Source: Cyanobacteria bacterium bin.51
GTDB taxonomy: Bacteria; Cyanobacteriota; Cyanobacteriia; PCC-6307; Cyanobiaceae
Assembly: GCA_013203655.1 (NCBI GenBank)
Contig: JABMPN010000005.1
Location: 1-35,802 of the forward strand
Reading direction: 5' to 3'
Length of the DNA: 35,802 nucleotides
Below are positions 1-35,802 of the stretch, piece by piece. Positions within the stretch are counted from its first letter, which is position 1; each line of letters begins with the position of its first letter. The translations under genes and the position numbers were made by a program. Below the pieces are notes generated by a model. The model was given only the letters and a program-made list of their open reading frames with translations, made no database searches and was not told the origin of the DNA.

Positions 1-125
1 CTGAAACAACCCCGGGCCTCCCAGGCAACAGGGAGTCTCCCCAGGTCACCCAGTCGTTGCTGGATCGTTATCAGCAGGCCGCCACTGCCCAGCAAGACTT
101 CCTCAACCAGATGATGGAGCGTTAG
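1..125 (+). CDS. C-terminal end of an unidentified protein (5' truncated by the window)
   Basis: An open frame runs from the first bases to a TAG stop at 123-125, with codons in phase from base 3. The roughly 40 visible residues are polar and Gln-rich, end in QMMER and show no recognisable domain. The stop lies 35 bases before the J-domain gene, so the two could be co-transcribed. The first complete codons read ETTPG, and the DUF760 fragment at the other end of the window ends in ETT in the same phase. This fragment could therefore be the tail of such a gene; see the finding on the window ends. Without the rest of the gene no function can be given. Confidence 0.55.
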   Translation, partial: ETTPGLPGNRESPQVTQSLLDRYQQAATAQQDFLNQMMER

Positions 126-160
126 GTCTGCACCACCGGTGAGCAGAGGAAGGAGCAGTC

Positions 161-1240
161 GTGGCAGAAGCTGAACGACCGATACGAAAGCGTTTCAGCC
201 TCGATCTGCCCTTGGATCGTCTTGCGCAGTTCGATCAGCTCTGCAGCGAGTGGGGGTATCGCAAACGGGGCGATGCCCTGGAGCGACTTCTCAACCATCT
301 GTTCAGCGGTGAGGACGATCTCGAAAACGAAGACGACAATCAAGACGCGCTCGTCTTGCATGAGAATGGTTCTCTCGTGCTCCTTGCCAACAGCCACCAA
401 GCCGAACTGGTTTTCGACTTCGAAGCGGCCAGCACTCCGCCAGACGCGCCAGAGGCACTTACTGTTCCTGCTGACCAGGCTGTCGCTGAGGGCTTGCTCG
501 CTCCGGAAGCCGCGCGAGCCCCTGATCCACAGGCGGCTGCGGGATCACGGGGCCGAGGCACGGGGATTGATCTGCCTGGGTTTGTCAAGCAGAAATCCGA
601 CCGGTTGCGCCAGAGCCTGCATCCCCGTCCGACAGGATCGACGCGGAGCCTGGAACCGTTGCCGCCGTTGGCCCCGATCGATCTGGAGCAAGCCTTGCTG
701 GCCACACGGGAGCATTGGCTGACCCTTTATGGGACGGAGGCCAATGCGGCGGTGCTGGAAGCCTCCATGATCTGGCTGGCCCAGGAGATCTGGCCCCAGT
801 CCGACCAATCCGATGGCCGCCCCTTCACCTGGTCGTTGGCTGAGCAGTGGATTCTCGGTGTCATCCCGGCCTGGCCGGCTGGGCCGGCCAGTTTCGATCG
901 GGTGATGGTGGCTGCCGGATTGCTCGAGGACCCCTTCAGCACTGAGACCCTGACGCTACGGATCCCCACCTTGATCCGTCGTTTCGTGCACCGCTTCCGC
1001 CGGCGCCATCGCGGCACCTCCTTCCAGACCCTGGAGCACACCATGACGCTGCAGGGGGCCCTGGGTCAGCTGAACCTGCCCACCCAGACCGGCCATCGCC
1101 TCAGTCTCAATCAGATCAGGGAGGCTTACCGCGAGCAGGCCCTGAATCACCATCCCGACGCAGGTGGCAGTGCCGATGCGATGCGGCGTCTCAACGAGGC
1201 CTACCAGCTGCTCAAGGAGCTCTACCGCACCAAGGCCTGA
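161..1240 (+). CDS. J-domain (DnaJ-like) protein with a ribbon-helix-helix-like N-terminus
   Basis: A 359-residue protein with a C-terminal J-domain at about residues 314-359, including the HPD tripeptide at 331-333 that stimulates Hsp70 (DnaK) ATPase. It has no Gly/Phe region, zinc-finger domain or DnaJ C-terminal domain, so it is a type III (J-only) co-chaperone and not DnaJ itself. Residues 8-48 read as one short beta strand (RFSLDLP), a helix, a Gly-Tyr turn and a second helix starting KRGDALERLL, which resembles a ribbon-helix-helix DNA-binding fold. A long acidic, Ala/Pro-rich linker follows. The start is GTG at 161, with a strong AGGAAGGAG ribosome-binding site at 146-154. The client is unknown. 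The J-domain call is firm; the N-terminal fold is my inference. Confidence 0.85.
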   Translation: MAEAERPIRKRFSLDLPLDRLAQFDQLCSEWGYRKRGDALERLLNHLFSGEDDLENEDDNQDALVLHENGSLVLLANSHQAELVFDFEAASTPPDAPEALTVPADQAVAEGLLAPEAARAPDPQAAAGSRGRGTGIDLPGFVKQKSDRLRQSLHPRPTGSTRSLEPLPPLAPIDLEQALLATREHWLTLYGTEANAAVLEASMIWLAQEIWPQSDQSDGRPFTWSLAEQWILGVIPAWPAGPASFDRVMVAAGLLEDPFSTETLTLRIPTLIRRFVHRFRRRHRGTSFQTLEHTMTLQGALGQLNLPTQTGHRLSLNQIREAYREQALNHHPDAGGSADAMRRLNEAYQLLKELYRTKA

Positions 1241-1543
1241 GTGACTCACTGGACGCATACGGGTCCTATCACTGGTCTTGGACCGAGTCTTGTATGAGCA
1301 GAATGATCAAGTGGTTTGGCTCTTGCGTTTGTGGCTGCTCTCGCCCCGGTCTGCAGGCGTCAGCGATCTGATTTCGGATTTCTGGTTACGGGTTTCGGTT
1401 ATCAGGTTCCCTTCAAGTTTCGGGTTTGGGCAATCGGACTTCAGGTTTCTGCCCTGCGGATTTGTTGTCCAATCCGATCGTTTGCCGATGTCCAGTGCCA
1501 ACGAGCCCTTCTCTAAATCCTTGCTGAAACTGGGTTTCATGCC

Positions 1544-1576
1544 CTTGCGTACCTGCTCATTAAGCAGGTACGCAAG
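1544..1576. repeat. Perfect 14-bp inverted repeat with 5-base loop
   Basis: The arm CTTGCGTACCTGCT (1544-1557) pairs without mismatch with AGCAGGTACGCAAG (1563-1576) around the loop CATTA. No T-run follows on either strand, so it is not a standard intrinsic terminator. It lies about 300 bases after the J-domain gene stop. A stem this long and perfect in non-coding DNA suggests an RNA structure or a protein-binding palindrome. Confidence 0.85.
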
Positions 1577-1745
1577 CAGGTCAGCGCGTCCGCTTTGCTC
1601 GTTCTGCGTTCCTGCCAGCGATCAGGACGTGTGGAAACGGCGAGGATGGTGAATGTCAATGTTGCGATCGATGGCTTTTGTCGAAAACCAGGGCTGTTTG
1701 CGCACCAAGTTCGTGAGATTGGACTTGATGCACCCTGCCGAGAAA

Positions 1746-1781
1746 ACGCAGATTTCAGGTGATTTCATCTGACCACTGCGT
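1746..1781. repeat. Nested two-tier inverted repeat
   Basis: An outer stem ACGCAG (1746-1751) pairs with CTGCGT (1776-1781). An inner stem CAGGTG (1756-1761) pairs with CATCTG (1766-1771), with one G-U pair and a 4-base loop. Together they would fold as a single interrupted hairpin in an RNA. It lies in the gene-free interval upstream of nothing obvious. Confidence 0.55.
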
Positions 1782-2244
1782 CTTCTGCTAGTCAGTCCCA
1801 TGACGACCCGCGTGCCGATCTCCTCAATGTTTCGATGCCGAGTTGGGCTCTCCTCCGGTCCGCTTTGGAACTGCCTGGTTGCGTCTCCCGTGATTCCCAT
1901 TCAAGTCCTATTCTCAGTCTCGAAATAAGTCTTGGATTGCCCTAACGCGTCTCATTTGATTCTTATTATCAGTCTTGCTATAAGACTAATCGGCGTCTAT
2001 TGAGCCATTGTGCTGGCATGATTTGGCAGGTGCGTTCGACCCACAGTGCGTAGGGCGCCCGCCGCACTCGTCTGCTGCAAGCCCGCTGAGGTGAATGCAC
2101 AAGCTTTCTCAATCGAGACTTACAGGTAGTCCCTTGTAGAGACCAGTTTTATAGCCATGACTCTGGCTCGACCATTTTGCAGGACTGCGGGTCTTGCAAG
2201 AGAGTTTTGCCTGTCTCGGATGAGAACTGAAATAGGTCCAATGT

Positions 2245-2264
2245 TGAATCCAGGACTGGATTCA
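2245..2264. repeat. 20-bp near-perfect palindrome
   Basis: TGAATCCAG (2245-2253) is followed, after GA, by its exact reverse complement CTGGATTCA (2256-2264). The very short centre suits a dimeric protein-binding site better than an RNA hairpin, although pairing eight bases around a 4-base loop is also possible. It lies 3' of both flanking genes. Confidence 0.6.
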
Positions 2265-2359
2265 TGGCGAAGCCTTTCGAGCCTGCAGCGGCCTTGGGGC
2301 CTGTTCCATGCCCCTTTTGGGTACAGACCTTTTGGACAGCATGGGGCTTCCGACTGCTG

Positions 2360-2375
2360 AAAACCCTCGGCAGGG
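2360..2375 (-). terminator. Possible weak terminator downstream of apcD
   Basis: Read on the minus strand, a short GC stem CCCT-GCCG-AGGG (2375-2364) is followed by TTTT (2363-2360), about 40 bases after the apcD stop. The stem is only four base pairs, so this is a tentative call. Confidence 0.25.
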
Positions 2376-2416
2376 GGCCGTCCTCGCTGAGCAAAGGTGG
2401 CTGACTAGGTGGAGCC

Positions 2417-2911
2417 CTAGACCGAGGTCTGCATGCCCTGGATCAGGAAGTCGAAATAGGGCGAGGCAACGGCGGCGTCTTCAGTGCCGAGCAGCACCAA
2501 GGAAGCGGCTTTCAGGCTGCGCATGCTCTGCACCATGCCGGCCATCGGAACGCCCAGGCTGTTGTACATCTCCCTGGCACCGACCAAGCCGATCTCCTGG
2601 ATTTTTTCGGTGCTGCCGGCCATCACGCCGTAGGTGACCAAGCGCAGGTACCAACTGAAATCCCGTAGGCACTGGGCCCGCTGTCGCTGCCCGTAGGCAT
2701 TGCCCCCCTGGGCGACGTAGTCGGGCTTGAGCTGGAACAGCTGCCGGGCCGATTCACTGACAATTTTTTTCTCGTTTTCGGTCAGCACCCGGGCAATTCT
2801 GATGCGCTGGGTTCCGCCCGAAAGGAACTGCGCCATCGAACTCAATTCACCGCCGCTTGGGTAGCGAAGCTGATCATCGGCTTGCAGGATCAGATCCCGG
2901 ACAACGCTCAT
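2417..2911 (-). CDS. apcD: Allophycocyanin-B alpha subunit (ApcD)
   Basis: A 164-residue phycobiliprotein that begins MSVV and carries [11 protein letters not shown] near the N-terminus, as ApcD does. The phycocyanobilin attachment cysteine is C81 (motif CLRD). The conserved core NAYGQRQ...[10 protein letters not shown] precedes and follows it. ApcD is a far-red terminal emitter in the phycobilisome core and helps pass energy to the photosystems, particularly PSI. The usual length is about 161 residues, so this copy is full length. The other core genes (apcA, apcB, apcC, apcE) are not here, which is normal for apcD. ATG start at 2911; the ribosome-binding site is weak. Confidence 0.95.
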
Positions 2912-2943
2912 TCACTCGACCACGCGCCACGGCATCCTATCGA

Positions 2944-2970
2944 CCCTTTGGCTCAGGGGAGCCCCAAGGG
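2944..2970. promoter_or_regulatory. Hairpin in the apcD / rlmD divergent promoter region
   Basis: The arms CCCTTTGGCTC (2944-2954) and GAGCCCCAAGGG (2959-2970) pair around an AGGG loop with a small T/CC internal bulge, giving about ten base pairs. It lies 32 bases upstream of the apcD start, so it would fall in the apcD leader or overlap its promoter. It could affect apcD expression, but no known regulator site is recognised. Confidence 0.4.
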
Positions 2971-3062
2971 AGTCATGTGTAATGCCCCTTTGCATCTAGG
3001 GTCAAAGCCTGTTTCTGCTGGGCTGAACCCGGTGCTGGGGTCTTGCTGATGGGGTGCTGTTA

Positions 3063-4454
3063 ATGGTCTCTAGCTTGCCGGCAACAGGCAGCGAACTGGA
3101 GCTGTGCATCAACGGCCTCAACCACGAGGGGCAGGGTGTGGCCCGCACGGCTGATTCCGCTGAGGGTGAGTCTGGACTGGTGGTCTTCGTGCCCAATGCT
3201 CTCCCCGGCGAGAACGTGCGCGTGCGGGTTCAGCACCGGGCTCAGCGCCATCTGGTGGCCGAGCTGATCACGCGCCACAACGATTCAGCCGATCGCCGCA
3301 AACCCCCGTGCATCCTCGCTAACGACTGCGGTGGTTGCAGTGTTCAACACCTTGAAGACCAGGCCCAGGCGCTCTGGAAGCAGACGCTGGTCCAGGAAAC
3401 CGTGCGCCGCATTGGCGGGCTGAGCATCGATATCGAGCCGATCATTCCGGCCCAGGCTCCCACCGGTTACCGGAACCGGGCGGTGATCCCCCTCGAGCGC
3501 ACCCCTGAGGGGCGCTTGCGAGCTGGCTTCTACCGCAGTGGCAGCCACCGGATCGTGAACATGAACCGCTGTCCGGTGCTCGATCCCCGCCTGGATCGTT
3601 TGATTGCTCCGCTTAAACACGATCTGGAGGTCAGCGACTGGCCTGTGGACGTGAACCTCAGTGAAGGCGGTGGGCTGCGGCATCTGGCCCTGCGGCTGGG
3701 CCATCACAGCGGCGAAGTACTGCTGACCCTGGTCAGCAGCCATGATGACCTCCCCGATCTGGCGATCCAGGCCGCGATCTGGATGGAGCGCTGGCCCGAG
3801 CTGGTCGGGGTATGCCTCAACCTCCAGCCCCGGCCCAACAACACTCTGATGGGCCCGACCACCCGCTGCATCGCCGGGCGTCCCTGGTTGATCGAGCGTT
3901 TCGCCGGCCTTCAATATCAGATCGGTCCCGATACTTTCTTCCAGGTCAACACTGCCCAGGCTGAGCAACTGCTGCCCTTGCTATTGCAGGCCCTGCAGCC
4001 CTCGCCTGATCGCAGAATTGTGGATGCTTACTGCGGTATCGGTACCTTCACCCTGCCGTTGGCGGCTGCCGGCGCCCAGGTCCTGGGCCTTGAACAACAG
4101 GCCGGCAGTGTTGAGCAGGCCCGCATCAATGCCGCTCTCAACGGCTTGAACAACGTGGAACTGGAGGCAGCCGATGTGGCGATTGGCCTGCCCGAAGCCC
4201 TGCGCCACGCCGATGCCCTGCTGCTCGACCCGCCCCGCAAGGGGCTGCCGCACACTGTCTGCGAGGCCATCGTGGCTGACCCTCCCGCACGGGTGGCCTA
4301 CCTCAGCTGCAATCCGGCCAGTCTGGCGCGGGATCTGGCCAGGCTGAGCGCCGATGGTCGCCTGGTCGTGAGCAGCATCCAACCGCTCGACTTCTTCCCC
4401 CAGACCAGCCATGTCGAGGCGTTGGCCGTGCTTGAGAAAGTGATCAGCTCCTGA
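3063..4454 (+). CDS. rlmD: 23S rRNA (uracil-C5)-methyltransferase, RlmD/RumA family
   Basis: A 463-residue SAM-dependent RNA methyltransferase of the TrmA/RumA family, expected to make m5U in 23S rRNA. It has an N-terminal TRAM-like domain (about 1-75). The [4Fe-4S] cysteines are C83, C89, C92 and C170. The SAM-binding motif DAYCGIGTFTL is at 321-331, DPPRKG at 389-394, and the catalytic cysteine is C416 in YLSCNP. I chose ATG at 3063; a GTG at 3054 in the same frame would add three residues, and neither has a strong ribosome-binding site. The last 11 bases overlap the 3' end of pheT on the other strand. Bacterial paralogues RlmC, RlmD and RlmCD differ in target uridine, so the site modified is uncertain. 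Confidence 0.9.
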   Translation: MVSSLPATGSELELCINGLNHEGQGVARTADSAEGESGLVVFVPNALPGENVRVRVQHRAQRHLVAELITRHNDSADRRKPPCILANDCGGCSVQHLEDQAQALWKQTLVQETVRRIGGLSIDIEPIIPAQAPTGYRNRAVIPLERTPEGRLRAGFYRSGSHRIVNMNRCPVLDPRLDRLIAPLKHDLEVSDWPVDVNLSEGGGLRHLALRLGHHSGEVLLTLVSSHDDLPDLAIQAAIWMERWPELVGVCLNLQPRPNNTLMGPTTRCIAGRPWLIERFAGLQYQIGPDTFFQVNTAQAEQLLPLLLQALQPSPDRRIVDAYCGIGTFTLPLAAAGAQVLGLEQQAGSVEQARINAALNGLNNVELEAADVAIGLPEALRHADALLLDPPRKGLPHTVCEAIVADPPARVAYLSCNPASLARDLARLSADGRLVVSSIQPLDFFPQTSHVEALAVLEKVISS

Positions 4455-6903
4455 GCTGGGCGCCGAACTGCTTGGCCAAGGCGTCACGGATCGCGCTGTG
4501 GCTGGGCTCCACATCGGCTTCGGTCAGGTTGCGGCGGGGATCGCGGTAGCGCAGGCGGAAAGCCTGGCTGACGGCTCCGGCGCCGACCTGATCACCGGCA
4601 TAGCGGTCGATCAATTCAGCGGACTCCAGCAACGGTTGACCGGCTTTGCGAATCGCAGCCAGCAGTTCGCCGGCTGTGACCGTTGCTGGCACCACAAGCG
4701 CCAGATCCCTTTCTGAGGCAGGCACGGTCGCGTAGGGGGCAAAACTGGGCTGCCAACAGTTGCGCCGTGTGGCCGCCGTCAGCAGGGAGGCGAGATCCAG
4801 CTGAAACAGATAGGTGGCTTCGGGCAGGTCGAGGCTTTCGGCCCGAGCTGGATGGAGCTGGCCGAACCAGCCGGCCACCTGGCCCTCGACAACCAACTCA
4901 GCGGCACGGCCGGGATGCAGCAGCAACGGGTCACCCAGGTATCGATCGACGCAGGGAATGGCCAGGCTGGCCAGCGCTTGTTGCAAGACGCCGCGTGCCT
5001 GGAAATAATCCGGATGGCTGGGTTTGCCGCCACTGCTCCAGAGCTCGCTGCGCCGCTCAGCGCAGATGATCCCAGCGAGTTCGAGATGCTCCCTGGGAAC
5101 CTCGTTCCCATGGGCAGGAGGGCTGAACACAGTGCCGATTTCGAAGCCCCAGAAACCGGCTCGCGACGCCTGCAGATTGCGGCGAGCCGCTTGCAGCATC
5201 TCTTCGATCAGGTTGTCGCGCAGGTGGCTGTAATTGGCGAGCAAGGGGTTGGCCAGGGGCACCCGCAGCGCCGTGCCGATGCTTGATTCCGCCGGCACCA
5301 GGGAAAGGGCGCAGAGTTCCTGCAGGCCAGCTGAACAGAGGGCCTGACGCAGCCGTCGCTCCGCCCGTTGGGCTGGCTCAAGCCCCCCTGGGCAGAGTGG
5401 ATCAGGCAGGTGGCTGGCGAACTGGTCGTATCCAACCAGCCGGGCCACCTCCTCGATCAGATCGACTTCCCGTTGCAGGTCCATCGCCCGCGATGGGGGC
5501 ACCGTCACGGTCCAGCCCCCGTCACCCGCTTCGAGCTGGCAGCCGAGAGCTTCGAGGGTGCAACTGATCCGCTGATCGTCCAGATCCTCTTCGGCGCCGT
5601 CCACGAGCACCGGACCGAGTAACTGATGCAGCGCGTTGCGGCGCAGTTCCAGGGGCGGCGGCGGCGGCCCTGGTCGTTGATGCAGCCAGCGTTCGCCCAC
5701 CTGGGCGCCGGCGATCTCCTGCAGGAGCGCGACGGCCCGATCCGCTGCCGCCAGGGTCACCTGCCGCGGCAGACCCTTTTCAAAGCGCAGGCTTGCGTCT
5801 GTGCGTAATCCGACGCTGCGTGCGCTGCGTCGGACCGCCTGGGGCGCGAAGACGGCGGCCTCAAGCCAGAGGTTGGTGCTGGTCGGCTGCACGCAGCTGT
5901 TCTCCCCGCCGATCAACCCGGCCAGGGCCACAGGCGTGCCGGCATAGGTCACCACCAGGGCCTCGCTGCTGAGGCGATGCTCCAGGCCGTCGAGGCTGGT
6001 GAAGGCTTCATCACGGCGCGCTTCGCGCAAGCCAATCCGCTGGGCTGTTGCCTCACCGCCGCCAAGCCTGGCCAGACGGTCGGAATCGAAGGCGTGGAGG
6101 GGTTGGCCGGTTTCGAGCATCACCAGGTTGGTGACATCGACAACGTTGTTGATCGGCCGCAGGCCGGCATGCTCCAGACGTTGTTGCAGCCATTTGGGGG
6201 AGGCAGCCACGGTCACCCCGGTGAGGGCGGTGAGGCTGAAGAGGCCACCGGCTTCGATGGCCTGCTGATCGGCGGCTGCCACCGGCAGGGGTTGCGCCGC
6301 GATCGCCGGGGCGGGAGTGGTGGGCTGAAGGGAGGCTCCGGTCAGGGCGGCCACCTCCCGGGCGATGCCCAGCATCGACAGACCATCGGGGCGGTTGGCG
6401 GTGATGGCCAGCTCCAGCACCTGGTCGTCGAGGCCGAGGCTGGGACCGACAGGGCTGCCGAGCGGTGGCACCGTCTCCAGCAGCGCATCGAGCACGGCAA
6501 TGCCGCCGGAGTCGTCAGTTAGGCCCAGCTCCTTGAGGGAGCAGATCATGCCGCTGCTGGCGACGCCCCTGAGCTCAGCAGGCTTGATCGACAGGGCGAC
6601 GGCGGGCAGGTGGGCACCAACCAGGGCGACCGGCACCCGCTGGCCAGCCTGCACATTGGCGGCACCACAAACAATCTGAAGCGGGCTTTCAGCACCGATG
6701 TCAACGCGGCAGACATTGAGCTTGTCGGCGTTGGGGTGGGGGGTTTTCTCCAGCACCTGACCCACCACCACGCCTGCGGCGCTGGCAGCGAGATCTTCGA
6801 TCTGCTCGACTTCGAAGCCGGCGATCGAGAGCCGATCGGCAAGCTCCGTCACCGGTCCATCCCAGGCCACGAGTTCCCGCAGCCATTGGAGCGAGACCCG
6901 CAT
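4444..6903 (-). CDS. pheT: Phenylalanyl-tRNA synthetase beta subunit
   Basis: The 819-residue beta chain of the alpha2-beta2 enzyme that charges tRNA-Phe. The N-terminus [11 protein letters not shown], the EMAP/OB-like tRNA-binding domain with [10 protein letters not shown] (56-65), the B3/B4 editing domain, the B5 domain and the C-terminal ferredoxin-fold anticodon-binding domain (about 725-819, starting near FAPYATVP) are all present in order. The length is normal for the family. The alpha subunit gene pheS is not adjacent, which is common in cyanobacteria. The start is ATG at 6903. A TAAGAT -10-like hexamer lies on the same strand at 6936-6931, giving a short leader of about 20 bases. Confidence 0.97.
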
Positions 6904-6930
6904 TTGTCCTGGACCATCAAAGGCCTGCCG

Positions 6931-6936
6931 ATCTTA
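6931..6936 (-). promoter_or_regulatory. Candidate -10 element for pheT
   Basis: TAAGAT on the minus strand, 27 bases before the pheT start codon. No good -35 hexamer is visible. It faces away from an identical hexamer that serves rpmG, 27 bases away. Confidence 0.35.
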
Positions 6937-6963
6937 AGGAGAGGTGGCGGGGGGCTCTGGAGG

Positions 6964-6969
6964 TAAGAT
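6964..6969 (+). promoter_or_regulatory. Candidate -10 element for rpmG-rpsR
   Basis: TAAGAT, preceded by GG, lies 44 bases before the rpmG start. The -35 region is not recognisable. The same GGTAAGAT octamer occurs before metG at 11397-11404. Confidence 0.35.
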
Positions 6970-7013
6970 CAGATGTTGTCAGTTCGCATCGCACAAGCGG
7001 CGCACGTCCTTAC

Positions 7014-7208
7014 ATGGCCAAAAACAAGGGCGTCCGGCTCGTGATCACTCTTGAGTGCACGGAATGTCGGTCCAATCCCGCCAAGCGGTCTCCGGGGGTG
7101 TCTCGTTACACCTCCCAGAAGAACCGCCGTAACACCACCGAACGGCTTGAGTTGAAGAAGTTCTGCACTCACTGCAACAAAAGCACGATCCATAAAGAGA
7201 TCAAGTGA
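7014..7208 (+). CDS. rpmG: 50S ribosomal protein L33
   Basis: A 64-residue basic protein of the large ribosomal subunit, with the zinc-binding form of L33: paired cysteines C15/C18 (CTEC) and C51/C54 (CTHC). The core [20 protein letters not shown] is typical. The start ATG at 7014 has no clear ribosome-binding site. It lies 89 bases before rpsR, and the pair rpmG-rpsR is a conserved cyanobacterial and chloroplast arrangement. The nuclease gene that follows may be read on the same transcript. Confidence 0.97.
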
Positions 7209-7297
7209 GTTCTGCACGGGAGTGATTGTTCGATCTTTCGTTCGATCCCCAGTGTCTTGCCAGTCAACCCTTCTTCCTTTTTGCCAGTTTCAATTTC

Positions 7298-7519
7298 ATG
7301 TCCAGTTCTTTTTTCAAAAAGCGTCTCTCACCGATCAAGCCCGGTGATCCGATTGACTACAAAGATGTCGATCTTCTCAAGAAATTCATCACCGAGCATG
7401 GCAAGATCCTGCCCCGCCGCCTCACAGGTCTCACGGCCAAGCAGCAGCGTGATCTCACCAATTCAGTGAAGCGCGCTCGCATTCTGGCTCTGCTTCCCTT
7501 CGTGAATCCTGAAGGCTGA
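7298..7519 (+). CDS. rpsR: 30S ribosomal protein S18
   Basis: A 73-residue small-subunit protein. The family core [20 protein letters not shown], followed by [19 protein letters not shown], is clear. The frame is open further upstream to 7226, but that extension is hydrophobic and unlike S18, so the ATG at 7298 ([10 protein letters not shown]) is the start. The stop TGA (7517-7519) lies inside the ribosome-binding region of the next gene. Confidence 0.97.
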
Positions 7520-7527
7520 GGAGCGCC

Positions 7528-9546
7528 TTGGCCCTGCAACCGGGGGATTTGATTGGCCTGATCGGTCCGAAGGGACCGGAACTGGCCGTGTTGGTGGCGC
7601 TCCATGGCTCCAAGGCAAGCCTCTGCGTTGGTTGGTCGGGGCGTTCTCAGCAGCTTCCACTGCGGCAGCTTGATCTGATCGCTGTTTCCCCTGACAGCCA
7701 GGCAACGGCGGGCCGGATCGACCGAGCCCCTTGGCAGCTTTCTGAGGCTGCCCTTCTCGACCTCGATCCTGGCCCCAGGGATCTGGCTGCCGCTTGGATG
7801 TTGCTTGGCGATCAGGCCTGCACGCTCGAGGACTTTGTCGGGCTCGTGGCCAGCGCCGATACCCCGGCGGCCCGGGCGGCCTGCTGGTTGGCGCTGCAGC
7901 AGGGCAATCAACTCTTTTTTCGTTGGCGCAACGCTGAAATCCAGCCCCGCTCGCTGAAGGACCTGAGGCAGTTGCGGCGTGAGCGGCGCCTTGCTCGCCT
8001 CGCCGACCAACGCCGCGACGCCTGGTTCGAGCTGCTGCGTCAGCGCCTTCCAATCGAGCCGGCGGCTCTGGCGGCCCCCCAGCGTGATGAGCTTGATCTC
8101 CTGATTTCAATCGCTGCGGGCTCCAGCGATGTCAGCTTGTCCCCTGAGCTGCGTCGCGGCCTGCAGCAGGCCGGTTGCGCCGCGGAAGCCGGTTCGCTCC
8201 GCCATCTGTTGGTGGATCTGGGCCAATGGGAGCCCCATGGCCTCCCTTCGATGCGCCGCACTGTCTGGGAGCGGGGCTTCAGCGCCGAACTGCTCGAGGA
8301 GGCCAGCCGGCTCATGGCCAGCGCCGATCAGGAGGCCGCCAGCGACCCGAGCCGCTGTGATCTCACCGGCTTGCGCACCTACAGCCTCGATGACGCCGAA
8401 ACCGAGGAGATCGACGACGCCCTTTCCCTGGAAACCCTCTCAGACGGCCGCTGCCGGATCTGGGTCCACATCGCCGATCCCGGCCGGCTGGTGGCGGCCG
8501 GTTCACTCCTGGATCGGGAGGCGCGGCAACGGGCCTCCAGCCTCTACCTGGCATCGCAGGTTGTACCGATGTTCCCCTTTGCGCTGGCCTCCGGGCCGTT
8601 CAGCCTGCGCCAGGGTCAGCGCTGCCCCGCCTGGAGCACGGCGATCGAACTGGCCGCCGATGGCGCTGTTGCGAGCTATGAGATCAAGCGCAGCTGGGTG
8701 CGTCCCACCTACCGGCTCACCTACAGCGATGGTGATGACCTGATCGAGCTGGCCCCACCCCAGGACGCTGACCTGGCCCAGTTGCATCTGCTCTTGCAGC
8801 AGCGCCGGCAGTGGCGACTGCAGCAGGGAGCCCTGCAGATGGAGCAGCCGGAGGGGCGGATCCGCACCGCCGGCGAGCGGGCGGAGCTGGAGATCACTGA
8901 ACCGACCGCGGCCCGGGCCCTGGTGGCCGAAGCGATGATCCTCAACGGAGCTGTGCTGGCTGATCACGGCGCCCGGCATTGCCTGGCTTTGCCCTATCGC
9001 GCCCAGCCCGCTGCTGAGTTGCCAGCGGAGGCCGAGCTGCTGGCCTTACCTCCGGGGCCCGTGCGACATGCGGCCCTGCGCCGCTGCCTGGCGCGCGGCA
9101 GCAGTGGCGTTCGTCCCTCGCCACACTTCAGCCTTGGCCTGCCGGCCTATGTGCAGGCCACCTCTCCGATCCGCCGCTACGGCGACCTGGTGGTCCAGCG
9201 CCAGCTGGCGGCCCTCGCTTCAGGAGAGGAGCCCCTGGGCGAGGATGCCCTGGCCGAGCTGCTTAATGAGCTTGATCCTGTGTTGCGCGAGGGCATCCAG
9301 ATCAGCCGCGAAGACCAGCGCCACTGGCAGCAGGTTTGGTTCGAGCAGCACCGCACGGAGCATTGGCAAGGGCTGTTCCTGCGCTGGCTCCGCCCCCAGG
9401 ACCGGCTCGGTTTGGTCCATCTCGAAGCGCTGGCCATGGATCAGGCGATGCGCTGCCCGGAGTCTGCTGCCCCTGGTGATGGCTTCACCGTCACGGTGCA
9501 GCAGGTGGATTCCCTCTCCGACCTGCTCCGCCTTGAAGCACGCTGA
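7528..9546 (+). CDS. RNase II/RNase R family 3'-5' exoribonuclease
   Basis: A 672-residue exoribonuclease. The RNB catalytic domain holds the acidic metal-binding cluster in LDDAETEEIDDAL (287-299) and the C-terminal motif TSPIRRYGDLVVQRQL beginning at residue 545. The N-terminal 170 residues are not the classic cold-shock domains and are typical of the cyanobacterial/chloroplast branch (often annotated VacB or Rnb). The start is TTG at 7528, with AGGAG six bases upstream overlapping the rpsR stop, so translation is probably coupled to S18. It would degrade and mature RNA, possibly including rRNA. Its stop is separated by one base from the end of the convergent oxidoreductase gene. RNase II versus RNase R type cannot be settled by eye. 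Confidence 0.92.
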   Translation: MALQPGDLIGLIGPKGPELAVLVALHGSKASLCVGWSGRSQQLPLRQLDLIAVSPDSQATAGRIDRAPWQLSEAALLDLDPGPRDLAAAWMLLGDQACTLEDFVGLVASADTPAARAACWLALQQGNQLFFRWRNAEIQPRSLKDLRQLRRERRLARLADQRRDAWFELLRQRLPIEPAALAAPQRDELDLLISIAAGSSDVSLSPELRRGLQQAGCAAEAGSLRHLLVDLGQWEPHGLPSMRRTVWERGFSAELLEEASRLMASADQEAASDPSRCDLTGLRTYSLDDAETEEIDDALSLETLSDGRCRIWVHIADPGRLVAAGSLLDREARQRASSLYLASQVVPMFPFALASGPFSLRQGQRCPAWSTAIELAADGAVASYEIKRSWVRPTYRLTYSDGDDLIELAPPQDADLAQLHLLLQQRRQWRLQQGALQMEQPEGRIRTAGERAELEITEPTAARALVAEAMILNGAVLADHGARHCLALPYRAQPAAELPAEAELLALPPGPVRHAALRRCLARGSSGVRPSPHFSLGLPAYVQATSPIRRYGDLVVQRQLAALASGEEPLGEDALAELLNELDPVLREGIQISREDQRHWQQVWFEQHRTEHWQGLFLRWLRPQDRLGLVHLEALAMDQAMRCPESAAPGDGFTVTVQQVDSLSDLLRLEAR

Positions 9547-9547
9547 G

Positions 9548-11359
9548 TCAATCCGCCAGTCGGGAGGCCCGTAACCACGGTCCCCAGGGATTGGCCACGG
9601 CGATCAAGGCGACCTGGCAGGGACTCTGCTGGGCTTCCAGCCAGCTGGCCAAGTCGGGCTCGAGCGTGATCACAGGCCAGCGACCTGAGTCTGTGTCCAG
9701 CCTGTAGCCGCCATCGCCATCGGGGTGCAGACGGCCGCTGAACCTTTGGGCCTGGGCTTCTTGCGGTGGCGCCATCGCGGCGCTCCCCGCAGGCCCGCAC
9801 CAGCCACCTGCCGCTGAGATCAGGCCTGGATCGTCCAGCGCTGCGTGCTGGCGCCGAGCGCGATCGGGGTGGTGCCAGGGGGTATCCCAGAGCGGCAGGG
9901 GGCTGGCCGGTGCCTTGGGATCATTGATCAGGGCCTGTTGCAGTTGCCGCAGCGGCAGAGCGACCGGGGGCACACCCAGGCGCACCGCCAGGGCGGCCGC
10001 CGCCCCCGCTGCCTGGCCGATGTTGAGGATCAGCGGCTGCAGGCGGGTGGCGCCGTTCGCCATGTGGCTACTGCTGAAGCACTTGTCGGATGTCAACAGG
10101 TTGTCAACCGACGCACTCACCAGGGCGCCGTAGGGAATGCAGAAGGGGGTGCCGCTCCAGCGGCCGCCCCAGCGGCAGCTCTTGGGGGCCAATGGCCAGT
10201 CTGCGCCGGGATAGTGGTGATCATTGGCGTAGTTGCCGACTGCGATCGATTGCACGGCTTGGTGGGAGCCACTCGACGCTCCATCGAAAGGAAGGTGCGC
10301 GATCGAGACTCCTGGGCCGCTCGGCAGCAGATCCTGCTCCTTCACCGTGATCTGCCCCACCAGCCTCCTGCCCTCTCGCCAGTAGGGCATCAGGGCGAGG
10401 GCAGAGCTGCCTGTTGTGGCCGGATCGCCTGCCTCAGGGAATACCGAGCCAAGCTGCATCCAGCCCTCGGTGGCCTCCACGCAGGCGGCGGCAAAAGCGA
10501 GGCTGTGGGCACGCATCTGGCCGTAGAGGTTGCTTTCGGCGACGGCATCGCCGCTGAAAGCTCCACTGAGATCTCCGTGCCAGTCGTTGCCATGCAGCGG
10601 CCAGTTCAGCATCACCTGGCCGCCAGGCAGGCGCCCGTAGGTGACGGTCCGCTCCAGGCCGAAGTGGCTGCTGGCCTGCTCGAAGGGCGCCGCCAGCCGC
10701 CGCCCATCAGGGCAGCGGCCCTCTCCCAGCTGGCCCATCACCACCCAGGTGGGCGACTGCAGCTGTTGGCGCTGGAAAAATGGTTCCGCTTCCAGTCGCT
10801 CACGCGTTGGGGCACTGGGCTCATCCCATTCCTGACGGGCTTCCCAGCCCAGCCGGAACGGCACGCCTGCTGAGGGCAGCAGATCGCCCCGGTCGCTGCC
10901 ATCGATCAGCACCACCAAGGGGAGCCGCACCATTTGGCCGCCCCGCTCCACGGTCAGGGCCAGCAGGCGAGAGCCCTGGCGCTCCACATCCCTGAGGCGG
11001 CAGTCACTCCACCAGCGGGCGCGGGGCTCTGCTGCCAGCCAACGCCGCAGGATGGATTCCGCTGTGGCTGGCCGCCAGCCGAAGCAACTCACCCAGTTCT
11101 GATCCAGCCCTTCGGGTTCTTCCTGCTGCAACTGGCGTAGCAAGGCTCCCCACAGTCCCGTCTGCCAGGGCGAGAGCTCGTTGCCATCGGGAGCGCAGAC
11201 TCCGGCCGCGCTCACCATTCCCCCTAACCACGAGCCCGGGGTGAGCAAGAGTGTGGAGGCTCCGCTGCGGGCCGCCTGCAGCGCCGCCGCCACACCACCG
11301 CTGCCTCCTCCCCACACCACCACCTCAGCGCCGTCTTCGATCCTGTCGATAGCAACCAC
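9548..11359 (-). CDS. FAD-dependent oxidoreductase of unknown substrate
   Basis: A 603-residue flavoprotein of the 'FAD-dependent oxidoreductase' (Pfam FAD_oxidored-like) family. The dinucleotide-binding glycine motif WGGGSGG is at 16-22 after a beta strand. The later motifs DGSDRGDLLP, IPYGAL, SHMANGATRLQP and IGQAAGAAAALA are those seen in this family. No signal peptide or membrane segment is visible. The start is GTG at 11359 (MVAIDRI); no strong ribosome-binding site is seen. It is divergent from metG across 53 bases and runs tail to tail with the nuclease gene with a one-base gap. The substrate is unknown; related proteins have been annotated loosely as xanthan-lyase-like, which I would not adopt. 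Confidence 0.85.
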   Translation of the reverse strand: MVAIDRIEDGAEVVVWGGGSGGVAAALQAARSGASTLLLTPGSWLGGMVSAAGVCAPDGNELSPWQTGLWGALLRQLQQEEPEGLDQNWVSCFGWRPATAESILRRWLAAEPRARWWSDCRLRDVERQGSRLLALTVERGGQMVRLPLVVLIDGSDRGDLLPSAGVPFRLGWEARQEWDEPSAPTRERLEAEPFFQRQQLQSPTWVVMGQLGEGRCPDGRRLAAPFEQASSHFGLERTVTYGRLPGGQVMLNWPLHGNDWHGDLSGAFSGDAVAESNLYGQMRAHSLAFAAACVEATEGWMQLGSVFPEAGDPATTGSSALALMPYWREGRRLVGQITVKEQDLLPSGPGVSIAHLPFDGASSGSHQAVQSIAVGNYANDHHYPGADWPLAPKSCRWGGRWSGTPFCIPYGALVSASVDNLLTSDKCFSSSHMANGATRLQPLILNIGQAAGAAAALAVRLGVPPVALPLRQLQQALINDPKAPASPLPLWDTPWHHPDRARRQHAALDDPGLISAAGGWCGPAGSAAMAPPQEAQAQRFSGRLHPDGDGGYRLDTDSGRWPVITLEPDLASWLEAQQSPCQVALIAVANPWGPWLRASRLAD

Positions 11360-11398
11360 CGGCGAACGGCCGGATTCTGAAGGAGCGGCAGCGATGGG

Positions 11399-11404
11399 TA
11401 AGAT
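11399..11404 (+). promoter_or_regulatory. Candidate -10 element for metG
   Basis: TAAGAT in the context GGGTAAGATC ends only eight bases before the metG ATG. If used, transcription would begin at or just before the start codon and give a leaderless or nearly leaderless mRNA. This is inferred from sequence only. Confidence 0.35.
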
Positions 11405-11412
11405 CCGGCTTC

Positions 11413-12978
11413 ATGACCTACACCCTCACCACCCCGCTTTATTACGTCAACGACAAGCCGCACCTCGGCAGTGCCTACACCACGCTCGCCTGTGATGCCC
11501 AGGCCCGTTTCCAGCGCTTGAAAGGCGAGCCGGTGTTGTTCATCACGGGTTGTGATGAACATGGCCTCAAAATTCAGCGCACGGCAGAAGCCAGCGGTGT
11601 CAGCCCCCAGGCCCACTGTGACCAGGTCAGCGAAACGTACGAGAGGCTGTGGCAACGCTGGACGATCAGCAACGATCGCTTCATCCGCACCACCGATCCT
11701 CGCCACAGGCAGATCGTCGAGCAGTTTTACCGCCGGGTTGAAGCCTCAGGTGATGTGGTGGAAGGTCGCCAGCAGGGCTGGTACTGCGTGGCCTGCGAAG
11801 AGTTCAAGGATGACGCCCTCGGGGCTCAGGATCCGGAGTGCTCGATTCACCGCCGGCCGCTGGAGTGGCGCGATGAGCTCAACCTGTTTTTCCGACTGTC
11901 GCGGTATCAGGCTCAGATCGAGGCTTTGGTGAGCCAGCCGGGCTTCATCGCACCATCCAGCCGGCGCCGCGAGGTGGAGAACTTCGTGGCCCAGGGGCTG
12001 CGCGATTTCTCGATCTCCCGGCTGCACCTGCCCTGGGGAATTCCTGTCCCCGGCCATGCCGATCACACCTTCTATGTGTGGTTCGATGCCTTGCTGGGGT
12101 ACATCACGGCCCTGCTTGAGCCAGGTGATCCCGCCGATCTGGATCTCGCCATCTCCCGTGGTTGGCCAGCCCATGTCCACGTGATCGGCAAGGACATCCT
12201 GCGCTTCCATGCCGTCTATTGGCCGGCCATGCTGCTCTCGGCGGGCCTGGAGACGCCCCGGCAGGTGTTTGGCCATGGCTTCCTGACCCGGGAGGGCCAG
12301 AAGATGGGCAAATCGCTGGGCAATGTGCTGGATCCAGCCGAGCTTCTGGAGCATTACGGCCGCGATGCGGTGCGCTGGTATCTGCTGCGCGACATCACCT
12401 TTGGCGACGACGGTGACTTCCAGCAGCAACGTTTCCTCGATCTGGTCAACAACGACCTGGCCAACACGATCGGCAACCTGCTCAACCGCACCACCTCGAT
12501 GGCCCGGCGCTGGTTTGATAACGCCGTGCCTCCGGTCTCGGCTGGGGCCATGGCCGACCATCCCTTGGCGGCGGCGGCGGACACGGCCCGTGAGCTGGTG
12601 CTTGCTGGCATGGAGCGCCTGGACTTCCGTCAGGCCGCTGAAGCAGCGTTGCAGCTGGCGATCGCCGCTAACGGCTATCTCAATGAACAGGCGCCCTGGA
12701 GCCGGATCAAACAGGAGGGCGGACGCCTGCAGGTGGCCGATGATCTCTATGCCGTTCTGGAGGCCAGCCGGCATGTGGCTCTGCTCCTGGCACCCCTGCT
12801 GCCCGATCTCTGCGAAAGGATGTTGAAACAACTCGGCCAGCCCCCCCTGCCCAGTGGTGGCCAGCCCAGTGCCGCTACCGGCACCTGGTTGGAGCAACTG
12901 CGCTGGGGCGTTCTCCAAGAGGGCCTCCCCTTGCCCCAGCCTGAGCCGGTCATGGCCCGGCTTGAGCCGGGGGAATGA
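11413..12978 (+). CDS. metG: Methionyl-tRNA synthetase
   Basis: The 521-residue class I synthetase that charges elongator and initiator tRNA-Met. The HIGH-type motif is HLGS (17-20) in PLYYVNDKPHLGS, and the KMSKS motif is KMGKS (297-301). A knuckle-like insertion WYCVACEEF...CSIH lies in the connective region. The C-terminal helical anticodon-binding domain follows. There is no C-terminal Trbp111-like dimerisation extension, so it is the short form. ATG start at 11413. The stop overlaps the start of the LptC-like gene (ATGA), indicating an operon. Confidence 0.97.
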   Translation: MTYTLTTPLYYVNDKPHLGSAYTTLACDAQARFQRLKGEPVLFITGCDEHGLKIQRTAEASGVSPQAHCDQVSETYERLWQRWTISNDRFIRTTDPRHRQIVEQFYRRVEASGDVVEGRQQGWYCVACEEFKDDALGAQDPECSIHRRPLEWRDELNLFFRLSRYQAQIEALVSQPGFIAPSSRRREVENFVAQGLRDFSISRLHLPWGIPVPGHADHTFYVWFDALLGYITALLEPGDPADLDLAISRGWPAHVHVIGKDILRFHAVYWPAMLLSAGLETPRQVFGHGFLTREGQKMGKSLGNVLDPAELLEHYGRDAVRWYLLRDITFGDDGDFQQQRFLDLVNNDLANTIGNLLNRTTSMARRWFDNAVPPVSAGAMADHPLAAAADTARELVLAGMERLDFRQAAEAALQLAIAANGYLNEQAPWSRIKQEGGRLQVADDLYAVLEASRHVALLLAPLLPDLCERMLKQLGQPPLPSGGQPSAATGTWLEQLRWGVLQEGLPLPQPEPVMARLEPGE

Positions 12979-14141
12979 GGATGGGCCGGCTGACAACCCT
13001 GCTGCTGATCGCCCTGATGGGCGGCTCGGCCCTCTCCGGATGTACCCGCACGGCAGAAAAGAAGACGGAAACACAGCAGTTCGTCTTTCAGTCGCTCAAC
13101 CTGCGCCAGTCCGATGACAAAGGCCGCCCCGCCTGGTCGCTGATCAGCCCTGAAGCCAGCTATGACCTCGAGCGAAAGATTGCCCAGGTCAAACAGCCCC
13201 GGGGTGTGATCTACGCCAAAGGCAAGCCGCAGTACAACATTTCCGCCACCAGTGGCACTGTGATCAACGACGGCGAAGTGATCCAGCTGGAGGGGAAGGT
13301 GAAAATCCAGGCGGTCGGATCCAAGCCCTCGGTGATTTCGGGGGATCGGCTGCGCTGGATCCCCAGCCGGCAGCGGATCTCCATCGATCGCCGTCCCATG
13401 CTGGTCGATCGCTCCTCACGCCTCACGGCTGATACGGCCCTGTTCCTGCTGGACCAGGACAAACTTGAACTGCGGGGCAGGACCCGGCTGGTCAACGCCA
13501 CCATCGACCTGCAGGTGGCCCAGGCCGACTGGTTCGCGGCCAGCGGCGTCCTCAAGGCCCCCGGCCCGGTCAGGGGCATCCGGCGACTGAAGAACAAGCA
13601 GGAACAGACCCTCACGGCCTCCGCCCTGGAGGGCAACACCCGCACCGAAGTGATCGATGCTCTGGCTCCAGTGCGCTTTGTGGATCCTTCCCAGGACGCC
13701 GTGTTCAATGGCCAACGCACCCGCTGGGACAGCGCACGTCAGCGGCTAAGCACGGCCTTGCCCTTCGTTGGCCAGATCGGAAACCTGGAGGTGCGGGGCC
13801 AGTCTCTGGAACTGCAACTCGATGAGAAGTGGGCTTTGATTCCGGCCGGCTGCGACCTGCGCCAACCCGCCGAACGCTTGACGGCTAACGATTGTCTCTA
13901 CAACTGGGCTGACCAGACGGTCCGGGCCCGGGGGAACGTGGTGTTTCGTCGCGAGGCGAACCAACAGGTCACCCGTAGTGAGGTGCTCAGCGGCAAGGTG
14001 GCTGGAGAAGGTCTCGTCATCTTCACGACACCGGGGGGGCGGGTGAAATCCCAGCTTCAGGTTCCGCCGGCAAAAGAGTCTCCGGCAGGGGAGTCTCCCG
14101 GCGGCCGCTCTCCCCGCTCCAGCCCTCCAGTGACGTTCTGA
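12975..14141 (+). CDS. lptC: LptC-like lipoprotein for LPS export
   Basis: A 388-residue predicted lipoprotein. A hydrophobic signal segment ends in the lipobox LSGC, with the acylated cysteine at 23. The mature part contains repeated beta-strand OstA/LptC-type units such as ISATSGTVINDGEVIQLEGKV and LTADTALFLLDQDKLELRG. LptC links the LptBFG transporter to the periplasmic bridge that carries lipopolysaccharide to the outer membrane. It is longer than proteobacterial LptC (about 190 residues), as cyanobacterial members are. The ATG at 12975 overlaps the metG stop by four bases. The Pro/Ser-rich last 40 residues overlap the opposing CCB-type gene by 119 bases. Confidence 0.85.
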   Translation: MRMGRLTTLLLIALMGGSALSGCTRTAEKKTETQQFVFQSLNLRQSDDKGRPAWSLISPEASYDLERKIAQVKQPRGVIYAKGKPQYNISATSGTVINDGEVIQLEGKVKIQAVGSKPSVISGDRLRWIPSRQRISIDRRPMLVDRSSRLTADTALFLLDQDKLELRGRTRLVNATIDLQVAQADWFAASGVLKAPGPVRGIRRLKNKQEQTLTASALEGNTRTEVIDALAPVRFVDPSQDAVFNGQRTRWDSARQRLSTALPFVGQIGNLEVRGQSLELQLDEKWALIPAGCDLRQPAERLTANDCLYNWADQTVRARGNVVFRREANQQVTRSEVLSGKVAGEGLVIFTTPGGRVKSQLQVPPAKESPAGESPGGRSPRSSPPVTF

Positions 14142-14745
14142 TCTTCTCTGCCCAGCCCTCCAGCCAGGTTTCATCGGCCCGGCTGAAGCAGCGTGGTGAC
14201 CAGCCACCAAGCACCACCCAGCCGCTGCCGCCGATCGGCTGGATCAGAACGGCAGGGGTGCCTGCTGGCAGGCCGGTGAACTCCTGCCGGCCTGGGTAGA
14301 GCGCCAGGTTCACCAGGGAGATCGCCTTTCCGGTTTGGCGGGAGCGCTCGCTGATGGCACCGGGCCGCCAGGGCTCCGCTGAAAGCACCCCCCGCCGCAG
14401 GATCGCCACTCCTTGCCAATGGATCAGCACACTGGCGGCTGGAGTGGCCGTGAGCAGCAGCCGGCTCCCCCAGCTCAGTTCGGCAGCCAGCGCTTCCGGC
14501 AGCCCATGGATCAACTCCAGGCCCTCGTGTCCCTCCAGATACACCCGCTCCGGCGCTTTCGGGTTGGCCCGGGTCCAGAGCAGCGCCACCAGCATCAACC
14601 CCACGGCCATCAGGCTGGCGAGCACGGCAGAACGCTGCAGGGCAGGGCTGAGTTCAGGCGCGCTGGCCTGGTTGATCAGGCAGAGCAGCAGGCCCAGTAG
14701 ACCGGCAGCCAGGCAGGCGCGGGCGGGGGCCGGAAGGCCGTTCAC
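14023..14745 (-). CDS. CCB2/CCB4-type cofactor assembly of complex C factor
   Basis: About 240 residues with two N-terminal membrane helices (about 10-26 and 38-57), followed by a soluble domain whose end (LPAGTPAVLIQPIG, GGWSPRCFSRADETWLEGWA) matches the DUF2930 / 'cofactor assembly of complex C subunit B' family. In chloroplasts CCB2 and CCB4 help attach haem c-i to cytochrome b6. I chose the GTG at 14745 because it puts the first helix at the N-terminus; a GTG at 14808 in the same frame would add 21 residues. Neither has a clear ribosome-binding site. The Pro/Glu-rich C-terminal 40 residues are coded opposite the end of lptC. Confidence in the family is good, in the exact ends moderate. 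Confidence 0.78.
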   Translation of the reverse strand: MNGLPAPARACLAAGLLGLLLCLINQASAPELSPALQRSAVLASLMAVGLMLVALLWTRANPKAPERVYLEGHEGLELIHGLPEALAAELSWGSRLLLTATPAASVLIHWQGVAILRRGVLSAEPWRPGAISERSRQTGKAISLVNLALYPGRQEFTGLPAGTPAVLIQPIGGSGWVVLGGWSPRCFSRADETWLEGWAEKIRTSLEGWSGESGRRETPLPETLLPAEPEAGISPAPPVS

Positions 14746-14873
14746 GGACTTGGCTGCATGGGGTGGCGGGCGAGCTGAGGGCGATGGTTCGTGCAAACGC
14801 TGACACACGAGCGCCCAGGGGGGCCTGAGCCATGACAGGTTTGCAGCGACGCCCTTTTGCACCCAATTTCGCC

Positions 14874-15281
14874 ATGAATGCCAGCAAGGGATTCGCCGCG
14901 ATCGCCCTGGCGGCGGTGGCCTGTGATGGAGCCATGGGCCTGGAGGAGGCCAAATCGCTGCGCAGCCAGCTTGACCACCGCACCCCCTTCGCAAGCCTGC
15001 CGGAGCAGACCATCGCAACGATGTTCGATGACCTGCTTCAGATTCTGCGCAACGACGGCATCGAGGCTCTCGTCTCTGCCGCCATTCCGGCCCTGGACCA
15101 GGAGCAGCGCGAAACGGCCCTGGCTGTGGCGGCCCAGCTCGTTCACAGCGATCGGGTCGTGGAACCCGATGAACAAGTCTTTCTTGACCGGCTTTCGCTT
15201 CAGCTGGAGCTGCCGGAGTCGAGAGCGCAGCAAATCCTTGATGTGATTCAGATCCTCCACCGCGACAGCCTGGCCGACTGA
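14874..15281 (+). CDS. TerB-like (tellurite-resistance-type) protein
   Basis: A 135-residue all-helical protein resembling the TerB family: GFAAIALAAVACDGAMGLEEA at the start, then a second repeat VAAQLVHSDRVVEPDEQVFLDRL with acidic residues that bind metal in TerB-type folds. Tellurite resistance is a historical label; in cyanobacteria the role is unknown. I chose ATG at 14874 because family resemblance begins there. ATG at 14832 in the same frame would add 14 residues. It is followed within 40 bases by psb32 and then pxcA, so a link to thylakoid maintenance is possible but is only inferred from position. Confidence 0.8.
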   Translation: MNASKGFAAIALAAVACDGAMGLEEAKSLRSQLDHRTPFASLPEQTIATMFDDLLQILRNDGIEALVSAAIPALDQEQRETALAVAAQLVHSDRVVEPDEQVFLDRLSLQLELPESRAQQILDVIQILHRDSLAD

Positions 15282-15321
15282 AGGCAGACTGAAGTCAAGA
15301 CCGCCTTGCCAATCGTCATCC

Positions 15322-16002
15322 GTGCGCTTGCCGCCGCTCCTGCCCCGACTCCTGGCGGCCTTGGCCGTTCTGGTGTTCCAGTTCCTTCTCCTGCAGCCCT
15401 TGCTGGCAGCCGGAGTCGACGATTACCCCGCTGAGGCTCCCCAGCAGCGGCTGATCGATCCGGCCGGTCTGTTCAGTCGCTCCACCGCCAAGGAGTTGGA
15501 ACATCGCCTCGAGGATTTCGAGGCGGGCCACGTCCAGGCCCATCTGGTTTCAGTCGATCGCCTCGACTACGGACTTGAACTCGAGAGCCTGGGCAGCCAG
15601 ATGGTGGAGCGCTGGAGCCAGGCCAACCCCGGCCGGGATTCCAACCTGTTGCTGCTGATCGACGCCCAGACCAACACAGCCGCTGTGGTGGCCTCGCCTG
15701 ATCTATTGATGCAGTTGCCCGAAGACCTGTTGATCAGCACGGCGGACTCCACCATGGGCATTCCGATGCGGATGGGATCGCGCTATCGCCAGGCCTCGCT
15801 CGATGCGCTCAATCGTCTGGAAGTGGTGCTCAACGGCGCCGATGATCCCGGTCCTCCTGAGCAGCAGGTGCAGGTGGAGATCGTCACCAACATTCCAACC
15901 CAGGCCGAAACCGCTGCGGGAAGTGGCTTTACCTGGGTGGTCGTGCTGTTGGTGGTCGGCACGATTGTGCCGATGCTCACCTGGTGGGTCTTCTCACGCT
16001 GA
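15322..16002 (+). CDS. psb32: TPM-domain protein, PSII repair factor Psb32
   Basis: A 226-residue protein with an N-terminal signal peptide (about 1-30, ending LLAAG), a TPM domain (about 40-175, with VDDYPAEAPQQRLIDPAGLFS at its start) and one C-terminal transmembrane helix (about 203-223). This layout is that of cyanobacterial Psb32, a thylakoid-lumen protein reported to protect photosystem II and speed its repair under light stress. The start is GTG at 15322. It is six bases upstream of pxcA and very likely co-transcribed with it. Other TPM proteins (YgcG type) share the fold, so the Psb32 assignment rests on domain order and context. Confidence 0.82.
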   Translation: MRLPPLLPRLLAALAVLVFQFLLLQPLLAAGVDDYPAEAPQQRLIDPAGLFSRSTAKELEHRLEDFEAGHVQAHLVSVDRLDYGLELESLGSQMVERWSQANPGRDSNLLLLIDAQTNTAAVVASPDLLMQLPEDLLISTADSTMGIPMRMGSRYRQASLDALNRLEVVLNGADDPGPPEQQVQVEIVTNIPTQAETAAGSGFTWVVVLLVVGTIVPMLTWWVFSR

Positions 16003-16008
16003 TCCACC

Positions 16009-17151
16009 ATGACCCTGCGCGATTGGATCGGGACTTTCGGCAGGGCTCGCTCGGTAGATCTCAGCAATGAGCTTGAGCGGGCCTATGAAGCGGCACTGCT
16101 GATCCAGAGCCTGGAGCTCGAGTATTACAACGACCGTCCGGTTAGGCCCGAACTCGCCCTAAGCCTGCCCCGCTCGGTGCAGGCTCAGATGCTGCGCCGC
16201 TTTCGCACGGCCCTGCAGATCTGCGGCGATTTTCTCGATGGGCCGGCACCCCGCCGCCAAGAGCTCGACAGCCAGGAGCTGCGCCAGCTGCAGCTGATCG
16301 AATCGGTGGAGGGGCGCTACAGCAACCGCACCCCCCTAGCGGTGATGAGCCGCTCACCGGAACTCCTGCCCCGCAGCCTGACCGGCGTCGTGGAGCGGGT
16401 CCGTCGCCAGCTGGATCCTGAGGCGGAGGCCAATGTCGTCGCCGGCTTTCGTCGCCGCCGCGACTCCACCTTGGTTTCGCTGCGCATCCTCCTGCTGTTG
16501 GTGCTCGTGCCCCTGCTGTTCCAGCAGGTCAGCCGAACGTTCGTGATTTCGCCCGTGGTCGATCGGCTGGCCCCCGACGTTCCGTTTCTGAGCTACACCA
16601 AGCCCCAACTGGAGGAAGCGGCGGTCGAGAAGTTACGCATCTACAGGGCGGAGATCGAGTTCGATGCCCTGCTCAAGGGGGACGATCTGCCCAGCCCGGA
16701 ACTGCTGCACAAGGCGCTCTCCTCGCGGGCCGCAGAGCTGAAGGAGGAGGCCGACGGCCAGAGCACCCGGGCGATCAAGAACGTGCTCTCCGATGGGGTG
16801 GGGTTGCTGGGCTTCGTGCTGGTCTGCTTCATCGGCAGGGAGGAACTCCGGGTGCTGCGGGGCTTCCTCGATGAGCAGATCTATGGCCTCAGCGACAGCG
16901 CCAAAGCCTTCGCCATCATCCTGTTCACCGATATTTTTGTGGGCTTTCACAGCCCGGAGGGTTGGACGGTGCTGCTCGATGGGGTTTCGAACCACCTCGG
17001 TTTGCCCCAGCGGGAGAATTTCGTGCTCCTGTTCATCGCCACCTTCCCGGTGATCCTGGCCACGATCTTCAAGTATTGGATCTTCCGTTATCTCAACCGG
17101 GTGTCGCCATCTTCGGTGGCCACCCTGCGCAACATGAACGGCGGTGGTTGA
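16009..17151 (+). CDS. pxcA: Proton extrusion protein PxcA (CemA family)
   Basis: A 380-residue membrane protein of the chloroplast CemA / cyanobacterial PxcA family. A soluble N-terminal part (1-153) is followed by four hydrophobic segments at about 156-172, 263-278, 300-315 and 338-357. The family signature lies in RAIKNVLSDGVGLLGF and LSDSAKAFAIILFTDIFVGFHSPEGW. PxcA mediates light-dependent proton efflux and supports CO2 uptake and control of the thylakoid proton gradient. The start ATG is at 16009, and the stop overlaps the first codons of cobU. Confidence 0.93.
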   Translation: MTLRDWIGTFGRARSVDLSNELERAYEAALLIQSLELEYYNDRPVRPELALSLPRSVQAQMLRRFRTALQICGDFLDGPAPRRQELDSQELRQLQLIESVEGRYSNRTPLAVMSRSPELLPRSLTGVVERVRRQLDPEAEANVVAGFRRRRDSTLVSLRILLLLVLVPLLFQQVSRTFVISPVVDRLAPDVPFLSYTKPQLEEAAVEKLRIYRAEIEFDALLKGDDLPSPELLHKALSSRAAELKEEADGQSTRAIKNVLSDGVGLLGFVLVCFIGREELRVLRGFLDEQIYGLSDSAKAFAIILFTDIFVGFHSPEGWTVLLDGVSNHLGLPQRENFVLLFIATFPVILATIFKYWIFRYLNRVSPSSVATLRNMNGGG

Positions 17152-17737
17152 GGGGGCCATCCAACCGGTCCAGCTGACGCTGGTGACAGGGCCAAGTCGC
17201 AGCGGCAAGAGCCGCTGGGCCGAGCATCTCGCCGCCGCCAGTGGCCTGCCCGTTATCTATTTGGCCACAGGACCCCTCCGTCCAGGGGATCCGGCCTGGC
17301 AGCAGCGCCTGGCCACTCACCGCCAACAGCGTCCAGCCAGCTGGCCCACCTGGGAGGTGGAGGGGGCGCTGGCTGAGGCGCTCGATCGGGTGCCTCCCGG
17401 ATGTTGTGTCTTGATCGATTCCCTGGGCACCTGGCTGAGCCATCACCTGGAGCTGGAGTCCGCCGACTGGCAGCGCCAGCAGAGCGGCTTGTTGGCGGCC
17501 CTGGAGCGTTGCTGCAGCCCGCAGCTGGTGGTGTGTGAGGAGACCGGCTGGGGCGTGGTGCCCGCCACGGCGATCGGCGGCCGCTTCCGGGACCGTCTCG
17601 GGCGGCTTGGACAGCTGCTCCAGGCCCGTTGCGGCGCAAGTTGGCTGGTGGTCCATGGCAGGGCCCTCGACCTGCTGGCGCTCAGCCAGCCTGTTCCGCC
17701 TGAAGACCCGCCCACAGCCGGCTGGGCCACGCCCTGA
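17144..17737 (+). CDS. cobU: Adenosylcobinamide kinase / adenosylcobinamide-phosphate guanylyltransferase
   Basis: A 197-residue bifunctional enzyme of cobalamin (or pseudocobalamin) nucleotide-loop assembly. It phosphorylates adenosylcobinamide and then makes GDP-cobinamide. The P-loop GPSRSGKS is at 16-23, ATGPL lies after strand 2, and the family motif EETGWGVVP is at 132-140, followed by FRDRLG. The start is GTG at 17144, overlapping the pxcA stop by eight bases, which implies coupled translation. No other cobalamin gene is adjacent; a CobW-type GTPase lies 5 kb away on the other strand. Confidence 0.92.
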   Translation: MVEGAIQPVQLTLVTGPSRSGKSRWAEHLAAASGLPVIYLATGPLRPGDPAWQQRLATHRQQRPASWPTWEVEGALAEALDRVPPGCCVLIDSLGTWLSHHLELESADWQRQQSGLLAALERCCSPQLVVCEETGWGVVPATAIGGRFRDRLGRLGQLLQARCGASWLVVHGRALDLLALSQPVPPEDPPTAGWATP

Positions 17738-17742
17738 CTCCC

Positions 17743-18246
17743 ATGCCTCGCCTGGTTCTTTTTCAGCCCCAGATCCCTCCCAACACTGGCAATGTGGCGC
17801 GCACCTGTGCAGCCACCAACACCGAGCTGCACCTGATCCGTCCCCTGGGCTTCGAAATCGACGACCGTCAGCTCAAACGCGCCGGGCTCGACTACTGGCC
17901 GTGGGTTTCTCTGCATGTCCATGCTGACCTTGCCGCCTTCGAGCTGGAGCGCGCCAGCCGGGGTGGGCGACTGGTGGCCCTGACCAGCCAGGTGGAACGC
18001 TCTTACAGCGCCTTTTGCTTTGAGGCCAGCGACTGGCTGCTGCTGGGCAGAGAAACCGATGGACTGCCCCCTGAACTGCTGAAGCTGGCCGACGTGCAGC
18101 TCACCATCCCAATGGCCGGATCGGTGCGCTCCGGCGGTGGGGTTCGCAGCCTGAATCTCTCGGTCGCAGCAGCCGTTGCCCTGTTCGAGGCTCTGCGCCA
18201 GCTGGAGACCAATCCGTCTGCTGCGGAGCCCTGCGTGAATCCGTGA
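17743..18246 (+). CDS. trmL: tRNA (cytidine/uridine-34 2'-O)-methyltransferase TrmL
   Basis: A 167-residue SpoU/TrmD-fold (SPOUT) methyltransferase. The N-terminal motif PQIPPNTGNVARTCAATN (9-26), the SAM-knot motif LLLGRETDGLP and the C-terminal RSLNLSVAAAVALFE are characteristic of TrmL (YibK), which methylates the wobble ribose of tRNA-Leu. A short Gly-rich insertion (GSVRSGGG) precedes the last motif. The start ATG at 17743 is five bases after the cobU stop, so it probably belongs to the same transcript. Confidence 0.93.
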   Translation: MPRLVLFQPQIPPNTGNVARTCAATNTELHLIRPLGFEIDDRQLKRAGLDYWPWVSLHVHADLAAFELERASRGGRLVALTSQVERSYSAFCFEASDWLLLGRETDGLPPELLKLADVQLTIPMAGSVRSGGGVRSLNLSVAAAVALFEALRQLETNPSAAEPCVNP

Positions 18247-18371
18247 CAAAACCAGTCTGCGAAGCAAGAAACGAAGAGCAGTGATCGCAAGGGATTGGGG
18301 CCTGAAATGGGCCTGACTCAGGTGCAACCAGGGGGTCATGTGGCCGCATTTCAATGTCCCATGGCTTGTGT

Positions 18372-18396
18372 CGAGAGTGCCTAGCCGCTACTCTCG
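18372..18396. repeat. Inverted repeat in the M23 peptidase leader region
   Basis: CGAGAGT (18372-18378) pairs exactly with ACTCTCG (18390-18396) around an 11-base loop, 56 bases before the peptidase ATG. It could be an operator or a leader hairpin. The rest of the 205-base gap (18247-18451) holds no recognisable site. Confidence 0.4.
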
Positions 18397-18451
18397 GCGC
18401 GGCACGGGGATAGTGGCTTCTCCACCCTGCCTTGTTCCTTGTGGAAATTGC

Positions 18452-19501
18452 ATGAAGCCTGTTCACTTCTTTCTGGCAATGGCGGGGCCGATTCCGGTTC
18501 TTTCGCTCGTGGCAGCTGGAGCCGTGCCCGGTGTGGCCGATTCCCGTTCGCCCAGCTGGGACGACTTGCCTGAGGCGTTGGCTGAGACTCACCTGGCGGC
18601 AGCGCCTCGCGAGTCTTCTGCCAATAGCTTCTGGATCAAAATCAGCAGCCAAGTCAGCATCAAGGAGCTGGCGGAGGCCTTGAGCCTTGTGCCCACAGAT
18701 CTGGCCCAGCTCAACCAGCGTCAGGTTGGCAATCGCCTCCAACCAGGTGAGTGGGTGCAGTTGCCGGGCGAAACCCAGGAGCGTGCACGGCAGCTTGCCT
18801 CACTCAATGCCGGACAGATCCGCCGTACGGCACCTGCTTCGGTTTCTGCGCCTGTTGCCTCCACTGGGGTGGTTCGCTTCGGTGATGATCTTGGCAAGCT
18901 GGCGCAGCGTTATGGCATGCGTCTTCAGGATCTGTTACAGCTGAATCCAGGGCTCCAGGCTGCCAGTTTGGTGACCGGCACTCAGATTCGTGTCGCCAAT
19001 TCCTCTCCGGCCCGCAGCCGCATGGTCCTGGGCCTCAATCCAGTTGGTAGCGGTGGTCTGAGCTGGCCCGAACTGCCCAGCTTCGGCGGTGAAACTGAGG
19101 TTCGCCCCGCCCCTACCACCACCACGTGGATCTGGCCGGCCCAGGGTGTGTTCACCTCGGGATTCGGTTGGCGCTGGGGTCGCATGCACAAGGGTGTTGA
19201 CATTGCCAGCAACGTCGGCACGCCGATCGTGGCGGCCCGCTCAGGCCGCGTCAGTTACGCGGGCTGGCACAACGGTGGCTATGGCTATCTCGTTGAGATC
19301 ATTCACGACGATGGCAGCAAAACTCTCTACGGCCACAACAGCCGTGTGATGGTCCGGGTGGGCCAAACGGTGGCTCAGGGCACCAAAATCGCGGCGATGG
19401 GCAGCACGGGGCGCAGCACGGGACCCCACCTTCACTTTGAGATTCACCCTGCCGGTCGCGGTGCGGCCAATCCACTGCAGTTCCTTCCTGGCAGAGCCTG
19501 A
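18452..19501 (+). CDS. LysM / M23-family peptidoglycan peptidase (secreted)
   Basis: A 349-residue envelope protein. A signal peptide (about 1-29) is followed by two LysM-like segments (about 57-103, ending GEWVQLP, and about 130-172, ending GTQIRV), which bind peptidoglycan. A C-terminal M23 peptidase (LytM/NlpD type) is at about 235-345. The zinc and catalytic residues are present: H246 and D250 in HKGVDIA, H326 and H328 in HLHFEI. It could therefore cut peptidoglycan cross-links itself rather than be a degenerate activator such as EnvC. I chose the ATG at 18452 because the signal peptide begins there; the frame is open back to 18338 but that part does not look coding. The tRNA follows 45 bases after the stop. 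Confidence 0.9.
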   Translation: MKPVHFFLAMAGPIPVLSLVAAGAVPGVADSRSPSWDDLPEALAETHLAAAPRESSANSFWIKISSQVSIKELAEALSLVPTDLAQLNQRQVGNRLQPGEWVQLPGETQERARQLASLNAGQIRRTAPASVSAPVASTGVVRFGDDLGKLAQRYGMRLQDLLQLNPGLQAASLVTGTQIRVANSSPARSRMVLGLNPVGSGGLSWPELPSFGGETEVRPAPTTTTWIWPAQGVFTSGFGWRWGRMHKGVDIASNVGTPIVAARSGRVSYAGWHNGGYGYLVEIIHDDGSKTLYGHNSRVMVRVGQTVAQGTKIAAMGSTGRSTGPHLHFEIHPAGRGAANPLQFLPGRA

Positions 19502-19529
19502 GCAGAAGCTGCTGGAAACGGCGATCGTC

Positions 19530-19535
19530 TAAACT
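19530..19535 (+). promoter_or_regulatory. Possible -10 element for the tRNA
   Basis: TAAACT lies eleven bases before the tRNA. There is no convincing -35 hexamer, and read-through from the peptidase gene is also possible. Confidence 0.25.
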
Positions 19536-19546
19536 CCAGAAGATAA

Positions 19547-19620
19547 GGCTCGGTAGCTCAGCTGGTTAGAGCGTGGGATTCATAACCCCAAGGTCGAGTG
19601 TTCAAGTCACTCTCGAGCCA
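19547..19620 (+). tRNA. tRNA-Met (anticodon CAT), elongator type
   Basis: A full 74-base cloverleaf can be drawn. Acceptor GGCTCGG pairs with TCGAGCC (one G-U pair), the D arm is GCTC/GAGC, and the T arm GAGTG/CACTC encloses TTCAAGT. The anticodon loop is TTCATAA with anticodon CAT. CCA is not encoded; the discriminator A is the last base. The G1-C72 pair excludes the initiator, which has an unpaired first position. The anticodon stem has an A-C apposition next to the loop. A lysidine-modified tRNA-Ile also has a CAT anticodon in the gene, so Met is likely but not certain. Confidence 0.93.
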
Positions 19621-19706
19621 TTTGATTCTTCACTTCAGTGGATTGAGTTGTCCTACTCGATTTCATTTTTGAAGAGAACAGTTAAACAGCTGTTCTTCTT
19701 TAAGGA

Positions 19707-19712
19707 TATAAT
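19707..19712 (+). promoter_or_regulatory. Orphan consensus -10 element (TATAAT)
   Basis: A perfect TATAAT on the plus strand with no plus-strand gene for 640 bases. The sequence 17 bases upstream is not a good -35 hexamer. It may drive a small RNA antisense to the 3' end of the 19888-20211 gene, or be chance in AT-rich DNA. Confidence 0.3.
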
Positions 19713-19846
19713 TTCGATGTCGTGAATTCGTCAATTCTCAGCCTTTTCATGGTTGCTTTTCTCTGAGTCCGACCAGCTTTCCAGCGAAAATTGTTACCTG
19801 AGTTAATGTCAGGATCCAACAGATCTGGAACGGCTGTAGTTTGTCA

Positions 19847-19879
19847 CGCACGCCACAGACGGGCGATGGGTGTCGTGCG
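19847..19879 (-). terminator. Candidate hairpin terminator of the small conserved gene
   Basis: CGCACGCCAC (19847-19856) and GTGTCGTGCG (19870-19879) pair with a single mismatch around a 13-base loop, nine bases beyond the stop of the minus-strand gene. No real T-run follows, so termination is plausible but not proven. Confidence 0.35.
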
Positions 19880-19887
19880 CCAACAGT

Positions 19888-20211
19888 TCAGCGCATGTCG
19901 ATCGCATTGAGACGATCGCGGAAGCTTCTTGATGAGCCGTTGCCATCCAGCTCAGCGGCATCGCTGAAGGATTCCGACTTGCTCGAAGGGGAGCCGTAGC
20001 CGCTGGAGCGGCGGGAGCGGCTGTAGCCCATGGGTTGGGGTCGCATTTCAATCGCGCCGGTGCCAGCTCCCCGGTTGCCACCCGCTGCGCCGTCCCCATC
20101 CGCTTGCTGGCGGGGGAGGGGATGGGCCTTCAGCTCACCACGGAGTTGGTTGAGGAGCCGAAAATGACCAGTGGTGTTGAACTTGCGCAGAATCGCCGGA
20201 TCCCAGGACAT
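19888..20211 (-). CDS. Small conserved cyanobacterial protein of unknown function
   Basis: A 107-residue protein. The first 35 residues (MSWDPAILRKFNTTGHFRLLNQLRGELKA) look like a conserved domain that I recognise from picocyanobacterial proteomes without an assigned role. The remainder is disordered in character: Gly/Ala-rich, then a Ser/Arg/Gly stretch, ending RDRLNAIDMR. It is rich in Arg and has no membrane segment, so nucleic-acid binding is possible but is only a guess from composition. ATG start at 20211, divergent from the peroxiredoxin gene across 146 bases. Confidence 0.75.
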   Translation of the reverse strand: MSWDPAILRKFNTTGHFRLLNQLRGELKAHPLPRQQADGDGAAGGNRGAGTGAIEMRPQPMGYSRSRRSSGYGSPSSKSESFSDAAELDGNGSSRSFRDRLNAIDMR

Positions 20212-20357
20212 GGAGCTGCTGATTTCTTGAATGCTCCCCTAAGCCTACGCCCCGGGCCTGAAACCAAGTTTGGTGATAAATTGCAATAAAGCAGGTGGTC
20301 GGCAGTCCAGTTGAAAACTTGCTTTCCCTTTTATCCCCTATCTCTTCCAGCACAGCT

Positions 20358-20960
20358 ATGACCGTCAACGCTTCGCTGCGCGTTGGTCAACAGGCCCCGG
20401 CATTCACCGCAACAGCGGTTGTTGACCAGGAATTCAAAGATGTGTCATTGGCTGATTACCGCGGCCAATTTGTGGTGCTGTTTTTCTACCCACTTGATTT
20501 CACGTTTGTCTGCCCAACGGAAATCACTGCGTTCAGTGATCGATACAGCGAGTTCAGCAACAGAAACACCGAGGTTCTCGGTGTTTCTGTTGACAGTCAG
20601 TTCAGTCACCTGGCCTGGATCCAAACCGACCGCAGCCAAGGCGGACTTGGTGACATCGCTTACCCGCTGGTCGCCGATCTCAAGAAAACAATCGCCAGTT
20701 CCTACAACGTTCTCGACGAGGACGCCGGTGTGGCTTTGCGCGGCCTGTTCATCATCGATCCCGATGGCATCGTCCAGCACGCCACCATCAACAATCTCTC
20801 GGTTGGTCGCAGCGTCGATGAAACCCTGCGGGTGCTGCAGGCCTTCCAACACGTGCAGGCTCACTCCGATGAGGTCTGCCCCGCTAACTGGACCCCGGGT
20901 GAACTGACCATGAAGCCCGATCCCGTCGGCAGCAAGGAGTTCTTCGCCGCCATCAGCTGA
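20358..20960 (+). CDS. 2-Cys peroxiredoxin
   Basis: A 200-residue typical 2-Cys peroxiredoxin of the AhpC/Prx1 group. The peroxidatic cysteine is C52 in DFTFVCPTE and the resolving cysteine is C174 in EVCPANW. It reduces hydrogen peroxide and organic peroxides with electrons from thioredoxin and is abundant in cyanobacteria and chloroplasts. The C-terminal extension ends in KEFFAAIS; a YF-type motif linked to over-oxidation sensitivity is not exact here. The ATG at 20358 gives the normal family length, though the frame is open to 20295. It ends 22 bases from the stop of purQ on the other strand. Confidence 0.96.
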
Positions 20961-20982
20961 GCGGCTCCGTCGCCGTGTCGCC

Positions 20983-21636
20983 CTAACCGAGCAGGCTGGC
21001 TAACAGCCGCTGCCCGTCGATCCCCCCGAGCAGGGGATCGCAGGCTCGCTCCGGATGGGGCATCAAACCCAGAACGTTGCCCGCCGGGTTGCAGAGGCCG
21101 GCGACATCGCCGATCGAACCATTCGGATTGCGCTGATAGCGCAGCACCACCTGGCCCTGCTCTTCCAGTTCTGCCAGGCTGCTCGCCTCCAGCTGGTAGC
21201 GCCCTTCGCCATGGGCGATCGGTAATTGGATCGTCTCCCCAGCTCCATAACCCTGCAGCCAGCGGCAAGGTCCGGGATGGACGCTGAGCGCCGTGGGCTC
21301 ACAGAGAAAGTGAAGTCGCCTGTTGCGGGTCAGTGCCCCGGGCAGCAGGCCAAGCTCGGTGAGCACCTGGAAGCCGTTGCAGATCCCCAGCACCGGCCCA
21401 CCCCTGGCGGCGAAGGCCACCACTTCCTCGAGCAGGGGCGAGAAGCGAGCAATGGCACCACAGCGCAGGTAATCGCCGTAGCTGAATCCCCCCGGCAACA
21501 CCACAGCCTCAAGTCCGCTGAGATCCCGCTGCTCATGCCAGAGAAAGCGGGTTGGAATTCCCAGGCATCCTTCGGCGGCCCATTGCACGTCTCGGTCGCA
21601 GTTGGAGCCAGGAAAGACGGCGATGCCGATGGTCAT
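20983..21636 (-). CDS. purQ: Phosphoribosylformylglycinamidine synthase, glutaminase subunit PurQ
   Basis: A 217-residue class I glutamine amidotransferase subunit. It supplies ammonia for the fourth step of purine synthesis as part of the PurLQS complex. The nucleophile is C86 in GICNGFQ, and the His/Glu of the triad lie in LMPHPERA near the C-terminus. The ATG at 21636 overlaps the purS stop by four bases, so purS and purQ are translationally coupled. The catalytic subunit purL is not in the window. Confidence 0.96.
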
Positions 21637-21938
21637 ACCGCCGCCCCCGCGTCGGCGGACTGCAGTTCCAGGGACCAGTCCTCGATCACCGGGTTGGCCA
21701 ACAACCGTTCGCTCAGCAATTCCAGCTTGGATTGGGCCGAGCTGGCGTCAATGGCCTCGATCTCGATCTCCACCGCCTTACCGATCCGCAGCCCGACAAC
21801 CCCCTCAACGCCCAGCCTTGCCGCGGCGGCGCGGGTGGCCTCGCCGGCTGGATCGAGAACCGAGGGCCTCAGGCTGACCAGAACGCGGGCTTGAAAGCGT
21901 GGCACTGGCAGCTCTGGAGATTGATTAAATCTTGCCAT
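21633..21938 (-). CDS. purS: Phosphoribosylformylglycinamidine synthase subunit PurS
   Basis: A 101-residue small subunit that bridges PurL and PurQ. The core [20 protein letters not shown], followed by [20 protein letters not shown], is the PurS signature. The ATG at 21938 (MARFNQSP) fits the family; the open frame upstream to 22112 does not look coding and overlaps the divergent gene. It is a little longer than the usual 80-85 residues because of a short N-terminal extension. Confidence 0.94.
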
Positions 21939-22056
21939 CGCGCCCACCTGTAGCTCCCGGCGCTGATCCAGGTTGAAAGTGTGGGAAGCGGGGATGCCGG
22001 GGATGGCTGTGATGGTGGAGACAACGGGATGGCCTTCAACGGTCGCCGCCGCTCTG

Positions 22057-22398
22057 ATGCGAGCGCGCAGGCCTCTGGGCTTGGCCATCGGCATCGGCGG
22101 CGCTCTGGCCATGCTTCTGCTCTCGGTAGCCCTCGCCGATCAACAACGGCTTCAGCTGCGCTGTCGCAGCGGCCAGGGCCCTTGGCAGGCCTGCGTGATG
22201 CGGATCGAGGCGGTCGGCGAGCGCTGGAGCCTCGAACTGCCAGATGACAGCTTCGATTTCCGCCATGACGGCAGCGGCATTGTGGAGATGTCGCGGGCCG
22301 GTGCTGGCCAGTGGAGTCCAGTCACCAGCCAGTGGAGCCCCGAGCGTGCGCTGTGCTGGGACGGCCTTTGTGCCCTGGGTCAGTTCCCTCTCGATTGA
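22057..22398 (+). CDS. Small exported protein of unknown function
   Basis: About 113 residues. A clear signal peptide (basic MRARRP, hydrophobic GLAIGIGGALAMLLLSVALA, likely cleavage before DQQ) is followed by a mature domain of about 85 residues. This contains two cysteine pairs' worth of cysteines (RCRSG, QACVMRI, ALCWDGLC), suggesting disulphides in the periplasm or lumen. I chose ATG at 22057 because it begins the signal peptide; in-frame starts exist back to 21973. It is convergent with the CobW-type gene, 15 bases apart. I do not recognise a named family. Confidence 0.65.
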   Translation: MRARRPLGLAIGIGGALAMLLLSVALADQQRLQLRCRSGQGPWQACVMRIEAVGERWSLELPDDSFDFRHDGSGIVEMSRAGAGQWSPVTSQWSPERALCWDGLCALGQFPLD

Positions 22399-22413
22399 GA
22401 TGCTCAGAGAACC

Positions 22414-23520
22414 TCAACCGTTCTGAGCGCCAGCCAGCAAGGCGGTTTCCAGGGCAGCTCGATCGAGCTTCAGCCCAAGGGCAACCAGCTCAAGCTCCGG
22501 CCGCTCAATCGCCGCAAGCTCGGCCGGCCGGCCTCCGGCCTCAGGATGCGCCTCATACCAACACTCCAACCGAGGCCCCACCGCCTGGATCTGAAGGGGA
22601 CGGGCCTTGCCAGGCTGTTGCAACCAGCCCTTGAGGCGAAGAATGGCCTGGCGCTCGATCTGATCGCGCAGGACCGCCTCCAGCCTCTGGCGATCGAAGC
22701 GACCTTCCAGCCGGATCGCCACCGATTGCATCGGCACGTGGCTGTGGTCGTGATGATCGGGATCATGGTCTGAATGGTGCTCACCGCCCGTCTGAGCCCC
22801 TGGGCCGGCTCCCAGATCGACACGGGAGAGACCCAGTAACAGTTCTGGTGCGATCCGGCCCTGCTCCACGGGCAGCACCTGGGTGCCGGGGCGGGTCGCC
22901 TGGCCGATCCGTTCGCGCACCCGCGCCAGCTGGCCGGGCTCGAGGCGTTCTGCCCGACTGACCAGCACCAGATCGGCCGCTTCGAGTTGCTCGTCGAAGA
23001 GATCCTCAAGGTCGCTGAAGTGATCGAGGCTGGGGTCAGCGGTCCGTTGCCGCTCAATGGCGGCGGGATCGCCGACCACACTGCCCTGGGCCAGGGCTTC
23101 GCCATCCACCATGGCCACCACACCGTTCACCAGGGTGCGGGTGCGGATCTCGGGCCAGGAGAAGGCCCGGACCAGCGGCTCGGGCAGGGCCAGGCCACTG
23201 GTTTCAACCACGATCCCGTCGAGGCGGTCGGCCGAGGCGAGCAGGGTCTGCATCGTCGGCAGGAAGTCGTCTTGAACGGTGCAACAGAGGCAACCGTTGG
23301 CGAGCTCCACCAGCCGGTCTTCGACGTCATCGTCCGGGCAGAAGCCGCAGCTGCGCAGCAGGGCTCCATCAATGCCCACCTCACCGAATTCGTTGACGAT
23401 CACCGCCAGGCGCAGTCCGCTATTCAGCAGCAGATGGCGCATCAATGTGGTCTTGCCCGCTCCAAGAAAGCCTGTCACCACGGTGACCGGCAGGCGCCGT
23501 TGGGTTGTGCTGGTGGTCAT
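22414..23520 (-). CDS. CobW/COG0523-family GTPase (metal chaperone type)
   Basis: A 368-residue G3E-family GTPase. The P-loop GFLGAGKT is at 17-24, the family metal-binding motif CLCC at 77-80 (GCLCC), a second cysteine pair CGFC at 58-61, and a His/Asp-rich loop at 248-261 that could hold zinc or cobalt. The C-terminal CobW_C domain (about 262-365) follows. Such proteins deliver metals; the CobW subgroup is linked to cobalt insertion into cobalamin, others to zinc. The usual NKxD guanine-specificity motif appears as SRAE (188-191), which is unusual. ATG start at 23520, 101 bases after the pentapeptide-repeat gene. The symbol cobW is often used, but the metal is not shown by sequence. Confidence 0.88.
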   Translation of the reverse strand: MTTSTTQRRLPVTVVTGFLGAGKTTLMRHLLLNSGLRLAVIVNEFGEVGIDGALLRSCGFCPDDDVEDRLVELANGCLCCTVQDDFLPTMQTLLASADRLDGIVVETSGLALPEPLVRAFSWPEIRTRTLVNGVVAMVDGEALAQGSVVGDPAAIERQRTADPSLDHFSDLEDLFDEQLEAADLVLVSRAERLEPGQLARVRERIGQATRPGTQVLPVEQGRIAPELLLGLSRVDLGAGPGAQTGGEHHSDHDPDHHDHSHVPMQSVAIRLEGRFDRQRLEAVLRDQIERQAILRLKGWLQQPGKARPLQIQAVGPRLECWYEAHPEAGGRPAELAAIERPELELVALGLKLDRAALETALLAGAQNG

Positions 23521-23621
23521 CTCAGGCCCCCAAAGGAATGGTCATGGGATTGCGTCCGGTCCGCGCCGGGATTGAGGGAGACGAACCGGTGACTGATCCC
23601 CACCGGAACCGGGGCAGAAAT

Positions 23622-24215
23622 CTATCGGCAACCCAGGCTTTCAGCCGTGGTCGCGCCGGTGCTGGCATTCACGCCCGCAGCTCTGGCGCAGAGGGCACGC
23701 TGCTGGGAGAGATCCAGCACCGCATCACTGAAATCAGCGCCCTCAATTTCGGCATTGGTGAAGCGGCTCTGCATCAACATCGCGTGGCGCAGCACGGTGC
23801 CGCGCAGATCGGCACCATCGAAGCGCGTTGCAAAAGCCACCACATCCTCGAGATTGGCGCCGCTCAGGTTGCTCTCCCTCAAGTCGCTGGAATTGAACAC
23901 AGCGCCGCGCAGATCTGCTTCGCCCAGATCAAAGCCCCGCATTTCGGCCTTGAGGAATTCCTGCTGCTTGAGATCACGACCGTGCATGTTCGGTTCGAGA
24001 TCCTGCAGGGAGCGCTGACCGCGCAGCTCCGGCGCGGTGATCGCCCAAGCCGGCGAAATCGGAAGAGCCAGGGCGGCTGCGCCCAGCATCAGCAGCAGCA
24101 GCAGCAGGCTGATCCCGCGTTGACAGATCCCGCGTTGAAAAGGTGGGAACAAAGGCGCAGACCTAGCTTGGACCTTCAAGCTATGCCAGGCCAAGGCCAA
24201 GACGCGTTTCTGCAT
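23622..24215 (-). CDS. Exported pentapeptide-repeat protein
   Basis: About 197 residues. An N-terminal hydrophobic segment with a run of six leucines ends in SPAWA, a likely signal cleavage site. After it come pentapeptide repeats of the A(D/N)LXX type (EADLRGAVFNSSDLRESNLSGANLEDV, then DGADLRG, IEGADFSDA), which fold into a right-handed quadrilateral beta helix. Such proteins are common in the cyanobacterial thylakoid lumen or periplasm; function is unknown. The start is uncertain: ATG at 24215 overlaps the upp start on the other strand, and in-frame TTG codons at 24179 and 24152 are alternatives. Confidence 0.8.
   Translation of the reverse strand: MQKRVLALAWHSLKVQARSAPLFPPFQRGICQRGISLLLLLLMLGAAALALPISPAWAITAPELRGQRSLQDLEPNMHGRDLKQQEFLKAEMRGFDLGEADLRGAVFNSSDLRESNLSGANLEDVVAFATRFDGADLRGTVLRHAMLMQSRFTNAEIEGADFSDAVLDLSQQRALCARAAGVNASTGATTAESLGCR
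24111..24138. repeat. 13-bp direct repeat, period 15
   Basis: GATCCCGCGTTGA occurs at 24111-24123 and again at 24126-24138. The period is a multiple of three and encodes QRGIS/QRGIC just before the signal segment of the pentapeptide protein. The adjacent AGC repeat (about 24089-24109) encodes its leucine run. Confidence 0.9.
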
Positions 24216-24879
24216 GAGCATGTCCCTGCGGGTGGTGGTGCCACCCCATCCCCTGATCGCCCACTGGCTCACCGTGCTGCGCGATGAATCCACCCCACCG
24301 GCCCTGTTCGCCAGTGCCATGGCCGAACTGGGCCGCTGGCTCACCTACGAGGCGCTCAGGGATTGGTTGCCCCACCGTCCGGTCACGGTGCAGACGCCTT
24401 TGGCCCCTGCCGAGGGAACCGTGGTGGATGGAACCATCCCCCTGCTGGCGGTGCCGATCCTGCGGGCGGGCCTGGGCCTCTGGCAAGGAGCCCAGACGGT
24501 GCTTCCCACCGCCCGGGTGGCCCATGTAGGTCTGGTGCGCGATGAGGTCAGCGGCATCGCCCGCTGCTACCTCGACACCCTGCCTTCCAGCATCGGCCCC
24601 CAGGTGGGCGTGCTGGTATTCGATCCGATGCTGGCCACGGCCGGCAGCCTGATTCAGGTGCTGGAGAAACTCGAAGTCCTCGGGGTGGGCGGCGATCGTC
24701 TGCGGGTGATCACGGCGATTGTGGCCAGCCCCGGCCTCAAGGCCCTGGGGGAGCGTTTCCCCCAGCTCACCCTCTACAGCGCCTGCATCGACGCCGAGCT
24801 CGACGACGGCTACCGGATCGTGCCGGGCCTGGGCGATGCCGGCGACCGCCTGTTCGGTTCCCAGCAGCCCCAGATTTAG
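24214..24879 (+). CDS. upp: Uracil phosphoribosyltransferase
   Basis: A 221-residue salvage enzyme that makes UMP from uracil and PRPP. The PRPP-binding loop is DPMLATAGS (137-145). [17 protein letters not shown] and the C-terminal uracil-binding region [16 protein letters not shown] are all present. The start is ATG at 24214 (MSMSLR) or ATG at 24220; both precede the conserved part. The ATG lies two bases inside the first possible start of the divergent pentapeptide gene. aroA follows after 25 bases. Confidence 0.96.
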
Positions 24880-24904
24880 GCTCCAGGCCCTTGCCTGTGG
24901 CTCT

Positions 24905-26245
24905 ATGGCCGTTGCCGCCGCTGGAAGCCCCCATGCTGGGGCCCGGTTGCTCGGTGATCGGGGGCCTGCCAGCCTGCACGGGGTCGTCCGGGTGCCGGGT
25001 GATAAATCGATCTCGCACCGTGCCCTGCTGTTCGGAGCGATCGCCATCGGCGAGACCGCGATCGAGGGCCTGCTGCCCGCCGAAGATCCCCTCAGCACCG
25101 CGGCTTGCCTGCGGGCGATGGGGGTGAGTGTGAGCCCCATCGTGGCGGGCCAGACGGTGCTGGTAGAGGGTGTTGGCCTCGATGGATTACGGGAACCGGA
25201 GTCCGTGCTCGATTGCGGCAACTCCGGCACGACGATGCGGCTGATGCTGGGCCTGCTGGCGGGCCGGGCTGGCCGCCACTTCGTGCTCGACGGCGATGGC
25301 TCGCTGCGGCGCCGGCCGATGCGACGGGTGGGCCAGCCGCTGGCGCTGATGGGGGCTTCGATTCGTGGCCGCTGTGCCGGCAACCTGGCCCCCCTGGCCA
25401 TTGAGGGGCAAGACCTGCATGGGGCTGTGATCGGCACGCCGATCGCCTCGGCCCAGGTGAAGTCGGCGCTCCTGCTGGCGGCGCTGACCGCCAGGGGGAA
25501 CACCACCGTGATCGAGCCGGCCCGTTCCCGCGACCACAGCGAGCGCATGCTCCAGGCCTTCGGTGCCGATCTCGCCATCGGCGGCGACTCCGGACGTCAT
25601 GTCACGGTCCATCCCGGCGCCCAGCTCCATGGCCGCCCGGTGGTGGTGCCGGGCGACATCAGCTCGGCGGCCTTCTGGTTGGTGGCAGCCGCGATCACCC
25701 CCGGCGCCGAGATCACGCTGGAGAACGTTGGGCTTAACCCGACGCGAACCGGCATCCTCGACGTTCTTGAGCAGATGGGTGCCTCGATCGAGCGCTTCAA
25801 CCTGCGCGAGGTGGCCGGTGAGCCGGTCGGTGATTTGCGGGCGCGCCATGGGCCCCTGCGCCCCTTCACGATCGCTGGCGATCTGATTCCCCGTCTGGTC
25901 GATGAGATTCCTGTGCTGGCGGTGGCGGCCTGTTGCGCCCAGGGCATCAGCCGCGTCGGCGATGCGGCCGAATTGCGGGTCAAGGAAACCGATCGGCTGG
26001 CGGTGATGGCCCGCCAGCTCCAGGCCATGGGTGCTCGCCTTGAGGAAACCCCTGACGGCCTGACGATCGAGGGCGGCCATGGGCTGTGCGGCGCCGAGGT
26101 CGACAGTGAGACCGACCACCGGGTGGCGATGAGCCTGGCGGTGGCGGCCCAGATCGCCGTGGGCCCCACCCTGTTGCGGGGAAGCGACGCGGCGGCGGTG
26201 TCTTACCCGGGCTTCTGGGACGATCTGGCCAGGCTGCAGGCCTGA
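24905..26245 (+). CDS. aroA: 5-enolpyruvylshikimate-3-phosphate synthase, class II motifs
   Basis: A 446-residue EPSP synthase, the sixth step of the shikimate pathway. The active-site loop GDKSISHR is at 32-39. The four motifs used to define class II enzymes are all visible: GDKS (32-35), SAQVK (182-186), RDHSE (209-213) and NPTR (278-281). The loop GNSGTTMR (105-112) keeps a glycine at 108, matching Gly96 of the E. coli enzyme, where the CP4 enzyme has alanine. Catalytic acidic residues lie in [10 protein letters not shown] and [10 protein letters not shown]. The ATG at 24905 was chosen because upstream in-frame sequence lies inside upp and does not align. Confidence 0.95.
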
Positions 26246-26315
26246 TCAGAAACGGCAAGAAGCCGGGGCCGGGGGCGAGGGCCGGTAGATTCCGCCCAGA
26301 TTTCCCAGGCTGTCC

Positions 26316-27668
26316 ATGCTCGCCGTTGCCGTTCTGGCTGCCGGAAAGGGCACCCGAATGAAGAGTGACCGGCCCAAGGTGCTGCAGGAGCTGGCCGGGG
26401 TGAGCCTGCTGGAGCGGGTTCTCGGCTGCTGCGACAGCCTGATGCCCGATCGCCGCCTGCTCATCCTTGGCCATCAGGCCGAGCGGGTGGAGGCATCCCT
26501 GGCTGGATACCCCGGCCTCGAATTCGTGCGCCAACAGCCCCAGAACGGCACGGGCCACGCCGTGCAGCAACTGCTCGGACCACTCAGTGGATTTAACGGC
26601 GACCTGCTGGTGCTCAATGGCGATGTGCCCCTGCTCAGGCCGGCCACCCTCCAAGCCCTGCTCGATCAGCACCGCAGCAACCGGGCGGCCGTCACCCTGC
26701 TCACCGCCCGTCTCGATGACCCCACGGGCTACGGCCGGGTGTTCAGCGACGGCGATGGGCTGCTCAGCGCGATCGTCGAACACCGCGACTGCAACGAGGC
26801 GCAACGCACCAATGACCTGATCAACGGCGGCATCTACTGCTTCAACTGGAGCCGATTGGCGGCGGTTCTTCCCGATCTTGAGGCCAACAACGACCAAGGC
26901 GAGCTCTATCTCACCGACACCGTTGCCCTGCTCGATCCGGCCGAGCACCTCGAGGTGGCTGACCCGGGCGAAATCGCCGGCATCAACGACCGGATTCAGC
27001 TGGCCCAATGTGAGGCCGTGCTGCAGGACCGGCTGCGACGCCACTGGATGGCCGAAGGCGTGAGCTTTGCGGATCCTGCCAGCTGCAGCCTCAGCGATGG
27101 CTGCCGCTTCGGGCGTGACGTGGTGGTCGAACCGCAGACCCACCTGCGCGGCGATTGCCAAATCGGCGCCGGTTGTCGCTTGGGGCCAGGCAGCCTGCTG
27201 GAGAACGTCCGCCTCGGGGACGGCGTCGAGGTGCTCTATTCAGTGCTGCGCGACGCGGCGGTGGCCGATGGCTGTGTGATCGGCCCCTATGCCCAACTGC
27301 GCCCGGGCACTGAACTGGGCCCCGACTGCCGGGTGGGCAATTTCGTGGAGATCAAACAGAGCACCCTGGCGGCGGGGTGCAAGGTGAATCACCTCAGCTA
27401 CATCGGCGATGCCGAGCTGGGAGCGGGCGTCAATGTGGGGGCCGGCACGATCACCGCCAACTACGACGGCGTGTGCAAGCACCGCACCGTGATCGGCGAA
27501 GGCAGCAAGACAGGGGCCAATTCGGTGCTGGTGGCCCCGATCCGGCTTGGATCGAATGTGACGGTGGGTGCCGGTTCCACCCTCACCCGGGACGTGCCGG
27601 CTGGAGCCCTGGCGCTCAGCCGCACCCCCCAGCGGATCAAAGCCGACTGGCCTGGTCCTTCGGCCTAG
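26316..27668 (+). CDS. glmU: Bifunctional UDP-GlcNAc pyrophosphorylase / glucosamine-1-phosphate acetyltransferase
   Basis: The 450-residue enzyme that makes UDP-N-acetylglucosamine for peptidoglycan and lipopolysaccharide. The N-terminal uridyltransferase has [11 protein letters not shown] (7-17), QNGTGHA and LNGDVPLL. The C-terminal acetyltransferase is a left-handed beta helix of hexapeptide repeats with [17 protein letters not shown] and the late [14 protein letters not shown] start at 26316. The 70 bases between aroA and glmU hold no clear signal. The stop overlaps the last bases of murF on the other strand by four. Confidence 0.97.
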
Positions 27669-29059
27669 GCCGCCACTTGGGGAAGTTCGGCTTCCAGCAG
27701 GGGGATCAGACGCTCCAGGGCCACCCCCCGACTGGCCTTGAGCAGCAGCTGATCACCGGAGGTGAGCCATTGCAGCAGCGGGGCGAGGGCCTGCTCGGGC
27801 GTGGCCACCTGAACCCGCCTGGGCAGGCTGGCTGCACCGCGCTCCATCGCCTCGCCGTCGTCCCCGCCGTCGACGATCACCAGACCATCGAGGGCCAGTT
27901 CAGCGGCCAGCGCTCCGATCTCACGGTGCAGGGCGAGGCTGTGGGCGCCGAGTTCGCGCATCGTGCCCAGCACAGCAAAGCGACGTCCTCTCTGGCTGGC
28001 CAGCAGGCGCAGGGCGGCGGCCACCGCTTCGGGTGAGGCGTTGTAGGTCTCATCGAGCACGGTGATCCCGGCGATGTGCAGGCGGCCGCTGCGCCCGCCC
28101 GGCAAGGACGGGCGCAGGTGTCGCAAGGCTGCCGACGGAACGCCCAGGTGATCGGCCACCGCCAGGGCCAGCAGCAGATTGCGGGCGTTGTGCGCCCCCT
28201 CCAGCGGCAGGCCGTAGGTCTCGCCGTTGCAGACCAGGCCCGCTTGGGTGAGGGTGCCGGTCCAGTCAGCGGGGGGCAGGGTGCCGGTGGTGCCAATGGC
28301 CTGGGCTGGCGGGTCACCGGCAAGGGCCACACGCCGCACAGCACCGCTCCAAGACTGGCCGAGAGCCTGCTCAAGCAGGGGATCACCGGCCGGGATCACC
28401 ACCAGACCATCGGGCCTGAGCGCTGCGGTGATTTCGCACTTCGCCCTTGAGATCGCCTCACGGCTCCCCAGTCGGCCGATGTGGGCGCTGCCGATGTTGG
28501 TGATCACCACCCCATCGGGTTCAGCGCAGCGAGAGAGCCGCTCTATTTCACCGAGCCCACGCATGCCCATCTCCAGCACAACGGCGCGGTGCTCCGCCCC
28601 AGCTCGCAGCAGGGTGGCTGGCACGCCCACATCGTTGTTCTCGTTACCGCGACTGGCCAGCACCGGCCCGAGCGGTTCAAGGGCGGCACGGAGCAGTTCG
28701 CGGGTGGTGGTCTTGCCGGCCGAACCGGTCACCGCCACCACGGGGATGGCCAGACTCTGCCGCCAGAGGCAGGCCAGCTGCTGGTAGGCCACCAGGGTGT
28801 CGTCAACGACCCAGGCCAGCAGCCCGGCTGGCAGCTTCTCCAGCTGGCGCCGCTCCACCAGGGCCGCCTGGGCCCCAAGCCGCTGCGCCTCCACCAGGAA
28901 GGTGTGGCCATCGAAGCGATCCCCCACCAGGGGAACAAAGCATTGGCCGGCGCTCAGGCTGCGGCTGTCGGTGCAGACCGGCCCCAGCCTGGCTTCGAGG
29001 TTGGGCCGCTCCACTCCGATCGGAGCACCCCAGAGGCTTTCGAGCTCACCTAGCCGCAT
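27665..29059 (-). CDS. murF: UDP-N-acetylmuramoyl-tripeptide:D-Ala-D-Ala ligase
   Basis: A 464-residue Mur ligase that adds D-Ala-D-Ala to complete the peptidoglycan stem peptide in the cytoplasm. The N-terminal domain contains [17 protein letters not shown], the ATP loop GSAGKTTT is at 112-119, and the central domain has GTRGNENND-like ([12 protein letters not shown]) and MGMRGLGEI motifs. The C-terminal domain has [11 protein letters not shown]. The ATG at 29059 overlaps the end of the upstream membrane-protein gene by 14 bases, showing they share a transcript. Confidence 0.97.
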
Positions 29060-29846
29060 CGCTTCCGGTCGTTTCAGGTGTTTCGAGCATGATCATGCCG
29101 CGTCCCACCAGGGCGGTTCGTCCCAGGCTTCGCCCCGCTCGATCGCCCAGTTCCAGCGTCTCGTAGCCCAGCTCCCGGGATCGTTCGAGCCAGAGTTCCG
29201 CCCGCTGCCGGCGCTGCTCGCCAGGGAGGCTGGCGAACAGTTCGTTGAGCTCCAGCTCCAGCCTCCCCACAGTGGGCCTCGGCTTCGCCGTGACGATCAG
29301 TCCCTGGGGGTCGAGATCGGCCAGCAGGGCGAGCAGCGGATCAATCTTCAACGCAACTGGGGGCGAGATCAGAGGCTGCGCTGGTTGTTCAGCGGTCTGC
29401 TCAGTGGTCTGCTCGGAGTCTGGATTGTTCGGGTCGGATTGGCTGCTCGGGCCAGACGGATTGATCAGGTCAGATTGGTTCTTCAGGCCAGATCGAGGGC
29501 TTTCAGAGGGACCAGCCGCCGCCACTGACACGGCTGCTGCTGCCGTCGGCGGAGCCGGCAGCGGCTCGGCAATAGCCTCCTTGGAGCCCGCCGGTCGTGC
29601 GATCCGCAGCACCAGCACAGTGGCGCTGATCAGCAGGAGCAGCACCAGCGGCCAGAACCAGGAGGCGAGGCGCCGGGGCCAGAGGCCCGGCACGGCCAGA
29701 TCGCCTTCACCGTTGCGCCGCCAGATCTCCTGGGCTTTGAGGCGAAGGCTCGCCCAGACAGCCCGCAAATCCCTGGCCAGCAACGACCAGGGGTTGCGAT
29801 AGGGCGCCGGCAGTTCACGGCCACTGCGATCCGGACCTCGGTCCAT
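29046..29846 (-). CDS. Single-pass membrane protein of unknown function between glgA and murF
   Basis: A 266-residue protein: a cytoplasmic-looking basic segment (1-60), one transmembrane helix (about 61-82), then a long low-complexity linker rich in Ser, Asn, Pro, Glu and Gln (including EQTTEQTAEQPAQP), and a C-terminal domain of about 110 residues starting near PVALKIDPLLALLADLDPQG. The C-terminal domain has no motif I can name. The ATG at 29846 follows the glgA stop by seven bases, and the gene overlaps murF by 14. The position suggests a cell-envelope role, but this is inference. Confidence 0.8.
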   Translation of the reverse strand: MDRGPDRSGRELPAPYRNPWSLLARDLRAVWASLRLKAQEIWRRNGEGDLAVPGLWPRRLASWFWPLVLLLLISATVLVLRIARPAGSKEAIAEPLPAPPTAAAAVSVAAAGPSESPRSGLKNQSDLINPSGPSSQSDPNNPDSEQTTEQTAEQPAQPLISPPVALKIDPLLALLADLDPQGLIVTAKPRPTVGRLELELNELFASLPGEQRRQRAELWLERSRELGYETLELGDRAGRSLGRTALVGRGMIMLETPETTGSDAAR

Positions 29847-29853
29847 CGTTTGC

Positions 29854-31368
29854 TCAGCCGGGCGCCCGACGCAGCAATTGGGCGAGGGGGTTCCTGGCTG
29901 GCGGGTTGCTTGCCGGAGGGCTGCCCAGCAGACTTGGGTCGGCGGATTGGCCCCGGGAGAGCTCTTCGATCTCTGCCGCTGACGGGGTCGCTTCCTTGAC
30001 GCCCCGCACATCCTTGTAGAGGGCGTCGTAGGCCAGGGCGGAACGCTGCCAGCTGCTGTCGAAGGCCATGGCCCGCTGCTGCAGCTCCAGCCAGCTTTGG
30101 GGATGCCGCCAGGCTTCCCAGGCACGCACGATCGCGGTGTAGAAATCGATCGGCTCGTAACGATCGAAGCAGAAGCCCGTGCCGCTGTGCCGAGCTGGGG
30201 AGTGGGGAGTCACGGTGTCCACCAGACCGCCCACGTTGCGGGCCACCGGGATGCAGCCGTAGCGCATCGCCAGCAGCTGGCTGATCCCGCAGGGTTCAAA
30301 GCGGCTGGGCATCAGGAACACGTCGGCGCCGGCGTAGATCAGCCGCGCCAGCAGGTCGTCGTAGGTGAGGAAGACTGAAAAACGGCCCGGGTGGCGGGAG
30401 GCCATCTGCCACAGACCCGCTTCGTAGCCGCGATCACCCGTGCCCAGCACGACGATCTGGCTGTCGGTGTAGGCCAGAACGCGTTCCGCCACCTGCAGCA
30501 GCAGATCCACGCCCTTCTGGTCGACCAGGCGGGTGACCATCCCCATCAAGAAACTGCCGGGATTGGCGCTCAGGCCCATCCGCTCCTGCAGGATCGCCTT
30601 GTTGCCCGCCCGGGGGGCAAGGTTGCTGGCGGAAAAGCGGGCCGGCAGGGTGCTGTCGGTGGCGGGATCCCAGTCCTTGGTGTCAATGCCGTTGAGGATG
30701 CCCCGCAGCTTGCCAGCAAGGAAGTTCAGCAAGCCATCGAGTCCTTCGCCGTAGTCGGGTGTGCGGATCTCCTGGGCATAGGTGGGCGAGACGGCATTGA
30801 TCCGGTCGGCATAGATCAGGGCCACCGCCATGGTGCTGTCCCCCTGCATGTACCAGGGGCACCAGGTCATGCGCTCCAGCTTCCAACGCCAGGGCCCCTG
30901 GTACTGCAGGTTGTGGATCGTGAAAACGGTGCTGATCTCCGGGTCCTGGTGCATCCAGGCAGGCAACATGCCTGTGTGCCAGTCATGGCAGTGCAATACC
31001 TCTGGCTTCCAGTGGTTCCAACAGAATTCGGCGCTGGCGTTGGCGAAGAAAGTGAAGCGCCAGTCTTCGTCGTCGCCTCCGTAGATCCGCTCCGGATTGA
31101 AGACCGGATGACCGACCAGGTAGAGCGGCAAGCCGTGTCTGGGGTGGCGCGTTTCGTAGATCGCGAAGTCGTTGTCCATGGCCCGACCACGCCAGATGGG
31201 CTCTGTCGGGATCGGTAACTGGCTCCAGAGTTTGCCGTAGCCCGGCAGGATCAGCCGGACGTCATGGCCGAGGGCGGCGAGGGCTGGCGGCAGGGCACCC
31301 ACCACATCGCCCATGCCCCCGACCTTCACCATCGGAGCGCACTCGGCGGCGGCGAACAGCACGCGCAT
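29854..31368 (-). CDS. glgA: Glycogen synthase (ADP-glucose type)
   Basis: A 504-residue GT5 glycosyltransferase that extends alpha-1,4-glucan from ADP-glucose. The substrate loop KVGGMGDV is at 15-22, [11 protein letters not shown] lies in the N-terminal domain, and the C-terminal domain has [11 protein letters not shown] and the catalytic region [19 protein letters not shown]. The C-terminal 40 residues are Ser/Ala/Pro-rich and not part of the fold. ATG start at 31368. It is followed within seven bases by the membrane protein and then murF. Confidence 0.97.
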
Positions 31369-31428
31369 GGGAGGTTGCTCAGGTGGGCCGAACTCTACGG
31401 GGGGCCCTACGCGCTGCCAGCGGTCTTG

Positions 31429-32034
31429 TCAGGGCAGGACAGTCACCATCGTTCCCACCTCGACCAACTGGAAGAGTTCTTGCACATTTTCGTCGAGCAG
31501 ACGCACGCAACCGTGGGACACGGCCTGGCCGACGCTGACCCGCTGGGGAGTGCCATGGAAACCGACGGTCACGCAGCCCTTCACCTCCAGATGTTGCTGG
31601 CCGTTGAAACCACTGCGTCCCTGGCAATCCCGCAAAAACCCGATCCAGCGGCTGCCCAGTGGGTTGTTCGGCCCCGCCGGCACCACCTTGCCGGTGGCCG
31701 GGTGCTCCCACTCAGGGTTGGCACGCATTTCGATCACCTCAAACCGACCGAGGGGCGTTTCCCAGCCGGGCATCCCCACGGCCACCGGAAAGCGGCGCAG
31801 TTCCCGGCCGTCTTCAAGGACCAACAACTGCCGCTGGGCGCGGAAGAGAACCAGGGAGCTCGTAGGGGCTGGGCTGGTTAGGGCTGGGCTGGGCGTGAGC
31901 GGGCTCGGCGTGACTGGGCCTGATGGGCCGGGGCTGGACAGGGTCCATTTCAGTCGGTTGGCCGCTTCAGCAGAAGCGGGTGCAACGACAAGCAAACCGC
32001 AGGCAAGCAAGGAGGCGAACCGGGCGGCCAGCAC
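31429..32034 (-). CDS. Exported L,D-transpeptidase (YkuD domain)
   Basis: About 201 residues. A signal peptide (about 1-22, ending SAEA) and a Pro/Ser/Thr-rich linker (about 33-60) precede a YkuD domain, which makes 3-3 peptidoglycan cross-links or attaches proteins to the wall. The catalytic motif is SHGCVRL with nucleophile C176; HLEVKGCVTVGFHGT precedes it. No ATG lies near the signal peptide; I chose GTG at 32034, which begins it exactly. The frame stays open upstream through menB in another reading frame. It is 60 bases upstream of glgA and 76 downstream of menB. Confidence 0.85.
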   Translation of the reverse strand: MLAARFASLLACGLLVVAPASAEAANRLKWTLSSPGPSGPVTPSPLTPSPALTSPAPTSSLVLFRAQRQLLVLEDGRELRRFPVAVGMPGWETPLGRFEVIEMRANPEWEHPATGKVVPAGPNNPLGSRWIGFLRDCQGRSGFNGQQHLEVKGCVTVGFHGTPQRVSVGQAVSHGCVRLLDENVQELFQLVEVGTMVTVLP

Positions 32035-32110
32035 AGAAACATTCAGGTCCGGGAACTTGGAGATTAAACAATTCCCGGTCTGCTGGGAATGCCCACCAGC
32101 TGACGTTGCC

Positions 32111-32992
32111 TCAGGGCAGCCAGGCTTGATCGGAGAAATCCGGATCCCGTTTCTGCAGAAAGGCATCGCGACCCTCCTGGGCTTCGGCTGTCCGGTAAAA
32201 CAGGTGGGTGGCCTGACCAGCCAGTTCCTGCAAGCCAGCCATGCCGTCGGTTTCGGCATTGAAGGCGGCTTTGAGGCAGCGGATTGCCGTCGGGCTCTGG
32301 CGCAGCACGTCCCGGGCCCAGCGCACCCCTTCGGCCTCCAGGTCGGCCAGCGGCACCACCGCGTTGACCAGCCCCATGGCCAGCGCCTCCTGGGCGTTGT
32401 ACTGGCGGCCGAGGAACCAGATCTCCCGGGCCTTGCGCTGCCCCACCACGCGGGCCAGATAACTCGCCCCGAAGCCGCCGTCGAAGCTGCCCACCCGCGG
32501 GCCGCTCTGGCCGAAGACGGCGTTCTCGGCCGCCAGGCTGAGGTCGCAGAGCAGATGCAGCACCTGGCCGCCACCGATCGCGTAGCCAGCCACCAGGGCA
32601 ATCACCACCTTCGGCAGTGATCGGATCAGCCGCTGGAGATCCAGCACGTTGAGGCGGGGCAGGCCGGAACTATCGAGGTAGCCGCCATCGCCGCGCACGC
32701 TCTGGTCACCGCCGGAGCAGAAGGCGTAGCCTCCATCGGCGGCTGGCCCAGCGCCGGTGAACAGCACCACACCGATGGCCGGGTTGTCACGCACGCGCGA
32801 GAAAGCGTCGCAGAGCTCCTGAACGGTGCGGGGGCGGAAGGCGTTGCGCTTGGCCGGGCGGTTGATCGTGATCCGGGCGATGCCGGTCTGCCGGCTCAGC
32901 TCAAACAGGATGTCGTCGTAGTCGCCTGCCGGCAGCCACTCCTCGCACTGGGGGCCCGGACTGGATGGGGCCGGGTTGGGGTCGGCGCTCAT
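32111..32992 (-). CDS. menB: 1,4-dihydroxy-2-naphthoyl-CoA synthase
   Basis: A 293-residue crotonase-fold enzyme that cyclises o-succinylbenzoyl-CoA. In cyanobacteria this leads to phylloquinone, the PSI A1 cofactor. The motifs [44 protein letters not shown] and [14 protein letters not shown] are all typical MenB. The last residues (DFSDQAWLP) are as in cyanobacterial enzymes. The ATG at 32992 (MSADPNP) starts 22 bases after the menD stop. The N-terminus has a short Pro-rich extension. Confidence 0.97.
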
Positions 32993-33014
32993 CGGGCCTG
33001 AGGCAAGTTGGACG

Positions 33015-34787
33015 TCATTCTGTGGCGTGGCCGCCACTGGCTCGCAACCGTTGTCGCAGCAGGGCATCGGCCCGGCGATCGGTGCGCAGCTCCAGCAGGG
33101 CCAGCCGCTGCCCCTCACTCCAGCGCAGGGCTGCCGCCAGGTCGTCGAGCCGCTCCACCCGCCGTGATGGCACGCCATGGGCCGCCGCCAGGGCCCGGTG
33201 ATCAAGGCGCTGGGGCATGGCGAACAGGCGCTCAAAATCGATCGCCCCTGTTTCGGGCATCGGCCGAATTGGCAATTGCTCGAAGATGCCCCCGCCGCCG
33301 TTATCGATCAGCACCACGGTGAGTTGACCCGTTAACTGCTGACCCCACAACCAGCCGTTGCTGTCATGCAGCAAAGCCAGGTCGCCACTGACCAAAACCA
33401 CTTGTCCCAGGCTCTCGGCCAGTCCAGCCGCCAGCGACAGGGTGCCGTCGATGCCGGAGGCGCCGCGGAAGCCATAAAGGGGGCGGGCCGGACCGCTGGG
33501 ATTGCCAAAGCTCTCCCAATCGCGCACGGGGCTGCTGCTGGCCAGCATCACGGGCCGGTCGGCCGGCAGCAGCCGGCTCAGGGCCCGGGCCAGGGCCGGT
33601 TCGCTCGGCGCTCCGCTGGCAGGCAGGTTGCGATCGAGCAGCGCCTGGCAGGTCGTCTCCCGCCGCCACCAACGCTGTTGCTGGGCCGTGCTGGATGGGG
33701 CGGGCTGCCCTTGCCAGATGGCTTCGCTCAGGCTCTGGCACCAGTTGGCCAAGCCCAGTCCGTAGCGCGAGGTCGCCGTTCCCAGCGGATCCTGGTTGCG
33801 GGGGTCGGCTTCGCAGATCAGCAGCTGATGCCCCCCCAAGTCAGCTAACCACTGCTGAAGGCGCCTGCTGGCTGGCATGGGACCGAGACGCAACACCTGG
33901 GCAGCCGCCAGTTCCTCCGGCGCCGACTCCAGCAACAGGTCGTAACCGGCCAGGCAAGCCAGACCCGATTGGCCCCGCAGCCCGGAGAGGCCGTCAGCGA
34001 GCAGGGGCCAACCACTGCGCTGCTGCCAGCGGCGCAGGGCCGCGAGGAAGCCCGGCCAATCAGCCGGCGTTCCGCGCCATGGTCCGGCCACGATCAGCCC
34101 TGGCTGATCGGGATCCAGGCAGGGCTGCGCCGAATCCAGGCCCGAGCGCGCGCAATCCGTCCTGGTCTGCTCTGGCGGCGAGGAAGCAGCTGGTAGCCAG
34201 ATGGTGGCCAGGCGCTGCAGGGTGCCGGCGTCGGCGTGCAGGGGTTCCTCGAAAGGAAGGTTGAGATGGACCGGTCCGGCTGGATAGCCCAGGGCGGATC
34301 GCCAGGCACGCTCGGCCATCGCCTCGAGGGCTGCTGTTCCCATTGCCGCCAGGCCGGTGGCATCGGCTTTGCCGACCCAGCGACAACTGGCCCGCAGGAA
34401 TTCTTCCTGGTTGACGGTCTGGTTGGCGCCGCATCCTTTGCGGCGGCCGGGTCGGTCGGCGCTCAGCAGCAGCAGCGGGATCGCGCCGTGGTCAGCTTCC
34501 ACCACCGCTGGCAGCAGGTTGGCGACGGCGGTGCCCGACGTGGTGATCACCGCCGCTGGGACTCCCTCGACCCGGCTCAGCCCAAGTGCGAAGAAGGCGG
34601 CAGAGCGTTCATCAATGCCGGTCTGCAGGCTCAGATGCGGACCCGCCAGCATCCCGGCCGCCACAGCCAGGGCCGCAGAACGGCTGCCGGGACAGAGCAC
34701 CAGGCGCCGTAGACCCTGCCGCTGCAGGCCTTGCAGCAGGATCAGAGAAGCCTCAAGGTTCCCGGCTGCGCTCACCCTGGCCTGCAC
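33015..34787 (-). CDS. menD: SEPHCHC synthase (menaquinone/phylloquinone biosynthesis)
   Basis: A 590-residue thiamine-diphosphate enzyme that joins isochorismate and 2-oxoglutarate. [16 protein letters not shown], the ThDP glutamate in [32 protein letters not shown] and the C-terminal cofactor-binding segment [12 protein letters not shown] with [14 protein letters not shown] are present. A non-conserved Ser/Asp/Gln-rich stretch ([20 protein letters not shown]) lies between the first and middle domains. The start is GTG at 34787; lepB is divergent, 60 bases away. menB follows directly. Confidence 0.97.
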
Positions 34788-34847
34788 CTGTTCAGGATGG
34801 TGTGATCATGCCCACCTGCGTGGCTTCCATCCGGTTCGGACTCTGAA

Positions 34848-35474
34848 ATGACCGCCCCAGCAACGGACCTCGGCCCAGAGCCTGCTCCTGCGACCGGCCC
34901 AGGGGGCCAACCGAACACCCGGCGCTGGCTTGGCCTGTTGCTCTGGGTTCTGCTGGCGGTGACGCTGCGCTTGGCGGTGATCGAACCCCGCTGGATTCCC
35001 TCTGGCTCCATGCTGCCGACCCTGCAGCTGAACGATCGGATCCTGGTGGAGAAGGTTCGCCCCCACCTGCCAGCCCCCCTGCCGGTTGGAACCATCGTGG
35101 TGTTCCGACCGCCCGACCCCTTGCTCGAAGCCGGCTACGACCCCAAAGCCGCCCTCATCAAGCGGGTGGTCGCCGGGGCAGGTGATCGGATCGAAGTGCA
35201 CGGCGGCGAGTTGATCCGAAATGGGACCCCCGTGCTCGAGACCTGGCGCCAGGTGCCGATCGCTTACGAGCTATCACCGCTGGTGGTGCCCCCGGGACAT
35301 CTGATGGTCTTGGGGGACAATCGCAATGCCAGTCTTGATTCCCATCTCTGGGGTCCGCTTCCTGCTGATCACGTGATCGGAACGGCCGTGTTGCGTTACT
35401 GGCCTTTGAACCAGCTCGGACCGATACGGTTCTCACCCCTGCCTGCAGTGGGAGAGGCCGTCGGCCTGCGGTAG
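34848..35474 (+). CDS. lepB: Signal peptidase I
   Basis: A 208-residue membrane-bound S26 peptidase that removes signal peptides on the outer face of the plasma or thylakoid membrane. A disordered N-terminus is followed by one transmembrane helix (about 28-46). The catalytic Ser is S54 in PSGSMLPTL, the general-base Lys is K105 in ALIKRVV, and the conserved box GDNRNASLDSHLWG follows. ATG start at 34848. Confidence 0.96.
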   Translation: MTAPATDLGPEPAPATGPGGQPNTRRWLGLLLWVLLAVTLRLAVIEPRWIPSGSMLPTLQLNDRILVEKVRPHLPAPLPVGTIVVFRPPDPLLEAGYDPKAALIKRVVAGAGDRIEVHGGELIRNGTPVLETWRQVPIAYELSPLVVPPGHLMVLGDNRNASLDSHLWGPLPADHVIGTAVLRYWPLNQLGPIRFSPLPAVGEAVGLR

Positions 35475-35505
35475 GGTGCAAGCTGTGATGCGGAGCCCAC
35501 CGGAG

Positions 35506-35802
35506 ATGTTTAACCCGGAGTTCCTGACCACCGATAGCGAAGCGATCAACAGCAACTTGTTGATTCAATATTTGCAAGAACAATCGCCAGATGTGCTGCA
35601 GCGGGTGGCCCGCTCGGCCAGTGGAGATATCCAGGACATTATCCGCCACAACGTGCAAGGGCTGCTTGGGATGATCCCCAGCGAGCAGTTTGAGGTGAAG
35701 ATTCAAGCCAGCCGGGACAATCTGGCCGGCTTGCTGGCCTCGGCGATGATGACCGGTTACTTCCTGCGCCAGATGGAGCAGCGGAAGGAACTTGAAACAA
35801 CC
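35506..35802 (+). CDS. DUF760 family protein (3' truncated by the window)
   Basis: The first 99 residues of a DUF760 protein, found in cyanobacteria and plastids. The conserved segment LIQYLQEQSPDVLQRVARSA, then IIRHNVQGLLGMIPSEQFEV and NLAGLLASAMMTGYFLRQMEQR, is unmistakable. Plant relatives have been tied to chloroplast stress response; the bacterial role is unknown. I chose ATG at 35506 (MFNPEFL) because relatives start this way; ATG at 35488 in the same frame would add six residues. The gene runs off the window in phase. Confidence 0.88.
   Translation, partial: MFNPEFLTTDSEAINSNLLIQYLQEQSPDVLQRVARSASGDIQDIIRHNVQGLLGMIPSEQFEVKIQASRDNLAGLLASAMMTGYFLRQMEQRKELETT

Follow-up and report, generated by a model that had tools for sequence, protein, structure and literature searches.

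A putative dif-like site with one-sided accessory motifs at the replication terminus of picocyanobacteria, and its copies on viral contigs

Introduction

What does a bacterial chromosome keep in a gap of 1176 bp between the ends of two convergent genes? We addressed this question in a window of 35,802 nucleotides, the whole stretch of DNA analyzed here, from Cyanobacteria bacterium bin.51 of the family Cyanobiaceae (GCA_013203655.1, contig JABMPN010000005.1, positions 1 to 35,802). A preliminary description of the window had suggested a non-coding RNA gene, a decayed gene or a replaceable spacer. We find that the probable functional part of the gap is a DNA dyad flanked by a one-sided array, which that description did not anticipate, and from sequence comparisons the dyad is most likely the site at which picocyanobacteria cut and rejoin joined sister chromosomes. 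A survey of dif sites that succeeded in many bacterial phyla found none in any cyanobacterium tested (PMC3025954), a later genome paper predicted no dif in cyanobacteria (PMC6416890), and xerC has been reported as rare in these organisms (PMC5101192). Because dif predictions failed (PMC3025954, PMC6416890), dimer separation in these abundant photosynthetic bacteria is a standing question.

Results

A DnaJ-domain gene and an ApcD-like gene converge in the window, and their stop codons bound the gap at 1241-2416:

161..1240, + strand, DnaJ-domain protein gene (PF00226, E=1.2e-6)
2417..2911, − strand, ApcD-like phycobilisome gene, right-hand convergent neighbor (PF00502, E=5.4e-57)

None of the ORFs tested within the gap matched Pfam at E<=1 and GC content is 0.535 compared to 0.649 for the window, confirming that this is a large gene-free convergent interval of lower GC. 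Several stem-loops had also been described: one, at 1544-1576, is exceptional, with an RNA fold z-score of −4.3, and the rest are background relative to shuffled sequence. Comparison across relatives, proposed earlier as a check, shows that most of the gap is unalignable within the genus, with the hairpin retained. Convergent gaps of ~870-890 bp occur in two genomes of the same genus, G001 and G003, and only the hairpin can be aligned with the window. A third genome of the genus, the complete genome G002, aligns on both flanks and has its equivalent gap filled, between the aligned parts, by a second ppx/GppA-HD gene and an IS3-family element. Window positions 1562-1678 share 79% identity with the 3′ end and flank of this second gene (ppx2), defining two further features:

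1622..1678, − strand, what remains of a second ppx/GppA gene, its final 19 codons, by similarity to G002 ppx2
1679..1821, no strand, stretch where G002 has the remaining ppx2 and the IS3 element, with homology back at 1714-1735 and 1822

The reading of the gap as a decayed gene thus holds for 1622-1678, where 57 bp of the ppx2 3′ end survive, and is rejected for the gap as a whole. Replaceable spacer is an apt term for most of the remaining sequence, largely unalignable as it is within the genus, but it does not fit the dyad and its array. Together, the same-genus comparison (G001, G002, G003, G000) indicates that the gap tolerates gene gain and loss while one short sequence stays fixed.

Additional features accompany this turnover. 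The second ppx/GppA-HD paralog in G002 lies beside the IS3 element inside the dif-like interval (L009:3730-6758), G000 carries a 72% identical ppx2 copy on contig C38 (L060), which also bears a tyrosine integrase gene, and the second ppx/GppA-HD gene looks mobile within the genus. The gap of the window also contains two sets of imperfect direct repeats, at 1365-1447 and 1895-1987, of TTTCnGGTT-like and TCAGTCTTG..ATAAGTCT-like sequence.

The exceptional hairpin encloses a compact dyad with two inverted half-sites:

1544..1576, no strand, extended palindrome CTTGCGTACCTGCT-CATTA-AGCAGGTACGCAAG, with perfect 14-bp arms and a 5-nt loop
1547..1573, no strand, 27-bp core dyad GCGTACCTG-N9-CAGGTACGC, dif-like site, from family-wide pattern searches
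1556..1564, no strand, 9-bp central spacer, putative strand-exchange region, of constant length in relatives

The core pattern GCGTAYCTG-N9-CAGRTACGC matches once in the window and in 0/100 shuffles. Searching 151 Cyanobiaceae genomes with GCGTAYCTG-N(5-15)-CAGRTACGC recovered this Y/R form in 52/151 genomes, as a single copy in each except one genome with two, and a reversed control pattern gave 0 matches in the same 151 genomes. With spacers of 5-15 bp permitted, every match has a spacer of exactly 9 bp, and all share a 9+9+9 architecture of two inverted half-sites and a central region that falls within the dif-type range of ~6-11 bp. A form with looser arms is present in 86/151 genomes and in 63/94 good genomes, and 17 of a further 20 genomes carry a form with 1-4 mismatches in the equivalent interval downstream of the DnaJ gene, itself matched in 137/151 Cyanobiaceae genomes. 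Diverged cores, found also in genomes of ~30-35% GC, are often altered symmetrically, with one change repeated in the two arms (GCATAACTG/CAGTTATGC and GAGTACCTG/CAGGTACTC). The core spans the Cyanobiaceae including Prochlorococcus and lies nearly always within the DnaJ-ApcD interval, and named records that carry it include Synechococcus WH 5701, Vulcanococcus limneticus, many Cyanobium and Prochlorococcus. Where the core was found it occurs once per chromosome, as is typical of dif, with genome G164 as the sole exception. A REP-like repetitive element was rejected because each genome holds one copy of the core.

The second core copy in G164 (L372:3306-3332) is on a phage-like contig of 10.4 kb (G164:C20) that encodes a capsid protein and a DUF3854/replication protein, and it has no exact TGTCCA motif at the position usual for the accessory sites described below. 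In genus g18, a search of the DnaJ gene's surroundings for 9-9-9 dyads of any sequence found no recognizable core (L419 of G020, L426 of G119 and L430 of G140); these genomes have ~29% GC in the region, retain the DnaJ gene and encode a candidate recombinase, introduced below, that is 50-51% identical to that of G000, and their core may have moved or changed. A cyanobacterial-type site also occurs on a contig filed as Bifidobacterium breve (L233:6884-6910), and a Bacteroidetes MAG contig (L321:36-62) carries a site that, flanks included, is almost the same as in viral contigs L141 and L189; both contigs look like binning errors.

A stable and conserved hairpin between convergent genes could be transcribed, as part of a non-coding RNA or as a terminator acting in both directions, which its RNA fold and covarying arms would suit. 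The arms do covary above shuffles, and the covariance test proposed earlier would have come out in favor of an RNA, but such covariation fails as proof because it is equally a property of DNA dyads. Rfam searches over the gap at gathering and permissive thresholds returned nothing credible, and a promoter scan of the gap found no sigma-70-like match. The terminator scan gave two terminator-like matches in the gap, approximately the shuffle expectation, and passed over the hairpin, which has no T-tract after its stem and lies 218-1260 bp beyond the end of the DnaJ match among oriented sites. Stem pair 6 is mispaired in 13/54 distinct sites and pairs 2-5 in 12 cells. In several genera GCGTCACTG faces CAGGTACGC, which breaks the stem and leaves both half-sites recognizable. 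Self-complementarity of the spacer is inconsistent among relatives, and in viral copies its pairing is approximately at chance level. The earlier reading as a non-coding RNA is therefore not sustained. We regard a role in a transcript as highly improbable, and it leaves the terminus position and viral copies described below unexplained. A DNA site is favored by the constant length of the spacer, the position at the terminus, the array on one side and the copies in viruses.

The DNA beside the core is likewise patterned. The most enriched 6-mer within 120 bp of the core is TGTCCA/TGGACA, which is found near 74/81 chromosomal cores compared to 7/81 control segments and near 75/101 viral cores compared to 10/100 controls. 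Orienting 115 distinct sites by the DnaJ gene revealed TGTCCA at 40-95 bp on the DnaJ-gene side in 103/115 sites and on the opposite side in 3. TGTCCA start positions peak near −57, −68, −79 and −89 relative to the core, approximately one helical turn (~11 bp) apart. Two copies occur in the window, spaced 23 bp apart (1466 and 1489):

1466..1471, + strand, TGTCCA accessory site, putative arm-type, starting at −81 from the core (oriented-site peak at −77..−81, 43 copies)
1489..1494, + strand, TGTCCA accessory site, putative arm-type, starting at −58 from the core (oriented-site peak at −56..−58, 63 copies)

In viral contigs L091-L210, many cores also have TGTCCA/TGGACA no more than 10 bp away (35 copies of the motif among 100 contigs), a placement almost absent from chromosomes.

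We mapped the site in 18 complete chromosomes, where its distance from dnaN has a median of 0.477 of the circle and a minimum of 0.362; as a control, the gene of the candidate recombinase lies at 0.326. Gene order is conserved, so the terminus positions of the 18 chromosomes are not independent and GC skew provides the more direct result. Taking dnaN as the origin and trying each possible position of the other break across 32 sampled 20-kb blocks of G002 puts the best GC-skew break at 2.52-2.53 Mb; the site is at 2,530,667, and skew differs between the two arms (Mann-Whitney p=0.003). GC skew is weak overall, noisy in G012 and informative in one genome, G002. Like dif-type sites, the core is thus located at the terminus and, in G002, coincides with the shift in GC skew.

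A candidate enzyme for this site is similarly widespread. A divergent tyrosine recombinase of ~390-400 amino acids matches in 142/151 genomes and in 93/94 good genomes, with 91 of the 93 at E<1e-120; in the loci read, hemH and cobO flank its gene. The protein matches PF00589 above the cut-off (E=9.8e-7), assigning it to the tyrosine recombinase superfamily, and conserves the catalytic signature R, LRHxW, GHS and Y, with residues R, H, R, H and Y invariant. Its closest relative in the Protein Data Bank is archaeal XerA (4a8e), and its scores against NCBIfam models are far below the cut-offs for XerA (20.9 versus 220 bits), XerS (19.7 versus 267) and XerD (15 versus 330), so we do not file it as XerA or XerS. 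A recombinase profile found no match in the loci examined in two other cyanobacteria (G039 and G053). Two phage homologs, 31-32% identical, resemble it in the N-terminal extension as well as in the catalytic part. The structural model of a phage homolog is poor as a whole (pTM 0.31) and contains a confident N-terminal domain with a helix–three-strand–helix fold (H-E-E-E-H); structural matches to its core-binding domain include XerA, XerH and lambda Int, the last in an alignment that covers residues 1-183 and reaches into the arm-binding domain, with a Z-score of ~8 that alone is not decisive. Foldseek with this low-confidence model returned no match at E<=0.001, and Pfam assigned no domain to the N-terminus of the host recombinase. 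We detected no PF01580 match to FtsK above the cut-off in 22 genomes. XerCD/dif comprises two recombinases and FtsK, and the Cyanobiaceae encode one conserved divergent tyrosine recombinase; lacking these defining features, the site is not filed under XerCD/dif. Since site and recombinase are both nearly universal, we infer that the two are paired.

A symmetric dyad at the terminus with phased accessory motifs would suit any DNA-binding protein that contacts multiple sites, and a different terminus protein such as a replication fork trap, an SMC/ParB-type loader or a nucleoid organizer might bind the dyad with no recombinase involved. We consider this unlikely: fork traps are polar arrays and not lone palindromes as here, a strand-exchange site better accounts for the constant 9-bp spacer, the strict arms and the recombinase-less phage copies, and no candidate for such a protein was found while the recombinase is nearly universal.

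The core is also present on at least 120 viral contigs in IMG/VR, compared to 1 and 6 viral contigs for scrambled palindromes of the same composition. Genes neighboring the viral cores include phage terminases, portals and ThyX, and the nearest isolates of these genes include cyanophages. The array is one-sided in 67/105 viral contigs (~two thirds) and on both sides in 1, indicating that the composite site of core and array has been copied. PF00589 recombinases are absent from 29/30 viral records tested, which reach up to 87 kb and may be fragments, and the same 29/30 thereby show the hallmark of IMEX elements, a dif-like site on an element without a recombinase. Only 3 viral contigs carry a Prochlorococcus-type core, and 5/120 viral spacers equal a chromosomal spacer among the matches listed. 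Among the viral contigs examined, none has host flanks (DnaJ, apcD or methyltransferase gene) and none has an integration junction between phage and host site, and the site is absent from five isolated cyanophages (P-SCSP1u, KBS-S-2A, S-H1, MED4-184 and MED4-117). With no host flanks, few shared spacers and five isolates without the site, we treat viral integration as a hypothesis; alternatively, the viral copies may serve in the resolution of phage multimers.

These viral copies raise the further explanation that the dyad is mainly an attachment site for a phage or element (attB), or a fixed remnant of an ancient attP, and plays no part in dimer resolution. A core with phased, one-sided arm motifs resembles an att site, the recombinase has relatives among phage integrases, and many viral contigs bear the site. 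An attB would, however, not be expected nearly base-for-base at the terminus across a family, even in genomes of ~30-35% GC. The recombinase gene stays fixed between its neighbors, no integrated element was seen at the chromosomal site, and the second copy is confined to the phage-like contig of G164. We therefore judge this explanation improbable.

Discussion

Sequence evidence makes it probable that the gap holds a dif-like site for terminus resolution. Its accessory sites are of a putative arm type, a single recombinase resembling integrases would act on it, and cyanophages would borrow it. In the mechanism we propose, the core-binding and catalytic domains of the single recombinase would bind the two half-sites while its N-terminal domain would bind the TGTCCA array, the enzyme would pair the two sites of a chromosome dimer, and strand exchange in the 9-bp spacer would yield monomers. 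Polarity would come from the one-sided array, which could also stand in for the control exerted by FtsK in other bacteria. Phages with a copy of the site and no recombinase may borrow the host enzyme for integration or to resolve their own multimers. We hold more tentatively, at somewhat short of even likelihood, the full proposal that a domesticated phage-type integrase reads a composite terminus site, with the array in place of FtsK control, and that abundant cyanophages copy the site to use the host enzyme.

A defined site of ~110 bp and one candidate enzyme make the dimer-resolution hypothesis testable. A one-sided phased array operating without FtsK would be a different mode of reaction control, the viral copies suggest that cyanophages exploit a host recombinase in a way not recognized before, and the site offers a marker of the replication terminus where GC skew is weak.

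Comparison to known systems reveals partial likeness to several of them. XerCD/dif shares the terminus location, one site per chromosome and dyad half-sites, and differs in its two recombinases and FtsK. Archaeal dif/XerA is a single-recombinase, FtsK-independent system (PMC5357621, PMC2958812) and, as here, combines one tyrosine recombinase with an inverted-repeat terminus site. The likeness extends to the lack of detected FtsK and to XerA as the best PDB sequence relative, but the cyanobacterial recombinase falls far below the XerA model cut-off. We know of no accessory array or N-terminal extension described for XerA. XerH/difH and XerS/difSL (PMC5357621) likewise use a single recombinase longer than XerC/D and have a central region of 6-11 bp, compared to 9 bp here; in those systems the gene is beside the site and the reaction depends on FtsK, whereas here the gene is far away and FtsK was not detected. 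In lambda-type integrase systems, the att sites similarly combine a core dyad with phased one-sided repeats, and the recombinases have an N-terminal arm-binding domain, putative in our case; these systems belong to mobile element modules and differ from the fixed chromosomal site and fixed gene observed here. Finally, the IMEX phages CTXphi, VGJphi and TLCphi exploit host Xer with a dif-like site and no recombinase of their own (PMC5357621, PMC4246890), as the viral records described here may do; the difference is that here tailed-phage contigs copy both the core and its one-sided array.
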